A stretch of 64,000 nucleotides of DNA from Aestuariivirga litoralis (GTDB lineage Bacteria > Pseudomonadota > Alphaproteobacteria > Rhizobiales > Aestuariivirgaceae): assembly GCF_015714715.1 (NCBI RefSeq), contig NZ_WAHS01000002.1, positions 372,001 through 436,000 on the forward strand. The letters are read 5' to 3'. Below the pieces are notes generated by a model. That model saw nothing but the letters and a program-made list of their open reading frames with translations. It did no database searches and was not told where the DNA came from. Positions 1 to 64,000 of the stretch are shown piece by piece. Made by a program: the position numbers and the translations under genes. Each line of letters opens with the position of its first letter. Within the stretch, counting starts at the first letter, position 1.

Positions 1-69
1 AACTCTCCTGACAGCAAAGCAAACACGGTTCAAAAAACCATGTTGCCCCCTCTGTCAGGAACCTGAGAG
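1..69 (-). promoter_or_regulatory. Expression platform of the glycine riboswitch
   Basis: Downstream of aptamer 2 on the minus strand a 9-bp inverted repeat (52-60 with 6-14) encloses a second hairpin (36-46 with 19-30, loop 31-35). The last 14 bases, CTGTCAGGAGAGTT (14 to 1), can also pair with the AACTCTC and CCTGACAG segments at the 3' end of aptamer 2 (about 69 to 52). The long hairpin would therefore compete with the folded aptamer. I infer a switch between these two folds. Which state is ON depends on the unseen gene start. Confidence 0.6.
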
Positions 70-235
70 TTTCCGCCTGCCCTGTCACTCCGACACAGGG
101 TAAGCTTTCTCCTTCGGTGAAAGGCAGGATGCCTTTGCTCTCCAGAGTTCAATCCACTTCGCGGTCCTTTTGCCTGAGAGTTTCCGGGGCGGTTGCTCCT
201 TCGGCATCGGGAATAAACCCGATTTCTCCCGCAAT
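60..235 (-). promoter_or_regulatory. Tandem glycine riboswitch (two aptamers)
   Basis: Read on the minus strand, the sequence has two successive glycine-aptamer cores. Aptamer 1 (about 231 to 163) contains GCCGAAGGAGCAA and then AACTCTCAGGCAAAAGGACC. Aptamer 2 (about 147 to 60) starts with CTCTGGAGAGCAAAGGC, then CACCGAAGGAG and AACTCTCAGG. The short linker and the paired ACCGAAGG / CTCAGG signatures are those of the two-aptamer gcvT-type riboswitch. The controlled gene lies left of position 1 and cannot be seen; in related bacteria it is usually the glycine cleavage operon or a glycine/alanine symporter. Confidence 0.93.
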
Positions 236-303
236 AGTGGTGACGCAGAACAGGACCGATGATAGAACTTGCAGCAACTAAGTCAAGAAAAGCAGGAAAT
301 GCC

Positions 304-1224
304 ATGTTTTACGGGGAACCAGAGGGTACCGGTTACGAAATTCTCGACAAGCGTTTTGAACAGCTGAAGACCGGCCATGGCCGCGTTGAACGCCTGTGGA
401 CGGGTGCGCGCTGGACCGAAGGCCCTGCGTGGTTTCCCGCCGGCCGGTATTTGCTGTTCTCGGATATTCCCAACAACCGCATGATGCGTTTCGATGAGAC
501 TGATGGCAGCGTTTCCACCTTCCGCCAGCCCTCGAACAATTCCAACGGCAACACCCGCGACTTTCAGGGCCGCCTTGTCAGCTGCGAGCATCTCGCCCGC
601 CGTGTCACGCGCACCGAGCATGATGGTTCGATCACTGTTCTCGCATCGCATCTCGATGGTAAGCGCTTCAACTCGCCCAATGACGTGGTGGTGAAGAGCG
701 ATGGCTCCATCTGGTTCACCGATCCAAGCTACGGAATCCTCGCCGATTATGAAGGTGGCCGTGCCGAGAGCGAAATCGGCCGCTGCAATGTCTACCGCAT
801 CGATGGCCAGAGCGGTGATATCACGCTGGTGGCCGATGATTTCGAAAAGCCCAATGGCCTCGCCTTCTCGCCCGATGAAAGCCTGCTCTATATCGCCGAC
901 ACCGGTGCGAGCCATTTGGTGAACGGCCCCAAACACATTCGCCGTTTCAAGGTGGATGGCGCCAGGCTGCGCGGCGGCGAAGTTTTCGCCACCTGCACGG
1001 CCGGCCTGTTTGACGGCTTCCGGCTGGATAGCGATGGCCGCATCTGGACCTCAGCCGCCGATGGCGTGCACTGCTATGAACCAGACGGCACGCTGATCGG
1101 CAAAGTGCTGATTCCGGAACTGGTCGCCAATGTCAGCTGGGGCGGCGCAAAATTGAACCGCCTCTTCATCTGCGGCACCACATCGCTCTATTCGGTCTAT
1201 CTGTCGGTCAACGGCACAAGATAA
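304..1224 (+). CDS. SMP-30/gluconolactonase/LRE family protein
   Basis: A 306-residue six-bladed beta-propeller hydrolase of the SMP-30/gluconolactonase family; members open sugar lactones such as D-glucono-1,5-lactone, usually with one bound divalent metal. Family marks are WTEGPAWFPAGRYLLFSDIP near residues 38-57, SPNDVVVKSDGSIWFTDPSYG in the middle and EKPNGLAFSPDESLLYIADT later, which hold the metal-ligand Glu, Asn and Asp positions. The reading frame is open from 259, but ATG 304 has AGGAAA 5 bases upstream and gives the family's usual N terminus; a start at 259 would run into the promoter region of the divergent riboswitch transcript. The true substrate is unknown. Confidence 0.85.
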   Translation: MFYGEPEGTGYEILDKRFEQLKTGHGRVERLWTGARWTEGPAWFPAGRYLLFSDIPNNRMMRFDETDGSVSTFRQPSNNSNGNTRDFQGRLVSCEHLARRVTRTEHDGSITVLASHLDGKRFNSPNDVVVKSDGSIWFTDPSYGILADYEGGRAESEIGRCNVYRIDGQSGDITLVADDFEKPNGLAFSPDESLLYIADTGASHLVNGPKHIRRFKVDGARLRGGEVFATCTAGLFDGFRLDSDGRIWTSAADGVHCYEPDGTLIGKVLIPELVANVSWGGAKLNRLFICGTTSLYSVYLSVNGTR

Positions 1225-1229
1225 ACTTT

Positions 1230-1691
1230 ATGTATCTCGCCATCGTCTTGCTCACCATGCTGGTTCTTCCGGTTGCTTCCATGCTGGTTCATCATGGCAT
1301 GGAGCCGTCTCTTCCATGGATAGTGCTGCTGGGCCGCTGGTTCGTGTTCTGGGGCGTGGGCGCAAGATTAGGTCTTGCCGGCTTCCGCCAATATCTCCGC
1401 CCTGAATTCACGGCGCGGAACATTTTCCACATGAAAGGCGATGAAGCCTTGCCCTTGGTGAAAGAGCTCGGCGCAGCCAATCTTGCCGCCGGCGTCACGG
1501 GCCTGCTCTCGCTCGTCATGCCCAGCTTCGTGCTTCCCGCTGCCATCTATGCGCTGATCTTCTATGCAAATGCAGGATGGGCGCATGTCATGCGGCCCGG
1601 ACGTTTGCTCAACGAAAACATCGCCATGATCAGCGATCTTTTCATTGCGCTCATTCTGGCTGTCTACGTGCTTGGATCGGTCTTTTCATAG
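1230..1691 (+). CDS. Small integral membrane protein, DUF6790-like
   Basis: A 153-residue membrane protein with about four hydrophobic segments (roughly residues 1-20, 27-45, 85-115 and 130-152). The central RLGLAGFRQYLRPEFTARNIF block followed by KELGAANLAAGV is typical of a conserved family of unknown function that I recognise as DUF6790-like, from memory. It starts 5 bases after the SMP-30 gene stop and is probably cotranscribed with it. It faces secA tail to tail with 31 bases between, and I see no clear terminator there. No function can be assigned. Confidence 0.7.
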   Translation: MYLAIVLLTMLVLPVASMLVHHGMEPSLPWIVLLGRWFVFWGVGARLGLAGFRQYLRPEFTARNIFHMKGDEALPLVKELGAANLAAGVTGLLSLVMPSFVLPAAIYALIFYANAGWAHVMRPGRLLNENIAMISDLFIALILAVYVLGSVFS

Positions 1692-1722
1692 TTGACTGAC
1701 TGCGCGCTGAACGCCCAAAGCG

Positions 1723-4500
1723 TCAAACGAAAGCCCCATGGCAGTGCTTGTATTTCTTGCCTGAGCCGCAGGGGCAATCGTCATTGCGGGCAACCTTGCC
1801 CCAGGTTTCCGGCTTCTTCGGATTGAATTTCGCCGCTGCCTTCTTCAGCGCAGCCTTTTTCTTCGCCGGGGCCGCAGCCTCCATCGTCATCTGGCCAACG
1901 ACAACATTTTGATCGCCGCCTTCATCCTGGTGCGATGTCGCATCGATGTGATGCATTTCCATCGGGGGCAAGGGCGTTTCATCCGGCAAACCATCTGGCG
2001 GCTGTGATTGCAATTGCACGCGCATCAACTGGCTGGTCACCGCTTCCTTCAGGTTTGACACCATGTCCTGGAACATGTTGTAGCCTTCGGTTTTGTATTC
2101 GTTCAGCGGGTCGCGCTGGCCATAACCACGCAAATGGATCACCTGGCGCAGGTAATCATTGGCAATGATGTGCTCGCGCCATAGCTTGTCCAATGTCTGC
2201 AGCAGTACTGATTTTTCAATCTGATGCGGCAGGTTCTGGCCGGGCATGGCCTGGTTCCATTCCTCGCGCTTGGCGATATACATGCCGTCCACAGTTTCCA
2301 GCACACGCTCGCGGATCTGTTCTTCCGCAATGCCTTCTTCCTTGGCCCAGTCATCGACCGGGAAATCAATCGCCACTGCGTCACGCAGCTTTTCGCGCAG
2401 GCCCACCGCATCCCAAGATTCCGCATAAGCGTTTTCAGGGATATGCTTTGAAACCAGCTCGCTCACCACGTCATGGCGCATGTCATCAACGGTTTCGGAA
2501 ACTTCCTCGCCCTTCATGATGCTGACGCGCTGGTCGAAGATCACCTTGCGCTGGTCGTTCATCACGTTGTCGAATTTCAGCAGGTTTTTGCGGATATCGA
2601 AGTTGCGCGCTTCCACTTTCTTCTGCGCCGTTTCCAGCGCCTTGTTGATCCAGGTGGAAACAATCGCCTCGCCTTCCTTAAGGCCCAGCTTCTGCAACAT
2701 GCCATCCAGACGATCGGTGCCGAAGATGCGCATCAGATCATCTTGCAGCGAGAGATAGAAGCGCGAACGGCCAGGATCGCCCTGGCGTCCGGAACGGCCA
2801 CGCAACTGGTTGTCGATGCGGCGGCTTTCATGGCGTTCGGTGCCGATCACAAAGAGACCGCCAGCATCGAGCACGATGCGCTTGTTGGATTCAATCTCAT
2901 CAACGATTTTCTGGATGGCGCGATTGCGCTCAGGTCCTTCCGGCAAATGTGCGAGCTCCTGCTCAACACGCATGTCCAGATTGCCGCCCAGCTTGATGTC
3001 GGTGCCGCGGCCGGCCATGTTGGTGGCGATGGTCACAGCACCCGGCGCACCGGCCTGCGCGATGATCTGGGCTTCCTGTTCATGGAAGCGCGCATTCAAA
3101 ACGTTATGCTGGATTTTTGCAGCGGTAAGTGCTGCCGAAAGCTGCTCTGATTTTTCAATCGAAGCGGTGCCGACGAGCACCGGTTGTCCACCAGCGGTGG
3201 CGACGCGGATCGTCTCGATGATCGAGGTAAACTTCTCGCGCTCGGTGCGGTAAACTTCATCGCTTTCGTCGAGGCGTGCCACCGGCACGTTGGTCGGCAC
3301 TTCGAGAACATCAAGCCCATAGATGTCGATGAACTCATCCACTTCGGTGAGTGCTGTACCAGTCATGCCCGCAAGCTTGTCATACATGCGGAAATAATTC
3401 TGGAAAGTGATCGAAGCCATCGTCACATTTTCAGGCTGAACCTGCACGTGTTCCTTGGCTTCGATGGCCTGATGCAGGCCTTCCGAATAGCGCCGGCCCG
3501 GCATCATGCGGCCAGTGAATTCGTCAATGATGACCACTTCGCCATCCTTGACGATATAGTCCTTGTCCAGCGTGAATAGCTTGTGTGCGCGCAGGGCGTT
3601 CTGGATGTGATGCACCACGGTCACGTTGGCCGCATCATACAGCGTGCCGCCCTTGATCACGCCAGCCGCCAGCAGCATCTGCTCGAGATGTTCATTGCCG
3701 GCTTCCGTCAGCGTCACCTGGCGCTGCTTTTCATCGAGTTCAAAGTCTTCCGCCAGAAGCTGCGGAATGAACTTGTCCAGCGTGTTGTAGAGATCAGACT
3801 TGTCGTCCACCGGGCCTGAAATGATCAGCGGCGTGCGCGCTTCGTCGATCAGGATCGAGTCCACTTCGTCAACGATGGCGAAGTTGTGCTCACGCTGCAC
3901 CATCTCTTCGAGATGATACTTCATGTTGTCACGCAGATAATCGAAACCCAGCTCGTTGTTGGTGCCGTAAGTCACATCGCAAGCGTAGGCCGCACGGCGC
4001 TGATTATCATCCAGCCCGTGCACGATCACGCCGGTGGTCATCCCAAGTGTGGCAAACACCTTGCCCATCCAGGCCGAGTCACGCTTGGCCAGATAGTCAT
4101 TCACCGTCACCACGTGAACACCCTTGCCAGCAAGGGCGGCGAGATAGACCGGAAGCGTGGAGACCAGCGTCTTGCCTTCACCGGTTTTCATCTCGGCAAT
4201 CATGCCGGCATTGAGCACCATGCCGCCCACCATCTGCACATCGAAATGGCGCAGACCAAGAGAACGCTTGGCGGCTTCGCGCACGGCAGCAAAGGCCGGC
4301 ACCAGCAGATCATCCAGCGTCTTGCCTTCGGCCAGTTCGGCACGGAATTTGGCAGTCAGACCCATCAACTCGGAATCGCTTAGGGCTTCATACTCCGGCT
4401 CCATCGCATTGATGGCCGGCACCTTCTTCTGGTAGGTCACCAACTTGCGGCCGTTCGTCGTCCCAAAAACCTTGGCGGCGAGAGTTCCCAATCCGAGCAT
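1723..4500 (-). CDS. secA: Preprotein translocase ATPase SecA
   Basis: The motor of the SecYEG export channel, driving unfolded preproteins across the inner membrane. 925 residues, normal length. Visible: Walker [10 protein letters not shown] (about 104-112), [16 protein letters not shown] (about 207-222), [12 protein letters not shown], the helicase motifs [11 protein letters not shown] and [12 protein letters not shown], and a C-terminal zinc and SecB-binding tail [17 protein letters not shown] 4500 ([10 protein letters not shown]) is chosen; the frame is open 24 bases further upstream, but that adds residues not seen in the family. It is divergent from the periplasmic isomerase gene, which would fold what SecA exports. 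Confidence 0.98.
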
Positions 4501-4593
4501 GTGATTCGTTCCTGGCGGGCGCAAAAGCCCTTAGAATGGTTAAGCGATTTGGGCCGCATATAGCCCAGGGATGGGGCTTGGGGAAAGCCTCTC

Positions 4594-4637
4594 ATCCAAT
4601 TGGATTGAAATAGGGGTTGAACCGTACGGTTTCAACC
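4594..4637. promoter_or_regulatory. Two palindromes upstream of the PPIase gene
   Basis: ATCCAATTGGAT (4594-4605) is a perfect 12-base palindrome. Ten bases on, GGTTGAACCGT (4615-4625) and ACGGTTTCAACC (4626-4637) form a nearly perfect 23-base palindrome with one extra T. They lie between the divergent secA and PPIase starts, so they may be operators or a leader hairpin. No regulator is known to me for these sequences. Confidence 0.4.
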
Positions 4638-4744
4638 TGTTGCATAGCGGCAACATGGTCTGCAAAAGGCATATTCTTGCCTTGTTTGCGGGGCAAGGGC
4701 CCAATATACGAACGCCACCCCGCCTCATAGACTTGATGGATTTC

Positions 4745-5758
4745 ATGAACCAGATGCAATTTTCCCTGAAAACCGCTTTGTTGGCTGGTCTCTTCAGCCT
4801 TACAGTTCTGGGCCAGGCCCTGGCTCAGACCGCTGCACCCGCAACCGCCGCCAATCCAAAGGAAGACAAGGTTATTGCCACGGTCAATGGCTACGAAATC
4901 AAGACGTCCGAGGTCCGGATGGCCTTTGATGACGTGGTGGGCCAGCTTCCCAACATGCCCGCCAAATTGCGTTTCCCCTTCGTAGTGGAATTCCTGGTTG
5001 AGCGCCATTTGCTGGCCCAGGTTGCCGCCAAGGAAGGCATCGCCGATAGCGAAGACTACAAGCGCCGCCTCGCTGCCTATCAGGCCAAGGCGCTGCGTGA
5101 TTCCTACCTGACGGAAAAAGTCGCCCCCTCTGTCACCGAGGCCGAAATCAAGGCTGCCTATGACAAGGAAAGCGCAAAAGTCTCTCAGACTGAACGTATC
5201 CGCGCTCGTCACATTCTGGTGGCCACCGAAAAAGAAGCCAATGACATTGAAGCCAAGCTGAAGGCTGGCTCCAAGTTCGAAGACTTGGCCAAGCAATACA
5301 GCCTGGACGGCTCCAAGGATTACGGTGGCGACCTCGGTTACTTTACCGCTCCTGAAATGGTGCCGGATTTCTCCAAGGCCGCCTTCGCCCTCAAAGTGGG
5401 TGAAGTCTCTGCCCCAGTGAAAACCGATTACGGTTGGCACATCATCCGCCTCGATGACCGCAAGATGGGTTCGGCCCAGCCTTACGACCAGGTGAAGGAC
5501 GCGATCAAGAATGTGTTGGTGCGCGACAAGGTGCAGGCTTTGCTGGCTTCGCTGCAGGGCACCGCCAAGGTTGAAATTCTCGATGAGGATCTGAAGAAGG
5601 CGCAAGCCGAAGCTCAGGCCCAGCAGAAAGCCCTGAGAGACAAGCAACAGCAGAATGGTGCCGCCGCCGCTGTTCAGGGCGAAGGCGATGGAAGCACCGA
5701 CCAGAGCGGCAAGGGCGACTTGAGCTTGCCCGGCACCGACGACCAGCAGCAAAACTAA
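4745..5758 (+). CDS. Periplasmic peptidyl-prolyl cis-trans isomerase, SurA/PpiC (parvulin) type
   Basis: A 337-residue exported folding factor. The N terminus [17 protein letters not shown]... ending in LGQALAQ is a Sec signal peptide. A SurA-like N-terminal helical domain (about 40-145) is followed by one parvulin domain (about 150-245) beginning [13 protein letters not shown] and containing [16 protein letters not shown] and [10 protein letters not shown]. The C-terminal 50 residues are Gln/Ala/Asp-rich and low complexity. The frame is open from 4571, but a signal peptide appears only if translation starts at ATG 4745 (or 4754). The secA - isomerase - argJ - mutT order is common in Rhizobiales. 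Confidence 0.9.
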
Positions 5759-5774
5759 TCCACGGAGATCCATA

Positions 5775-6995
5775 ATGGCGCATGCCGTTTCACCCCTTGC
5801 GCCAACCAGCTTTCCAGAGATGCCCGCAATCGCGGGCATTTCTTTGGCCGCTGCGGCAACCGGCATCCGCTATAAAGGCCGCCCCGATGTCCTGCTGGCA
5901 ATCGTGCCCCAGAGCACTACGGTGGCCGGCTGTCTTACCAAATCCAAATCTCCCTCGGCCCCAGTTGATTGGTGTGTCGCCAGCCTGAAACAGGGCAAGG
6001 CGCGGGCACTTGTCGTCAATGCCGGCAATGCCAATGCCTTCACCGGAAAAGCCGGCATCGCCACCGTAAAGGCCGTGGCCCAGGCCACCGCCAAATTGAT
6101 CGGCTGCAAGCCTGCCGAAGTTTTCCAGGCCTCAACCGGGGTGATCGGCGAACCGCTGAACCCCGCCCCCATCACCGGCGCGCTGGAACAGCTCAAAGCC
6201 GATGTGAAGGAAGACGCCTGGAGCATGGCGGCCTCCGCCATCATGACCACCGACACCTTCGCCAAGATGGCGACAGTGAAGGCCAAGGTCGGCGGTAAGA
6301 CCATCACCATCAACGGCATCGCCAAAGGCTCGGGCATGATTGCACCCGACATGGCCACCATGCTGGTCTTCATTTTTACCGATGCGAAAATGGCAGCCAA
6401 GCCGCTGCAAAAGGCACTGACGGCCGCAGTAAACCCAAGCTTCAACTGCATCACGGTGGATGGCGATACTTCTACCTCAGACACGGTGCTGCTGTTTGCC
6501 ACCGGCGCAGGCGCCGAGGTGAAATCACCCGCCGACCATAAGGCCTTCAACAAGGCGCTTGATGCGCTCTGCCTCGACTTGGCTCTGCAAGTCGCCAAGG
6601 ATGGCGAAGGCGCGGAAAAGCTGATCGAGATCAAGATCACCGGCGCCGAGAATGACAAGGCTGCCCACAAGATTGGCATGACCATCGCCAATTCACCCCT
6701 GGTGAAAACCGCGATTGCTGGCGAAGACGCCAATTGGGGCCGCATCGTCATGGCCATCGGAAAATCCGGCGAGAAGGCTATCCGCGACAAGCTCCGCATC
6801 AAGATCGGCGGCATTCTTGTTGCGGCCAAGGGCATGAAGGATCCGAACTACAAGGAAGCCGACATCATGCCCCACATGAAAGGCCGCGACATCAGGATCG
6901 AGGCTGACATTGGTGTAGGCAAGGGCAAATCCACCGTGTGGACCTGCGACCTCACCCACCGCTATATCGACATCAATGGTTCCTACCGCAGCTAG
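5775..6995 (+). CDS. argJ: Bifunctional glutamate N-acetyltransferase / amino-acid N-acetyltransferase ArgJ
   Basis: Transfers acetyl from N-acetylornithine to glutamate, recycling acetyl in arginine biosynthesis; many members also use acetyl-CoA. 406 residues, normal length. ArgJ cleaves itself between Ala and Thr in the conserved [12 protein letters not shown] motif, with Thr near residue 195 as the nucleophile; that motif and the upstream KGSG are intact. Further marks are [10 protein letters not shown] near 82-91 and the C-terminal end [20 protein letters not shown]. It starts 16 bases after the isomerase gene and is followed 4 bases later by mutT, suggesting one transcript. Confidence 0.97.
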
Positions 6996-6999
6996 CGCG

Positions 7000-7398
7000 A
7001 TGAAAGTCACACTCGTTTGCGCGGTGGCGCTGGTGGATGCTGATGGGCGCGTGCTCATCGCCAAGCGGCCGGAGGGCAAACAGCTGGCCGGGATGTGGGA
7101 ATTTCCCGGTGGCAAACTCGAAGCGGGCGAACGCCCCGAGACAGCTTTGATCCGTGAACTCAAGGAAGAGCTGGGCATCAATGTCGAGCAATCCTGCCTC
7201 GCCCCGCTCACTTTTGCCTCACATGCCTATGACGACTTCCATCTGCTGATGCCGCTCTATGTCTGCCGCCGCTGGAAGGGCATTCCGACCGCACTGGAAG
7301 GCCAGGAATTGAAATGGGCTTTCCCACGTGATTTGCACACATATCCCATGCCGCCCGCAGACCTGCCGCTGATCCCGCATCTCGTGGATTTGCTCTAG
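7000..7398 (+). CDS. mutT: Nudix hydrolase, MutT-type 8-oxo-dGTP diphosphatase
   Basis: A 132-residue Nudix enzyme that most likely cleans 8-oxo-dGTP from the nucleotide pool. The Nudix box runs from GGKLEAGERPETALIRELKE to the following EL-GI (about residues 32-54) with all Glu ligands present, preceded by MWEFPGG. The frame is open to 6976, but ATG 7000 lies 4 bases after the argJ stop and gives MKVTLVCAVALVD, the usual MutT start; an earlier start would overlap argJ. Confidence 0.9.
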   Translation: MKVTLVCAVALVDADGRVLIAKRPEGKQLAGMWEFPGGKLEAGERPETALIRELKEELGINVEQSCLAPLTFASHAYDDFHLLMPLYVCRRWKGIPTALEGQELKWAFPRDLHTYPMPPADLPLIPHLVDLL

Positions 7399-7425
7399 AT
7401 TCCAATTTCTGCCAATTTCACTGGC

Positions 7426-9003
7426 ATGAGAAATTTCCAGCGTCCCGGCCGTTCCCCTGTTCGTGTGACGGAAGCGGCCGCCGCCACGTCACATCCCTTG
7501 GCCACCAGCGCCGCATTGAAAATTCTGCGCGCCGGCGGCAACGCGATTGACGCAGCCGTTGCGGCTGGTGCCGTGCTGGCCGTGGTTGAACCGCAATCCA
7601 CCGGCATCGGTGGTGATGGCTTCATGCTCTACGCGCCAAAGGGGTCGGCCAAGATCATCGGCTTCAACGGCTCCGGCAAGGCGCCGCAGAAAGCGGATGT
7701 AAAGTGGTTTCAGTCGCAGGGTATCACCTCCATCGGCGGCCACAGCCCGCATAGCGTGACCATTCCCGGCCTGATCGACATGTGGGCACAAGTGCTCAGC
7801 GATCACGGCACGATGGAACTGGGCCGCGTGCTGGAAGACGCCATTCATTATGCTGAAGCAGGCTATGTCATTGCGGATCGTGTGGCCTTCGACTGGAACC
7901 GCGAAACCGCAACCATCTCGCATGATGCCAATTCTGCGCGCGTCTTTTCGCCCGTGATTAACGCTGGTGATGTTCACCGGCAACCAGTTCTGGCGCAAAC
8001 GCTGAAAGCCGTGGCGCAACATGGCCGCGATGCCTTCTATAAGGGCGCACTGGCCGAAGACATGGTGCAGCATTTGAACGCGCTCGGTGGCCTTCACAGC
8101 GTGGAAGATTTCGTGGCAGCCAAAGGCGAATATGTCGCGCCCATCAGCACCAGCTATCGCGGCCACGAAATTCATCAAATCCCGCCGAACAATCAGGGCC
8201 TGACTGCTTTAGTCATGCTGAACCTGCTGGAGAGTTTTGATCTCACCAAACTCGCAGCACTCTCGCCTGAACGCCTGCATCTTGAAATCGAAGCCGGAAG
8301 GCTGGCCTATTACATCCGCGATCAATTTATCGGAGACCCGCGTCAGGCCGACATCAAAACCGCTGAATTGCTCAGCAAGGATTTTGCCGCAAGCTTGCGC
8401 AAGCGCATCAATACCGCCACCGCGATGACAGACATCAAACCCATCAAGCTGGAAAAATCCGATACCGTCTATCTCACCATTGTAGACCGCGACCGCAATG
8501 CCGTGAGCTTCATCAACTCGGTTTATCACTCCTTCGGTTCCGGCATTATGAGCCCCAAGACTGGCGTGCTGCTGCAGAACCGCGGCATGGGCTTCAAGAT
8601 CGATCCCGCGCATCCCAATTGCATCGCGCCGGGTAAACGCCCGTTGCACACGATCATGCCCGGCTTCGTTACCAGGAATGGCAAGGCGTTGATGCCCTAC
8701 GGTGTGATGGGCGGCGATTATCAGCCCTTCGGCCATGTGCATTTGCTGCAGAACATTTTCGATTTCGGGATGGACCCGCAGGCCGCGCTTGATGCGCCGC
8801 GCGTTTTCGCTTCGGCAGGCGCAGTCGAAGCCGAAGATGGCATCGCGTCCAGCACGCGAAGCGCCTTGTCTAGCATGGGTCACAAAGTGGTCCAGGCCCC
8901 AGAGCCCCTGGGCGGCGGGCAAGCCATCCTGATCGATTGGGATAAAGGCACCCTCACCGCCGGTTCCGAGCCGCGCAAGGACGGTTGCGCGCTGGGTTAC
9001 TAA
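7426..9003 (+). CDS. ggt: Gamma-glutamyltransferase family protein
   Basis: An Ntn hydrolase of the gamma-glutamyltransferase family that removes or transfers gamma-glutamyl groups, for example from glutathione. 525 residues. The N-terminal part contains NAIDAAVAAGAVLAVVEPQS and GIGGDGFMLY. Self-cleavage would occur before the catalytic Thr near residue 347 in DTVYLTIVDRDRNAVSF, matching the TTHxSVVD motif of well-studied enzymes with Val-Tyr replacing Thr-His. No signal peptide is visible, so it is probably cytoplasmic, unlike the classical periplasmic enzyme. Its stop overlaps that of the convergent oxidase gene by 4 bases. Confidence 0.88.
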   Translation: MRNFQRPGRSPVRVTEAAAATSHPLATSAALKILRAGGNAIDAAVAAGAVLAVVEPQSTGIGGDGFMLYAPKGSAKIIGFNGSGKAPQKADVKWFQSQGITSIGGHSPHSVTIPGLIDMWAQVLSDHGTMELGRVLEDAIHYAEAGYVIADRVAFDWNRETATISHDANSARVFSPVINAGDVHRQPVLAQTLKAVAQHGRDAFYKGALAEDMVQHLNALGGLHSVEDFVAAKGEYVAPISTSYRGHEIHQIPPNNQGLTALVMLNLLESFDLTKLAALSPERLHLEIEAGRLAYYIRDQFIGDPRQADIKTAELLSKDFAASLRKRINTATAMTDIKPIKLEKSDTVYLTIVDRDRNAVSFINSVYHSFGSGIMSPKTGVLLQNRGMGFKIDPAHPNCIAPGKRPLHTIMPGFVTRNGKALMPYGVMGGDYQPFGHVHLLQNIFDFGMDPQAALDAPRVFASAGAVEAEDGIASSTRSALSSMGHKVVQAPEPLGGGQAILIDWDKGTLTAGSEPRKDGCALGY

Positions 9004-10400
9004 GCTTTGTAGTCCATGGCGGCCATCATGCCGCTATTCATGTGGTACAGATGGTGGCAGTGGAACGCCCATGCACCCGGATTATCGGCATTGAACCGCA
9101 GCGTCACCATCATGCCCGGCGGCACAAGCACGGTGTCGCGCACCGGGCCTTCAACCTTCTTGTCATTCACAGCCACCATTTTGAAATAATGCCCATGCAG
9201 ATGCATCGGATGCGCCATCGCCGTCATGTTATGCATCGAAAGCTCAACCTGCTCGCCCGCTTTTACGCGAAACAATACGTCATGCATCATCGAGGGTTTG
9301 CCATTGAAACCCCAATCATAACCACTGTCGCCGCCGGTCAGCATGATGGTCTTGCGCAGGCCCAGTTTCCATTTCGGCAAATCAAAAGCGCCGATCAGGC
9401 TGGTCTCGAAAGCCAGATCAATGGCAGCACCCGGCTCACCTTGATCGCTCAGTTTTTCCACCACGCCATTCTTCACGCGCAACACAAGCCCGCCACGCAA
9501 CGCCGCACCTTCTGATTGGAACAATATAGGCCACGCCCCTGCCTCGCGCGGTAACGTGATGCGCAGATCGGCGCGCTGCGCAATGGCCAGCGGAAACCGC
9601 TTCACCTTCTGGAAGCGAATGACATTGCCATCCACCGCAATCAATTCGGCCTCAAGCCCAACGAGATCAACCCACATGTTGGTGGCGGATGCGCCATTGA
9701 TCAGGCGCAGGCGCAAGCTGCGGCCCTGCTCCACATCCAGGATTTCGGGATCATCCAGCGTGCGGTCATTGGCGAGGATCGCGTCATAGGCCACATCACT
9801 CAGCATCGCGGGCATGCCGGGCATCGCCATCTCGCTGTGATCCATGCTCATATTCATATGTGCAGCATGGCCGCCGCCTCCGCCCTGAAGCTCGGCCAGA
9901 ATCTCTGCCGGATCACGGAAGGTAAAATCATGCAGCATCACCACATGCTCCAACTCGTCATTTGCAGATTTTTCTGTCTCGCGCACAATGAGTGGGGCAG
10001 CCAGCAGCAGCTGCTCCTGCAGGCCCAGATGCGAATGCATCCAATGCGTGCCAACGCGCTTGTTGTCGAATGTGTAACGCCGGGTTTCGCCAGCTTTGAG
10101 TGCGGGTGCTGAAAGCCCTGGCACACCATCAAGCGCGGTAGGCGGCGTCAGGCCGTGCCAGTGAATGGCGGTCTCTTCGGCAAGGCCGTTGGTCAGTTCA
10201 ACACTGAATGGCTTGCCGTAAAGCACATTGAGGCCAGATGAATTCTGCGCATTGGTAATTCCGAAAACCTTGGCCGCTTTGCCCTTCACTTCGAGGATTC
10301 TCGCGCCGATCAAAAGTTTCTGCGGCGCATCTTCAGCGCGCGCCAAATTGGTAAAAGGCAGCATCGCCGCCGCCTGCAGAAAATGCCTTCGGTTGATCAT
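9000..10400 (-). CDS. Multicopper oxidase, CueO/CopA-like, Tat-exported
   Basis: A 466-residue periplasmic multicopper oxidase, probably oxidising Cu(I) or another metal or phenolic substrate. The N terminus MINRRHFLQAAAMLPFTNLARA looks like a Tat signal. All four copper-ligand blocks are present: HWHG (about 80), HSHLGLQ (about 120), HPMHLHGHYF (about 410) and HCHHLYHMNSGMM near the C terminus. A Met/His-rich segment (HAAHMNMSMDHSEMAMPGM, coded about 9810-9875) resembles the copper-binding inserts of CueO/CopA. ATG 10400 is preferred over a TTG six bases upstream. Confidence 0.9.
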   Translation of the reverse strand: MINRRHFLQAAAMLPFTNLARAEDAPQKLLIGARILEVKGKAAKVFGITNAQNSSGLNVLYGKPFSVELTNGLAEETAIHWHGLTPPTALDGVPGLSAPALKAGETRRYTFDNKRVGTHWMHSHLGLQEQLLLAAPLIVRETEKSANDELEHVVMLHDFTFRDPAEILAELQGGGGGHAAHMNMSMDHSEMAMPGMPAMLSDVAYDAILANDRTLDDPEILDVEQGRSLRLRLINGASATNMWVDLVGLEAELIAVDGNVIRFQKVKRFPLAIAQRADLRITLPREAGAWPILFQSEGAALRGGLVLRVKNGVVEKLSDQGEPGAAIDLAFETSLIGAFDLPKWKLGLRKTIMLTGGDSGYDWGFNGKPSMMHDVLFRVKAGEQVELSMHNMTAMAHPMHLHGHYFKMVAVNDKKVEGPVRDTVLVPPGMMVTLRFNADNPGAWAFHCHHLYHMNSGMMAAMDYKA

Positions 10401-10441
10401 GCGCAACGATCCACGGAAATTAAGACTGAACTGCGGCAGCC

Positions 10442-11395
10442 TTAAAGGCTGCGGCCAATCCCCAGGAATTTCTCGCGCCGCTGCGTGCGCAGCACTTCGC
10501 CGGAAAGCCCGTTGTAGCTCGACAACACGCGCGACAGCACATCACGCGTGGTGCGGATCGCGTCCACCGGCAATCGGTGCGCGCCGCCCAGCGGCTCAGG
10601 GATGATTTCATCAATCACGCCGAATTTTTTCAAATCCTGCGCGGTGATCTTGAGTGCCGTCGCGGCGTCCTTGTTGCGTGCCGGGTCACGCCACAGGATC
10701 GAGGCCGCACCTTCGGGTGAAATCACGCTGTAAATCGCGTGTTCCATCATGAGAACGCAATTAGCCGTGGCAATGGCAATCGCACCGCCTGAACCGCCTT
10801 CACCAATAATGACCGAAATCAGCGGCACACCCAGTTGCAGGCAGCAATCGGTGGAACGCGCAATAGCTTCCGCCTGGCCGCGCTCCTCGGCATCCACACC
10901 CGGATAGGCACCCGACGTATCAACGAAAGTGATAATGGGCAGACCAAATTTATCAGCCATTTCCATCAGGCGCACCGCCTTGCGGTAGCCTTCAGGCTTG
11001 GCCATGCCAAAATTATGCTTGAGGCGGCTTTCGGTGTCAGAACCCTTTTCCTGCCCGATCACCATGACGGGCTGGCCGTTGAAGCGGCCCAGGCCACCGA
11101 CCACAGCTTCATCTTCGGCAAATTTGCGGTCACCCGCGATCGGCACGAAATCGGTGATCAATGCATGGATATAATCAAGCGCATGCGGCCGCTGCGAATG
11201 GCGCGCCACTTGCGCCTTCTGCCAGGGCGAGAGGCTTTGATAGAGATCAGACAGAATCTTACTGGATTTTTTCTCCAGCGATTTTACATCGTCGGAAATC
11301 GAAATCTTGGGATCGCTTTGGGCCATGGCGCGAAGCTCGGCAATCTTGCCTTCCAGCTCGGCGACCGGAGCTTCAAAATCGAGAAATTCAATCAT
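10442..11395 (-). CDS. accA: Acetyl-CoA carboxylase carboxyltransferase subunit alpha
   Basis: The alpha half of the carboxyltransferase that moves carboxyl from biotin to acetyl-CoA to form malonyl-CoA, the first step of fatty-acid synthesis. 317 residues, the normal bacterial length. Marks: MIEFLDFEAPVAELEGKI at the N terminus, RPHALDYIHALITDF, DTSGAYPGVDAEERGQAEAI and GGSGGAIAIATANCVLMMEH (oxyanion-hole glycines). It lies 54 bases downstream of xerD, same strand. Its partner AccD is not in the window. Confidence 0.97.
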   Translation of the reverse strand: MIEFLDFEAPVAELEGKIAELRAMAQSDPKISISDDVKSLEKKSSKILSDLYQSLSPWQKAQVARHSQRPHALDYIHALITDFVPIAGDRKFAEDEAVVGGLGRFNGQPVMVIGQEKGSDTESRLKHNFGMAKPEGYRKAVRLMEMADKFGLPIITFVDTSGAYPGVDAEERGQAEAIARSTDCCLQLGVPLISVIIGEGGSGGAIAIATANCVLMMEHAIYSVISPEGAASILWRDPARNKDAATALKITAQDLKKFGVIDEIIPEPLGGAHRLPVDAIRTTRDVLSRVLSSYNGLSGEVLRTQRREKFLGIGRSL

Positions 11396-11449
11396 ATGGC
11401 CTCAAATATCCCCTGAACGGCATGTTACTGGCGTCTGGCGGCGGCAAAG

Positions 11450-12409
11450 TCAACCCGCCGGGCTTTTGCGTTTGCGCGCAAGCGGATGATAGGTTGCAAC
11501 CGCTTCTTGCAGCCGCTGGGCCTGCACATGGGTATAGATCTGCGTGGTCGAAATATCGGCATGGCCCAGCATCTGCTGCACCGCGCGCAAATCCGCTCCC
11601 GCAGCCAGAAGCCCGGACGCAAAGACATGCCTGAGCACATGGGGTGAAACCTTTTCAGCATCAACCCCGGCCGCCCCCGCCAGCGCTTTCAGCTCCAGCG
11701 CGAAATGCTGCCGCGTCAGGCAGCCTTGGGCGCCGCGCGAAGGGAACAGAAATTTCGGCTCCTCCTCATAAGTTTCGCGCAGCAGCTTCATATAGGTGCC
11801 AGCGACTTGCCGCGCCTCGGGAGACAGCGGCACCAATCTTTCGCGCCCACCCTTGCCCTTGATCAACAGAAACTCATCACCGCCGGACAGCGCACGATAG
11901 GGCAGCGTAATCAGTTCCGAAACGCGCAAGCCCGAAGCGGCCAAAATCATCAACAAGGTATAAAGGCGCAGCGCCTTGAAACGCGCCGCATCCTCCGCTT
12001 TGCTGGCCTGCTCTTTCGCCGTGAGTAACAGCGCCGCCATATCAGCATCGCTCAAAATTTTCGGAAGCCGTGGGCTGGCGCGCGGCCCTTCGACAATCGC
12101 CGCCGGATTCTCTTTCGCCTTGCCTTCGCCATGCAGAAAGCCATGGAATTGCTTGATCGCCGAAAGCCGCCGCGCCGATGTAGCCCGCGCCAAACCATGC
12201 GCTTCGGCCTCAGCCTGGAAATCACGGACATTCTGCGTGGAAGCTTCCAGCACTGATGTGCCTCGCGCTTTGAGGAAAGCGATCCAAAGCTCCAGGTCAC
12301 GCCGGTAAGCGGCAATCGAATTCTTGGCAGCGCCCCGCTCAGCACTCATCATCTCCAGAAACCGGCTGAGATGGCGGTGATCGTGACTAGCGGGTGCGGA
12401 GCCTGTCAT
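11450..12409 (-). CDS. xerD: Site-specific tyrosine recombinase XerD
   Basis: With XerC it resolves chromosome dimers at dif. 319 residues. An N-terminal SAM-like core-binding domain (about 14-105, FLEMMSAERGAAKNSIAAY) is followed by the catalytic domain with Arg in ASGLRVSELI, Lys in KGKGGRERLVPL, HVLRHVFASGLL, and the nucleophile Tyr in GHADISTTQIYTHVQ. XerD rather than XerC is chosen from its place beside accA and aroK, as in other Rhizobiales. Its start overlaps the preceding small gene by 23 bases. Confidence 0.93.
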   Translation of the reverse strand: MTGSAPASHDHRHLSRFLEMMSAERGAAKNSIAAYRRDLELWIAFLKARGTSVLEASTQNVRDFQAEAEAHGLARATSARRLSAIKQFHGFLHGEGKAKENPAAIVEGPRASPRLPKILSDADMAALLLTAKEQASKAEDAARFKALRLYTLLMILAASGLRVSELITLPYRALSGGDEFLLIKGKGGRERLVPLSPEARQVAGTYMKLLRETYEEEPKFLFPSRGAQGCLTRQHFALELKALAGAAGVDAEKVSPHVLRHVFASGLLAAGADLRAVQQMLGHADISTTQIYTHVQAQRLQEAVATYHPLARKRKSPAG

Positions 12410-12530
12410 GCGGCAATGCTTTGGTGATTTCTATTTGTGACGGTGGATAGCTGGCCAAGGCAAAGGCCCCGCCATAAACCAGGCCAGCCAACACGCCTAT
12501 CACCAGCAGGAATTTGAAAGTATCCGGCAT
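12387..12530 (-). CDS. Small single-span membrane protein upstream of xerD
   Basis: A 47-residue protein: one hydrophobic helix at residues 6-28 (FKFLLVIGVLAGLVYGGAFAL) and a short C-terminal tail with an I-x-I-x-K-x-L-P-x-D-R-L pattern. ATG 12530 has a strong GAGGAG ribosome site 4 bases upstream. A short membrane protein with the same layout often precedes xerD in Rhizobiales, as I recall, which supports it as a real gene. It overlaps xerD by 23 bases, so translation may be coupled. Function unknown. Confidence 0.7.
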   Translation of the reverse strand: MPDTFKFLLVIGVLAGLVYGGAFALASYPPSQIEITKALPHDRLRTR

Positions 12531-12577
12531 CACGCTCCTCGGCGCGCATAATACAAGGCCCGAGGGGGCAAATGCAA

Positions 12578-12606
12578 TTGATTGCACGAGGACGCTGCAA
12601 TAATCT
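12578..12606 (+). promoter_or_regulatory. Housekeeping-type promoter for aroK
   Basis: TTGATT (12578-12583), 17-base spacer, TAATCT (12601-12606). Transcription would start near 12613, leaving about 6 bases before the aroK ATG at 12619, so the message may be nearly leaderless. Predicted from sequence only. Confidence 0.45.
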
Positions 12607-12618
12607 AAAAGACTAGAG

Positions 12619-13209
12619 ATGGCGAAACGATCTGTGAGTGAAACCATAAGTGATATCAGCGAGGCCCTGGGAAACCGGGCCATCGTGCTTGTCGGCTTGA
12701 TGGGTGCTGGCAAAAGCTCAATCGGCCGCAGGCTGGCCGAAAAGCTGGAAATGCCGTTTGTGGATGCTGATCACGAAATTGAAGCCGCAGCGGGAAAATC
12801 CATTTCAGAAATTTTCGCCGATCATGGCGAAGATTATTTCCGCGAAGGCGAGCGCCGCGTCATCACACGGCTTCTCGAAAATGGACGCCAGATTCTGGCC
12901 ACTGGAGGCGGTGCCTACATGAATGGCGAAACCCGCGAGCGCATCCGCGATCACGGCATATCAGTCTGGCTGAAGGCCGATCTTGATCTGCTGTTGAAGC
13001 GCGTCTCCAAGCGCAATGACCGGCCCTTGCTCAAGCGCGATGACCCAGCCGCAGTTTTGAGCCGACTGATGAATTTGCGCTACCCGGTCTATTCGCTGGC
13101 CGACGTCACAGTGGAAAGCCGCGATGTGCAGCACACTCAGATGGTCAATGAAGTGATCCGCGCCATCGGCGAATGGCCTGGCCTGAAGGTTTCTCGTTAT
13201 GACGATTGA
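12619..13209 (+). CDS. aroK: Shikimate kinase
   Basis: Phosphorylates shikimate at O3 with ATP in the route to chorismate and aromatic amino acids. 196 residues, slightly long because of an N-terminal extension of about 20 residues. P-loop GLMGAGKSSIGRRLA (about 29-43), shikimate-binding DADHEIE, EGERRVI and GGGAYMN, and the lid segment NDRPLL are all present. It overlaps aroB by 11 bases, so the two are almost surely translated together. Confidence 0.96.
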   Translation: MAKRSVSETISDISEALGNRAIVLVGLMGAGKSSIGRRLAEKLEMPFVDADHEIEAAAGKSISEIFADHGEDYFREGERRVITRLLENGRQILATGGGAYMNGETRERIRDHGISVWLKADLDLLLKRVSKRNDRPLLKRDDPAAVLSRLMNLRYPVYSLADVTVESRDVQHTQMVNEVIRAIGEWPGLKVSRYDD

Positions 13210-14329
13210 CCACGTGCACGTTGATCTGGCGGGCCGCAGCTATGATATCAAAATCGGCCAAGGCCTGTTGGCGCAGGCGGCAACCCATATCCAGCCGCTG
13301 CTGAAGCGCAAATTCGCTGCCATCGTTACCGATGAGAATGTCGCCAAGGCGCATCTGAAAACGCTGGAAGCGGCGCTAAAATCCGCTGGCATCGAAAGCA
13401 AATCATTGGTCCTGCCGCCGGGCGAAAGCACCAAGGCTTATGCGCATCTGGCTGAAACCTGTGACGGCTTGCTGGGCTTCGGTGTGGAACGCAAGGACGC
13501 GGTGATCGCTTTGGGCGGCGGCGTGATCGGCGATCTGACCGGCTTTGCAGCCGCCATCCTGCGCCGTGGCGTCAACTTCATCCAGATTCCAACTTCGCTT
13601 CTGGCGCAAGTCGATAGTTCTGTGGGCGGCAAGACTGGCATCAATTCCAGGCACGGCAAGAATCTAGTCGGTGCCTTCCATCAACCCATTCTGGTTCTGG
13701 CAGATCTTGATGTGCTGGGCACCCTACCCCAGCGTCAGCGCGCGGCAGGCTATGCCGAAGTGGCTAAATATGGCTTGCTCGGCAACGCGCCGTTTTTCGA
13801 ATGGCTGGAACAGAATGTGGAAGCCATTATGGAAGGTGACATCAAGGCCACCGCCCAGGCCGTGAAAATCTCCTGCGAGATGAAGGCCCGCATCGTCACC
13901 GAAGATGAAACCGAAACGGGAGTTCGCGCCCTTCTCAATCTCGGCCACACATTCGGCCACGCGCTGGAAGCGGCCATGGGTTACTCCGATCAATTGCTGC
14001 ATGGCGAAGCCGTCGCCATCGGCATGGTGCAGGCCTTTGGATTTTCGGAAAAGCTGGGCCATTGCCAGCAGGGCCTGAACCGCAAGGTGGCCGCTCACCT
14101 CAAGCGCGCTGGCCTTCCCACCCACATGAGCGAGATCAAGGCGAAGCTTCCAGAGCCGGAAGCCTTGGTGAAACTAATGTATCAAGACAAGAAGGCTGAA
14201 GGCGGCCGCCTGACATTCATTCTGGCGGAAGCGATTGGCAAAACCTTCATTGCTAAAGGTATCGACGAAGCCAAGGTTCTTGGCTTCCTGAAAGAGGACG
14301 CGGCCAAACAGGGCCTCGCAAAACCATGA
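13199..14329 (+). CDS. aroB: 3-dehydroquinate synthase
   Basis: Second step of the shikimate pathway: converts DAHP to 3-dehydroquinate using NAD and a metal ion. 376 residues. Visible: PPGESTKAYAHLAE, ALGGGVIGDLTGFAAA (NAD-binding glycines), the QIPTSLLAQVDSSVGGKTGI active-site block near 120-140, EVAKYGLL with the metal-ligand Glu, and LNLGHTFGHALE with ligand His residues. Overlaps aroK upstream and shares ATGA with the CBS-protein gene downstream. Confidence 0.97.
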   Translation: MTIDHVHVDLAGRSYDIKIGQGLLAQAATHIQPLLKRKFAAIVTDENVAKAHLKTLEAALKSAGIESKSLVLPPGESTKAYAHLAETCDGLLGFGVERKDAVIALGGGVIGDLTGFAAAILRRGVNFIQIPTSLLAQVDSSVGGKTGINSRHGKNLVGAFHQPILVLADLDVLGTLPQRQRAAGYAEVAKYGLLGNAPFFEWLEQNVEAIMEGDIKATAQAVKISCEMKARIVTEDETETGVRALLNLGHTFGHALEAAMGYSDQLLHGEAVAIGMVQAFGFSEKLGHCQQGLNRKVAAHLKRAGLPTHMSEIKAKLPEPEALVKLMYQDKKAEGGRLTFILAEAIGKTFIAKGIDEAKVLGFLKEDAAKQGLAKP

Positions 14330-15624
14330 CGAACGAAATCTGGGTTGGCATCATCTCGGTCACGAGTTGCATTGTCATCGCCGCATTTTTTTCTGCTTCG
14401 GAAACCAGCCTCACTACTGCCTCTCGCGCCAGACTGACGGAAATGGAACGCCGTGGCTCCAAGCGCGCCAACCTTGTGCTGCGCCTGACCAATGCGCCGG
14501 AACGCCTGATCGGTTCCATTCTGCTGGGCAGTTCGCTGGCCATGGTGTCGGCCTCATCGCTGGCCACGTTGTCACTCACCAAGATTTTCGGCGAATACGG
14601 CGCCTTCATCGCGTCCGCCGCCATGGCGAGCCTGCTGCTGGTCTTTGCCGAAGTGATGCCGAAGACTTACGCAATTGCCTATCCCGAAGCGGTGGCCACT
14701 GCTGTGGCACCGCTGATGCGCATCATCACTGCGATTCTGGGCCCGCTTGTTCTTGCGGTGGAATTCATCGTCAAAAAAACATTGATGCTGTTCGGCGTCG
14801 ATGTCGAAAATGTCGAAAGCATTCTCTCGGCCCATGATGAATTGCGTGGCGCGATTGACCTGCATCACAAGGAAGGTGAAATCGTCAAGAAGGATCGCGA
14901 CATGCTGGGCGGCCTTCTCGACCTCAAGGATCTCGAAATCCATGACGTGATGGTTCACCGCACCAAGATGATCATGATCGATGCTCAAGACCCGATGAGC
15001 CAGATCGTCGAAGACGTGCTGAAAAGCGGCAAGACCCGCCTGCCCGTGTGGAAAGATAATCAGGACAACATTATCGGCATTCTGCACGCCAAGATGCTGT
15101 TCCAGGCCCTGCAGCAGCATGAAGGCGATGCGAGCAAAGTGAAGATAGATCATATCATCACTGATCCCTGGTTCGTGCCCGACACGCGTCCGCTCGAAGA
15201 CCAGTTAACCGCCTTCCTGCGCCGGAAAAGCCACTTCGCGATCGTGGTGGACGAATATGGCGAACTTCAGGGCCTGGTCACGCTCGAAGACATTATCGAA
15301 GAAATCGTCGGCGATATTGAAGACGAATTCGATGCGGTGTCCAACGGCGTGAGGAAGCAGAAAGACGGCTCCTACATGGTGGACGGCACTGTGCCGCTGC
15401 GCGATTTGAACCGTGCCCTGGATTGGGACCTGCCGGACCGCGAGGCCACCACGCTGGCGGGCATGGTGATCCACGAAGCACGCATGATCCCAGATGCGGG
15501 CCAGGTGTTCAATTTCTACGGCTTCCGCTTCGAAGTACTAAAGAAGCGCAAGCAGCAATTGACGGTGATCAAAGTCTCACGCCTGGATACAACACCTGCA
15601 CCACCCGTGCAGGGCGTGGCGTAA
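14326..15624 (+). CDS. HlyC/CorC-family membrane protein (CNNM domain plus CBS pair)
   Basis: A 432-residue protein of the HlyC/CorC (CNNM) family, linked to magnesium/cobalt resistance or efflux in other species. About four membrane helices within residues 1-150 (first ISVTSCIVIAAFFSASETSL), then a CBS-domain pair (about 205-335, including VPDTRPLEDQLTAFL and VVDEYGELQGLVTLEDI), an EIVGDIEDEFD linker and a C-terminal CorC/HlyC domain. The start overlaps the aroB stop as ATGA. The transported ion cannot be told from sequence. Confidence 0.9.
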   Translation: MTNEIWVGIISVTSCIVIAAFFSASETSLTTASRARLTEMERRGSKRANLVLRLTNAPERLIGSILLGSSLAMVSASSLATLSLTKIFGEYGAFIASAAMASLLLVFAEVMPKTYAIAYPEAVATAVAPLMRIITAILGPLVLAVEFIVKKTLMLFGVDVENVESILSAHDELRGAIDLHHKEGEIVKKDRDMLGGLLDLKDLEIHDVMVHRTKMIMIDAQDPMSQIVEDVLKSGKTRLPVWKDNQDNIIGILHAKMLFQALQQHEGDASKVKIDHIITDPWFVPDTRPLEDQLTAFLRRKSHFAIVVDEYGELQGLVTLEDIIEEIVGDIEDEFDAVSNGVRKQKDGSYMVDGTVPLRDLNRALDWDLPDREATTLAGMVIHEARMIPDAGQVFNFYGFRFEVLKKRKQQLTVIKVSRLDTTPAPPVQGVA

Positions 15625-15630
15625 ATTACG

Positions 15631-15888
15631 TCACGAAACTTCAATCGCCAAGGCATGCACCCTGTTCTTGAGTTCAACCGACAACGCCTCATGAATCATC
15701 CGGTGCTGCGCCACCCGTGATTTTCCGTCCAGCGCTTCAGCCGAAATGCGCAGGCGAAAATGGCTCTCGCCAGAAGGATGCGCACCGGAATGGCCATGAT
15801 GCTGGTTCGATTCATCAATCAGCTGAAGCTTTCGCGGCGCAAAAGCCACCTGCAATTTGCCTGCCATGATCGTGGCGACTGGCCCCAT
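15631..15888 (-). CDS. bolA: BolA family protein
   Basis: An 85-residue BolA-fold protein, a class that works with monothiol glutaredoxins in iron-sulfur handling and in stress morphology. Conserved IDESNQHHGHSG with the His ligands, HFRLRISAEAL and HRMIHEAL are intact. ATG 15888 is preceded by GAGGTG at fitting distance; a GTG 9 bases upstream lies within that ribosome site. It is divergent from the J-domain gene, an arrangement usual in Rhizobiales. Confidence 0.93.
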   Translation of the reverse strand: MGPVATIMAGKLQVAFAPRKLQLIDESNQHHGHSGAHPSGESHFRLRISAEALDGKSRVAQHRMIHEALSVELKNRVHALAIEVS

Positions 15889-15917
15889 TGAATTCACCTC
15901 TTCATCCGTCCTTTTGG

Positions 15918-15946
15918 TTGAAAAAATCAGTATTAAAAACTATACT
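15918..15946 (+). promoter_or_regulatory. Strong sigma-70-like promoter, near-leaderless
   Basis: TTGAAA (15918-15923), exactly 17 bases, TATACT (15941-15946): five of six consensus bases in each element. The expected transcription start is 15952-15953, only about 4 bases before ATG 15957, so the J-domain mRNA should be leaderless or nearly so. This also rules against ATG 15948, which would lie upstream of the transcript start. Confidence 0.7.
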
Positions 15947-15956
15947 TATGTCCCTC

Positions 15957-16559
15957 ATGACCAGCCATTCAAAAATCTTCGACAAGATCCGTATCAAGCC
16001 TGAACCCACCGCCAAGGAAAAGGCCGAAGCGGCTGTAAAGCCTTGCGAATGGCCCGGCTGCGACAAGCCCGCGCGCCACAAGGCGCCAAAGGGCCGTGGC
16101 GCTGAAGGCCAGTTCTGGAACTATTGCACGGCGCATACCCAGCAATACAACAAGACCTATAATTACTTCGCCGGCATGGACAATGCCTCCGAACAGGCCT
16201 TCCAGAAGGACGCACAGACGGGCCATAGGCCCACCTGGAAGCTCGGCCAGAATGGCCCAACCTTCGCAGGCGCACGCCGCCGCACGGCAAAATATATCGA
16301 AGATCCGCTGAACATCATGATCAAGGAGCAGATCAGCACCCATGCCAAGCATGGCAAGAAGCTGCGCCGCAATGAGATCGAAGCTCTGGGTGCCATGGGC
16401 CTGACCGAGGATGCCAAGCCCGAAGAAGTGAAGGCCAAATACAAGACACTGGTGAAACGCCTTCACCCCGATGCCAACCAGGGCAGCCGCGCCAATGAAG
16501 ACGCATTGCAAGCGGTGATCCGGGCCTATGACACGCTGCGGGCCACGGGCTTCTGCTAG
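15957..16559 (+). CDS. J-domain (DnaJ-like) protein
   Basis: A 200-residue protein with a C-terminal J domain (about 135-198) containing the HPD triad in LVKRLHPDANQGS, so it should stimulate a DnaK-type ATPase. The N-terminal half is a conserved module with two Cys (CEWPGCDKPARHKAPKGRG) and NYFAGM, typical of the alphaproteobacterial protein next to cobS. The frame is open from 15888, but the strong promoter fixes the start at 15957 (MTSHSKIFDKIRIKP). Its role beside the cobalamin genes is unclear. Confidence 0.88.
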   Translation: MTSHSKIFDKIRIKPEPTAKEKAEAAVKPCEWPGCDKPARHKAPKGRGAEGQFWNYCTAHTQQYNKTYNYFAGMDNASEQAFQKDAQTGHRPTWKLGQNGPTFAGARRRTAKYIEDPLNIMIKEQISTHAKHGKKLRRNEIEALGAMGLTEDAKPEEVKAKYKTLVKRLHPDANQGSRANEDALQAVIRAYDTLRATGFC

Positions 16560-16633
16560 CCAAACTGGCCTAACTTGCCCTGGCGCCCTGAACCCTTTAC
16601 AAGCCGCGCGAAAGCTCAGAAAAAAGACCAATC

Positions 16634-17617
16634 ATGTCCTCATCTCCTACGCTCACGGGCTTGCCCGACAAGAAAGTTTCAGTCGCCCAGCTCTTCGGTT
16701 TCGAATCCAACATGGATGTCAGTGCGTTTTCCGAGCGCAGCGAGCATGTGCCGGATGTCGATCCGGATTATCTGTTCAACCGTGAAACCACGATGGCGAT
16801 CCTCGCGGGCTTTGCCTATAACCGCCGCGTGATGGTGACAGGCTATCACGGCACCGGCAAATCCACCCATATCGAGCAAGTGGCCGCACGCCTGAACTGG
16901 CCTTGCATCCGTATCAATCTCGACAGCCATATCAGCCGTATCGACCTGATCGGCAAGGACGCCATCGTGCTGAAGGATGGCAAGCAGATTACAGAGTTCA
17001 AGGAAGGCATCCTGCCTTGGGCCTACCAGCACAACATTGCTCTCGTGTTCGACGAATATGATGCCGGCCGCCCGGACGTGATGTTCGTGATCCAGCGCAT
17101 TCTCGAAGCTGCCGGCAAGCTCACGCTGCTCGACCAGTCGCGCGTGTTGCATCCGCACGCAGCCTTCCGCCTGTTCTCCACCGCCAACACGATTGGCCTT
17201 GGTGACACGACGGGCCTCTATCACGGCACGCAGCAGATCAACCAGGCCCAGATGGACCGTTGGTCGATCGTCACCGCGCTGAACTATCTGCCGCATGCCG
17301 AGGAAGTCAGCATCGTTCTGGCCAAGAACAAATCGTTCCAGAACGAAAAGGGCAAGAAGACCATCGCCAACATGGTCCGCGTGGCTGATCACACGCGCAA
17401 TGCGTTCATCCAGGGTGACCTCTCCACCGTGATGAGCCCGCGCACCGTGATCACCTGGGCGCAGAATGCCGAGATTTTCGGCGATGTCGGCTTTGCCTTC
17501 CGTGTCACCTTCCTCAACAAGTGTGATGAGCTGGAACGCTCCATCGTGGCGGAATTCTATCAGCGCTGCTTCGGCGAAGACCTGCCGGAATCCGCAGCCC
17601 GCATCCAGATCGCGTAA
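16634..17617 (+). CDS. cobS: Cobaltochelatase subunit CobS (AAA+ ATPase)
   Basis: ATPase subunit of the aerobic cobaltochelatase CobNST, which inserts cobalt into hydrogenobyrinic acid a,c-diamide during vitamin B12 synthesis. 327 residues. Walker [10 protein letters not shown] (about 71-79), Walker [11 protein letters not shown] (about 136-145) and sensor region [17 protein letters not shown] match CobS throughout. It is 6 bases upstream of cobT. The catalytic subunit CobN is not in this window, and I see no cobalamin riboswitch. Confidence 0.97.
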
Positions 17618-17623
17618 AGGCCG

Positions 17624-19489
17624 ATGGCGGCCAAGGAAGACCGCGCCGAACGTTTCAAGGAAGTGCTCGGCACGGCCATGAAATCCATGGCGCTTGATCC
17701 GGAACTGGTCGTGTCCTTCGGCACTGACCAGCCGCAGCTGGTCGGCCACAAGGCCAAGTTGCCGCAGCTTTCGGGTGCCGCGTCCAAGAAAGACATCGCC
17801 ATCACCCGCGGCCTGGCCGACAGCTTCACCCTGAAACTGGCCAATCACTCCGATGAAGTGCACGGTCACTATCTGCCGCAAGGCAAGAATGCCCGCGCCA
17901 TTTTTGATGCGGTCGAACAGGCGCGCATTGAAGCCATCGGCGCGCGCGCCATGCCGGGCGTAGCCAACAATCTGGCCGCGATGCTGGATGACAAATATGG
18001 CCGCCTCACTGTCAACCGGCCGTCCAACAACCGCAAGGACACGCCGCTCGAAGAAGCCGTAGGCCTGCTCCTGCGCGAGAAGCTCACGGGCGCTGCACCA
18101 CCACCTGCTGCCAAGCAATATGTCGATCTCTGGCGCGACTGGGTGGAAGAACGCGCCGGCGAGAAATTCAAGGGTCTGGAAGATGCCCTACGCGACCAGC
18201 AGGCCTTTGCCCGCCTCTCGCGTGATCTGATTGCCTCGCTCGATATGGCCGATGAGTTGGGTGATGACCCCGACAAGGCCGAGGAGAATGACGAGGAAGA
18301 ATCCTCCGACGATCAGGGCGAGCAATCCGAAACCCCGCAGGGCGAGGACCAGGAAAGCGAACAATCTGCATCCGAGGAAATGGAATCCGCTGAAGGCGAA
18401 ACCGAATCCGCCGAAATGGAAGCGCAATCCGCTGAATCCGATGACTTGCCTGATGATCTGGAAGGCGAGGAAATGGATGACGGCGAGGAGCCATGGCGCC
18501 CGCAGCTGCCCTTCTCGTCGCTCAGCAATGATAACTTCTACAAGGTCTATGCCAATGCCTATGATGAGGTGATCAGCGCCGACGATCTCTGTGATCCCGA
18601 TGAACTCACGCGCCTGCGCGCCTATCTCGACAAGCAGCTTGCCAATCTCCAAGGCGTTGTCTCGCGCCTCGCCAACCGCCTGCAGCGCCGCCTGATGGCA
18701 CAGCAAAACCGCTCCTGGGATTTCGATCTCGAAGAAGGCGTGCTGGATGCCGCGCGTTTGACCCGCGTGGTGATTGACCCGCTGCATGCCTTGTCCTTCA
18801 AGCAAGAGCAAGACACCAAATTCCGCGATACGGTCGTCAGCCTGCTGCTCGACAATTCAGGCTCGATGCGCGGCCGCCCCATCACCGTGGCCGCCACCTG
18901 CGCCGACATTCTGGCACGCACCCTGGAGCGCTGCGGCGTGAAGGTCGAAATTCTGGGCTTCACCACCAAGGCCTGGAAGGGCGGGCAATCGCGCGAGAAA
19001 TGGTTGGCCGATGGCAAACCGGCCAATCCCGGCCGCCTCAATGACCTGCGCCACATCGTTTACAAATCCGCCGATGAGCCCTGGCGCCGTGCGCGCAAGA
19101 ATCTTGGCCTGATGATGCGCGAAGGCCTCCTCAAGGAAAATATCGACGGTGAAGCGCTGATCTGGGCCCATAACCGCCTGCTGGCGCGGCAAGAGCAGCG
19201 CCGCATCATGATGGTGATTTCCGATGGCGCACCAGTGGATGATTCAACGCTCAGCGTGAATTCCGGCAACTATCTGGAAAAACATCTGCGTCAGGTGATC
19301 ACTGATATTGAAGGCCGCTCACCCGTCGAACTGATCGCCATCGGCATCGGCCATGACGTGACGCGCTATTATCAGCGCGCAGTCACAATCATTGATGCCG
19401 AGGAATTGGGTGGCGCCATGACCGAGAAGTTGGCAGAGTTGTTTGAAGAACATGAACAACACTCCCCGCGCCGCCGCGCCCGTCATTGA
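17624..19489 (+). CDS. cobT: Cobaltochelatase subunit CobT (VWA protein)
   Basis: Partner of CobS in the cobaltochelatase; the pair forms a chaperone-like AAA/VWA complex similar to BchI/BchD of magnesium chelatase. 621 residues. N-terminal CobT domain (about 1-205), a strongly acidic Glu/Ser/Asp-rich linker (about 209-290), and a C-terminal von Willebrand A domain with the MIDAS motif [11 protein letters not shown] (about 407-417) and [10 protein letters not shown]. The end overlaps the next gene by 38 bases. Confidence 0.97.
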
Positions 19490-20006
19490 GACGCAGCGCC
19501 TAACGCTCCGCAGTTTCACGGCGGAAGACTTCCCTGATTTCTGCCGAATCTGGAACGAGGAAGGTGTCTACCGCCACATTGCCGGCAAGCCGCAATCTGA
19601 ATCCGTACATTGGGGCCGCCTCACCGGCCTGATGGGTCATTGGCCGCTGAATGGCTTTGGCACTTGGGCAGTGGCGGACCGCGAAACCGGCCAACTGCTT
19701 GGCCAATGTGGCTATCTGTTTTTACGACGCGAAATGCTGGTGCCCATGCCAGAACCTGAACTGGGTTGGGCGCTCACCACCACCCATCAAGGCAGAGGTC
19801 TTGGCACCGAAGCCGCACTCGCCTGCGCCTGTTGGGGTGACGCCAACATCGATGCCGACAAGACCGCCTGCATCATCGACACCGTCAACACGGCTTCGGC
19901 CAATGTCGCCCGCAAGATAGGCTATACCTATAGCGCCGACACTCATTTCCTCGACAGACCGGAACTCGAAATCCAGCTATTCCATCGAAAGCGATTAGCC
20001 CCATGA
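19452..20006 (+). CDS. GNAT N-acetyltransferase, RimJ/RimL type
   Basis: A 184-residue acetyl-CoA-dependent N-acetyltransferase. [17 protein letters not shown] at the start, [19 protein letters not shown] (acetyl-CoA-binding R-G-x-G-T) and [13 protein letters not shown] mark the RimJ/RimL branch. ATG 19452 overlaps the cobT end by 38 bases; a TTG at 19443 is less likely. It shares ATGA with a second acetyltransferase gene and the proteins look like paralogues. Substrate unknown. Confidence 0.85.
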
Positions 20007-20536
20007 ACAGATCAGCCCCATCGCTTGCAACTGAGCGCCTCAATTTGCGCGGCCTCAAGGCATCAGACCTTGCAGCCTTCCACGCCATGTATGCCGATCC
20101 GCTGGTCTATAACTTTCTTACCGGCAAACCTCTCTCGCGCGAGGAAGCCTGGGCGCGCATGCTGCGCCTTGCTGGCCTGTGGGAGCTCAGCGGCTATGGC
20201 TATTGGGCGCTGGAAGATAAAGCGAGCGGCACTTTGGCAGGCATCGCCGGCTTTGCTGAATTTCACCGCACCATCACGCCGGACATTTCCGGCAAGCCGG
20301 AATTCGGCTGGGCTTTGGCCAGCCCATACCACGGCAAAAAACTTTCAACCGAAGCGGTCACAGCCATTCAAGCCTGGGGCGACAAGGAACTAGCTGGGCC
20401 CGAAACGTCCTGCATCGTCGCCGCGCGCAACACGGTTTCAATTCATCTCGCCAAGAAGATCGGCTTCAAGACGATCGCCGAAGGCCCCTACAATGATGTG
20501 CCGCATCTGGTGCTGCTGCGCCAACGCCCATCATAA
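20003..20536 (+). CDS. GNAT N-acetyltransferase, RimJ/RimL type (paralogue)
   Basis: A 177-residue GNAT enzyme built like its upstream neighbour: TERLNLRGLKASDLAAFHAM, FGWALASPYHGKKLSTEAV in the acetyl-CoA site (K-K-L-S-T instead of R-G-L-G-T, a weaker match to the usual glycines), and NTVSIHLAKKIGF. It overlaps the preceding stop as ATGA, suggesting a tandem duplication translated as a pair. Substrate unknown. Confidence 0.85.
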   Translation: MNRSAPSLATERLNLRGLKASDLAAFHAMYADPLVYNFLTGKPLSREEAWARMLRLAGLWELSGYGYWALEDKASGTLAGIAGFAEFHRTITPDISGKPEFGWALASPYHGKKLSTEAVTAIQAWGDKELAGPETSCIVAARNTVSIHLAKKIGFKTIAEGPYNDVPHLVLLRQRPS

Positions 20537-20540
20537 ACAA

Positions 20541-20570
20541 AAGGGCGAGGCCACGGCCCCGCCCTTCTTG
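20541..20570. terminator. Bidirectional terminator hairpin
   Basis: AAGGGCGAGGC (20541-20551) and GCCCCGCCCTT (about 20556-20566) form an 11-bp stem with one mismatch (a G-T wobble in one orientation). It lies between two convergent genes and is flanked by A and T runs. Confidence 0.65.
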
Positions 20571-20585
20571 GAATTCAGTCGCGGA

Positions 20586-21218
20586 TCAAGCCACCTCGAT
20601 GAACATTTCATTCTTCGGGCGGCGCACTTTCTTCAAGTTCACCAGCCAGTCACCGTCGGCATGGCGATGGCCAATCGGCAGGATCACCACACTGCGCAAC
20701 CCTTTGGCCTTCAGACCGAGGATCTCGTCAAACTTCTTCGGATCAAATCCACCCATCGGCGTGGCATCAACCTTCAGTGCGGCAGCGGCGGAGACGCCAA
20801 CACCGAGCCCTATAAAGGCCTGCTGTGCGGCAAAGTGGAAATTCTCTTCGGCTGACTTCGCTTCAAATCCGGCAATCGCACCCTTGCGGCGTTCATCCAG
20901 GCTGTCGCTCTTGCCGCGGATCAGCGCCATGTTATCGAACACCTTGCCGAGCTTTTCGGCGGTGATGTTATCCCAGGCCGCGAAGACCAGAAGATGCGAA
21001 GCCTCAGTCACCTGTGATTGATTGTTGGCTGCAGCGCGCAATTTCTCGCGCACTTCCGGGTTGGTGACAACCAACACGTCATAAGGTTGATAGCCGCTGC
21101 CCGAAGGTGCAAGACTGATCGCCTCCAAGATTTCATCAAGCTGCCTCTGCGAAACCTTCTTGGCGGTGTCGTATTTCTTGGTGGCGTAACGCCAGTTCAG
21201 GTCGGGGATCAGGCTCAT
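20586..21218 (-). CDS. NAD(P)H-dependent nitroreductase, NfsB-like
   Basis: A 210-residue FMN enzyme of the oxygen-insensitive nitroreductase family, reducing nitro-compounds, quinones or similar electrophiles in the cytoplasm. WRYATKKYD near the N terminus, SLAPSGSGYQPYDVLVV (FMN phosphate site, about 36-52), QQAFIGLGVGVSAAAALKVD and PMGGFDPKKFDEIL match NfsB-type proteins. An inverted repeat lies 25-50 bases upstream and may bind a repressor. The physiological substrate is unknown. Confidence 0.88.
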   Translation of the reverse strand: MSLIPDLNWRYATKKYDTAKKVSQRQLDEILEAISLAPSGSGYQPYDVLVVTNPEVREKLRAAANNQSQVTEASHLLVFAAWDNITAEKLGKVFDNMALIRGKSDSLDERRKGAIAGFEAKSAEENFHFAAQQAFIGLGVGVSAAAALKVDATPMGGFDPKKFDEILGLKAKGLRSVVILPIGHRHADGDWLVNLKKVRRPKNEMFIEVA

Positions 21219-21244
21219 ATCCGGTGTCCTTGCTTCAATGATTT

Positions 21245-21269
21245 ATATGTAATCGTATAAGTTACATAT
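21245..21269. promoter_or_regulatory. Candidate operator upstream of the nitroreductase
   Basis: ATATGTAA (21245-21252), 9-base spacer, TTACATAT (21262-21269): a perfect inverted repeat in an AT-rich gap 27 bases from the nitroreductase start. The size suits a dimeric regulator of the HxlR, MarR or TetR type, which often control nitroreductases. No regulator gene is adjacent. Confidence 0.5.
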
Positions 21270-21295
21270 GATCAAATGAATTATTTGCAAGGGAG

Positions 21296-21940
21296 CTATT
21301 CGGAATACTTCTCGAGAAATTCTTCCGGTGAAAGCTTCTTCATATCCTCAACAGCGAAGCCCAGCCTGTCATGCGGCCAATCCCACCAGGCCAGTTTCTC
21401 GATCCGCTCGCGGATGGGCTTTTCGAACCGCCACTTGATCCGCTTGGCAGGCACACCGCCAACGATTTCGTAAGCCGCCACATCCTTGGTCACCACAGCA
21501 CCTGCTGCCACAACTGCGCCGTGGCCAATGGAAATCCCCGGCATCACAATGGCACCATGGCCGATCCACACATCATGGCCAATGCTCACGCGTTTGGTGC
21601 GGCGGGCTTCGCGGAAATCCTTGTCCACTTTGGCGTAAAGAAAATACTCATTGGGCCGGTAGGTGATCTTGTGCTGCGACACGCGGTCCATCGGGTGGCC
21701 CAGCGCGTTGATGCGCGCATTGGCGGCAATCGCGCAGAACTTGCCAATGTCCGTGTAGATCGCCTCAGCCTGCCGCTCGACGTAAGAATAATCGCCAAGC
21801 GCGCATTCCGCCATCACCACGCGCTCGGCCACATCTGTGAACTGGCCCAGCACGCAATCCCGCAACTGCGCGGATGAATGCACGCGCGGGCTTCCATCGC
21901 GCGGTGCGTTGTTGCCGTGATTGCCGGGTTGTTTTGTCAT
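21296..21940 (-). CDS. Hexapeptide-repeat acyltransferase (phn-type, DapH/GlmU-like)
   Basis: A 214-residue left-handed beta-helix acyltransferase. Hexapeptide turns run from about residue 20 to 165, ending in [20 protein letters not shown] and [20 protein letters not shown], with [12 protein letters not shown] closing the domain as in xenobiotic/chloramphenicol acetyltransferases. [20 protein letters not shown] and [19 protein letters not shown] fit the subfamily found in phosphonate (phn) clusters; there are no phn genes here. Substrate unknown. Confidence 0.8.
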
Positions 21941-21953
21941 GATTCAGCGTAAC

Positions 21954-21984
21954 AAAAAAGCCGCTCCGAAAGGAGCGGCCTTTT
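21954..21984 (-). terminator. Intrinsic terminator of rpmB
   Basis: GCCGCTCC (21960-21967), GAAA loop, GGAGCGGC (21972-21979): a perfect 8-bp stem. On the minus strand it is followed by a run of six T, the right place to end the rpmB transcript. Confidence 0.88.
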
Positions 21985-22003
21985 CAAAGGCTATTAAGAA
22001 AGC

Positions 22004-22303
22004 TTAGGCAGCGGCCTTCTGGGCAGCAACCTTCTTGGCAACCGACCGCTTCAGCGTGGCGGCCTTGTCGGACATCTTGGCAATGTCGGCCTTGAGCAGG
22101 AAGGCATCGAGGCCGCCGGCATGTTCAACCGACTTCAGCGCAATCGCCGAAACGCGGAGGTTATAAGAAAGGCCCATCGCATCGCTCATCAAGCTCACCT
22201 GGCACAGGTTGGGCATGAAACGGGTGCGGGTCTTGTTGTTGGCGTGGGAAACCTTGTTACCGGCCTGCCAGCCCTTGCCAGTCAATTCACAACGACGCGA
22301 CAT
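22004..22303 (-). CDS. rpmB: 50S ribosomal protein L28
   Basis: A 99-residue L28, the normal length in Rhizobiales. [20 protein letters not shown] at the N terminus, [12 protein letters not shown] and [20 protein letters not shown] are typical. ATG 22303 has GGAG 8 bases upstream; a longer open frame to 22444 has no L28-like sequence. A terminator follows directly. Confidence 0.97.
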
Positions 22304-22912
22304 GAAATACTCCAATGAAAATGGGCCGGAAAAGCATTCCGGCCAAATGTTGGGCGTGAGGTAACGGACCAAGGCAGGCTTGTCAAGCTTTAGGAGCCGC
22401 CCGGCAAAACAGGCTGTTTCCAACCCATATTCCCAAAATGGCACAAATGGTTAACGGCCAGCGCCCGAATGCCTACCGAAATCCGGCGCAAGGCAACGCT
22501 CTGGTAGTCGGATCAGCCTGCACCCACAAGGGATGGCGTGAACAAACCACGAAAACCGTTCCATCAGCGATTCGGGCGCGGTCTGTTCCGCCGGAGAACA
22601 CTTTGTTAAAATCGGAGATGATTCCGAGGGTTGCCGCAGCAGGTTCTGTTAAGGTTTGAAGACAGGCCTTAACGCCGGGGCCTCCCCTCCACGCCTATTC
22701 GCTGGATACGCACCGGAAGTTATCCACAGCACCCCTCGCATTCCCTGTGGAACAAAAAATGAATCCGACCCCATCAGCGATTCGGGCACGGAATGTTCGC
22801 CTTTGAATCCATTGCTTAAGCCTTTGTTTCAGAATGGCACGCCCGCGGCCACACAATGAGCGGTCTTGCATGGCAGGCTTCCATCCTCCATCTTTCCAGC
22901 ACAGTGACTTCC
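22304..22912. other. Long intergenic region with repeats, DnaA box and GANTC cluster
   Basis: I see no convincing gene here. The sequence CCATCAGCGATTCGGGC followed by a purine and CGG occurs twice, 210 bases apart (22561-22581 and 22771-22791), and TTCGGGCGC recurs inverted near 22464-22475. A perfect DnaA box TTATCCACA lies at 22720-22728, with an inverted weaker form CTGTGGAAC at 22745-22753. GTTAAGG (22648-22654) and CCTTAAC (22667-22673) form an inverted repeat. Five GANTC methylation sites fall within about 240 bases. Confidence 0.6.
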
Positions 22913-25798
22913 ATGCCCAACCGCCGCCCCGTGACTGCCATTCTGGGGCCAACCAACACCGGCAAGACCCATTACGCCGTTGAGCGCATGCTGGCCCATG
23001 GCAAGGGCATGATCGGCCTGCCGCTGCGCCTGCTGGCTCGCGAAATTTATGACCGTATCCGCCTGCGTGCCGGCGACAACCAGGTGGCGCTGATCACCGG
23101 CGAAGAAAAAATCGTCCCACTCAAGCCCAATTACTGGGTATGCACCGTGGAAGCGATGCCGCCGGATATTGAAGTGCCCTTCCTCGCCATTGATGAAGTG
23201 CAGCTCTGTGCCGATCTGGAGCGCGGCCACATCTTTACTGAGCGTGTGCTGCACCGGCGCGGCACCGAGGAAACCCTGCTCTTGGGCGCAGGCACCATGA
23301 AGCCCATTCTGGAACGCCTGATCCCCGGCATTCACTTCATGTCGCGACCGAGGCTCTCGAAGCTCACTTATACCGGCCAGAAAAAGCTCTCCCGCCTGCC
23401 GCGCCGCTCCGCCATCGTCGCCTTCACCGCAGACATGGTATACGCGGTGGCCGAGCATATCCGCCGCCAAAGCGGTGGCGCCGCCGTGGTGATGGGCGCG
23501 CTCAGCCCCCGCACCCGCAATGCGCAAGTGGCTCTCTATCAAAGCGGCGATGTGGATTACCTGGTGGCCACCGACGCGATCGGCATGGGCCTCAACATGG
23601 ATGTCGATCATGTGGCCTTCGCCGCCACGCGAAAGTTTGACGGCTTCCAGTTCCGCAATCTGAACGCCGCTGAAATGGGCCAGATTGCTGGCCGTGCCGG
23701 CCGCCACATGAATGACGGCACCTTTGGTGTCTCCGCCGAAGCCGATGCGCTCGATCAGGATCTGATCGAGCAACTCGAAAACCATGAATTCGATCCGGTG
23801 CGCGTGCTGCAATGGCGCAACCGTGATCTGGATTTTCGCTCGCTCGATGGCTTGCGCAAAAGCCTGGGGTATTTTCCAAAGGAAGACGGCCTGACACGCG
23901 CCCAGAACGCATCCGACGTTCTGGCGCTGGAAGCCATCTGCCGGAATGGTGAAATCACTGATCTCATCAAGTCGCGCGCCGATGTGATGCGCGCCTGGGA
24001 AGTCTGCCAGGTCCCCGACTATCGCAATATCTCCCCGGCCGAGCATGTGCATCTCGTCACACGGCTCATTCAATTTCTCCATTCCGGCAATGGCTTCATT
24101 TCCGAAGACTGGTTCGCGCGCCAGTTGAGTCACAGCGAAAATCTCGAAGGCGGCATCGACACGCTGGCCACCCGCATCTCGCATGTACGCTCCTGGACAT
24201 TCATCGCCAACCGAGCCGATTGGTTGGAAGCACCGCTTTACTGGCAGAGCCGAACCAAAGAGATCGAAGATCGTTTATCTGATGTGTTGCATGAGCGGTT
24301 GACTCAGCGTTTCATTGATCGCAGAACCAGCGTATTGTTACAGCGTCTGGCGAAGAAGGAAGGCTTGATGACGAATATTGATGCAGGCGGCGAAGTCCAT
24401 GTTGAGGGCGAATTCGTCGGCCGTATCGAGGGCTTGGGGTTCCGCCTGGATGCCGCCTCCGCCGCCACCGAACTTCATGCCTTGAAGACGGCCAGCATTG
24501 CTGCCGTCACCACCGAGATTCTGGCCCGCGCCAAGTCACTTGCCGCCACGCCCGATACTGAGCTGAAGCTGGACCGCCACGGTTACATCATGTGGGCCGG
24601 CCACGCCGTGGGCCGTATGCGCGCCGGTGACCAGCCGCTGCGCCCGCAAGCTGATGTTCTGGCTGAAGACGTTCTGCAAGGCCCCGCCCGCGAGGAAGTG
24701 CGTGACCGCCTGCAGAAATTCCTGCAGCGCCATGTGCAAGGCCTGCTTGAGCCATTGTTCAAGCTGGAAGAGGCTGAAGGTTTTGAAGGTGGTGCCCGTG
24801 GCATGGCCTTCCGCCTGGTTGAAGCCTTTGCCGTTCTGCCGCGCGAGCAAGTGGCCGAAGAGGTCAAGGCGCTGAGCCAGGAAGACCGCGCCCGCCTGCG
24901 CGCCAATGGCGTGCGCTTCGGTGCCTATACGATTTTCCTGCCTGCCCTTTTGAAGCCCGCTGCCACTGAGCTGCGTCTGCTGCTTTGGTGGCTGCAGAAC
25001 CACAAGGGCGAAGAGATCATCCCAAGCCCTCCGCCCAATGGCCTCACTTCAGTCGCAGCCGATGCCAATCTGCCGGAAGGCTTCTACCGCCTTTGCGGCT
25101 ACCGTATCTGTGGCCACCGCGCCGTGCGCGTGGACATGCTGGAGCGCCTGTCTGACCTGATCCGTGACCGCGTATTCTGGAAGCCGCGCGTTGAGACCGA
25201 AACCCGCCCTGCTGGCAGCGTGGAAGGCGGCGGCTTCGTCGTTGTGCCGGAAATGCTGTCCCTCGTCGGCTCCTCGGCGGATGAGTTCAGCGAAATGCTC
25301 AAAGGCCTCGGCTTCAAATCGCAAACCCGCCAGATGCCCAAGCCGCAGCATGCGCCGAAGGTTGCGGCACCAGTAGTTGTTGAACTTGCTGCTCCGGAAG
25401 GACCTGTGGCAGAGCCTGTTGAAGCTGCACCCGCTGCCGAGGTCGTTGCCACCGAAGTTCCGGGCCCAGTTGAGGTCGAAGCAACCCCCGCCGCAGAAGC
25501 TGTACCTGCAGATCCTGCTCCGGAACTCATCGACGTCAATGTCTGGTGGCCTAAGGACACCGGCCCGTTCCGCGCCAAGCCAGAACGTGCACCGCGCCCC
25601 GAAGGCAAGCCCGCTGCCCATCAGAAGCCCCGCCGGCCGCGTCCGGAGTTCCAGCGCGGCGACCGCAAATTCGCTGGCAAACCCAATGCTGCAGTCCCGC
25701 GCCAGCCCGAGCGCCCGCCGCGCCCGGAAAAGCCGTTGGACCCCAATTCGCCCTTCGCCAAGCTGGCGGCTCTCAAAGAGCAGATGAAAGGCAATTGA
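22913..25798 (+). CDS. SUV3-like DEAD/DEXH-box RNA helicase with long C-terminal tail
   Basis: A 961-residue helicase resembling mitochondrial SUV3. Walker A LGPTNTGKTH (about 10-19), DEVQ box in LAIDEVQLCADLERGH, LGAGTM, motif V TDAIGMGLNMDVDH, and motif VI QIAGRAGRHMNDG. A central SUV3-like region follows, then a tail from about residue 820 rich in Ala, Pro, Glu and Val, with a Lys/Arg/Pro-rich end (KPRRPRPEFQRGDRKFAG). ATG 22913 gives the family start MPNRRPVTAILGPTNTGKTH; ATG 22856 in the same frame is possible. Neither has a clear ribosome site. Probably acts in RNA turnover or ribosome-associated RNA remodelling. Confidence 0.88.
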   Translation: MPNRRPVTAILGPTNTGKTHYAVERMLAHGKGMIGLPLRLLAREIYDRIRLRAGDNQVALITGEEKIVPLKPNYWVCTVEAMPPDIEVPFLAIDEVQLCADLERGHIFTERVLHRRGTEETLLLGAGTMKPILERLIPGIHFMSRPRLSKLTYTGQKKLSRLPRRSAIVAFTADMVYAVAEHIRRQSGGAAVVMGALSPRTRNAQVALYQSGDVDYLVATDAIGMGLNMDVDHVAFAATRKFDGFQFRNLNAAEMGQIAGRAGRHMNDGTFGVSAEADALDQDLIEQLENHEFDPVRVLQWRNRDLDFRSLDGLRKSLGYFPKEDGLTRAQNASDVLALEAICRNGEITDLIKSRADVMRAWEVCQVPDYRNISPAEHVHLVTRLIQFLHSGNGFISEDWFARQLSHSENLEGGIDTLATRISHVRSWTFIANRADWLEAPLYWQSRTKEIEDRLSDVLHERLTQRFIDRRTSVLLQRLAKKEGLMTNIDAGGEVHVEGEFVGRIEGLGFRLDAASAATELHALKTASIAAVTTEILARAKSLAATPDTELKLDRHGYIMWAGHAVGRMRAGDQPLRPQADVLAEDVLQGPAREEVRDRLQKFLQRHVQGLLEPLFKLEEAEGFEGGARGMAFRLVEAFAVLPREQVAEEVKALSQEDRARLRANGVRFGAYTIFLPALLKPAATELRLLLWWLQNHKGEEIIPSPPPNGLTSVAADANLPEGFYRLCGYRICGHRAVRVDMLERLSDLIRDRVFWKPRVETETRPAGSVEGGGFVVVPEMLSLVGSSADEFSEMLKGLGFKSQTRQMPKPQHAPKVAAPVVVELAAPEGPVAEPVEAAPAAEVVATEVPGPVEVEATPAAEAVPADPAPELIDVNVWWPKDTGPFRAKPERAPRPEGKPAAHQKPRRPRPEFQRGDRKFAGKPNAAVPRQPERPPRPEKPLDPNSPFAKLAALKEQMKGN

Positions 25799-25799
25799 G

Positions 25800-26096
25800 C
25801 TGACGCAACGCCTGGATAAATGGCTGGTCTATGCCCGTTTCGTGAAGCACCGCTCCACCGCCACGGAACTGGTGGAAAACGGCCTGGTGCGTCTCAACAG
25901 CCAGCGCATCACCAAGCCGGCCCATGCTTTGAAGCCGGGTGACATCTTGACCCTCAATCTGCCGCGCGAAGTGCGCGTCATCCGCGTGCTGGGCGAGGCT
26001 GAAAAGCGTGGCCCCGCCACCCAGGCCCAGCAGCTCTATGAAGATCTGGCCCCGCAGCCCTCGCATGCGAGCGCCCCGGAAAATCTGGGTGCATAA
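25800..26096 (+). CDS. S4-domain RNA-binding protein, Hsp15 (HslR)-like
   Basis: A 98-residue protein with an N-terminal S4 domain: RLDKWLVYARFVKHRSTA then LVENGLVRLNSQRITKPAHA. Hsp15-type proteins bind stalled 50S subunits carrying nascent chains. The frame has no ATG, GTG or TTG before the conserved RLDKWL; the first such codon (GTG 25842) would remove the first helix. The frame opens after TGA 25785-25787, leaving ATT 25794 or CTG 25800. CTG is chosen because AAAGG ends 8 bases upstream. The helicase stop is 2 bases before it, so translation may be coupled. Confidence 0.75.
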   Translation: MTQRLDKWLVYARFVKHRSTATELVENGLVRLNSQRITKPAHALKPGDILTLNLPREVRVIRVLGEAEKRGPATQAQQLYEDLAPQPSHASAPENLGA

Positions 26097-26147
26097 GCGA
26101 AGGAGGCCTGCTATCAGGCCCCGGAAACACTCACACAAGTAGCTGCA

Positions 26148-26483
26148 ATGACCTATATCGTCACCGAAAACTGCATCAAGTGCAAATACATGGACTGCGT
26201 GGAAGTCTGCCCCGTGGATTGCTTCTACGAGGGCGAGAACTTCCTGGTCATCCATCCGGATGAATGCATTGATTGCGGCGTGTGCGAACCCGAATGCCCG
26301 GCTGACGCCATCAAGCCAGACACTGAGCCTGGCCTCGAAACCTGGTTGGCGATCAACACCGAATATGCAGTGAAATGGCCCAATATTACCATCAAGCGTG
26401 ATCACGAACCGGACTCCAAGGAATGGGATGGCAAGCCCGACAAGCTGCCGCTGCTCTCGCCCAAGCCCGGCCAAGGCGACTGA
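26148..26483 (+). CDS. fdxA: Ferredoxin FdxA (3Fe-4S/4Fe-4S)
   Basis: A 111-residue seven-iron ferredoxin of the FdxA type. The first cluster motif [18 protein letters not shown] and the second [16 protein letters not shown] are complete, with the FdxA N terminus MTYIVTENC and a C-terminal extension. It is a low-potential cytoplasmic electron carrier. The S4 gene upstream and carD downstream keep the usual Rhizobiales order. Confidence 0.96.
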
Positions 26484-26724
26484 CAAGATCGCTTTTCCGC
26501 TGTTTTTGAAGATTATTTCTTAACTGCTATTAACCATGCCGCGCCGAATTCGGCGGTTTTAGGCCGTGTACGGAGCATCCAGTCTTTAAAATTCCTTAAA
26601 ACCGTGCTATGTAGGTCCATGTAGCAATCCCAACCAGTCTGACGATCCGGGCCTCGCCGCTCGGATTTTTTAACGCCCGGTCAATGGGTTGATCAGACTT
26701 TTCGTGAACAGGCGGTACCCACAT

Positions 26725-27549
26725 ATGCCCACATCCAAGAAAAAGCCCGTCAAAGCAGCCAAGAAGACCGTGGTGAAGGCCAAGGCCAAGCCTGCTGTTG
26801 TCGCCAAGGCCAAAAAGCCCGAGCCGAAGAAGATCGACAAGGCTGCCGTCAAGCAGATGGCCAAAACCGCTGCCGCCAAGCATGCCGCCACCCAGAAGGC
26901 CGCCGCTGCAGCCAAACCCGTTGCCGCCAAGCCTGCTCCTGCTGCTAAGCCTGCTGCAGCTGCTCCGGCCGCCAAGGCCGCTGCCACGCCTGCCCCGAAG
27001 AAGATCAATTTCAAGGTCGGCGAACTGGTGGTTTATCCGGCCCATGGCGTTGGCAAGATTTCCAACGTTGAAGAGCAGGAAATCGCCGGCGTGAAGCTGG
27101 AACTCTATATCGTCGATTTCGAGAAGGAAAAGCTCCGTCTCAAGGTGCCGACCAACCGCGCAGAACAGAAGGGCATGCGTCACCTGGCCGATCGCGCCAT
27201 GGTCGAAGCAGCCATGAAGGTGATCCGCGGCCGTGCCCGTATCAAGCGCACCATGTGGTCGCGCCGCGCCCAGGAATATGATGCAAAGATCAATTCCGGC
27301 GATCTCATTTCGGTCGCCGAAGTGGTCCGCGATCTCTACCGCTCCGAGCGCCAGCCCGAGCAGAGCTATTCCGAACGCCAGCTTTTCGAGCAGGCGCTGG
27401 AACGCTTCGCCCGTGAACTCGCTGCCGTGCGCAAGGTCGATGAAGACCAGTGCATCCGCGAGCTGGAAGAATACCTGGCCCGCAACGCCAAGCGCAGCGC
27501 CACCGAAAGCACCAAGTCCGACGAGGACTCTGCTGAGGAAGCCGCGTAA
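26725..27549 (+). CDS. carD: CarD-family transcription regulator with H1-like N-terminal tail
   Basis: CarD binds RNA polymerase beta through a Tudor-like domain and steadies open promoter complexes. 274 residues. The CarD core starts near residue 93 with FKVGELVVYPAHGVGKI and includes LRLKVPTNRAEQKGMRHLAD and WSRRAQEYDAKINSGDL. Ahead of it are about 90 residues made almost only of Lys, Ala, Pro and Val (KKKPVKAAKKTVVKAKAKP, AAKPVAAKPAPAAKPAAAA), like bacterial histone-H1 tails; most CarD proteins lack this. ATG 26725 is used with AGGCGG upstream; an in-frame TTG at 26689 is less likely. Confidence 0.92.
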   Translation: MPTSKKKPVKAAKKTVVKAKAKPAVVAKAKKPEPKKIDKAAVKQMAKTAAAKHAATQKAAAAAKPVAAKPAPAAKPAAAAPAAKAAATPAPKKINFKVGELVVYPAHGVGKISNVEEQEIAGVKLELYIVDFEKEKLRLKVPTNRAEQKGMRHLADRAMVEAAMKVIRGRARIKRTMWSRRAQEYDAKINSGDLISVAEVVRDLYRSERQPEQSYSERQLFEQALERFARELAAVRKVDEDQCIRELEEYLARNAKRSATESTKSDEDSAEEAA

Positions 27550-27578
27550 GATTTTAGACTTACAGCACTAGACCCTTC

Positions 27579-27605
27579 AAGGCCGGGAGCAATCCCGGCC
27601 TTTTT
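27579..27605 (+). terminator. Intrinsic terminator of carD
   Basis: AAGGCCGGGA (27579-27588), GCAA loop, TCCCGGCCTT (27593-27602): a perfect 10-bp stem followed by TTT. It lies 30 bases after the carD stop. Confidence 0.92.
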
Positions 27606-27645
27606 CTTGATCCATCGTGACGCGGGGCGCTCGCAATGAGAAGCC

Positions 27646-27671
27646 GGAACTGATGCGATCCAGGTAGGGTT
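27646..27671 (+). promoter_or_regulatory. Possible general-stress (EcfG-type) promoter
   Basis: GGAAC (27646-27650), 17 bases, GGTT (27668-27671), against the consensus GGAAC-N16/17-CGTT. It sits about 20 bases before the small gene at 27690. One base of the -10 element differs, so support is modest. Confidence 0.35.
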
Positions 27672-27689
27672 CGCAATCGTACTACAGTC

Positions 27690-28022
27690 ATGGCTTATGT
27701 TTCTATCACGGGCTTGCGCCTCACCAGCGTGATCCACGCTCCCCGGTTTTGGTGGCATGCACTGCGTTCAATGGCACAGGCCAAGAGTGCACCAGGGCTG
27801 ATCAGTGCCGATGCCCGCACCATAGACGGTGTGCATCACACGCTCACCATTTGGGAGACCAGGGAAGCGATGCGTGCGTTTCTGGTCACGGGCGCCCATA
27901 TCAAAGCAATGAAGACTTTCAAATCAATCGCTTCCGGCAGCGTTCTGGGATTTGAAACCGATCAGCCACCGGGCTGGAACGAGGCCCATGCACTTTGGCG
28001 CGCCCATGGCCGGGAAGTCTAG
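27690..28022 (+). CDS. Conserved hypothetical protein, antibiotic-monooxygenase-like fold
   Basis: A 110-residue soluble protein: MAYVSITGLRLTSVIHAPRF, then Trp-Trp-His, SMAQAKSAPG, and a TIWETREAMRAFLVTGAHIKAM helix. The size and the pattern of strand, helix and W-E-x-x-x-A-M-R-A-F resemble dimeric alpha-beta barrel (ABM-like) proteins, a group that includes small oxygenases and uncharacterised proteins. I cannot assign a substrate. The upstream terminator isolates it from carD. Confidence 0.7.
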   Translation: MAYVSITGLRLTSVIHAPRFWWHALRSMAQAKSAPGLISADARTIDGVHHTLTIWETREAMRAFLVTGAHIKAMKTFKSIASGSVLGFETDQPPGWNEAHALWRAHGREV

Positions 28023-28032
28023 CCAGCGCCAA

Positions 28033-28350
28033 TCAGCTCGTCTGCGCACATTTGGTCCAGGCCATCGGGTCGATGCCCTTACCATCCTTGACAATGAAAG
28101 AGGTCATGTCTTCGTCATCCATGACCCGCATATAAATCTGTTCTCCAGCATGATCCCGGCCTGGTGGCACGGTGTATAGAAATTCATGCCGGGAATATTG
28201 ACCGTCCACGACCGTGTTGGATGAAAGCGTGATCCTGGGACCTTCGATGGTGACTTGCGCGCCCGCCGCGTTGCACCACGTACCGTCGATCCTGTCGGCA
28301 TAGGCCGCAGCCGGAAACAGAAACACAAAGGCAATGGCGTATTTCAGCAT
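28033..28350 (-). CDS. Small secreted protein of unknown function
   Basis: A 105-residue protein with a clear Sec signal peptide (MLKYAIAFVFLFPAAAYA, cut before DRIDGTW). The mature part has two Cys (near residues 26 and 101) that could form a disulphide, and a beta-rich pattern (GTWCNAAGAQVTIEGPRITL). ATG 28350 has GGAG 8 bases upstream; a GTG directly before is less likely. Possibly a periplasmic lipocalin-like or lysozyme-inhibitor-like fold, but I do not recognise the family. Confidence 0.65.
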   Translation of the reverse strand: MLKYAIAFVFLFPAAAYADRIDGTWCNAAGAQVTIEGPRITLSSNTVVDGQYSRHEFLYTVPPGRDHAGEQIYMRVMDDEDMTSFIVKDGKGIDPMAWTKCAQTS

Positions 28351-28407
28351 CACGCAACTCCGTCACGAATGACGAAGTTGACTCCTGCCGGCGCTTTATT
28401 CAAGCCC

Positions 28408-30177
28408 TCACTGCGCCTTCATATCCCCAGCACTGATACCCGCCACTTCGACGGGCTTTTTCATCGCATCGCGCCTGAACGGTTCGCCCAGTTCCTGGTT
28501 GATCATCGCTTCGATCAGCGTGGTCTTGCCGTGTTTCATCTGGTCTTCGATGGCCTTGTGCAGGGCAGCCGTCAGCTCGTCCATGGTGCGCGCGATGACA
28601 CCCTGCAGGCCGCAGGCCTTGGCGATGCCGGCGTATGACACTTGCTCGTCGAGTTCTGTGCCGACGAAATTGTCATCATACCACAGGGTCGAATTGCGCT
28701 TCTCGGCACCCCACTGATAGTTGCGGAACACGATCTGCGTGACGGCAGGCCATTCCTTGCGGCCAATGGCGGTGAGTTCGGTCACCGCAATGCCGAAGGC
28801 GCCATCACCCGAGAAGCCGACCACCGGCACATTCGGGCAGGCGATCTTCGCACCCACCACCGACGGCAGGCCGTAACCGCAGGGACCGAACAGGCCGGGC
28901 GCCAGATATTTGCGGCCTTCATCGAAGGTGGGATAGGCGTTGCCGATGGCGCAATTGTTGCCGATGTCAGACGAGATGATCGCCTCGCGCGGCAAAGCCG
29001 ATTGAATGGCGCGCCAGGCCATGCGGGGGCTCATCCATTCCGGCTTGGCCTTGCGGGCGCGTTCATTCCAAGTGGTGCCCGGATCATCATTCTCATGATC
29101 CATCGAAGAGAGCTGCTGCGCCCAGCGGCTTTTGGTTTGAGCGATCGTGTCCTTGCGTTCCTTGCGCTGGTGATCACCCGCCGAAGTGGAAAGCTTCTTG
29201 AGAATGCCTTCCGCCACTTTCTTTGCGTCACCAACAATCCCCACGCTCACCTTCTTGGTGAGGCCGATGCGCGCCGGATTGATATCAACCTGAATGATCT
29301 TGGCCTGCTTCGGCCAGTAATCGAGGCCGTAGCCGGGCAGCGTCGAAAACGGATTGAGCCGCGTGCCGAGGCACAGCACCACGTCGGCCTGCTGGATCAA
29401 TTCCATGCCGGCCTTCGAGCCATTGTAACCCAGCGGCCCGGCAAACAGCGGATGATTGCCGGGGAAGGCATCATTGTGCTGATAGCCCACGCAAACCGGC
29501 GCATCGAGTTTTTCAGCCAGCGCTTTGGACGCCGGAATGGCCCCGCCCAGCACCACGCCCGCACCATTCAGGATGACCGGGAACTTGGCTTCAGACAGCA
29601 GCTTCGCCGCAGCGGCAATGGCATCATCACCACCTGACGGGCGCTCGAAATCCACAATCGCCGGAAGTTCAATATCGATCACTTGGGTGAAATAATCGCG
29701 CGGCACGTTGATCTGCGCCGGCGCTGAATGGCGCTTGGCATTCATGATCACCCGGTTCAAAACTTCCGCCATCCGTGATGGATCGCGCACTTCTTCCTGG
29801 TAGCAGACCATGTCCTTGAACAGAGCCATCTGCTCCACTTCCTGGAAGCCGCCTTGGCCAATCGTCTTGTTGGCCGCCTGCGGTGTGACCAGCAGCACAG
29901 GTGAGTGGTTCCAGTAAGCCGTCTTCACCGCGGTGACGAAATTGGTAATGCCCGGGCCATTTTGAGCGATCATCATGCTCATCTTGCCGGATGCGCGCGT
30001 ATAACCATCGGCCATCATGCCGCCCGAGCCTTCATGCGCGCAGTCCCAGAACTTGATGCCGGCTTTGGGGAAAATATCGGAGATCGGCATAAAGGCCGAG
30101 CCGATGATGCCGAACACATCGGCGATGCCATGCATCTGCAAAACTTTGACGAAGGCTTCTTCGGTGGTCATTTTCAT
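28408..30177 (-). CDS. xsc: Sulfoacetaldehyde acetyltransferase Xsc
   Basis: A thiamine-diphosphate enzyme that converts sulfoacetaldehyde plus phosphate to acetyl phosphate and sulfite, central to taurine and other C2-sulfonate breakdown. 589 residues. MKMTTEEAFVKVLQMHGIAD, HEGSGGMMADGYTRASGKMS (cofactor-activating Glu), ANKTIGQGGFQEVEQM and the TPP/Mg motif GDGAFGIAVTELTAIGRKEW all match Xsc closely. ATG 30177 has GGAG 10 bases upstream. The usual partners pta, tauABC and taurine-pyruvate or taurine dehydrogenase genes are not nearby. Confidence 0.94.
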   Translation of the reverse strand: MKMTTEEAFVKVLQMHGIADVFGIIGSAFMPISDIFPKAGIKFWDCAHEGSGGMMADGYTRASGKMSMMIAQNGPGITNFVTAVKTAYWNHSPVLLVTPQAANKTIGQGGFQEVEQMALFKDMVCYQEEVRDPSRMAEVLNRVIMNAKRHSAPAQINVPRDYFTQVIDIELPAIVDFERPSGGDDAIAAAAKLLSEAKFPVILNGAGVVLGGAIPASKALAEKLDAPVCVGYQHNDAFPGNHPLFAGPLGYNGSKAGMELIQQADVVLCLGTRLNPFSTLPGYGLDYWPKQAKIIQVDINPARIGLTKKVSVGIVGDAKKVAEGILKKLSTSAGDHQRKERKDTIAQTKSRWAQQLSSMDHENDDPGTTWNERARKAKPEWMSPRMAWRAIQSALPREAIISSDIGNNCAIGNAYPTFDEGRKYLAPGLFGPCGYGLPSVVGAKIACPNVPVVGFSGDGAFGIAVTELTAIGRKEWPAVTQIVFRNYQWGAEKRNSTLWYDDNFVGTELDEQVSYAGIAKACGLQGVIARTMDELTAALHKAIEDQMKHGKTTLIEAMINQELGEPFRRDAMKKPVEVAGISAGDMKAQ

Positions 30178-30288
30178 GGGGCGAACTCCGGATGTGGGAT
30201 TTGCCGCAACATAGCGCGTCTCTGGCCCCATGATAGGGCCAGATGAAAGCGAGGCGCCGCGCAGTTGGATTGTAGGCGGCCCGCACTA

Positions 30289-30407
30289 TCCCCTCACCCT
30301 GGCGCCAAGACATGCGCCTGTCCCTCTCCCAGGGGGCGAGGGCAGAATGCACACAACTTTGCCCTTCTCCCCTCTGGGGAGAAGGTGCCGACAGGCGGAT
30401 GAGGGGA
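30289..30407. repeat. Nested palindromic repeat A (REP/RIME-like)
   Basis: Outer arms TCCCCTCA (30289-30296) and TGAGGGGA (30400-30407) enclose a perfect 10-bp hairpin CCTTCTCCCC / GGGGAGAAGG (30363-30385, 3-base loop) and a weaker CCCTCTCCC-type hairpin near 30314-30334. It resembles the interspersed palindromic elements found in many copies in rhizobial genomes. Confidence 0.7.
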
Positions 30408-30770
30408 CTGAGCCAGCCGCTAATTCATCGGCACGCTTTCAAAAGTGAAAATGGAGGGGAATGCCTGTTCACGGCCGTCTGCCTCTGCGAAATTTCTGAA
30501 GTAAAACAAAATGGCTGAAAGCCGCTTGCAGGCGCAGCGATTTGAGATCCGGAGCTAATATTGGTTAGCCATTGAAGGCGCGCAAGTCGTAGTGCCTGCG
30601 GTCCAGAACCGGAGCCCCCGGAGGAATGAAGTGAGTTATTCTTCATCCTGCAGGCGCTGCTCTCTTTTCCACAATGTTGGAACTCTGTGATCAGCATCGT
30701 CCCCTCCTTTGAAAAAGACGAGGAACGTATGCAGAACAATTATTCCTTTGTCAAGGAATATTTTCTATAG

Positions 30771-30912
30771 CCTTCTCCCTCCCCTGTTTACAGGGGAGGG
30801 GCTGGGGTGGGGTTGCCCGATACCAGTTTATTGATTCAGGTCAGCGACCTGCCACACCCCACCCGTCATGCTTCACATGCCTCCCTCCCCGCTGAAGCGG
30901 GGAGGGAGAAGG
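30771..30912. repeat. Nested palindromic repeat B (REP/RIME-like)
   Basis: Outer arms CCTTCTCCCTCCCC (30771-30784) and GGGGAGGGAGAAGG (30899-30912) are a perfect 14-bp inverted repeat. Inside are CCCCTG-TTTA-CAGGGG (30781-30796), a GGGGTGGGG / CCCCACCC pair, and the hairpin TCCCCGCT / AGCGGGGA ending near 30902. It shares CCTTCTCCC motifs with repeat A, so the two are probably related. Confidence 0.75.
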
Positions 30913-30918
30913 GAAGGA

Positions 30919-31341
30919 TCAGATATCGGTTTGCCCCATCGCCTTTGCAATCACCTCCATGTCCGCCTGCTCGATCTCGAAAAACCCGAAACGGAATTTG
31001 TAGCCCCAGCTTTTCTGGCCCTGAGTGAATGACAGAGCTTCCAGCAGCGGCTGGATCGGCGAGGGGCTCGCGTCATGCCAGCCGATGTCGCGGCGGAAGG
31101 CTTTGAAGCTGCCCATTTCGCCCTCATAGGGTGCTGCGTCCTTTACCACGCCGATGGCGGTGAAGGCTTGCAGCTTCTCGTCACCGCCATACACTTTGAC
31201 AGGCGAATAATAGGCGACGACATCGCCGGGGCTCATGCGCTTCAGTGGCGCCAGTTTGCCGTGGTTCACCTGCATGAAGCCGCCTTCCACACCGCGTGCG
31301 ATGTGGTCGGCGGCTGCAACGCCAATCCAGTAGTGCGTCAC
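30919..31341 (-). CDS. EVE domain-containing protein
   Basis: A 140-residue EVE-domain protein (PUA-like fold, possibly binding modified bases or RNA). [20 protein letters not shown] at the start, [20 protein letters not shown] and [17 protein letters not shown] are typical. Translation starts with GTG 31341, which overlaps the upstream VOC stop as GTGA and suggests coupled translation. The biological ligand is unknown. Confidence 0.85.
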
Positions 31342-31700
31342 GAAGGTGCGAACACGCGTAGGCGGTTTCCATCAGGATCGGCGACTGTGAAGGTGTAACC
31401 GAAATCAAGATGCGTAGGTTCCTGCAGCACGGCGGCACCAATGCCCTTGGCCGCAGAGAAGAATTGATCGACGATGGGATCATTCTCCACCTGGAAGCCA
31501 AGCTCGTTGCTGCCGGCGGCGGCAGTGACGGCGGGCTTCACATCGGCACGCTTCCACAGGCCCAGCATGGTGGGTGCCGTGAGCGCGAACATGGCAAATC
31601 CGGGCGAGGCTTCCACGGGTTTGGCACGCAGAAGCTTCTCGTAAAAATCTGCCGATTTCATCGGGTCTTCGACATACAGGATCATGGAATGGGTGGGCAT
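31338..31700 (-). CDS. VOC family protein (glyoxalase/bleomycin-resistance fold)
   Basis: A 120-residue protein of the vicinal oxygen chelate superfamily. [20 protein letters not shown] is the first beta-alpha-beta unit, and [19 protein letters not shown] closes the second, with the metal-ligand Glu position not obvious. AGGAG lies 8 bases before ATG 31700. It is translated together with the EVE gene. Substrate unknown. Confidence 0.85.
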
Positions 31701-31790
31701 TTGAGTTCTCCTTTGGTGATGGAGAAAGAAGTAACATGCAGCTGTGTCAGCATCTGTCAGCAGCTTGTGCCAAAAAGTGTCAGCAGGGTT

Positions 31791-32810
31791 TTACCACTGC
31801 ACTTGATCAATGCGTGTGGCACCGGTGGCCAGCATGATCAGACGGTCGAGGCCCAGCGCCACGCCGGAGGCTTCGGGCATCAGTGCCAAGGCCTGCAGCA
31901 ATTCTTCGTCGACGGGATAGCGCTCGCCATAGACGCGGGCTTTGATGTCCATCTCTTCCTCGAAGCGCCGGCGCTGCTCTTTTGCATCAGTCAATTCGCC
32001 AAAGCCATTGGCGAGTTCCACGCCTGATGCATAAAGCTCAAACCGCTCAGCCACGCGCGCATCATGCGCGCAGGCGCGGGCCAGTGCTGCCTCGCAGGAT
32101 GGATACTCGTAGAACACCGTGATGCGGCCATTGCCCAGATGCGGCTCCACCTTCTCCACCAGAATGCGGCTGAAAATATCGCTCCAGCTTTCATCGGCGC
32201 GAAGCGCCACGGGCGATTGCGCGGCCAGCGCATCGCGGTTGGGCGTGTTGTCGTCGAGCGTGGCCAACAGATCAACGCCTGCATATTTCCGGAAGCCTTC
32301 TGCCACCGTCAGCCATTCCACTTCCATCGCCGGATCACACACACGGCCGCGCCAGTTGAAGGTGACGCCCTGCCCCGCCAACCGCACCAGCGCAATCGTG
32401 TCGGCAATGATGTCCTTGTACGGCGCCTTGGCGCGGTACCATTCCAGCATGGTGAATTCCGGCGCATGCGTATCCGTGCACTCACGGTTGCGGAACACAT
32501 GGCCGAGCGAGAAAATCTTCTCCTCGCCCGCCGCCAGCAGCTTCTTGCAGTGAAATTCCGGTGAGGTGTGCAGGTAGCGCGGATGCGCGTTGCCATCCGG
32601 CCCGATCAGCCGCGTTTCAAACGCATGCAGATGCGCCTCATTACCGGGGGAAACCTGCATGGCGGGCACATCGACTTCGAGGAAATCCCGCTCGGCAAAC
32701 CAGCCACGCACCGCAGCGAGAATCCGGTTCCGCGCCAGCAGGAAGCCCCGCCGGTCCTCATGGCGCGAGGGGTGAAACCAGGGCGTATCCTGCGGGGGTT
32801 GGCTTTGCAT
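31791..32810 (-). CDS. epmA: Elongation factor P lysyltransferase EpmA (GenX/PoxA)
   Basis: A truncated class II lysyl-tRNA-synthetase-like enzyme that adds (R)-beta-lysine to EF-P. 339 residues, without the tRNA anticodon-binding domain. Class II motif 2 FRNRECTDTHAPEFTMLEWY and motif 3 ASGVALGLDRLIML are clear, with YLHTSPEFHCKKLLAAG before them. ATG 32810 is chosen; the open frame runs to 32933, but that would overlap the divergent efp gene. The target gene efp lies 61 bases away, divergent. Confidence 0.94.
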   Translation of the reverse strand: MQSQPPQDTPWFHPSRHEDRRGFLLARNRILAAVRGWFAERDFLEVDVPAMQVSPGNEAHLHAFETRLIGPDGNAHPRYLHTSPEFHCKKLLAAGEEKIFSLGHVFRNRECTDTHAPEFTMLEWYRAKAPYKDIIADTIALVRLAGQGVTFNWRGRVCDPAMEVEWLTVAEGFRKYAGVDLLATLDDNTPNRDALAAQSPVALRADESWSDIFSRILVEKVEPHLGNGRITVFYEYPSCEAALARACAHDARVAERFELYASGVELANGFGELTDAKEQRRRFEEEMDIKARVYGERYPVDEELLQALALMPEASGVALGLDRLIMLATGATRIDQVQW

Positions 32811-32871
32811 GGCACCCCTGCTATGAGGCGCGCCAACACCCATTTCAATCCCAAATTTCAGGATAATCCCC

Positions 32872-33444
32872 GTGGTAAAAGTTATCGCCTCTGGCGTGCG
32901 CAAAGGCAATGTGATCGAACATGAAGACGGCAAGCTCTATGTCGTGCTGAAGGCTGAAAGCATGCATCCCGGCAAGGGCACGCCCACCACCACCATCGAC
33001 ATGCGCCGCATTTCTGACGGTGTGAAGACGGTCGTGCGCTACAAGACCACCGATGCGATGGAACGCGCTTTCGTCGAAACCATCATGCATACTTATCTGT
33101 ATCAGGACGGCGACAATTACGTCTTCATGAACCCCACGACCTTCGAACAGATCCCGCTGACCGCCGACATGGTGGGTGATTTCGCCCCCTATCTGCAAGA
33201 AGGCATGGAATGCCAGATCGCCATGTTCAATGATGGCCCGATCTCGATTGAAATTCCCCAGCGCATCACGCTGGAAATCACCGACACCGAACCGGCGATC
33301 AAGAACCAGACGGCGTCGTCGTCCTTCAAGCCGGCCATGCTGTCCAACGGCGTGCGCACCATGGTGCCGCCGCATGTGACCTCCGGCACGCGCATCGTGG
33401 TGGACACCACCGATGGTTCCTACGTCGAACGCGCCAAGGACTAA
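32872..33444 (+). CDS. efp: Elongation factor P
   Basis: Enters the ribosomal E site to rescue ribosomes stalled at proline runs. 190 residues with three beta-barrel domains: N-terminal KOW-like with [12 protein letters not shown], an OB domain, and a C-terminal OB domain ending [11 protein letters not shown]. Lys35 (in HPGKG) is the expected EpmA target. The start codon is GTG at 32872 with AGGAT 8 bases upstream; no ATG is available before the conserved [11 protein letters not shown]. Confidence 0.97.
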
Positions 33445-34520
33445 GCTTTAAAAAGTTTTCTCACCGCATCATGCGGGAGTGCCGGGCTGCGATGACCATC
33501 GCGGCCCGTCATCGTTTCATTGGCAACCATGGAATTGATCACTGCTTCTTCGGCCGCATAAACCGCTGCCGCATAGAACGGGTTAATCTCGCCCCAGGGT
33601 ACAAAATCCAGTTTTGACAGAACAGGCTTCTGGCCTTTCGGATAGCCGTTGGAAAAGGCCGCTTCATTGGCCGTCGAGAAGGCCAAGAAAATATCGCCGG
33701 AGAAATGCGAGCCGGTGGTGCCAGTGCGGGCTAGGCCCAGCATCAGCCGCCGCGCCAGCGCCTGCAACTGCCCCGGCAGCAAGGGCGCATCAGTAGCCAG
33801 CACGCCGATGCAGGAGCCATCTCCCTCGCGGGCAAAATGATCCGCATACGGATTATCGGCCAGAAGCTGCTGACCAATTGGATGCCCTGCGATGGTCAAT
33901 TCATGCCGCGCGCCGAAATTGGTCTGCAGGAAAACGCCTACAATATATTCGTTGCCGCCATACTTCACCACGCGAGAGGCGGTGCCATTGCCGCCCTTGA
34001 AGGCATAGCAATTCATACCCGTGCCGCCACCGACCGAGCCTTCCTCGAGCGCACCCGTCTGCGCCGCATCAATCGCCAGCCCCGCCATTTCGGGTGTGAC
34101 ATGCGAGCCATAAACATCATTCAGATAGCCATCCCAGGTTTCCGCCACCACCGGCAGCAGCCATTCGGGGATCACATCGGCCTTGTGCTTGGCCATCCAA
34201 TCAATCACGCCGCGATGCACCGGCCCCACCGCATGGGTGTTGGTGATCATCACCGGGGAATTGAACTGCCCGGCTTCATTGATCCACGACGCACCCGTCA
34301 CTTCGCCATTGCCATTGAAGGAATGAAACCCGGCCGCCACAGGATTGCCCAAACCAGCACGCCCGCGCGGCAGGATGGCGGTGACGCCCGTGCGCACATT
34401 CTCGCCCTGGATCAGCGTGTGGTAACCCACTTCCAGCCCCGGCACATCGGTGATGGTATTGAACTTGCCGGGTTCGCCCAGAAACGGCACTCCCAGTGTC
34501 CGTGCCCGCAATTTGCTCAT
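33441..34520 (-). CDS. P1 family peptidase (DmpA-type aminopeptidase)
   Basis: A self-processing N-terminal-nucleophile peptidase of the DmpA/BapA group. 359 residues. Cleavage would occur in [15 protein letters not shown] between Gly235 and the nucleophile Ser236. [30 protein letters not shown] and [17 protein letters not shown] are family marks. It shares a TGATG overlap with the yqgE stop upstream, and its stop overlaps that of the convergent efp. Members cleave D- or beta-amino acids from peptides; the substrate here is unknown. Confidence 0.9.
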
Positions 34521-35086
34521 CAGGCCCGCCCAGCTTCCGTGGACAGCATGGCGGAGGAAGCCCCCAGCTTGTGCAGCGCCGCCTCATGCAATGCCTCGCG
34601 CGGCGTGCCGAACACCAGGCCAGGATCAGCATCGCAATGCAGCCAGCCATTATGCATGATCTCACTCTCCAACTGGCCGGGGCTCCAGCCCGCATAACCA
34701 AGTGCAAGTATCTTGCGCGAAGGCCCCTTGCCATCGGCTATCGCCTGCAACACATCCACCGTGGCGGTGAGCGCATAGTCAGTGCCCACCTTGAGTGTTT
34801 CATCGGAATGGTAATCGGTGGAATGCAATACGAAGCCCTGGAATTGCTTCACCGGCCCGCCTAGCATGACCGGGAGCTGGAGAATCTCGGTGGAGGTTTC
34901 ATCCAGCTTCATCTTTTCGACCAGATCAGCGAACACCATGCGAGGTGCGGGCTTGTTGATGACGAGGCCCATCGCCCCGTCTTCGCTATGCGCGCACAGA
35001 AACACCACCGACTTGGCAAAATCATCCCCCTCAATTGAAGGCATGGCGATCAGCAGTTTTCCGTTCAGTGAGATGTGCTTGCTCAT
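34520..35086 (-). CDS. YqgE/AlgH family protein (UPF0301)
   Basis: A 188-residue member of the YqgE/AlgH (DUF179) family. GKLLIAMPSIEGDDFAKSVV at the start, HSEDGAMGLVINKP, LGGPVKQFQGFVLHS and ALGYAGWSPGQLESEI are all highly conserved. ATG 35086 is used; the longer frame (from 35143) has no family residues. The molecular role is not established, although AlgH was linked to alginate control in Pseudomonas. Confidence 0.92.
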   Translation of the reverse strand: MSKHISLNGKLLIAMPSIEGDDFAKSVVFLCAHSEDGAMGLVINKPAPRMVFADLVEKMKLDETSTEILQLPVMLGGPVKQFQGFVLHSTDYHSDETLKVGTDYALTATVDVLQAIADGKGPSRKILALGYAGWSPGQLESEIMHNGWLHCDADPGLVFGTPREALHEAALHKLGASSAMLSTEAGRA

Positions 35087-35162
35087 GGCAGAATCATAAT
35101 CCCAAAACAATTTGACAGGAAGGTGATTGGCAAGTGAACCCATCAGAGACTATTTTAAACCC

Positions 35163-35891
35163 ATGAAACGCAGAAATGTTCTGATCGGCCTCGGGCTTTT
35201 GCCCCTCACCTCCACCGCCAAGGCCGATGGCACCGGTTGGCGCGCCCGTCTGGTCAGCGGCGGCTTTGACGGCAATGACTATTGGGCCGGGCTCCATATC
35301 GCTTTGGGCGAGGGCTGGAAAACCTATTGGCGCGTGCCGGGCGAGGCGGGCATCCCACCGGAGATCAAGGTGGAAGGCGTTGATGTCACCGGCTTTGAAG
35401 TTCTGTTCCCCCTGCCCGAACGCATTGATGACGAGAGCGGCGAGGCCATCGGCTATCACCATGAAGTGCTGCTGCCCATCCGCATTTCGGTGAAAGATGC
35501 AGGCAAAGTGCCGGATGCTGCGCTTTCCGCCTTCTTCGGCGTGTGCAAGGAAATCTGCGCGCCCGCGAAGTTCGAAAGCAAACTGTCTGACGCCAAGGCG
35601 GATGCCGAGCTTCTCAAAGCTTGGCGCGCCAAGGTGCCGGCAGCGGGTACTTTCGCCAGCGGCGTGACGCAGGAGAAGGACGAAGTTGTTCTCACCTTCA
35701 CCGGCCCGGCCGATGATATTCTCGCCGAAGGGCCAGTGGGGTTGTATTTCCGTCGTCCCGTGATCAGCGGTAGCACGGCCCGTTTCAAAATAGACGGTCT
35801 GGATGAGGGCCAGAAGCTGAGCGGAGAAAGCCTCACCTTCACCGCAACGAACAAAGGCCAAGGGCTTGTGCAGGTGATCACAGTCGCATAA
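35163..35891 (+). CDS. Stand-alone DsbD N-terminal-like (DsbD-alpha) exported protein
   Basis: A 242-residue periplasmic protein: signal peptide MKRRNVLIGLGLLPLTSTAKA, then a DsbD N-terminal-type domain with YWAGLHIALGEGWKTYWRVP and a CKEICAP cysteine pair (about residues 139-143). In full DsbD this domain passes electrons to periplasmic partners; here the membrane and thioredoxin domains are missing. ATG 35163 is chosen over an upstream TTG because it starts the signal peptide. A peroxiredoxin gene follows 23 bases later. Confidence 0.85.
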   Translation: MKRRNVLIGLGLLPLTSTAKADGTGWRARLVSGGFDGNDYWAGLHIALGEGWKTYWRVPGEAGIPPEIKVEGVDVTGFEVLFPLPERIDDESGEAIGYHHEVLLPIRISVKDAGKVPDAALSAFFGVCKEICAPAKFESKLSDAKADAELLKAWRAKVPAAGTFASGVTQEKDEVVLTFTGPADDILAEGPVGLYFRRPVISGSTARFKIDGLDEGQKLSGESLTFTATNKGQGLVQVITVA

Positions 35892-35914
35892 GCGTCTCCC
35901 AACAGGAGAGACCC

Positions 35915-36388
35915 ATGATCAAGATCGGCGACAAGATTCCAGCAGCAGAGTTCCTCAGCTTCAATGCCGAAGGCCAGATGAAGCTGACCAGTGACGATGT
36001 GTTCGCCGGCAAGAAGGTCGTGCTGTTCGCCGTGCCCGGCGCCTTTACCCCCACCTGCTCGATGAACCACATGCCGGGCTTTGTGGACAATGAAGCGGCG
36101 ATCAAGGCCAAGGGCGTAGATACCATCGCCTGCGTCTCGGTCAATGACGTGCATGTGATGAAGGCCTGGAGCAAGGCTTCCGGTGCTGACGGCAAGATCG
36201 TTATGCTGGCCGATGGCACGGCTGACTTTGCTAAGGCCGTGGGCCTTGATGCCGTGATGGGCGCCATGGGCCTGCGCTCGAAACGCTATTCGATGATCGT
36301 CGACAAGGGCGTGGTCACGCATCTGAATGTCGAGGAAAAATCCGGCGTGAATGTTTCGGGCGCTGAGACGATTCTCGAGCAGCTGTAA
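35915..36388 (+). CDS. Peroxiredoxin (Prx5 / AhpE-like redoxin)
   Basis: A 157-residue Prx5-type thiol peroxidase that reduces hydrogen and organic peroxides. The active site PGAFTPTC places the peroxidatic Cys at residue 48; CVSVNDVHVMKAW and GLRSKRYSMIVDKGVV fit this subgroup. No obvious resolving Cys lies in the usual place, so it may rely on glutathione/glutaredoxin. CAGGAGAGACCC gives a strong ribosome site. Likely cotranscribed with the DsbD-like gene. Confidence 0.92.
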   Translation: MIKIGDKIPAAEFLSFNAEGQMKLTSDDVFAGKKVVLFAVPGAFTPTCSMNHMPGFVDNEAAIKAKGVDTIACVSVNDVHVMKAWSKASGADGKIVMLADGTADFAKAVGLDAVMGAMGLRSKRYSMIVDKGVVTHLNVEEKSGVNVSGAETILEQL

Positions 36389-36406
36389 CTAACTCCCTTT
36401 TTACGT

Positions 36407-36492
36407 CCGTCACCCCGGCGAAGGCCGGGGCCCCGCTTCTTCGTCTGAACGCGCGAGAAGAAGCGGGATCCCCGCCTTCGCGGGGATGACGG
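36407..36492. repeat. Large imperfect palindrome (REP-like, possible terminator)
   Basis: CCGTCACCCCGGCGAAGG... on the left pairs over about 35 bases with ...CCTTCGCGGGGATGACGG on the right, with smaller CCCCGGC / GCCGGGG hairpins inside. This is the widespread alphaproteobacterial CGTCACCCCGGCGAAGGCCGGGG-type interspersed element. It may also stop transcription after the peroxiredoxin gene. Confidence 0.75.
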
Positions 36493-36580
36493 AATGGTCC
36501 CGCGGCCGTTAGGCATAACTCCTTAACACCCAAGACTCTCGGGCCCGCCCGCATCTAGGCTCCCATTCGGGAGTTTGGCT

Positions 36581-36820
36581 GTGTTGAGAGTTTGCGTCAT
36601 CGCGGGGTTTGCCTGTTTCGCCACAATGGCGGAGGCGGAGACTTTGACTTGCTCGCCAGCGCCCGCCCCGCAAAACCAGGTTTCCGTATCTGGCGGTGCC
36701 GGGGGCCAGAATTTTGTCTTCCGCATTTCAGTGGATGGCGTGCCGCTGCCGGATGATCAGACGGCCAGCAAGGAATCCAAGCCGAAGCCCACAGAGGCCG
36801 CCTGCGACTTCACTTCTTGA
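36581..36820 (+). CDS. Small secreted protein with two cysteines, unknown
   Basis: A 79-residue predicted exported protein. The signal peptide runs [19 protein letters not shown]; the mature part is short and polar, with Cys in [12 protein letters not shown] and near the end in AACDFTS. GTG 36581 has GGGAG 7 bases upstream and is preferred over TTG 36575 or 36584. It converges on and overlaps rnhA by 11 bases. I do not recognise a family, and it could be a chance frame, though the signal peptide and ribosome site argue for a gene. Confidence 0.5.
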
Positions 36821-37253
36821 ACGGCGCCATGCCCTGGCGTGCCAGTTCGTCGGCGCGTTCATTGTCATCATGGCCGGCGTGACCCTTCACCCAATGCCAT
36901 GAAATCTGGTGCTTCTGGATGGCTTCATCCAGCGCCTGCCACAACTCGGCATTCTTCACCGGCTTCTTATCGGCAGTTTTCCAGCCATTGCGCTTCCAGC
37001 CATGAATCCATTTGGTGATGCCGTCCTTCACATATTGCGAATCGACATGCATCTCGGCCTTCACCGGGCGCGTCAGTGCCTTCAGCGCCTCGATCGCCGC
37101 CGTCAGCTCCATCCGGTTATTGGTGGTCTGCGCCTCGCCGCCGGAAAGCTCCTTGCGGGTGCCGTTGTAATCAAGAATAGCACCCCAGCCACCGGGGCCA
37201 GGATTGCCGGAGCAGGCGCCATCGGTGTGAACAACAACAACGTCTTTTGTCAT
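36810..37253 (-). CDS. rnhA: Ribonuclease HI
   Basis: Cuts the RNA strand of RNA-DNA hybrids. 147 residues, standard length. The catalytic carboxylates are present: Asp in [16 protein letters not shown], Glu in [13 protein letters not shown], Asp in HVDSQYV and Asp in [15 protein letters not shown]. The start overlaps the ispH stop as ATGA, so the two are coupled. Confidence 0.97.
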
Positions 37254-38239
37254 GCGGCAGGAGCGGCAGCGGGCCTGAGTTCGCGCGGCAGCTTGAAGGA
37301 CACATTCTCCTCGCGCAGCACGACTTTCTCGACCGTCACTTCATAATGCGCGCGGAAGGCATCAATGATTTCATTGACCAGCACTTCCGGTGCGGAAGCG
37401 CCGGCGGAAAGCCCCATTACTTTCAGGCCCTGCAGCTGCGCCCAATCAAGATCGGTGGCGCGCTGCACCAGCAGCCCAATCGGGCAACCGCTTTTCACGC
37501 CCACTTCAACCAGGCGCTTGGAATTGGATGAATTCGGCGCCCCCACCACCACCAGCGCGTCAATGCCGGCCGCGATACTCTTCACCGCTTCTTGCCGGTT
37601 GGTCGTGGCGTAACAAATGTCTTCGCGCGTCGGCCCCTTGATGGCCGGGAAGCGTTTCTGCAAAGCCACGATCACATCGCGCGTATCATCCACCGAAAGC
37701 GTGGTCTGCGTGACGAAGGCCAGCTTTGATGGATCGCGCACTGGCACAGCCTCAGCGTCTTCAACCGTTTCAATCAGGCTCACCGCACCAGGCGGCAATT
37801 GCCCCATCGTGCCGATCACTTCCGGATGGCCCTTGTGGCCGATGAGGATGATTTCCAACCCCTGCTCAAAATGCCGCTGGGCTTCCATGTGCACCTTGGT
37901 GACCAGCGGGCAGGTCGCATCGATCTGGAACATGGCACGGCGCTGGGCTTCGGCAGGAACGGCCTTGGGCACGCCATGGGCCGAGAAAATCACCGGATGG
38001 TCGCCGGGCGGAATCTCATCCAGCTCATCGACGAAAATGGCGCCCTTGGATTTCAGATCATCAACGACGAATTTGTTGTGAACGATTTCGTGGCGCACAT
38101 AGACGGGCGCGCCATAGATTTCGAGCGCGCGTTCCACAATATCAATGGCCCGCACGACACCGGCGCAAAAGCCGCGCGGCGCTGCAAGCAGGATCTTGAG
38201 TTCAGGCTTCGCCATCGCCCGGAAATGGGCTGAGGCCAT
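37250..38239 (-). CDS. ispH: 4-hydroxy-3-methylbut-2-enyl diphosphate reductase IspH
   Basis: Last enzyme of the MEP isoprenoid pathway, making IPP and DMAPP from HMBPP with a 4Fe-4S cluster. 329 residues. The three cluster Cys are in [17 protein letters not shown] and [11 protein letters not shown]; the catalytic Glu/His region [15 protein letters not shown] and [14 protein letters not shown] are intact. ATG 38239 is used; ATG 38215 ([17 protein letters not shown]) is an equally possible start, as neither has a clear ribosome site. Confidence 0.96.
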
Positions 38240-38266
38240 GATCTTGTCAAGCCGTGAAGAAGTGGC

Positions 38267-38644
38267 CTAGCCCTGCATCACATGCTTGGCCAGGCGCTGC
38301 TGCGCGGCCAGCACTTCGATGACATTGCCCGAACCAGCGGCACGTTCGATCATCCGCAGATCATCGGCCATCGCGGTTTCCTGCTGTTGGGCGGCAAGCT
38401 CGGTTTCAGCCCGTTGGTCATTGACTGCTTTTGTGGACTGAATGCGTTGCCAATCGGCCTGGGCAGCACGAAGGTCTTCCGAACCTGTTCCGTTTCCAAT
38501 CGCAAGCACGTCGGTATTCACCTGGGCGCGTGGTTTGAACTCTGCCGGCGGCACCTGCTTTTCAGCACTCCTCCGGGCTGACTCACCAAGGCCCTGACGA
38601 ATCTGAGTAATAGTGGGCGTGTGACTTACAGTGGTAACTTGCAT
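38267..38644 (-). CDS. Hypothetical protein, Gln/Ala-rich helical
   Basis: A 125-residue cytoplasmic protein of unknown family. The second half is rich in Ala, Gln, Glu and Arg (AETELAAQQQETAMADDLR) and should be mostly helical. ATG 38644 follows GGAGGAGCT, a strong ribosome site, which supports a real gene. No signal peptide or membrane segment. It lies 27 bases upstream of ispH on the same strand, so it may lead the ispH-rnhA transcript. The layout slightly recalls flagellar or motility-associated small proteins, but I would not assign one. Confidence 0.6.
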   Translation of the reverse strand: MQVTTVSHTPTITQIRQGLGESARRSAEKQVPPAEFKPRAQVNTDVLAIGNGTGSEDLRAAQADWQRIQSTKAVNDQRAETELAAQQQETAMADDLRMIERAAGSGNVIEVLAAQQRLAKHVMQG

Positions 38645-38845
38645 AGCTCCTCCTTCCTCAGTGAAACCTTTGACAGGCAATGTGGATTTAAATACCAGAA
38701 GTTGAAGCTATGACCTTGGCAGATATGCAGTCAAATTGCACGTCTCTTCGATTTTTGCGGTTACCTTCGCCGCAATGGAAAAGCTCAATAGCAATTGAAA
38801 GTTGAGAGGCAGATGAAGGCTTTCGTTAACCGCTTTTTGGCACGC

Positions 38846-40093
38846 CTAAGCCTGCAGCAACGCTTCGCCCAGGAAGCTGTCACTATTGGCAACCCCCGGA
38901 AGGGCAAAGAAATATCCGCCACCGACCGGCTTAATATATTCCTCGAGCGCCTCGCCATTGAGGCGCTGCTGAATGGCGCGGAAACCCTGGTCGAGGTCTG
39001 ATTGATAGCAAACAAACAGCAAACCCATATCCATCTGGCCGGATTTGCTGAGGCCTGTCGAGTAGTTGTAACCCCGCCGGAGGATGCGGGTCGCCATCGC
39101 CTTGGCGTCGCGCGGATTGGCGAGGCGGATATGGGCATCCGCCGCGATTGCGGATTTGTCGGGCGTAGCCACGAAATCCGGCTCATCCATTTCGCCGGTC
39201 TTGCCGAGCGGTGCTCCGGAATATTTATGCCGGCCGATAATGCGTTCTTGTTCATTCAGCGCGGTGCGGTCCCAGCGCTCGACGAAATTGCGGATGATGC
39301 GCACCACCTGATAGCTGCCGCCTTCGGTCCATTGCGGCTCACCATTTTGGCCGCCCTTGGTCCAGACCAGCTGGGTCATCAGGCTCGCATCACCGTGGGG
39401 CGGATTGGCCGTACCATCCTTGAAGCCCAGATGATTGCGCGGGGTTTCTTCGCCCACGGCGCGCTTGTCCTTTGGCGCGAGGTGGCCTTCCAGCTTCCAG
39501 CGCGCAGCCAAAAGATCTGGCGTGTTCTTGATAATGGCGCGCAGCGCATGCAGCGCCGTTTCCTGCCTATTGGCGCAGAACTGCAGCAAGATATCGCCAT
39601 GGCAAATGCTCGCATCGGGCGAGTCATTCGGGAAACGTTCCATCGGGATCAGCTTGGCGGGCTTGACATTGGCGAGGCCGTAGCGGTCATTAAAGAGGCT
39701 GGCGCCGACTGACACCGTGATGGTCAGCCCATCAGGATACATGGTCTTGCCCAGCATGCCTGAGTCAGGCGGCGGGAATTTCGCATCCACTTCCGGCACC
39801 GGGCCGCCCTTGGTCAGCGTGGTGATCTCGGTGGTGAGCAGGCGGAACAGGCGCTCAAGCCCGGCCCGGTTTTCGGCCACGCAATTGAAAGCCACCAGCA
39901 CACCATAAGGCTGCTGCGGCGTGACGATGCCGGCCTGATAAGTGCCGAAGCAATCATGCACCTCTTCAAGACCGCCGGGACCCGCGGCGGGATCAGGCGT
40001 TTGTGCGTTTGCCACAGCACTGCCCGCGACCGCTGCAAGGCTCGCGGTTGCGGCTTGCAGCAGGCGGCGGCGTGATGTGCCGAAGCTTTTCAA
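38846..40093 (-). CDS. efeB: Deferrochelatase/peroxidase EfeB (Dyp-type)
   Basis: A Dyp-type haem peroxidase of the EfeUOB ferrous iron uptake system, exported folded. 415 residues. The Tat signal TSRRRLLQAATASLAAVAGS is clear; GFKDGTANP carries the GxxDG catalytic Asp, and the proximal His region is DAHIRLANPRD. C-terminal GGGYFFALPG matches EfeB. It begins directly after the efeO stop with no gap. It may oxidise Fe(II) or release iron from haem. Confidence 0.96.
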   Translation of the reverse strand: MKSFGTSRRRLLQAATASLAAVAGSAVANAQTPDPAAGPGGLEEVHDCFGTYQAGIVTPQQPYGVLVAFNCVAENRAGLERLFRLLTTEITTLTKGGPVPEVDAKFPPPDSGMLGKTMYPDGLTITVSVGASLFNDRYGLANVKPAKLIPMERFPNDSPDASICHGDILLQFCANRQETALHALRAIIKNTPDLLAARWKLEGHLAPKDKRAVGEETPRNHLGFKDGTANPPHGDASLMTQLVWTKGGQNGEPQWTEGGSYQVVRIIRNFVERWDRTALNEQERIIGRHKYSGAPLGKTGEMDEPDFVATPDKSAIAADAHIRLANPRDAKAMATRILRRGYNYSTGLSKSGQMDMGLLFVCYQSDLDQGFRAIQQRLNGEALEEYIKPVGGGYFFALPGVANSDSFLGEALLQA

Positions 40094-41212
40094 TTATAGT
40101 CCCAGCGCGCCCGTCAGCTTGGCCAGGTCTTCAGCCAGCGGCGTCAGGGCACCCTTCAGAGCGTTGCGATCATCCTCAGTCAGGGCGGAGTAGGACTTGT
40201 AGCCTTCGCCTTCCTTGTACTTGGCAAGAATGGCATCAACCTTGGTAAAGTTGGCGCTGGTCGCGTCAAGCAAAGCCTTGTCCTTCTTTTCCAGCGGCGC
40301 CTTGATCAGTTCCATGATCTTCTTCGAGCCATCCACATTGGCCTGGAAGTCATAGAGATCAGTGCCGCTGTAACGGTCTTCTTCACCGGAAATCTTGGAC
40401 TTGAACACTTCCTCAATCAGGGCACCGGCACCGGCCACCATGGTGGCGGGCAGAATGTCCATGACGGCGATGCGCGACTGCAGCTCGGTCACATCGACCA
40501 GCAGCTTGTCGGCCAGATCGGAAAGTCCATCAGTCTTCTTTTCGCTGAACAGGCTGAACTCAATCCGGTGGAAGCCGGTCCAGGTCGGGTCCTGTTCCTT
40601 CTTTTCAAAATCATCGGCGCGCGCGTCGATGGCCGGATCGAGATCGCCGAACAATTCGGCCACCGGTTCGATGCGTTCGTAATTCACGCGCACCGGGCCA
40701 AACAGCTTCTGGGCTTCTTCCAGCTTGCCGCCCTTGATGGCAGCGGTGAAAGCGGTGACGTTTTTCACCAGAATGTCCGCTTCGCCCTGGGCATAGGCAC
40801 GATAGGCTTCCACGGCCTTGGTGATTTCAGGATCAACGGCGACTGTCGGCGCGGCAGTGCCGGCCGTGACGGTCAGCTTGCCCTTTGGGTTGGAGAGAAG
40901 ACCGCATGTCATGTCGTAGGTGCCGGCCTTGAGCTTGGGCTTCAAATCCAGCTTGAAGCCGGGGAGAATGTTCTCGCGCTCGAACACAACTTTCACGCCG
41001 TCAAGAATTTCCCATTCCAGCGCTTTCTTGCTGCCATTGACGATGGTGAAGATTTCTTCGCCTTCCTTGATCGAGACATCGTAGGGTTCGCAGCCCTTGT
41101 CGGTCACCGTGATGGTCTGCTGCGCGGGCGCATCTTCAGCGCGCACTTCGGCAATGAAAGCTGCGGCGGTGAGGAGGGCCGCAGCAGACACGGCAAACAG
41201 GTGGCGATTCAT
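40094..41212 (-). CDS. efeO: Iron uptake protein EfeO (cupredoxin plus M75 domain)
   Basis: Periplasmic component of EfeUOB. 372 residues. A Sec signal (MNRHLFAVSAAALLTAAAFI...) is followed by a cupredoxin-like domain (about 28-118) and an imelysin/M75 domain (about 125-372) with the HxxE metal motif in GFHRIEFSLF. The length matches Escherichia coli EfeO. It lies between efeU and efeB in the usual operon order. Confidence 0.96.
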   Translation of the reverse strand: MNRHLFAVSAAALLTAAAFIAEVRAEDAPAQQTITVTDKGCEPYDVSIKEGEEIFTIVNGSKKALEWEILDGVKVVFERENILPGFKLDLKPKLKAGTYDMTCGLLSNPKGKLTVTAGTAAPTVAVDPEITKAVEAYRAYAQGEADILVKNVTAFTAAIKGGKLEEAQKLFGPVRVNYERIEPVAELFGDLDPAIDARADDFEKKEQDPTWTGFHRIEFSLFSEKKTDGLSDLADKLLVDVTELQSRIAVMDILPATMVAGAGALIEEVFKSKISGEEDRYSGTDLYDFQANVDGSKKIMELIKAPLEKKDKALLDATSANFTKVDAILAKYKEGEGYKSYSALTEDDRNALKGALTPLAEDLAKLTGALGL

Positions 41213-41237
41213 GACGGTGACTTTCCCTTGAATGAAT

Positions 41238-42071
41238 TTATGAAACAGGCTTGGGCGCAGGCGCCGGGGACTGCGGCATGAGGAACAGGATCAGTGCTGG
41301 AATGGTGAACAGCAAATAGATGCCGAGCTCGCCCACCTTCGGCGCATCGCGGTAACCGAAGAAGCCACCCAGCAAGACACCGATAAGACTGTCAGACGGC
41401 AGCACATTGGAAAGATCGAAGGCAGTTTCCTGGAATAGGTTCCAGATCCCGGCTTCATGCAGGTGAACCAGCACATTGGCCAGAATGCCGCCCGCCACGA
41501 GGATGATGAAAACGCCGGTCCAGCGGAAGAAGGCACGCATATTGAGTTTCATGCCACCCTTGAACACCGCATAGCCAAGTACAGCAGCACTCAGCAGGCC
41601 CAAGGCAGCCCCGGCAAAAACCGTCCAGTCTGATGCTTGCTGGATAATGGCGATCATGAACACCACCGATTCCAATCCTTCGCGGCCGGTCACGAGGAAA
41701 GCCGTGCCAGCGAGCGGCCAGCTCCAGTTGGAAGTGGACTTCTGCAGCGCTGCATCCACTTTGTCATGCAGCTCTTTCTTGATGGTGCGGCCCACTTTGC
41801 GCATCCAGAAGACCATGGAGATCAGCATGAACACCGCAAACAGGCCCACTGCTGATTCGAACAATTCCTGTTCGGCCTGTGGAAATTCGCTGCCAGTTAT
41901 GGTGATGAGCACACCGATGATTACGCTAACCGCGATGGCGGCAGCCACACCGGCCATGACCGAGGGAAGTGCGGAGCGGCGGCCCGTCTGCACCAGATAA
42001 CTGGATAGGATGCCAACGATCAGTGAGGCTTCAAAACCCTCACGCAACATGATCAGGAAAGCTATGAACAT
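41238..42071 (-). CDS. efeU: Ferrous iron permease EfeU (FTR1 family)
   Basis: The membrane channel of the EfeUOB system, moving oxidised iron across the inner membrane. 277 residues with about seven membrane helices. Two iron-binding motifs are seen: LREGFEASLIVGIL near the N terminus (Phe instead of Leu in REGLE) and GREGLESVVFMIA in the middle. MFIAFLIMLREGFEAS matches the start of known EfeU. I looked for Fur, Irr or RirA boxes upstream and recognised none. Confidence 0.95.
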   Translation of the reverse strand: MFIAFLIMLREGFEASLIVGILSSYLVQTGRRSALPSVMAGVAAAIAVSVIIGVLITITGSEFPQAEQELFESAVGLFAVFMLISMVFWMRKVGRTIKKELHDKVDAALQKSTSNWSWPLAGTAFLVTGREGLESVVFMIAIIQQASDWTVFAGAALGLLSAAVLGYAVFKGGMKLNMRAFFRWTGVFIILVAGGILANVLVHLHEAGIWNLFQETAFDLSNVLPSDSLIGVLLGGFFGYRDAPKVGELGIYLLFTIPALILFLMPQSPAPAPKPVS

Positions 42072-42281
42072 CGCAACACCCGCAAAGCCGACAATAAAGC
42101 TCGGATATTATTTCATTCCCGAGGAGTCAAGTCGGATTGGAGTGCTGCGACATTAGTGGGCAAGGGTGACTGAGCAGCATAAGCCGCAGAATATCCGTCA
42201 CTCAGACTTCAAAATACATCATAAAATCATGTAATATATAGCTTTTTTTAAAAGATGGACCATTTCTGCGGTGAAATGCGC

Positions 42282-42470
42282 CTATGCCCAAGCTACATAG
42301 ATACCCACGACAACCATGGCCACCACGACAGCCAGCAAGCTGAAACCGAGGACGTAACGCACATTATGACCGGTCACACCTTGCCGCACCCGGTTGGTTT
42401 GGCTTGTAGAATGGAGGCCATCTTCCGAGCCGTCACTTTGTGTGGGTCTCGTTTTCAGCTCATTCAGCAT
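42282..42470 (-). CDS. Small single-span membrane protein, stress-promoter linked
   Basis: A 62-residue protein: a polar N-terminal half (LKTRPTQSDGSEDGLHSTSQ), then a conserved-looking RQGVTGHNVRYVLGFSLLAV and a C-terminal membrane helix ending VVVGIYVAWA. Proteins with the RQGVTGHNVRYVL signature recur in Rhizobiales, as I recall, with no known role. ATG 42470 has AAAGGG 8 bases upstream. An exact EcfG-type promoter lies 36-60 bases upstream, so it is probably induced by general stress. Confidence 0.72.
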   Translation of the reverse strand: MLNELKTRPTQSDGSEDGLHSTSQTNRVRQGVTGHNVRYVLGFSLLAVVVAMVVVGIYVAWA

Positions 42471-42505
42471 GTCGCTCACCCTTTCAAAAACCAGTTCGAA
42501 AAATC

Positions 42506-42530
42506 AACGCGACATCGCAGATGAAGTTCC
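42506..42530 (-). promoter_or_regulatory. EcfG (general stress) promoter, exact consensus
   Basis: On the minus strand: GGAAC (42530-42526), 16 bases, CGTT (42509-42506). It matches the Rhizobiales EcfG/RpoE2 consensus exactly and would start transcription about 28 bases before the small membrane protein gene. Confidence 0.7.
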
Positions 42531-42558
42531 TCTCGTCGCCATGCAGCCCGTGACCTCC

Positions 42559-42583
42559 GGAACAATTGCAAGGCGAGCGAGTT
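42559..42583 (+). promoter_or_regulatory. EcfG-like promoter for the DUF892 gene
   Basis: GGAAC (42559-42563), 16 bases, AGTT (42580-42583); one base of the -10 element differs from CGTT. It sits 80 bases upstream of the DUF892 start codon. Confidence 0.5.
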
Positions 42584-42662
42584 GCGAGTCCATGACCAAT
42601 GCGGACACGGCAAGCATGGTCTTTTCAAATCATCAACCGTCACTTTCCAGGAGAAACATCCC

Positions 42663-43298
42663 ATGCCCTCAACATCCACACACTCCACCAAAGCGGCAGG
42701 TGCCGCGAAGAAAACTTCATCAGGCAAGGACAAAGGTCTTGCCGATCTTTTCCTGCACGGCATCAAGGATATCTATTACGCCGAAAAGAAGTTGACCAAG
42801 GCGCTGCCCAAAATGATCAAGGCGGCAAAGTCGCAGGATTTGATCGACGCTCTCACCAGCCATCTGAAGGAAACCGAAGGGCATGTCACGAAAGTGGAGC
42901 AAGTGTTTGCATTGCTCGACATGGCACCCAAGGCCGTGAAATGCGACGCCATTGATGGCATCGTAGCGGAAGCCGAAGAAATCCTGAAGGATTTCGGCAA
43001 GACTTCTGCCGCTGATGCAGCGATCATTTTCTCCGGCCAGGCGGCGGAGCACTATGAAATCACCCGCTATGGCAGCCTGCGCACTTTTGCCGAGGTGCTG
43101 GGCTATGACAAGGCCTCGAACATCCTGCAGTCCATCCTGGATCAGGAAAAGGCCGCTGATAAGAAGCTCTCAGAAATTGCCGAAGACCGGGTGGATTATG
43201 CAGCTGCCGGCAGCGACTCATATGAAGATGGCAACGTGCTGTCTGACGGTGAGCCACGCAAGGAAAAGGGCGCGATCAACTGGCGCCTGTGGCAATAA
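42663..43298 (+). CDS. DUF892 (YciE-like) ferritin-like protein
   Basis: A 211-residue protein of the YciE/DUF892 family, a four-helix ferritin-like bundle often induced by stress. The polar Lys/Ala-rich first 25 residues are followed by LADLFLHGIKDIYYAEKKLT, LKETEGHVTKVEQVFALLD and GQAAEHYEITRYGSLRTFAE, carrying the Glu/His metal-ligand pattern. ATG 42663 has AGGAGAAACATCCC upstream; the open frame extends to 42582 without family residues. A terminator follows. Confidence 0.92.
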   Translation: MPSTSTHSTKAAGAAKKTSSGKDKGLADLFLHGIKDIYYAEKKLTKALPKMIKAAKSQDLIDALTSHLKETEGHVTKVEQVFALLDMAPKAVKCDAIDGIVAEAEEILKDFGKTSAADAAIIFSGQAAEHYEITRYGSLRTFAEVLGYDKASNILQSILDQEKAADKKLSEIAEDRVDYAAAGSDSYEDGNVLSDGEPRKEKGAINWRLWQ

Positions 43299-43321
43299 CT
43301 GATCAACGATAGCAACCACAC

Positions 43322-43353
43322 AGGGGATGCGGCGAAAGCTCCATCCCCTTTTT
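43322..43353 (+). terminator. Intrinsic terminator of the DUF892 gene
   Basis: AGGGGATG (43322-43329), 12-base loop, CATCCCCT (43342-43349), followed by a T run to 43353. Confidence 0.85.
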
Positions 43354-43393
43354 GTTGCGCCATCAGGCGCTTCTCGAATTCATGATTTATTTC

Positions 43394-43419
43394 GGAACTG
43401 AGGGCGCGTTGGGGTCGTT
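43394..43419 (+). promoter_or_regulatory. EcfG (general stress) promoter for the hydrophilin gene
   Basis: GGAAC (43394-43398), 17 bases, CGTT (43416-43419): exact consensus elements at an allowed spacing, about 57 bases before the start codon. Confidence 0.65.
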
Positions 43420-43476
43420 CACCCAGGCAAGCAGCAACACCGCGCTTGCATCACCAACCCCAATCAGGAGTCCACA

Positions 43477-43671
43477 ATGCCAAATCAACAGCATTCAAGC
43501 GCCGGAAAAAAGGATGAAGGCGTTCGCCGCAACGACCAAGGCGAATTCACCAAACAGCAAGAGCAGAAGCATCAAGGCGATGGCCAGCAAGGCGGCGTGC
43601 ATCGTGATGGTGGCGGCCAACAAGGTGGCCATTCCGGCACCGACCGGCAGCAAGGTTCTGACAAGCGATGA
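43477..43671 (+). CDS. Small Gln/Gly-rich hydrophilin-like protein
   Basis: A 64-residue, very polar, probably unfolded protein: MPNQQHSSAGKKDEGVRRND, then Gln/Gly/His-rich repeats (QKHQGDGQQGG, DGGGQQGGH). There are no hydrophobic segments. AGGAG lies 6 bases before ATG 43477, and an exact EcfG promoter lies upstream. The make-up resembles hydrophilins or KGG-type stress proteins that protect against drying, but the link is by composition only. Confidence 0.7.
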   Translation: MPNQQHSSAGKKDEGVRRNDQGEFTKQQEQKHQGDGQQGGVHRDGGGQQGGHSGTDRQQGSDKR

Positions 43672-43677
43672 AGAACG

Positions 43678-43702
43678 GCGGCCCCGGTTTCATCGGGGCC
43701 GC
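43678..43702. terminator. Hairpin between convergent small genes
   Basis: GCGGCCCCG (43678-43686), 7-base loop, CGGGGCCGC (43694-43702): a perfect 9-bp stem, 10 bases before the DUF3309 stop, with a weak T-rich tail. It probably ends both transcripts. Confidence 0.65.
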
Positions 43703-43712
43703 TCTCTGTCGA

Positions 43713-43865
43713 TTAGATGCGTCCCATGAGCAGCAAGACCACCAGAATGACAAGGATGAGACCTACGCCGCCGGATGGACGGTAGCCCCAGTCGCGGCTG
43801 TAACCCCATGTAGGCAAGGCACCGAGCAGAGCCAGAACAACAATGATGATCAGAATGGTGGACAC
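43713..43865 (-). CDS. DUF3309 small membrane protein
   Basis: A 50-residue protein: N-terminal hydrophobic stretch STILIIIVVLALLGALP, then TWGYSRDWGYRPSGGVG and a second hydrophobic stretch LILVILVVLLLMG. TWGYSRxWGYxPSGGxG is the signature of DUF3309, a family of tiny membrane proteins common in Proteobacteria and often stress-linked. It starts with GTG 43865, with AGGAG 9 bases upstream, just after an exact EcfG promoter. Function unknown. Confidence 0.88.
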   Translation of the reverse strand: MSTILIIIVVLALLGALPTWGYSRDWGYRPSGGVGLILVILVVLLLMGRI

Positions 43866-43892
43866 GATTTTTCACTCCTGTGTTTCGATCAC

Positions 43893-43917
43893 AACGCAGG
43901 CATGAGCCGCTTGTTCC
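43893..43917 (-). promoter_or_regulatory. EcfG (general stress) promoter for DUF3309, exact consensus
   Basis: On the minus strand: GGAAC (43917-43913), 16 bases, CGTT (43896-43893). Its -35 element is the left arm of the palindrome TTGTTCCGGCGGAACAA (43911-43927). Confidence 0.75.
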
Positions 43918-43920
43918 GGC

Positions 43921-43945
43921 GGAACAAATGCCGCACCCCGCTGTT
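43921..43945 (+). promoter_or_regulatory. EcfG-type promoter for ku-ligD
   Basis: GGAAC (43921-43925), 16 bases, TGTT (43942-43945), one base off CGTT. Only 3 bases separate its -35 element from that of the divergent DUF3309 promoter. The expected transcript starts about 27 bases before the ku ATG. Confidence 0.6.
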
Positions 43946-43978
43946 GTCCCACAGGACAATCAAGTGAGTGAGGGCGTC

Positions 43979-44815
43979 ATGCCAGGCAGGACATTCTGGA
44001 AAGGCCATTTGCGTTTGGCATTGGTGACCATCCCGGTGCAAATGGTGACCGCCACCAAGACCGATGCTGAAATTCACTTCCACCAGATCGACCGCGACAG
44101 CAAGAAACGCATCAAATATGTAAAGACCGCACCGGGCGTCGGCGAAGTGGCCAATGAAAACATCGTCAAGGGTTTTGAAGTCGAGCCTGGCAATTATGTG
44201 TTGCTGGAAGATGACGAGATTGATTCGCTGAAACTTGAAACCCGCCACACGATTGAGCTCACTGAATTTGTCGATGTTTGCGCCATTGATCCGCTTTATT
44301 TCGACCGGCCGTATTATCTTCTGCCAGATGGCGATGTGGCCGAAGAAGGCTTCCGCGTGATCCGCGATGCGCTGCGCGACGAAGGCAAGGCTGGCATTGG
44401 CCAGCTCACTTTGCGCGGTAAGGAAAACCTGATTTCATTGAAAGCCAGCGGTGCGGGCCTGCTGCTGGAAACGTTGCGCTATGAAAGTGAGATCAAGGAA
44501 GCCGATGACGTGTTCGCCGGCATAGGCAAATCCAAACTGAAACCCGAACTCACCGAAATGGCGCGCGATCTGATCGCCAAACGCACGACTAATTTTGATC
44601 CTTCCAAATTCAAGAACCATTATGCGGCCGCTTTGCGCGAACTGGTCAATGCCAAGCTGAAGCATGGCAAGGTGAAGGTGGATGACAATGAAGAAAAATC
44701 CGCCCCCGTGATCGACTTCATGGAGGCCCTGCGCAATTCCGTCGGCAAAGGCGAGAAGAAGAAAGCGGCGGCACCCGCAAAAACTGCAGCCAAGAAACGC
44801 GCCAAGGCGTCGTGA
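43979..44815 (+). CDS. ku: Non-homologous end-joining protein Ku
   Basis: Homodimeric ring protein that binds broken DNA ends and recruits LigD. 278 residues. MPGRTFWKGHLRLALVTIPV opens the Ku core beta-barrel; HFHQIDRDSKKRIKYVK, VLLEDDEIDSLKLETRHTIE and RPYYLLPDGDVAEEGFRVI are typical. The C-terminal tail is Lys/Ala-rich (KKKAAAPAKTAAKKRAKAS) and may bind DNA. ATG 43979 has GAGGG close upstream. Its stop overlaps the ligD start as TGATG. Confidence 0.95.
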   Translation: MPGRTFWKGHLRLALVTIPVQMVTATKTDAEIHFHQIDRDSKKRIKYVKTAPGVGEVANENIVKGFEVEPGNYVLLEDDEIDSLKLETRHTIELTEFVDVCAIDPLYFDRPYYLLPDGDVAEEGFRVIRDALRDEGKAGIGQLTLRGKENLISLKASGAGLLLETLRYESEIKEADDVFAGIGKSKLKPELTEMARDLIAKRTTNFDPSKFKNHYAAALRELVNAKLKHGKVKVDDNEEKSAPVIDFMEALRNSVGKGEKKKAAAPAKTAAKKRAKAS

Positions 44816-47253
44816 TGCGCGGCGGCATGCTGGCGGAATATGGCCGGAAGCGGAATTTCTCTGCCACCTCCGAGCCCAAGCCCGCGCACAAAAAACAAAA
44901 AGGCCGCAGCTTTGTCGTGCAACGCCACTGGGCTACACGGGAGCATTTTGATCTACGCCTTGAGATGAATGGCGTGATGGTGAGCTGGGCGGTGACACGC
45001 GGCCCCAGCGCCAACCCGGCCGACAAACGCCTGGCGGTGAAGGTGGAAGACCACCCTGTTTCCTATTCGGATTTTGAAGGCACGATCCCCAAGGGCCAAT
45101 ATGGTGGTGGCACCGTGATGGTGTGGGACCGGGGCGATTACACCCCGCTGGTCGATGATCTCGATGAAGCGTTGCGCGGGGGTAAGCTGAAAATCGAATT
45201 TCACGGCGAGCGCATGAAGGGCGGCTACGCACTTGTGCGCATGCATACGCGCGACAAGTCGCATGACAATTGGCTGCTGATCAAGGAGCGCGATGAATAT
45301 GCGGTGGGCAGCAGTAATCTTCCCGGCGAACACCTCACCAGTGTAAAGACTGGCCGCAACCGCGATGAGATCGCGGGCGGCACGCAAGTCTGGAAGACCA
45401 CGCCGACCAAAGGTGCCAGCAAGGAGCGTGCGGCCTTTGTGAAGCCGATGCTGTGCAAGCTGGTGGACGCGCCGCCCGATGGTGCGGCCTGGCTGCATGA
45501 AGACAAGTACGATGGCTACCGCATCCAGATCGTGAAGAATGGCGACACGATCCGCCTCTATAGCCGCGAGGGTTTGGACTGGACGGAGAAATTTCCCTCC
45601 ATCACAAAATCCGCTGCCAAGCTGAAGGCGGTTTCAGCCATCATCGATGGCGAGGCGGTTGTGTTCAACAAGAGCAAGGTCAGTGACTTTGGACAATTTG
45701 TTGCAGCACTGAAAGAGTCTCCAGCGCAGATTGAATACATGGCCTTCGATGCGCTGTTTTACGACGGCGCAGATTTGCGCCGTGAGAAACTGAGCGCCCG
45801 CAAGCTGGTGCTGGAAAAGCTGTTGCCCGCGAAGGATAAATACTTGCATCTCTCGCCCTTCACTCTGGGTGATGGCGCCAAGCGTTTCGCCAAAAGCCTG
45901 AAGGACGAGACCGAAGGCATCGTCTCCAAGCGCCTCGATTCAAAATATATTTCCGGGCGCGGTGATAGTTGGGTGAAGGCCAAGCATGGTACGCGCGAAG
46001 ATGTGGTGGTGGTTGGTTACACGCCTTCGACCAAAGGCCGGGCCTTTGGGGCTTTGGTGTCTGCAGTGGAGAACAAGAAGGCATTGGACTATTCTGGCCG
46101 CATCGGAACCGGTTTCAGCGTGGTGGAACAGAAGCGCCTTCTTGAAATACTGAAGGGCTTGGAACGCAAAGGCCCGCCGCCATCCTTGCGGAACGCACAG
46201 CTTGCACCGCGCGGCACCAAATGGGTTCAACCGGAATTGCGCGTTGAAGTCGCCATGGCGGGCTGGACGCCGGACCATCAATTGCGCCATCCTCGCTATC
46301 TGGCTTTGCGCGCAATGCCTGAAACGAAAGCCCCGGTGATGAAAGCTGAACCACCGAAGAAACCGAAAGCCGTTTCCAAATCCTCCACGCCTTTGGTGAT
46401 CACCCATGGTGACCGCGTGGTGTTTCCCGATGCCAAGATCACCAAGCAGCAGATCGCCGATTATTATGATGAAGTGGCCGAGCTCGTCCTGCCGCATCTG
46501 GCAGGCCGCCCGGTGAGCTTCGTGCGCGCACCCGAATCCATCGCCAAGGAAACCTTCTTTCAGCGCCACGCACTGAACGGCATGCGCGCCGGCATCGAGC
46601 GCGTGCCGGACCCGGAAGGCAAGCATGATGACTTCCTCGCCATCGCCGACAAATCCGGCCTGCGCAGCTGTGCACAATTCGGCATCGTGGAATTCCACGG
46701 CTGGGGATCGCATCTTCCGCATCTCGACAAGCCGGACCGCGTAGTCTTCGATCTTGACCCAGACGAGAATGTGGATTTTGCCGAAGTGAAACGCGCCGCC
46801 TTGCAATTGCGCGATATGCTGAAGGAGATTGGCCTTGCCAGCTGGCCGCTGCTGAGCGGCGGCAAAGGCGTGCATATCATTGCACCTCTCGATGGCACGC
46901 AGGACTGGGACATGATTGGCACTTTCACCAAGGGCATCGCCCGTGGCCTCGCCGAGCAGGACCCCAAGCATTTCATCGCCACCGCTTCAAAAGCGCAACG
47001 CAGCGGCAAGATCTATGTCGATTGGCTGCGCAACAAGATGACAGCAACGGCGATTGTGCCCTGGTCACTGCGGGCTCGCGCCACCGCCAGTGTGGCAGTG
47101 CCGATCACTTGGGAGGAGCTGCCGAATTTCAAATCAGCGGCGCGCTACACGATCAAGGATCACCCCAGCACGAATGCCTGGCGTGGTTTCTTCACTAAGA
47201 AACAGGCGATCCCCGCTGGCGCGATTGCCTTCCTGAAAAGCCGTTGGCCGTAA
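44815..47253 (+). CDS. ligD: Multifunctional DNA ligase LigD (phosphoesterase, ligase, polymerase)
   Basis: ATP-dependent end-joining ligase that works with Ku. 812 residues, domain order phosphoesterase, ligase, polymerase as in Pseudomonas. The 3'-phosphoesterase (about 20-170) has VQRHWATREHFDLRLEMNG; the ligase (about 205-490) has the KxDG nucleotidyl Lys in HEDKYDGYRIQ; the polymerase/primase (about 525-800) has VVFDLDPDE with the catalytic Asp pair and LLSGGKGVHII. ATG 44815 overlaps the ku stop; ATG 44827 is possible. Its stop nearly meets the convergent reductase gene. Confidence 0.96.
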   Translation: MRGGMLAEYGRKRNFSATSEPKPAHKKQKGRSFVVQRHWATREHFDLRLEMNGVMVSWAVTRGPSANPADKRLAVKVEDHPVSYSDFEGTIPKGQYGGGTVMVWDRGDYTPLVDDLDEALRGGKLKIEFHGERMKGGYALVRMHTRDKSHDNWLLIKERDEYAVGSSNLPGEHLTSVKTGRNRDEIAGGTQVWKTTPTKGASKERAAFVKPMLCKLVDAPPDGAAWLHEDKYDGYRIQIVKNGDTIRLYSREGLDWTEKFPSITKSAAKLKAVSAIIDGEAVVFNKSKVSDFGQFVAALKESPAQIEYMAFDALFYDGADLRREKLSARKLVLEKLLPAKDKYLHLSPFTLGDGAKRFAKSLKDETEGIVSKRLDSKYISGRGDSWVKAKHGTREDVVVVGYTPSTKGRAFGALVSAVENKKALDYSGRIGTGFSVVEQKRLLEILKGLERKGPPPSLRNAQLAPRGTKWVQPELRVEVAMAGWTPDHQLRHPRYLALRAMPETKAPVMKAEPPKKPKAVSKSSTPLVITHGDRVVFPDAKITKQQIADYYDEVAELVLPHLAGRPVSFVRAPESIAKETFFQRHALNGMRAGIERVPDPEGKHDDFLAIADKSGLRSCAQFGIVEFHGWGSHLPHLDKPDRVVFDLDPDENVDFAEVKRAALQLRDMLKEIGLASWPLLSGGKGVHIIAPLDGTQDWDMIGTFTKGIARGLAEQDPKHFIATASKAQRSGKIYVDWLRNKMTATAIVPWSLRARATASVAVPITWEELPNFKSAARYTIKDHPSTNAWRGFFTKKQAIPAGAIAFLKSRWP

Positions 47254-47255
47254 GC

Positions 47256-48209
47256 TCAGTCGCGAGGACGCGAAGCCTTATCGAGTGCTGCCAACTCATC
47301 CGACGTCAGTTTCAATTTCGCGGCCGCCACGAGATCACTGAGCTGGTTCTGGTTGGTCGCACTTGCAATGGCGGCGGCAACCGTGGGCCGCGTGACCAGC
47401 CAGGCCAAAGCCACTTGCGCGCTCGTCGCTTTGTGCGCTTCGGCCACAACAGCCAGCGCATCCAAAATCCGGAAGCCGCGCGGCGTGAGATAATTGGCCA
47501 TGCCACCACCACGCGCCGCACTCTTGGAAGAATCCGCTGCCGAGCGGTATTTGCCGCTGAGGAAACCATGCGCGAGTGAGAAATAAGTCAGCACCTTGAT
47601 GTCGCGTTTCTGGCACAACGGCAGAAGCTCTGATTCAAACGGCTCCCGCTCATAAAGATTATAAAGCGTCTGCAGCCCGGAGAACGCCGGCAAACCCTTG
47701 GCCGCGGCCGTATCCTGCATTTGCGCCAGCCGCTCGGCCGAATAATTCGAAGCCGCAATGGCCTTGATCTTTCCCTGGGCGATCAGTTTCTGGAACGCTG
47801 TCAGCGTTTCCTCTGGCGGCGTGACGTTGTCATCGTAGTGCACATAGTAAAGATCAATCGCCTCGATCTGCAGCCGCTTGAGTGAAGCTTCAACCGCTTT
47901 GGTCAGATAGGCCGCAGTGGCGTTGCCATTGGCGAATTCGCCCGGAGCGCCCGGAGCGCCGCCCTTGGTGTGAATGACCACCTCATTGCGCTTGCCCGTC
48001 TTCTTGAGCCATTTGCCGATTATAGTTTCAGACTCGCCGCCTTTGTTGCCGGAGCCCCAGTACGAATAGATATCAGCCGTATCAAACGTGTTGAGCCCGC
48101 CTGCCACTGCGGCATCAAGAATGGCGAAGGACGTGGCCTCGTCAATGCTCCAGCCAAAGACATTTCCGCCGATGACAATCTTCGGCACCTTGATTTCAAT
48201 ATTGCTCAC
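47256..48209 (-). CDS. Aldo/keto reductase
   Basis: A 317-residue NADPH-dependent aldo/keto reductase with a TIM-barrel fold. The catalytic set is visible: Asp and Tyr in FDTADIYSYWGSG, Lys in VVIHTKGG and His in LYYVHYDDN; the cofactor-binding SVAxATN-type segment is AAIASATNQNQLSDLVAA. It lies 13 bases downstream of the last sugar permease gene and may be part of the sugar operon, reducing or oxidising a pathway intermediate. Confidence 0.9.
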   Translation of the reverse strand: MSNIEIKVPKIVIGGNVFGWSIDEATSFAILDAAVAGGLNTFDTADIYSYWGSGNKGGESETIIGKWLKKTGKRNEVVIHTKGGAPGAPGEFANGNATAAYLTKAVEASLKRLQIEAIDLYYVHYDDNVTPPEETLTAFQKLIAQGKIKAIAASNYSAERLAQMQDTAAAKGLPAFSGLQTLYNLYEREPFESELLPLCQKRDIKVLTYFSLAHGFLSGKYRSAADSSKSAARGGGMANYLTPRGFRILDALAVVAEAHKATSAQVALAWLVTRPTVAAAIASATNQNQLSDLVAAAKLKLTSDELAALDKASRPRD

Positions 48210-48222
48210 GAGAAAACTCCGG

Positions 48223-49092
48223 TTATTTTACCGCACCTGCGGTGAGGCCCTTGATGATGTAGCGCTCAAGGAAAATGCCGATGATGATCAGCGGCAGAAT
48301 GGCTGCCGATGAAATCGCCGCCATCGACCACCAGGAAATGCCTTGCGAGCCCGTCTGGCTGGCGACCATCACAGGCAATGTCTTGGCATGGGTGGAGGTG
48401 AGCAGTGCTGCAAAGAAGTATTCATTCCAGCACAGGATCACCGCCAGGATGAAGGCCGCCACCATGCCGGGAAGTGCGATCGGCACAATGATCTTGAGGA
48501 AGGCACCCCAAGTGGAACAGCCATCAACGAGTGCGGCCTGCTCCAGCTCCAGTGGAATAGAGTCAAACTGGTCGCGCATGATCCAGATCACGATGGGCAG
48601 CACGGTGAGTGCGTAAATCAGGATGAGACCGAACAGCGAATCCAGCAGCGCCAGTTCCTTGTAGAGCACGAGGAAAGGCATCGCCAACACCACCGGTGGC
48701 AGGATCAGCTGCGACAGGAAGAAGAAGGAAATGTCCTGGTTCTTCCAGATCATCCATTTGTACTGGAAGCGCGACAGGCCGTAAGCCGCCATGCTGCCAA
48801 TGATCAGCGCCAGTGCTGAACCGCCGAAAGATGCGAGGATCGAATTCTTAAAGCGCAGCAGGAATTCCGTGCGCGGCGTGGAGTCAGTGAAGATCGTATC
48901 CGGCGAAAGCCCGATGGCGCGCAAGCCCAGCCAACTCGGCGTGAACTGCCAGTAAGGCACGATATTGCCTAGTTGCACATCCTTGGCCACTTTGAACGTG
49001 GTGCTGAAGGTCCAATAGATCGGGAACAAGGCAATCAGCGTCCAGACCAGAAGGGCGGCGTAGATGAGCGCTTTCTTGAGGGCTGATGGCAT
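48223..49092 (-). CDS. Carbohydrate ABC transporter permease, MalG-like
   Basis: A 289-residue inner-membrane permease with six membrane helices, of the CUT1 family. The EAA loop that docks the ATPase is EQAALVDGCSTWGAFLKIIVPI (about 195-216), with Gly at the expected position. MPSALKKALIYAALLVWTLI begins the first helix. It pairs with the MalF-like gene 3 bases upstream and the UgpC-type ATPase further up. The transported sugar is unknown. Confidence 0.92.
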   Translation of the reverse strand: MPSALKKALIYAALLVWTLIALFPIYWTFSTTFKVAKDVQLGNIVPYWQFTPSWLGLRAIGLSPDTIFTDSTPRTEFLLRFKNSILASFGGSALALIIGSMAAYGLSRFQYKWMIWKNQDISFFFLSQLILPPVVLAMPFLVLYKELALLDSLFGLILIYALTVLPIVIWIMRDQFDSIPLELEQAALVDGCSTWGAFLKIIVPIALPGMVAAFILAVILCWNEYFFAALLTSTHAKTLPVMVASQTGSQGISWWSMAAISSAAILPLIIIGIFLERYIIKGLTAGAVK

Positions 49093-49095
49093 CGC

Positions 49096-50202
49096 CTATT
49101 CCTGCCGCTGCATGTAGCGCGAGGCCAGCTTCAACAGAAGCATGATGAAAATGATGATGAAGATCAGATAGGCTTCGGCCACCATCGTGCCGTAACCTAC
49201 ATTCGACCGGTCCTTATATTCGCGGAAGATGAAGCTGGACACAGTATCAGTCGCACCACCCGGCCCGCCGGATGTGGTGTTGATCACAATGTCTGCCAGC
49301 TTCAGCTGGAAAATGATGCGCAGGATGATCGTGGTGACACTCACCGGCAGCATCAGCGGGAAAGTGATCTCCCAGAAGCCCGACCATGCGCCAGCCCCAT
49401 CCACCTTCGCCGCCTCCTGCACTTCTTTCGACAGCGCCTGCAGGCCAGCGAGGATCAGGATCATCATGAAGGGAATCCACACCCAGGCATCCATCGCCGC
49501 CAGCGTGGCTTTGGCCAGCCACGGCGTGGTGAGCAACGAGGGATTTTCCCAGCCCAGATGCCGCAGGAAATTGGTGACCGGCCCGAAGCGGAATTCCAGC
49601 ATCGACTTGCCGATCATCCAGCTCACCGCCACAGGCGAAAGCATGAAGGGCAGAAGGAAGGCCACGCGGAAAAACCGCTGGCCCTTGATGTCGGCATTCA
49701 GCAGCAGTGCCAGGCCAAAGGCGATGACATATTGCACCAGCACAGTGCCCACATAGAAGATCATGTTGAATAGCGCGTTCCACACGCGCTCATCGCCGAT
49801 CATTTGGTAAAAATTGGTAAGCCCGTTGAAATGCTGGCCGCTGGCCGACGCCAAGTTCCAGTCACTGAAGGCAATATAGAGTCCGAAGAATGTCGGGAAG
49901 ATCACCATCGCCACGGTGAAAAACACCGCCGGCAAGACAAACAGCGCGCGCCAGCCCACCTCGCCGTAGCGCAGGATATTCCCGGCGCAGAGCAGCACGC
50001 TCCACAACCCGAAACCGACGAAAATCGGAAACCAGGTCTCAAAACCAAAACTGGTAAGGCCGGCGGCAAACAAAGTCTGCAGCGCCACGGCAACGAAGAA
50101 CACAAATGTCCCTACCCGCATCGCCCAGGTCCCGAGGGCTTGGCGGCTGGCAGAGACGGATGCGATGACTGCATCGCGGCCTGAAGTGATGTCGTTGCTC
50201 AT
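49096..50202 (-). CDS. Carbohydrate ABC transporter permease, MalF-like
   Basis: A 368-residue permease, longer than usual CUT1 partners because of an N-terminal extension with about two extra membrane helices before VVALQTLFAAGLTSFGF and ILRYGEVGWRALFVLPAVFF. The EAA loop is VQEAAKVDGAGAWSGFWEIT (about 260-280). It follows the binding-protein gene after a strong hairpin, so its level is probably lower than that of the binding protein. Confidence 0.92.
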   Translation of the reverse strand: MSNDITSGRDAVIASVSASRQALGTWAMRVGTFVFFVAVALQTLFAAGLTSFGFETWFPIFVGFGLWSVLLCAGNILRYGEVGWRALFVLPAVFFTVAMVIFPTFFGLYIAFSDWNLASASGQHFNGLTNFYQMIGDERVWNALFNMIFYVGTVLVQYVIAFGLALLLNADIKGQRFFRVAFLLPFMLSPVAVSWMIGKSMLEFRFGPVTNFLRHLGWENPSLLTTPWLAKATLAAMDAWVWIPFMMILILAGLQALSKEVQEAAKVDGAGAWSGFWEITFPLMLPVSVTTIILRIIFQLKLADIVINTTSGGPGGATDTVSSFIFREYKDRSNVGYGTMVAEAYLIFIIIFIMLLLKLASRYMQRQE

Positions 50203-50205
50203 CGA

Positions 50206-50243
50206 AACAAAAATGCCCCTCCGCTCACTATGAGCGAAGGGGC
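50206..50243 (-). terminator. Intercistronic hairpin after the binding-protein gene
   Basis: GCCCCTCCGCTCA (50215-50227) pairs with TGAGCGAAGGGGC (50231-50243): 13 bp with one mismatch and a 3-base loop. On the minus strand it is followed by TTTTTGTTT. This layout partly stops transcription and protects the upstream mRNA end. Confidence 0.8.
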
Positions 50244-50250
50244 GTGTCGA

Positions 50251-51891
50251 TTACAAGCCCAGAGAAGCTTTATAGAGCTTGATCTGGCTGTCACGGCCCA
50301 GCTGGTCCGTGATCTTTTCCCAGGCAGCGGCGATCTGGTCAGCACCTTCCTGCACCTTCACCTTGCCAGCATAGATCTGGGCGAGGATGTCCTCGGCCGT
50401 GCTGTAATACTGGAAGATGCCGGGAATGCGCGGCTCAACAGCACCGTTCGGGTGGTTGTAGGAGTTGAACTGCGAGTCGAGATAGTTCGAGATGAAGGCC
50501 TTGTCGTAACCGGCATTCACCCATTCATCCACATTGTGCTGGCTGTTGCGGTAGCACTGGAAGCCCGAAGGATAGGCTGCCATCCACAGCGCGATGTCCT
50601 TGCCGCCGAGATGGGCAGCCAGCGACCAGGCCGCCTTATGCTTCTTCTCATCGGCATCGACACGCGCCATCACATAAACGCCCCAGCCGAGATAGGCCAG
50701 GTTGGGAGAATAGTTCGGGCCCGAGGCCAGCTTGTCCCACTTGCCCGTCTTGGCGTTATAGACGTCATCCGAACCCGGCAGGATGTCGAATGCGGTCTTG
50801 CCCTGGATGACCGACGAGTCATTGGTGTTGACGTTCGAACCAATGTCACCCCACCACGACAGCATCGAACCGGTGCCGGCGAGGAATTGCTGGAAGCCCG
50901 TCGTGCCCGGATCAGCATTGAGCTGGTCAGCCGGTTCCGAAGGCAGGCAATCCACCACGTCCTGAATGGCGCGCACGAAGGCCGGGTTGTTGACGCGCGG
51001 CTTCATCGTGTCGGCATCGAACAGCCAGGCCTTGTCGTCTGGATGCTTGGCATAGGCGGTGGCGCGCGACTCGAGGAAGTAGAAGCCGAAGCCGCCCCAG
51101 CCCTTGCACGGGTCGAGATAGCCATAGGCATCCTGGCCGCCGATCTTCTTGCCCTTGAGGAACTTGGTGGCGGCATTGACCTGCTGCCAGGTCTTCGGCA
51201 CGCCCCATGGTTCCTTGTTGCCGGCCTTGGCCCATTCATCAGCCAGGCCCTTGTCGGCGAACACATCGGAACGATAATTGAAATTGTGGCAGTCACCGTC
51301 CACCGTCACGCGGTATTGCTTGCCATCCCAGGTGCCGACCGGCGGCTTGAGATAGTTCACGATGTCATCCATATCGAGCTGCTTCTTCACCCAATCCGGC
51401 ATGACCGAGGCAAGGCCCTTGCCGCACACGTCACCTTCAAACGGAGCGCCCATTTCGATCACGTCGAAATCGACGGTCTTGGTGGCGATCGATTGCTGCA
51501 GGCGGGCATTGTAGTCGGCCTGGGCAAGATCGATCCAGTTGATCTTCACACCGGTGTAGTCAGCCCAGGCCTTCGAGAGACCGCGGAACAGCACGTTGTG
51601 GACGTTCTGGTTGTTGAGACCCATGAAGGAAAGTTCCACGCCGGCAAATTCGCCCTGCTTGAACATTTCCTTCGTCGGCCCAAGGCACATTTCACCAACC
51701 TTTTGCCAATCGGCATCCGTAGGCTGGCCTTTGCCAACGCCCGGAATTTTCAGGATGGCAGCGCGCAGATCATCGGCTGCCGCTGCAGGGGTGGTGGTGG
51801 CTGCACCGGTCACGGCAACCGCACCGGCCGCCGCTGCTGTGCCCAGCAATTCGCGGCGATTCATGATCAGATTGTATTCTTGAACTTTCAT
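50251..51891 (-). CDS. Large Tat-exported carbohydrate ABC substrate-binding protein
   Basis: The periplasmic binding protein of the importer. 546 residues, about 120 more than common CUT1 binding proteins. The N terminus contains MNRRELLGTAAAAGAVAVTG, a Tat signal of 25-30 residues; the mature protein has aromatic-rich segments (KGWGGFGFYFLESRATAYA, SMLSWWGDIGSNV) fitting sugar stacking. ATG 51891 has GGGAG 6 bases upstream; ATG 51864 lies inside the signal. Tat export suggests it folds, perhaps with a bound metal, before export. Confidence 0.9.
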   Translation of the reverse strand: MKVQEYNLIMNRRELLGTAAAAGAVAVTGAATTTPAAAADDLRAAILKIPGVGKGQPTDADWQKVGEMCLGPTKEMFKQGEFAGVELSFMGLNNQNVHNVLFRGLSKAWADYTGVKINWIDLAQADYNARLQQSIATKTVDFDVIEMGAPFEGDVCGKGLASVMPDWVKKQLDMDDIVNYLKPPVGTWDGKQYRVTVDGDCHNFNYRSDVFADKGLADEWAKAGNKEPWGVPKTWQQVNAATKFLKGKKIGGQDAYGYLDPCKGWGGFGFYFLESRATAYAKHPDDKAWLFDADTMKPRVNNPAFVRAIQDVVDCLPSEPADQLNADPGTTGFQQFLAGTGSMLSWWGDIGSNVNTNDSSVIQGKTAFDILPGSDDVYNAKTGKWDKLASGPNYSPNLAYLGWGVYVMARVDADEKKHKAAWSLAAHLGGKDIALWMAAYPSGFQCYRNSQHNVDEWVNAGYDKAFISNYLDSQFNSYNHPNGAVEPRIPGIFQYYSTAEDILAQIYAGKVKVQEGADQIAAAWEKITDQLGRDSQIKLYKASLGL

Positions 51892-51967
51892 TTTTCTCTC
51901 CCAATGACTGTGCCCGGAGAAATTTTGCATCCTCTCTCGGCTTCAAAGTCAGTGGATACGTTACACC

Positions 51968-51986
51968 TTTGAAGCGTTTCGTCAAA
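51968..51986. promoter_or_regulatory. Candidate operator/promoter of the binding-protein gene
   Basis: TTTGA (51968-51972), 9 bases, TCAAA (51982-51986). On the minus strand the same segment holds TTGACG, with TAACGT 16 bases on as a possible -10. The GAAACG core resembles DeoR-type half sites. No regulator gene is in the operon. Confidence 0.4.
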
Positions 51987-52038
51987 CGTGATCATACCAG
52001 TTTTTGCTGCTCAAAAATGCTGCAACGCGAATGGCTGA

Positions 52039-53532
52039 TCACACACTGCGCATCAAGTCCCGGTTGCGCTCATAGAGCGCGCGGAAGGTGGCATGCTGCC
52101 GATCATAAAGCGGTTTGACGGCCGGGTTCGGCGCAACATTACGCGCCGCCTTGTTCCATTCATTGATGTCCGAAGCCTTCACCGCGCCCACACCAAGTGC
52201 GGCGAGGAAGGCATCACCGTAAGACGCGCCCATCGTCTTGGCACGCACCGCCTGGGCAAAGCCCCCAATATCGGATGTGGCCTGCAGCCACACATCATTA
52301 TTGGTGCCGCCGCCCACCGCTTCGATATGCGACACCTGCTGGCCGGCATTGGCATAGGTCTCCATTACATGCCGCGTGCCGTGGCCGATACCTTCGAGCA
52401 GCGAACGATATACATCGCCGCGCGTATGCGTGAGGTTCAGCCCGAAGATCATGCCCTTGGCATCAGGATCATGGATGGGCGTGCGTTCGCCAGAGAAGTA
52501 AGGCAGCGCGACAAGTCCCTTGGCACCGGGCGGCGACAGAGCTGCTTCCTGCGCCAGCGCAATGGCACCCTGCTTGGCGTCTGTAAACTCATGGCTGAAC
52601 TGGTCGCGGAACCAATGTGTAAGCGTGCCGCTGGTGGCGAGGCCCGACATCGACGCATGCTGGCCCGGAAACAGCCAGGGCGCATACCACAGCCGCGCAT
52701 CCTGCCCGCGTGCAGCGGTGACCAGAATAATGAAAATGGTAGAGCCGTACATCAACATCATCTGGCCGGGTGCCAGCACGCCCACGCTCACTGCTTCGGC
52801 TGCGGCATCAATGGTGCCGGCGATGACAGGCGTTCCGGCGGCCAATCCGGTTTCCGCCGCAGCCTTTGCTGTGACTTCGCCCGCAATCTCGGTGGTCCAC
52901 ATCACGTCCGCGAGCTTGTCCTGACTGCAAATGCCTTTGGCAAAGCGCGGGCTCCATTTCTCTTCAGCCGGGCTGTAAAGCGGCTGCCACGATCCGGCGG
53001 AATAGTGATCAATCACATGCTTACCCGTAAGCCGGTGTACGATAAAGGTGGTGGAAGTGATGAACTTGTCGGCCTTGGCATAAAGCTCTGGCCGCTTGTT
53101 CTTCAGCCATTGGATTTTGGGCCCCACCGATTGGCTGGTGAGCGCATTGCCGGTTTCCGACAGCAGCACGGCCTCACCATATTCAGCGGTGAGCGCGCGG
53201 ATTTCCTCCGCCGCGCGTGTATCCACGCCATAGAGCACGCCATTCATCAGCGGGTTGCCGGCCTTGTCCACCGGCAGCATGCAGGGCCCGATGGCCGATG
53301 CGCCGATGGCCTTGATGCTTTTCGGATCGGCATTGGATTGCGCCAGCAGGCTTTGCGTCAGGCGCTTGAAATCACCCCACCAGTCAGCTTCAGCATCATG
53401 CTCGGCCCAGCCTGGTTGCGGCACCAGCATCTTGTGTTGATGCGCCGCCGTCGCCACGATCTCACCCGAGCCATCGACCAGCACACCCTTTGATTCAAAG
53501 GTGCCGATATCGATGCCGAGATAGAGGCTCAT
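52039..53532 (-). CDS. FGGY-family carbohydrate kinase (xylulokinase-like)
   Basis: A 497-residue sugar kinase of the FGGY family. LGIDIGTFESKGVLVDGSG is the phosphate-1 motif; SQSVGPKIQWLKNKRPE, GTIDAAAEAVSVGVLAPGQM and the C-terminal VGGGTNNDVWLQATSDIGG (adenosine-binding) are present. It resembles xylulokinases but the substrate cannot be fixed. Its start shares ATGA with the M42 gene stop. Confidence 0.9.
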   Translation of the reverse strand: MSLYLGIDIGTFESKGVLVDGSGEIVATAAHQHKMLVPQPGWAEHDAEADWWGDFKRLTQSLLAQSNADPKSIKAIGASAIGPCMLPVDKAGNPLMNGVLYGVDTRAAEEIRALTAEYGEAVLLSETGNALTSQSVGPKIQWLKNKRPELYAKADKFITSTTFIVHRLTGKHVIDHYSAGSWQPLYSPAEEKWSPRFAKGICSQDKLADVMWTTEIAGEVTAKAAAETGLAAGTPVIAGTIDAAAEAVSVGVLAPGQMMLMYGSTIFIILVTAARGQDARLWYAPWLFPGQHASMSGLATSGTLTHWFRDQFSHEFTDAKQGAIALAQEAALSPPGAKGLVALPYFSGERTPIHDPDAKGMIFGLNLTHTRGDVYRSLLEGIGHGTRHVMETYANAGQQVSHIEAVGGGTNNDVWLQATSDIGGFAQAVRAKTMGASYGDAFLAALGVGAVKASDINEWNKAARNVAPNPAVKPLYDRQHATFRALYERNRDLMRSV

Positions 53533-54638
53533 TGCGGATAGTCGTCCCGGTTCAAGCTGAAATCTGCACCGATGGCGGGCATCGCCGCGTTAAGCAGCTC
53601 GGTCAATTTCACCAGATCATCAATGGCGCAAACTTCCAGCGCGGAATGCGTATAGCGGCAGGGAAAGCCGATATCGATCGAAGCCACGCCCTGCCCGACC
53701 AGCTGCACGTAAGATGAATCCGTCAGCGCACCGATATGCGCGCTGCGCTGCAGGTTGATCTTCGCTTTGGCAGCCGTGCCATCAAACAGCTTCACGAGTG
53801 CGGGATGTGGAATGGTGCCATTCAATGTGCCTCGCCCATGAAAGCTGAACAGGCTCATCGCCGGGCCGCCGCCCAGAGCCACATCACCGCGCGCCGTCAT
53901 GTCAGGCGTATCAGTGGCAAGGACGAGATCAAGCTGGATAGCGATATCAGGCCGCAACACTTGCGCTGCCGTCACAGCACCACGCAGGTTGAATTCCTCC
54001 TGCACCGAAAACACCAGATGGATCGTCGGTTTGGCCGCCACTGATTGCAGCGCGCGCGCCACTTCGACCATCACGGCGCAAGCGCCACGATCATCAATGC
54101 TGGTGCCGCATAATCTGCCATCGCCCATTTCAAACGCACGCGGCGCATAGACAACCGGCGAGCCGACATCCACGCCCGCCGCCCGCACGGCAGCGGCAGA
54201 ACCAAAGCCTGCATCCACATAAAGCTCGGCATAGGGCAGCACTTTGTATTTTTCATCGGGCGTCGTGGCGTGATGGCTCTTGTTGGCGATGACGCCCGGC
54301 ACATCGCGTCCCTCGCCCACGCAGATTAAAACTTCCTGCGCCGCCAGCGCCCGCTCGGGCACGCCACCGAGACGCTCCAGCCGGATCAGCCCATTGGCTT
54401 CAATCTTGCGCACCACGAACCCCAACTGGTCCATATGCGCGAACAGCATCACCGAAGGCCGCTTGTCGTCGCCCTTCAGCGTGCAGATCAAATTACCGGT
54501 GCGATCCGAATGGCTGTCCAGCCCCAGCACTTTCAGTTCAGCCGCAAGGCGCTTGCGCACCCGCGTTTCATAACCGGAGAGGCCGGGGATCATCATCAGG
54601 TCAACAGTGAGGTCGGTCAGTCGCTTGGCCAGCGCCAT
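53529..54638 (-). CDS. M42 family metallopeptidase (SgcX/FrvX-like)
   Basis: A 369-residue di-zinc enzyme of peptidase family M42. All expected ligands are present: His/Asp in LFAHMDQLGFVV, bridging Asp in TSIDDRGACAV, catalytic Glu pair in FSVQEEFNLRG, Asp in ATDTPDM and His in YTHSALEVC. M42 proteins form large dodecameric aminopeptidases, but members inside sugar operons (SgcX, FrvX of Escherichia coli) have no proven substrate. It overlaps the btpA-like stop by 1 base and fgg by 4. Confidence 0.9.
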   Translation of the reverse strand: MALAKRLTDLTVDLMMIPGLSGYETRVRKRLAAELKVLGLDSHSDRTGNLICTLKGDDKRPSVMLFAHMDQLGFVVRKIEANGLIRLERLGGVPERALAAQEVLICVGEGRDVPGVIANKSHHATTPDEKYKVLPYAELYVDAGFGSAAAVRAAGVDVGSPVVYAPRAFEMGDGRLCGTSIDDRGACAVMVEVARALQSVAAKPTIHLVFSVQEEFNLRGAVTAAQVLRPDIAIQLDLVLATDTPDMTARGDVALGGGPAMSLFSFHGRGTLNGTIPHPALVKLFDGTAAKAKINLQRSAHIGALTDSSYVQLVGQGVASIDIGFPCRYTHSALEVCAIDDLVKLTELLNAAMPAIGADFSLNRDDYPQ

Positions 54639-55447
54639 TAGTGCCCCCTCGCCTTGCGGGCTTCCGCCATGAAGCGCGCGGCACGGTCACCATCCACCGC
54701 GTTCCAGGTATTGCCATCAACTTTCAACGATGAGCCGACGATGCAACCATCGGCCAGCTTCAACACCTCACCCACGGTTTCAGCTTTCACGCCTGTATTG
54801 GCCAGCACCGGAGTATCTGGCAACACGCGCTTCACCGAGCCCAGATCAGACATGGCCGGCGCTTCACCAGTGATCGCACCGGAAACCAGAATGGCATCGG
54901 GGATCGAGGAAAACACCGCACTGCGCGCCCGGTCCGGCAGGCTGCGCGCATCGAGTGACGCCGCAAATTCTGCCGACACATTGAACAACATAGCCAGATC
55001 ATCGCGCTGCAATCGCGAGCGGTAGCGCATCGCCTTGCCCGCATTGGTCTGCCACAAGCCCATGTCCGAGGCATAAAGCCCGGTATAGATTTCGCGCACG
55101 AAAGCCGCACCCGTGGCCGCCGCCAGCGCCACACTGGCCATGCCATCCCACAGCACATTCACACCGAAGGGCACTTTGATTTCGGATTTCAGCACGCCGA
55201 TCACATGCGCCATGGTGGCGGTGGAGGCTGTGTCCACTTCGAATTCATAAGGCCGGTCATTTTCATTGCCGAACATCACGGCATCCACGCCTGCTGCCTG
55301 TAAGGCGCGCAGGTCCTTGCGCGCGCCTTCGATGATGGCATCTACTCCACCCGCCGCATCATAAAGCGGCGTGCCGGGCAGCGCACCCAGATGCACCATG
55401 GCGATGACCGGCTTGGTGCCGCCGAAGATTTTTCCAAAGCGTTGCAT
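54638..55447 (-). CDS. BtpA/SgcQ family protein
   Basis: A 269-residue TIM-barrel protein of the BtpA family. KPVIAMVHLGALPGTPLYD, VDAVMFGNENDRPYEFEVD, PFGVNVLWDGMASVALAAA and PVLANTGVKAETVGEVLKLADGCIVG are typical. BtpA was first linked to photosystem I build-up in cyanobacteria; in heterotrophs (SgcQ) it belongs to sugar clusters and its reaction is unknown. ATG 55447 gives the usual start; ATG 55477 would overlap the ATPase gene by 26 bases. Confidence 0.88.
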   Translation of the reverse strand: MQRFGKIFGGTKPVIAMVHLGALPGTPLYDAAGGVDAIIEGARKDLRALQAAGVDAVMFGNENDRPYEFEVDTASTATMAHVIGVLKSEIKVPFGVNVLWDGMASVALAAATGAAFVREIYTGLYASDMGLWQTNAGKAMRYRSRLQRDDLAMLFNVSAEFAASLDARSLPDRARSAVFSSIPDAILVSGAITGEAPAMSDLGSVKRVLPDTPVLANTGVKAETVGEVLKLADGCIVGSSLKVDGNTWNAVDGDRAARFMAEARKARGH

Positions 55448-55451
55448 GGGA

Positions 55452-56518
<1,067 letters not shown>

Positions 56519-56522
<4 letters not shown>

Positions 56523-57415
56523 CCGTTTCCTTGTGGTCCCATGACCAGCTTGCCGCTGACATAGGCCGCCGCTGTTTGGTTTGCGGCGCGGGCAGCTTCA
56601 ATCAAATTTTGCTTTTGGGCAAGAGCGAGTGCCAATTGGCCAATAAAGCAGTCACCCGCGCCATGGGTTGATGCAACCTGAATGGGAATGGGTGCAATGA
56701 TCACAGGGTCGCCTTGCGCCGGTGCCACCACCAATCCATCGCCACCCAGAGTGATAACGATTTCGCGCCCAAGCGCTTTGAGTTTTGACAAAGCCTTGAT
56801 GGTCGAGGCGGCATCATTGACTTCAAGGCCCGACATCATCGCCGCTTCTACCCGGTTGACCACCAGCACATCCGTGAACGCAGCCAATGCGGCAGGCTGC
56901 GCCCGCGCTGGGGCGGCATTGAGGATCACTTTCGCCCCTGCGGCCTTGGCCAACCGCGCCGCTTCAATATTGATCGCCTCGTCGATTTCATTTTGCAGCA
57001 CCAGAACGGAAAACTTACCGACCTTGCTGAGTGCGGCTGAAACCTGATCTTGTCTCAGCGTGAGGTTCGAGCCCGACACAATCACCGCGCCATAATCACC
57101 CTGAGCATTGAGAATGGCCACGCTCATGCCGCTGCCTATTTTGGGATCAGTGGTCACGGCGCTGGAATCAACACCGCAGGTTTTCAAATTGGTCAGCAGC
57201 CGCTGCCCGAAATCATCCGCACCCACTTGAGAGATCATCGCCGTCCGCGCACCCAGCCTTGCTGCCATGCAGGCCTGGTTGCCACCCTTGCCGCCGCACA
57301 CCATGCGCCAGGATGAGCCGCGCGCCGTCTCATCAATCATCGGCAGGCTTTGCGCTTCCACCACAATGTCGAGATGCAGGCTGCCCACCACGACAATGTC
57401 GAACCCGCCCGCCAT
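56519..57415 (-). CDS. PfkB-family carbohydrate kinase (ribokinase-like)
   Basis: A 298-residue sugar kinase. VVVGSLHLDIVVEAQSLP at the N terminus, CGGKGGNQACMAARLGA (substrate-binding Gly-Gly-Lys-Gly-x-Asn) and the catalytic anion hole THGAGDCFIGQLALA near residue 250 are intact. This motif set is closest to ribokinase. The operon also has an FGGY kinase, so two phosphorylation steps or two entry points are likely. Confidence 0.92.
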
Positions 57416-57421
57416 CAGCTT

Positions 57422-58399
57422 CTAACGCGCCGCATAGAGCATCTGGGTGATGATGCCTTGCGCCGCAACGGCATCCTGCTTCGCCGTCGCTTCGGCCAGG
57501 CCATTATGCTTTTCAAGCTTCTCGGCAATCGCCGCCAGTGCTTCCACCGTGGCGATATTGGCCGCGCATTCCGCCACCGGATCAAGATTGGTGATATCGG
57601 GGAAGGTGTCGAAATAAATCGCGGCGCTGTAATCCATCTTGCGCAAAGCCAGCAGCAATTCCAGCGTCTGCAGCGGATGCACCGATCCCACCATCAAGCC
57701 ATCATCGCGCTTGCCGTAACCATCATTGAGGTGAATGCCCAGCAGCCGTGAATGCCGCGCAATCAGCATGGCCGCGAAGGCCGGCATTTCCTCGGCATAA
57801 AGCACATGGGCAAAATCCAGCGTCACGCCCAGATTCGGCCGGGCAATATCCTTGATCGCCAGCAACGTGGTCGCGGCATCCGGCATCAAGGCGTAGGAGC
57901 GTGGCTCATTGGGCTTGTATTCAATGCTGATATCGACGGCCTTGTCATGGTCCGCCACTTCCACCATTGCTTCAATCGTGTGCTGCCACTGCGCGGCGTA
58001 ATCGGCTTGGAAGGAATAATCGAACCCATCATTGCCCATCCACAGCGTCATCAGATTACCGCCAAGCCCGCGCATTTCATCAATGCCCTTCTTGGTCAGA
58101 TCAATCGCGGCACGCCGTACTTTTGCATCCGGATGCGTGAAGGCACCCAGCTTGAAACCCACCTCGGTATAATAGCGCATGGCAAAACCGTTGAGCGCGA
58201 TGCCGTTATCCTTGAGGCAAGCGGCGATTTCAGCCGGCTTATGGTTCTGCAGATGATCGGGATAGTTGAGGTCCACCGCCGTCAGCCCCTTCACCTTCGC
58301 AGCGCGCGTGATGAGATCAAGTGTCGTCGGCTTCTTGCCGCCCCAATCACCATTGCGGAATGAATTGAGCCGTGAGGCGTAGTGATAGCGGAATGCCAA
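57422..58399 (-). CDS. Sugar phosphate isomerase/epimerase (xylose-isomerase-like TIM barrel)
   Basis: A 325-residue TIM-barrel protein of the AP-endonuclease-2/xylose isomerase-like group. The metal-ligand Glu and Asp/His residues sit in ISIEYKPNEPRSYALMP, VTLDFAHVLYAEE and GIHLNDGYGKRDDGLMVGSV. These enzymes convert aldoses, ketoses or inosose-type sugars. Translation starts at TTG 58399 with GGGAGAG just upstream; there is no ATG nearby. Substrate unknown. Confidence 0.87.
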   Translation of the reverse strand: MAFRYHYASRLNSFRNGDWGGKKPTTLDLITRAAKVKGLTAVDLNYPDHLQNHKPAEIAACLKDNGIALNGFAMRYYTEVGFKLGAFTHPDAKVRRAAIDLTKKGIDEMRGLGGNLMTLWMGNDGFDYSFQADYAAQWQHTIEAMVEVADHDKAVDISIEYKPNEPRSYALMPDAATTLLAIKDIARPNLGVTLDFAHVLYAEEMPAFAAMLIARHSRLLGIHLNDGYGKRDDGLMVGSVHPLQTLELLLALRKMDYSAAIYFDTFPDITNLDPVAECAANIATVEALAAIAEKLEKHNGLAEATAKQDAVAAQGIITQMLYAAR

Positions 58400-58432
58400 A
58401 TCTCTCTCCCTGGATTTCGCTGGGACCTTACA

Positions 58433-58885
58433 TCAACGTTTGTCGAAAATCACACCCATGGTGAAAATGAAACAGCCGTAAGGCCGAAACTCGGATGTGC
58501 GCACCACGCAGAAGCCTTTCTTCGCCGCCTCGTAAAAGGCAAAACGCTCCAGCCGCTCCATGCCCACCTCACGGCCTTCCGCCGCTTTCGCAATCGCATG
58601 AACCTCACTCTGCATCGGCAGGATTTCCTCTGGCTTGCCCACCACCTGCATGCAGGAAACCGGGTGCTCGATAAAATCATCCAGCGGCATCACTGAAAGG
58701 ATCGCCTCGGTAGCCTGCGGGATATCCAGCCCCGGCAGCTCGATCAGCTTGCCCGTGCTGGTATGGCGCGCCACGTCATGGGCCGGGAAATTGCGGTCCA
58801 CCAGAACCAGCTTTTCAGCATGGCCCATGGAAGCGAGGCACCACAAAAGATCGGGGCTGAGCGCGGAGGAGACATTCTTGAGCAA
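58433..58885 (-). CDS. RbsD/FucU family sugar mutarotase
   Basis: A 150-residue protein that interconverts sugar anomers. Typical marks are SPDLLWCLASMGHAEKLVLV with the catalytic His, DRNFPAHDVARHT and the C-terminal FRPYGCFIFTMGVI. It starts with TTG 58885 (MLKNVSSALSPDLL) with AAGGA 9 bases upstream. It is the first gene of the long sugar operon and its closest relatives by motif are L-fucose mutarotases (FucU). Confidence 0.9.
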   Translation of the reverse strand: MLKNVSSALSPDLLWCLASMGHAEKLVLVDRNFPAHDVARHTSTGKLIELPGLDIPQATEAILSVMPLDDFIEHPVSCMQVVGKPEEILPMQSEVHAIAKAAEGREVGMERLERFAFYEAAKKGFCVVRTSEFRPYGCFIFTMGVIFDKR

Positions 58886-58926
58886 GGCGGGCTTTCCTTT
58901 TCGGCGGAGCCTACATCAAATGCCCG

Positions 58927-59520
58927 CTACCGCAAAACCTGTACGCCCTGCTCGGTGACGATGGCATCGAGCCTGATGTCATGCGGCTGCGGCTGGATGG
59001 ATGCGATCTGCGCGGATTGCGCACCCACGCCGATCACAAATGGTCTGGGCGATGCGGCCGCCAGCGTCCGGTCAAAATACCCGCCGCCATAACCCAGCCG
59101 GTAGCAAGCAGCGTCCCAGCCGACGAGTGGCGCGAGTGAAATCTCAGGATAAACAATCCCCGCCGATGCCGGCGGCACCGGAATATTCCAGAAGCCCTTT
59201 TCCATTTTCGTGTCTGGCGTCCAATGCCTGAACACCAGCGGCGCTTTCACTGTCTCGACCACTGGCAGCGCCACGACAGCGCCCCGCTGATGCAGCCGGT
59301 GCATCCAGAAGCGCAAGTCATATTCAGCCTTGATCGGCCAATAGGCAGAAACGATGAGGCCTGAAACATCACCGTATTTCTGGCCAAGCAGCGCATCAAG
59401 ATGCCGCGCCAAAGCATGCGCCTGGGCTGCCCGTGCGTCAGCCGTCAAAGCAAGCCGTTCGGCCTTCAGCCTCTGGCGTTCACCCGAACGCCACTGCGCG
59501 AGTTCAGCAGATAGTGCCAT
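58927..59520 (-). CDS. 5-formyltetrahydrofolate cyclo-ligase
   Basis: Converts 5-formyl-THF to 5,10-methenyl-THF with ATP. 197 residues. WRSGERQRLKAERLALTADA at the N terminus, IVSAYWPIKAEYDLRFWM, and the C-terminal LAPLVGWDAACYRLGYGGGYFDRTL (ATP/folate site) are conserved. It starts 42 bases upstream of the sugar operon on the same strand and may be read through into it, but its role is folate metabolism. Confidence 0.95.
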   Translation of the reverse strand: MALSAELAQWRSGERQRLKAERLALTADARAAQAHALARHLDALLGQKYGDVSGLIVSAYWPIKAEYDLRFWMHRLHQRGAVVALPVVETVKAPLVFRHWTPDTKMEKGFWNIPVPPASAGIVYPEISLAPLVGWDAACYRLGYGGGYFDRTLAAASPRPFVIGVGAQSAQIASIQPQPHDIRLDAIVTEQGVQVLR

Positions 59521-59600
59521 AGGGTCAACTTACGCCCGTCGCCCCTTGAATGCCCACGCACAATCCGGCATGCCTGCCCGCATTCAAAAGCAGAGACATC

Positions 59601-60281
59601 ATGGCCGAGCCCAAACAGTTCAAATTCTTCTCCCCCATCCTTGCCGGTGCATCGCTGGATGAGCGCCTCTGGGCCTGCTTCGGTGCATTGCTGGCGATTT
59701 GCGTGACTGGATCAATCTCGGCCTTTTTGCTGGGCCATGGATTTCTGCTGCCCTTGATCGTGGCGCCCATTGGCGCTTCAGCCGTTCTGGTCTTCGCCGT
59801 GCCCGCCAGCCCCTTGGCCCAGCCCTGGCCGGTGATCGGCGGCAATACCATTTCCGCACTTGTCGGCGTCGCCACCGTGCAACTGGTGCCCGATCCGCTT
59901 TACGCCACCGGCATCGCCGTGTGCCTGGCGATCCTCGCCATGTCCTTCACCCGCTCGCTGCATCCGCCCGGCGGGGCTGCGGCGCTGACTGCGGTGATCG
60001 GCGGCGCTGCGATCAGGGACGGCGGCTTTGTATTTCCGTTTGTGCCGGTGGCGCTCAATTCCATTATTCTGGTCGGGTTGGGATTTATGTTCCACAAATT
60101 CTCGCAGCACAGCTATCCGCACAAGCCGGTAAAGGCGCCCACGCCAAGCCTCGGCTTCACATCCCAAGACATCGACGGCGCACTGGCCGACATGCATGAA
60201 ACTTTCGATATCGACCGCGGTGACCTTGAGGCCCTGCTGCGCCTCATCGAGCAACGCGCCGCCCAGCGCACAACCAAATAA
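59601..60281 (+). CDS. HPP family membrane protein
   Basis: A 226-residue inner-membrane protein with about four helices and the family motif SLHPPGGAAALTAV (about residues 122-135). FFSPILAGASLDERLWACFG is the family start. HPP proteins of chloroplasts and cyanobacteria take part in nitrite transport; the role in this organism is unknown. A cytoplasmic tail of about 60 residues follows the last helix. ATG 59601 is preferred to the longer open frame from 59550. Confidence 0.9.
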   Translation: MAEPKQFKFFSPILAGASLDERLWACFGALLAICVTGSISAFLLGHGFLLPLIVAPIGASAVLVFAVPASPLAQPWPVIGGNTISALVGVATVQLVPDPLYATGIAVCLAILAMSFTRSLHPPGGAAALTAVIGGAAIRDGGFVFPFVPVALNSIILVGLGFMFHKFSQHSYPHKPVKAPTPSLGFTSQDIDGALADMHETFDIDRGDLEALLRLIEQRAAQRTTK

Positions 60282-60285
60282 GGGA

Positions 60286-60362
60286 TGGCGTCCCGGAAGG
60301 GATTCGAACCCCTGACCCCAGGTTTAGGAAACCTGTGCTCTATCCTGCTGAGCTACCGAGAC
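60286..60362 (-). tRNA. tRNA-Arg (anticodon CCT)
   Basis: A full 77-base cloverleaf on the minus strand: acceptor GTCTCGG / CCGGGAC, D arm AGCTCAGCAGGATAGAGC, anticodon arm CAGGT-TTCCTAA-ACCTG with anticodon CCT, T arm AGGGG-TTCGAAT-CCCTT, discriminator G and encoded CCA. It reads AGG arginine codons. Confidence 0.98.
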
Positions 60363-60391
60363 GTGGAGCGAGAGCTAGCACGGGTTTCGTG

Positions 60392-60985
60392 TCAAATCAA
60401 AGTGTAGTGGACAGGCCTTGGCGTGCCGTCGCCGCCATTGACCGGCGTGATATCCATCGGGCAGGCCGACATGATCAGGATGCAATCCATCAAGGCTTTC
60501 AGCACCATGGTATCGCCGGGCTTGGTCGTTGGCCGCTTCAGTTCCATGGCGCTGTCATGGGTGATTGCAACATTCATCCAGATGTTGAGCGGGTTGGGCA
60601 CAGCTGTCGCGTCAAAGCCCGCTTCGAACAGGGCTTCCATGAAATTGTCGCGGCAGTTCCGGTGCCCAGGCGCGCAGCCGTAATATTTGTACATCCACTT
60701 GTCGCAAGCCGGGCACAGCGTGTCATGGATGGCGCCTGATGTGTCTTCCTCGATCAACAGCATCTGCGCGCGGCGGTTGGTGAGGAGAATATCGCCCTGT
60801 TGCGGGAACAGTTTGCCCAGAAGCCGGCGCGAATGTTCAACCGACATGAACTCGCTGGTGTCATTCCAGCTCAGCGCCCAGAAATCCACCGTCTGGCCGC
60901 CGAATGTATTAATCAGCTTGAGGCGCTGCCCCTTCCTGATCGCCACGGCCTTGCCATGGCCGCCGGGGACTTCGATCAGCTCCAT
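60392..60985 (-). CDS. DUF1989 protein (urea-carboxylase-associated type)
   Basis: A 197-residue DUF1989 protein. GGHGKAVAIRKGQRLKLINT and QTVDFWALSWNDTSEFMSVE open the fold; the metal-binding CPACDKWMYKYYG plus CAPGHRNC gives four Cys. Two DUF1989 proteins (CgdA/CgdB) form the carboxyguanidine deiminase of guanidine breakdown; here there is only one copy and no carboxylase. ATG 60985 follows the aminotransferase stop by 2 bases; a TTG further up would overlap it. Confidence 0.87.
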   Translation of the reverse strand: MELIEVPGGHGKAVAIRKGQRLKLINTFGGQTVDFWALSWNDTSEFMSVEHSRRLLGKLFPQQGDILLTNRRAQMLLIEEDTSGAIHDTLCPACDKWMYKYYGCAPGHRNCRDNFMEALFEAGFDATAVPNPLNIWMNVAITHDSAMELKRPTTKPGDTMVLKALMDCILIMSACPMDITPVNGGDGTPRPVHYTLI

Positions 60986-60987
60986 GC

Positions 60988-62310
60988 TCACAGCCCCGCC
61001 AGAACTTGCCGCACGGATTTGCCCAGCTTGTCGCAAATTTCGGAAAGTTCTGCGTCGCTGGCATTATAAGGCGGTGAGATGATCACCACATCGCCATTCA
61101 CACCATCGGCATTGCCACCCACCGGATAGCAGATCAGCCCGTTTTCAAACGCCTTCTGCCGCACCTGCATGAATACTTTCTGCGCGGCTGGAAACGGTGT
61201 TTTGGTGGCGCGGTCCTGCACCAGTTCAATCGCCTGGAAATAGCCGCGCCCGCGAATATCGCCCACATGCTCGATGCCGCTCACAGCTTCGGCGATCAGC
61301 GCCCGCAGCTTGCCTTCCTGCGCCGCCACGCGCTCCACCAGCTTTTCGCGCGTTACGATTTTCTGCACGGCAACGCCCGCCGCGCAGCAGGCGGTGTGGC
61401 CGGTGAAAGTATGCCCGGTTTGCGGCGCGTGGCTGATGCCTTCGCTGATCCTGTCGGAATAAATCGCAGCACCCAGTGGCAGATAACCCGCCGCCAGCCC
61501 CTTGGCGACGGACATGATGTCGGGCCACACGCCGTCTTTCTCCAGCGCGCGCCAGGTGCCGGTGCGGCCCGCGCCGCACATCACTTCATCGGAGATCATC
61601 ACCACGCCATGCCGGTCACAAATCTCGCGCACCCGCTTGGCGTAAGTCGGCGGGGCCGGCACGCAGCCACCTGCTGCGCCCACCACAGGTTCGAAAATGA
61701 AAGCCGCCACTTTGTCAGCGCCAGCTTTCAGAATGGCCTGCTCCAATTCCTGCGCCGCAACTTCGGCCAGCGTGTCCGGCGTGGCGCCAGCGATGGGACG
61801 ATAGGCATTCGCCGGAGAAATACGGATCACATCAAGAAGTGAGCCTTCAAAGGCCGCCTTGCGTTCAAGGAAGCCCGAGACCGACAAGGCCCCCAGCGTG
61901 TTGCCATGCCAGCTGCGTTCACGCGCGATGAATTTGCGGCGTGATTTCTGCCCGATGCCGGTTTGATATTGCAGCGCCAGTTTCAGGCAGCTTTCCACCG
62001 CCTCGGACCCGCCGGTCACAAACACCATATGCTTGAGCGTCCCACCGCAACGCGCTGCGATGATTTCGGTCAGCTCTTCCAGCGCATCGGTGGTGAACTG
62101 GAATCTGTAGCCATGCGCCAGCCGCGAAAGCTGATCGGTGATCGCAGCATTCACTTCCTCATTGCCATGGCCGATGGCATAGACGGCCGGGCCGCCCGAA
62201 CCGTCGATATAAATCTTGCCCTCCACATCGTGAAGGTAACTCCCCATGCCGTGGGAAACCTTGGGCATGTTGGAAACGGCATGGATTGAAGTTGGCAAGG
62301 GGGTGCTCAT
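60988..62310 (-). CDS. Class III PLP-dependent aminotransferase
   Basis: A 440-residue aminotransferase of the omega-amino acid / diamine type. FVTGGSEAVESCLKLALQYQ (phosphate-binding), RSWHGNTLGALSVSG, ISDEVMCGAGRTGTWRALE (cofactor Asp) and SVAKGLAAGYLPLGA with the PLP Lys are all seen. It moves an amino group from an omega-amino compound to pyruvate or 2-oxoglutarate. It is translated together with the DUF1989 gene, which hints at a nitrogen-rich substrate such as a guanidino or ureido compound. Confidence 0.92.
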   Translation of the reverse strand: MSTPLPTSIHAVSNMPKVSHGMGSYLHDVEGKIYIDGSGGPAVYAIGHGNEEVNAAITDQLSRLAHGYRFQFTTDALEELTEIIAARCGGTLKHMVFVTGGSEAVESCLKLALQYQTGIGQKSRRKFIARERSWHGNTLGALSVSGFLERKAAFEGSLLDVIRISPANAYRPIAGATPDTLAEVAAQELEQAILKAGADKVAAFIFEPVVGAAGGCVPAPPTYAKRVREICDRHGVVMISDEVMCGAGRTGTWRALEKDGVWPDIMSVAKGLAAGYLPLGAAIYSDRISEGISHAPQTGHTFTGHTACCAAGVAVQKIVTREKLVERVAAQEGKLRALIAEAVSGIEHVGDIRGRGYFQAIELVQDRATKTPFPAAQKVFMQVRQKAFENGLICYPVGGNADGVNGDVVIISPPYNASDAELSEICDKLGKSVRQVLAGL

Positions 62311-62343
62311 CGGATTACTCTATCAACATCAGGGAGAAGAACA

Positions 62344-63240
62344 ATGAGCATCAAAAGTGTGGGCCTTATCGGCCCCGGCCTCATGGGCCATGGCATCGGC
62401 AAGAATATCGTGACCAAGGGTTTTGCGCTCACTGTTCTGGCCCGCAAGAACCGCGCACCCATTGAAAGCTTGAAATCCTTTGGCGCGCAGGAAGCGGCCA
62501 GCATGGCCGATCTGGTCAAGGCATCAGATATGCTGATCCTCTGCGTCACCGGTTCGCCGCAGATCGAAGAAATCATGCTGGGCGAAGGCGGCCTTCTGGC
62601 CAACGCCAAGAAAGGCCTGATCATCGCTGATTGCTCCACCGCCGAGCCGCATTCGACAATCAAGCTGGCCGCAGCGGCAGCGGAAAAGGGCATGCATTAT
62701 GTGGACACGCCGATGACCCGCACGCCCAAGGAAGCCGAGGCCGGAAAGCTGGGCCTGATGGTGGGTGGTGATGCCGCCATCCTCGACAAGATTGATCCCG
62801 TGCTGAAATGCTTTTCTGATTTGATCGTACGCACTGGCGCTGTCGGCACCGCGCATCAGGTGAAGCTGATCAACAATTTCCTCTCGCTCAGCCATGCAGC
62901 CATCGCGGCGGAAGCCATCACCGTGGCCGCCAAGGCCAATGTGAACATGGAATCGCTGCGTGAAGTGATCATGGGCGGCGGCGGCGCTTCAGTGATGTTC
63001 GGGAGGTTGATCAATGTGCCTTTGTCGGATGATGACAGCCACGCCAAATTCGCCATCCGTAATGCCCGGAAGGATCTGCGCTACTACACCAACATGACCG
63101 AGAACATGCCGGTGGCGTCCTACCTCGCAGAACAGGTGCATCAAACTTATGTGCTGGCCGACACACTGGGCTTCGGCGAACGCTATGTGCCCAGGTTGAT
63201 CACGATGATGATGCAGAATGCCGGATTGGCGAAGAAGTAA
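62344..63240 (+). CDS. NAD(P)-dependent beta-hydroxyacid dehydrogenase
   Basis: A 298-residue enzyme of the 3-hydroxyisobutyrate / tartronate semialdehyde reductase family. The Rossmann start VGLIGPGLMGHGIGKNI (GxGxMG with one change), substrate loop DTPMTRTPKEAEAGKLGLMVGG (about 120-141) and catalytic Lys in GAVGTAHQVKLINNFLSLSH are present. AGGGAGAAGAACA gives a good ribosome site. It is divergent from the aminotransferase and could reduce the semialdehyde formed by it. Confidence 0.9.
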   Translation: MSIKSVGLIGPGLMGHGIGKNIVTKGFALTVLARKNRAPIESLKSFGAQEAASMADLVKASDMLILCVTGSPQIEEIMLGEGGLLANAKKGLIIADCSTAEPHSTIKLAAAAAEKGMHYVDTPMTRTPKEAEAGKLGLMVGGDAAILDKIDPVLKCFSDLIVRTGAVGTAHQVKLINNFLSLSHAAIAAEAITVAAKANVNMESLREVIMGGGGASVMFGRLINVPLSDDDSHAKFAIRNARKDLRYYTNMTENMPVASYLAEQVHQTYVLADTLGFGERYVPRLITMMMQNAGLAKK

Positions 63241-63246
63241 GAGCCC

Positions 63247-64000
63247 TTAAGCTGTCTGCTCAACCTTCTTCTTCCGTGGCTTGCGCTTGCGTACAGGCTT
63301 TGGCGTTTCTGGCTCAGGCTGAACAACTGCCTCCAGCTCATCCTTTACCTCAATGACCGGTGGCAGCACTTCCGCCTCAGTCACCGCTTCAACCTCTGGC
63401 GCAGCCGGAACATCTGACGGCATTGCCAGGACCGAAATTGGCTCTTCCTCCTCAACTACGGGCTCTTCGATTTCAGGCTCAGCCTCTTCAACCGGCGGCA
63501 CCACGCTTAAAACCGGCCGGCTCAACAACAACGTTGCCGCCTCGGCATTTTCCGGCATGCCCAGCAGATAGCCCTGCCCCAAAGTGCAGCCCAGTGCCGC
63601 CAACGCATCGATCTGCGCCTGGGTCTCAATCCCCTCCGCAACAACTCCCATGCCCAGGCCTGCGGCCAGTGCGGTGATCGAGCCAATGATCTTGGCATTG
63701 CGCTCCTCAAAATCGCCACCGGCAATGAAGGAGCGGTCAATCTTCAGCATATCAAAGGGCAGGTCACGCAGCGAGGCGAGGCTGGAAAAACCCGTGCCGA
63801 AATCATCACAGGCAAGACCCAGACCCAAGCTACGCAGCTGCCGCAACACCTTGGCGCTGCGCTCCGGCTGCCGCATGATCACGGTTTCGGTGATCTCGAT
63901 CTTCAGGCTGCCCGGTTCCGGTTGCTCACGCTCCAGCACCTGTTGCACGCGCGCAACGAATTGCGGATCGATGATCTGCGAGGCCGACACATTCACCGAA
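63247..64000 (-). CDS. EAL-domain protein, C-terminal part (cut by window edge)
   Basis: The last about 250 residues of a cyclic-di-GMP phosphodiesterase-type EAL domain; the gene begins right of the window. SVNVSASQ, EITETVIM, CDDFGTGFSSLASLRDLPFD with the DDFGTG metal motif, LKIDRSFI, AEGIET and QGYLLGMP are intact, so it may be active, although the EAL signature itself is not visible. After the domain come about 85 residues rich in Glu, Pro and Val ending in KPVRKRKPRKKK, an acidic tail with a basic tip. Converges on the dehydrogenase gene with 6 bases between. Confidence 0.9.
   Translation of the reverse strand, partial: SVNVSASQIIDPQFVARVQQVLEREQPEPGSLKIEITETVIMRQPERSAKVLRQLRSLGLGLACDDFGTGFSSLASLRDLPFDMLKIDRSFIAGGDFEERNAKIIGSITALAAGLGMGVVAEGIETQAQIDALAALGCTLGQGYLLGMPENAEAATLLLSRPVLSVVPPVEEAEPEIEEPVVEEEEPISVLAMPSDVPAAPEVEAVTEAEVLPPVIEVKDELEAVVQPEPETPKPVRKRKPRKKKVEQTA

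Follow-up and report, generated by a model that had tools for sequence, protein, structure and literature searches.

PhyR removes NepR from the sigma factor EcfG under stress, which is the established mechanism of these protein families. In the same order as our locus, Dupuy and colleagues reportedly found in 2019 that NHEJ of Sinorhizobium meliloti is stress-inducible under RpoE2, and that some ku and lig genes are under an EcfG-type sigma factor; S. meliloti has several ku/ligD sets, whereas the sole Ku gene of the genome studied here is the one in our locus. This locus lies in the window, by which we mean the whole 64-kb stretch of DNA that was analysed. In Sphingopyxis granuli TFA, the EcfG regulon includes ku-ligD (PMC7083833). 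As at our locus, ku-ligD is there placed under the general stress response, with GGAAC-N16-CGTT sites and a flexible -10 box. S. granuli differs in belonging to another order and in having two EcfG paralogues, and the portion of that report used here mentions neither DUF3309 nor a compact island. Sphingomonas melonis Fr1, which also belongs to another order, has an EcfG-dependent Ku gene, and the portion of the paper used here describes an EcfG motif before ku, as at our locus, at 30 bases, without a description of the neighbouring genes (PMC6599016). The ku genes of Mesorhizobium loti are heat-induced, a stress induction predicted for our locus as well, but the text drawn on assigns no sigma factor there (PMC3989490). 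When NHEJ is preferred for break repair is stated to be unclear in the part used of a comparative study of bacterial NHEJ (PMC7719229).

Our locus holds six genes and five EcfG-type sites (Table 1). The earlier note had claimed EcfG promoters before every unit, and all five claimed sites are present where it placed them, correctly oriented and 26-79 bases from the start codons. The exact pattern occurs only three times in the 64 kb, each time in the island, and of the 24 sites in the window with at most one mismatch, five lie in the island's 1.44 kb in the claimed orientation. The DUF3309 and ku sites stand back to back with their -35 boxes 3 bp apart, which makes simultaneous occupancy by two polymerases unlikely; judging from this geometry, the two genes probably share one EcfG entry point. 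ligD is without a site of its own, its frame sharing 4 bases with ku.

Table 1. Genes and EcfG-type sites of the island, in positions of the window. The site pattern searched was GGAAC-N16/17-CGTT, and distances are bases from the end of the site to the start codon.
Feature	Position	Strand	Details
65-aa single-helix membrane protein, ARQG-x5-VRYVL family	42282..42479	-	relatives and conserved core
EcfG-type site, exact	42506-42530	-	for 65-aa protein; 26 bases to its start (GTG 42479)
EcfG-type site, one -10 base changed (AGTT)	42559-42583	+	for DUF892; 79 bases to ATG 42663
DUF892 protein, 211 aa	42663..43298	+	Pfam PF05974, E 9.5e-53, 178.9 bits (cut-off 23.7)
EcfG-type site, exact, N17	43394-43419	+	for hydrophilin-like ORF; 57 bases to ATG 43477
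Hydrophilin-like 64-aa ORF, Gly/Gln-rich, orphan	43477..43671	+	composition
DUF3309 small membrane protein, 50 aa	43713..43865	-	Pfam PF11752, E 1.1e-24, 86.8 bits (cut-off 22.3)
EcfG-type site, exact	43893-43917	-	for DUF3309; 27 bases to start 43865
EcfG-type site, one -10 base changed (TGTT)	43921-43945	+	for ku-ligD; 33 bases to ku ATG 43979
ku, NHEJ end-binding protein, 278 aa	43979..44815	+	PF02735, TIGR02772
ligD, DNA ligase D	44812..47253	+	Pfam; TIGR02776, TIGR02777, TIGR02778, TIGR02779 over cut-off

The gene set named in the earlier note holds for DUF892, DUF3309, Ku and LigD, each of which has Pfam support, while its hydrophilin is an orphan ORF that fits by composition only. Ku scores 142.5 bits with PF02735 (cut-off 25) and 285.8 bits with TIGR02772 (cut-off 150). 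LigD has the domain order phosphoesterase, ligase, polymerase, and its translation contains KYDG, a ligase-type K-x-D-G motif. The DUF892 protein is presumably ferritin-like. Hydrophilins are defined by a Gly-rich, strongly hydrophilic composition, and the 64-aa ORF, with 22% Gly and a GRAVY of -2.1, has such a composition. It matches no Pfam, NCBIfam or PHROGs family, and no relative was found in 45 other genomes. This lack of relatives, together with the inexact sites of ku and DUF892, counts against the island as an EcfG unit.

The genome encodes PhyR, NepR and EcfG. NepR is over cut-off, PhyR is over cut-off in both NCBIfam and Pfam, an ECF sigma factor gene adjoins the PhyR gene, and nepR-ecfG is preceded by an exact site, CGTT box included. 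We consider it very likely, from the sequence and its comparison with other genomes, that the locus is an EcfG-regulon island with five promoters in 1.5 kb under PhyR-NepR-EcfG. Under stress, PhyR would take NepR off EcfG, and EcfG-RNA polymerase would start at the five promoters. The leftward transcripts would encode the 65-aa membrane protein and DUF3309, and the rightward ones DUF892, the hydrophilin-like ORF and, as an operon, ku-ligD. Stressed, slow-growing cells would then make Ku and LigD; from what is known of these families, such cells may often have to join breaks without a second chromosome copy. The proposal that end joining is switched on together with protective proteins through PhyR-NepR-EcfG is thus supported by comparison, namely by sites before ku, DUF892 and DUF3309 elsewhere, by the presence of the regulators and by published regulons, as a prediction based on sequence.

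A scan of related genomes, which the earlier note had suggested for ku and DUF3309, supports this for both genes. After 3 of 89 ku loci were left out as duplicates, an exact sense-strand site was found in the 150 bp preceding the Ku domain at 41 of 86 loci of the order, spread over 13 of 18 families; 60 of 86 have a sense site when up to one mismatch is accepted. Control motifs gave 0-1 exact matches before ku and 1-4 with one mismatch allowed. In other orders of the class, exact sites precede ku in 3/25 loci (15/25 with one mismatch allowed), and in other classes in 0/35 (1/35 with one mismatch allowed). Within the order, 45/86 ku genes have no exact site in these 150 bp, 26/86 have not even a one-mismatch site, and exact sites are few in families f18 (0/8), f2 (0/5) and f23 (1/7). 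One genome of f23 has a ku 99% identical to a ku of Rhizobium sp. K102, and for ku sites the Rhizobium-like family that was sampled is a less typical case than many relatives. Exact sense sites also precede DUF3309 in 7/30 cases within 150 bp (11/30 within 300 bp) and DUF892 in 14/30 within 150 bp. For the comparison gene recA, a first scan that left out L181 gave an exact site within 300 bp in 1/29; on recheck L179, L186 and L193, whose flanks are cut, were also left out, which gave 0/26 within 150 bp and 1/26 within 300 bp.

The number of sites is not what carries the argument. Dinucleotide-shuffled windows have a mean of 0.63 exact sites, and since 5 of 100 reach at least three, the count of three exact sites taken alone is weak evidence. 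The exact motif shows no genome-wide excess either (50 exact sites versus 139 for the reversed pattern), so motif enrichment across the genome was dropped as an argument and the evidence rests on site position and clustering. A rough gene call places 29 of these 50 sites before a gene, 16 in genes and 5 in neither position, the last including the hydrophilin site, whose ORF the rough gene caller missed. In 40 ku neighbourhoods of 20 kb, 62 EcfG sites were found, compared with an average of 10 across 40 permuted motifs; one permuted motif reached 46, and this count was therefore not relied upon. That the cluster is a chance coincidence, as the shuffles and the missing genome-wide excess would allow, nevertheless has an almost negligible probability, given that none of 300 first-order Markov simulations placed three exact sites inside 1.5 kb and that these genes have sites in other genomes as well.

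It is improbable that ku-ligD is constitutively expressed from a housekeeping promoter, with an EcfG site that adds little or is a relic. The changed -10 base of the ku site and the ku genes of the order that are without an exact site speak for such an arrangement, but far more ku genes keep a sense site with at most one mismatch than match the control motifs, and the S. melonis ku is EcfG-dependent although its site, in the portion of that work used here, departs from CGTT too. Control by a different ECF sigma factor that uses a GGAAC-type -35 box is less probable still; such boxes are common to several ECF groups. The site type before nepR-ecfG, however, is identical down to the CGTT. In addition, ku sites are frequent only within the class, to which EcfG is exclusive according to the part of the source used (PMC3892343). 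An island under EcfG thus remains our preferred reading. EcfG-controlled ku was already known in Sphingopyxis and Sphingomonas, and the predicted link now extends to many more genomes; across much of one alphaproteobacterial order, the general stress response probably has ku among its outputs. The survey makes the role of ecfG in end joining simply testable across these families.

New here are recurring tiny membrane-protein genes beside ku and back-to-back promoters of ku and a divergent gene, the latter at 7 of 64 sites versus 1.4 expected. The 65-aa protein (ARQG...VRYVL) has relatives in 5 of 45 other genomes, with an invariant core R-x-GVTG-x-x-VRYVL in seven sequences, and its family is found in 37/297 genomes of the order. 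Members carry EcfG sites (exact in 9/30 within 250 bp) and repeatedly adjoin ku; two of the 30 loci, L354 and L361, resemble another protein and were kept out of the profile and in the site counts. No Pfam or NCBIfam family is over cut-off for the 65-aa protein, its assignment to PF07963 N_methyl being rejected at 17.3 bits (cut-off 21.2), and a tblastn search with an ARQG protein against plasmids gave no match. It is tempting to speculate, though we think it rather unlikely, that ARQG-x5-VRYVL proteins serve alphaproteobacterial end joining as dedicated partners and might, for example, tether broken ends or Ku to the membrane when cells are dormant. Their tie to ku would consist in abutting divergent EcfG promoters or same-strand adjacency in several families, with DUF3309 and a 26-aa GRGILLWL peptide beside ku in the same module. 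As they recur beside ku, these tiny membrane proteins offer concrete genes for follow-up.

The case for insertion between the two members of an ancestral pair, ARQG-protein gene and ku, as the way in which the island grew is weak, because the Ku proteins of two genomes having that pair, G012 and G032, share only 42% and 39% identity with that of the window. A fixed larger island was rejected: among the 40 ku neighbourhoods of 20 kb, DUF892 is strong in 3 and weak in 2 and DUF3309 is found in 2, a scarcity that indicates no fixed cassette. Clustering of neighbouring ORFs places DUF892 at 6 loci, the window included, an ORF that we label CsbD-like at 4, and one that we label SDR-like at 12.

EcfG control of the island, including ku, is a well-supported prediction from the sequence. 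The earlier note had placed five EcfG-type sites (GGAAC-N16/17-CGTT) in it, three exact and two with one mismatch, and all are present, each facing a gene; the genes too are as it had named them, namely a small membrane protein, DUF892, a hydrophilin-like ORF, DUF3309, Ku and LigD (table). The ku and LigD reading frames overlap by 4 bases, and this Ku is the single one found in the source genome. The chance estimate of one site in 65 kb under equal base frequencies was also correct, and no exact site beyond the three occurs elsewhere in the 64-kb window. Shuffled windows carry a mean of 0.63 exact sites and reach at least three in 5 of 100 shuffles, so the count of exact sites is modest evidence; three exact sites inside 1.5 kb appeared in none of 300 simulated windows. 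The genome as a whole shows no enrichment of the motif (50 exact sites vs 139 for the reversed pattern); by a rough gene call, 29 of these 50 precede a gene, 16 lie within genes and 5 do neither. The gene set to the left of the island, which we take to be EfeUOB-like, holds no exact site.

Coordinates of the features discussed (window positions unless a locus, L, or the source-genome contig C1 is named)
Feature	Position	Detail
Island	42282-47253	left to right: 65-aa protein (-), DUF892 (+), Gly/Gln-rich 64-aa ORF (+), DUF3309 (-), Ku (+), LigD (+)
Exact EcfG-type sites	42506-42530 (-), 43394-43419 (+), 43893-43917 (-)	
One-mismatch EcfG-type sites	42559-42583, 43921-43945	
Back-to-back DUF3309/ku promoters	43913-43925	GTTCC-GGC-GGAAC
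Gene set left of island	38846-42071 (-)	FTR1 iron permease, imelysin/cupredoxin genes, beside a 415-aa ORF
Regulatory locus	~C1:1717663-1719367	phyR (-), then nepR and ECF sigma gene (+)
Two small genes, presumably DUF883-like	L033:12617-12671	divergent exact EcfG sites, -35 boxes 5 bp apart
Open frame adjoining general-stress locus	L033:2746-11217	2823 aa
26-aa peptide type	L060:2473, L147:2733, L234:9510, L045:2745, L248:2059, L272:2466	
Further two-direction EcfG stretches	L230:1052-1078, L243:16127-16154	
DUF3309 near ku (genomes)		G000, G053, G070, G139, G146, G165, G171, G190, G210, G228

The order-wide sample comprised 89 ku loci: the window's own, 18 from the search that covered the genus, a further 30, and 40 hand-picked one per genome and blind to motifs. 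The loci beyond the first 19 represent at most 70 of the matches listed for the order, and dropping three duplicates left 86 loci from 80 genomes. Of these, 43 have an exact sense site and 7 an exact antisense site within 300 bp ahead of the Ku domain; each of five control motifs occurs there at 0-1 of the 86. The scan of related genomes that the earlier note had proposed did find sites, with exact matches in the last 150 bp at 41/86 ku loci (60/86 at up to one mismatch) and 7/30 DUF3309 genes. The 41 exact ku sites come from 41 of the 80 genomes and are spread over 13 of the 18 families, this family tally being the sole correction for kinship among the 86 loci, and they end 21-118 bases ahead of the Ku domain (23 of 41 at 60-79 bases). 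The remaining 26 of the 86 ku genes lack a site even at one mismatch. Families f18 (0/8), f2 (0/5), f5 (0/2), f40 (0/1) and f41 (0/1) have no exact site at all, and f23 (1/7) and f34 (2/11) have few; the ku of one f23 genome (G284) is 99% identical to one ku of Rhizobium sp. K102. Among other orders of the class, 3/25 ku genes have an exact site in the last 150 bp, and 15/25 have a site once one mismatch is allowed; for other classes of the phylum the counts are 0/35 and 1/35. The same test on recA as a control gave exact sites at 0/26 within 150 bp and 1/26 within 300 bp. At 300 bp the DUF3309 count rises to 11/30, and DUF892 genes have an exact site in 14/30 at both distances, with no exact control motif.

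The company that ku keeps is variable. DUF3309 lies less than 10 kb from a listed ku in at least 10 of 88 DUF3309-bearing genomes, as read by eye from coordinates, and six of these ten belong to f34. In one of them, G053, DUF892 and DUF3309 share a strand opposite ku, all within 4.5 kb. We also inspected 40 neighbourhoods (20 kb each), picked so that every genus, where listed, had one representative and the source's own genus a second; the DUF3309 table was known when they were chosen and the DUF892 table unseen. DUF892 was strong in three (L211, L224, L247), and DUF3309 was found in L218 and more weakly in L237. These results indicate that the island members recur as a mosaic, with no fixed cassette. 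Within the genus, ku is accessory, with a match in 7 of the 37 genomes searched, source genome counted.

Tiny membrane proteins recur as neighbours of ku. Searching 45 other relatives gave six more copies of the 65-aa single-helix protein, from 5 of them, with the core R-x-GVTG-x-x-VRYVL invariant throughout; upstream of the seven, three have an exact site, three a one-mismatch site and one none. Against Pfam it gave a below-cut-off N_methyl match only, against NCBIfam a match far below cut-off, and against PHROGs none. By profile search, 37 of the 297 genomes of the order carry the family. Of the 38 listed places, 30 were scanned over the 250 bp upstream, where 9 have an exact sense site and 15 a site with up to one mismatch (control motifs 0 exact, 0-2 with one mismatch). 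Scanning ku loci with the family profile (E ≤0.1) found it divergent to ku in 4 of 86 upstream loci (L066, L067, L108, L126), the L067 match not being independent because L067 is itself part of the profile; recA loci gave 0/30. At L108 the exact site is on the membrane-protein side alone. Among the 40 neighbourhoods, the family lies immediately upstream of a ku on the same strand in L218 and ~3 kb from ku in L224. In genome G171, ~4 kb separates it from a ku. Two loci located via the family (L368, L369) have its gene directly before ku on the same strand, with no EcfG-type site in the 900 bp scanned. A second tiny neighbour is a 26-aa membrane peptide. The ku closest in sequence within the genus (60% identity, G013) is preceded by an exact site and by a 26-aa ORF, MGRGILLWLIGVPIPVIILLALFFHH. 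This peptide type (GRGILLWLIGVPIPVIILL...) also precedes ku in G223 (L147, L234), lies near two DUF892 genes (L248, L272) and, at another locus of the source genome (L045), follows an exact EcfG site.

Back-to-back promoters, as between DUF3309 and ku, recur as well. In two genus mates (L066, L067), ku and the 65-aa family are so arranged with gaps of 0 and 2 bp, the membrane-protein-side site having one mismatch, and the source genome's regulatory locus has a divergent site pair with a 5 bp gap. In 7 of the 64 ku loci of the class whose site has up to one mismatch and keeps its GGAAC box intact, a reversed GTTCC lies within 10 bp upstream, where 1.4 are expected; six of the seven are independent, because L068 and L074 are the two sides of one ku-ku intergenic region. 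At the DUF3309/ku pair, such proximity may make two polymerases mutually exclusive. The motif is also partly self-complementary (GGAACG against CGTTCC), and therefore one stretch can read as a site both ways; one such stretch, with a mismatch in one direction, separates the two divergent ku genes of G055 (L068/L074).

The source genome has its own regulators. At the regulatory locus, an exact EcfG-type site precedes nepR, a PAS/HWE histidine kinase follows the nepR and ECF sigma genes, and PhyR also matches solved PhyR structures. The surrounding 19.5 kb (L033) contains 7 exact sites. The long open frame there presumably resembles cyclic glucan synthase.

EcfG-controlled ku is of an already known kind. 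Stress-inducible NHEJ under RpoE2 was reportedly described in Sinorhizobium meliloti by Dupuy and colleagues in 2019. Passages of the respective papers place ku under EcfG control in Sphingopyxis granuli (PMC7083833) and Sphingomonas melonis (PMC6599016), and a passage on Mesorhizobium loti has heat inducing three of four ku homologues (PMC3989490). The main text of a comparative NHEJ study (PMC7719229) contains neither 'sigma' nor 'promoter'. Among the open-licence papers searched, none joins 'EcfG' and 'NHEJ' and no title among those listed announces such a survey, which may exist elsewhere. The useful additions here are the order-wide extent of EcfG sites before ku and the tiny membrane partners.

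Ku is also plasmid-borne: tblastn found Ku relatives in 696 plasmid records. On a Paracoccus sediminicola plasmid typed as mobilizable (L381), ku-ligD has a catalase gene on one side and a PRC-barrel gene on the other.
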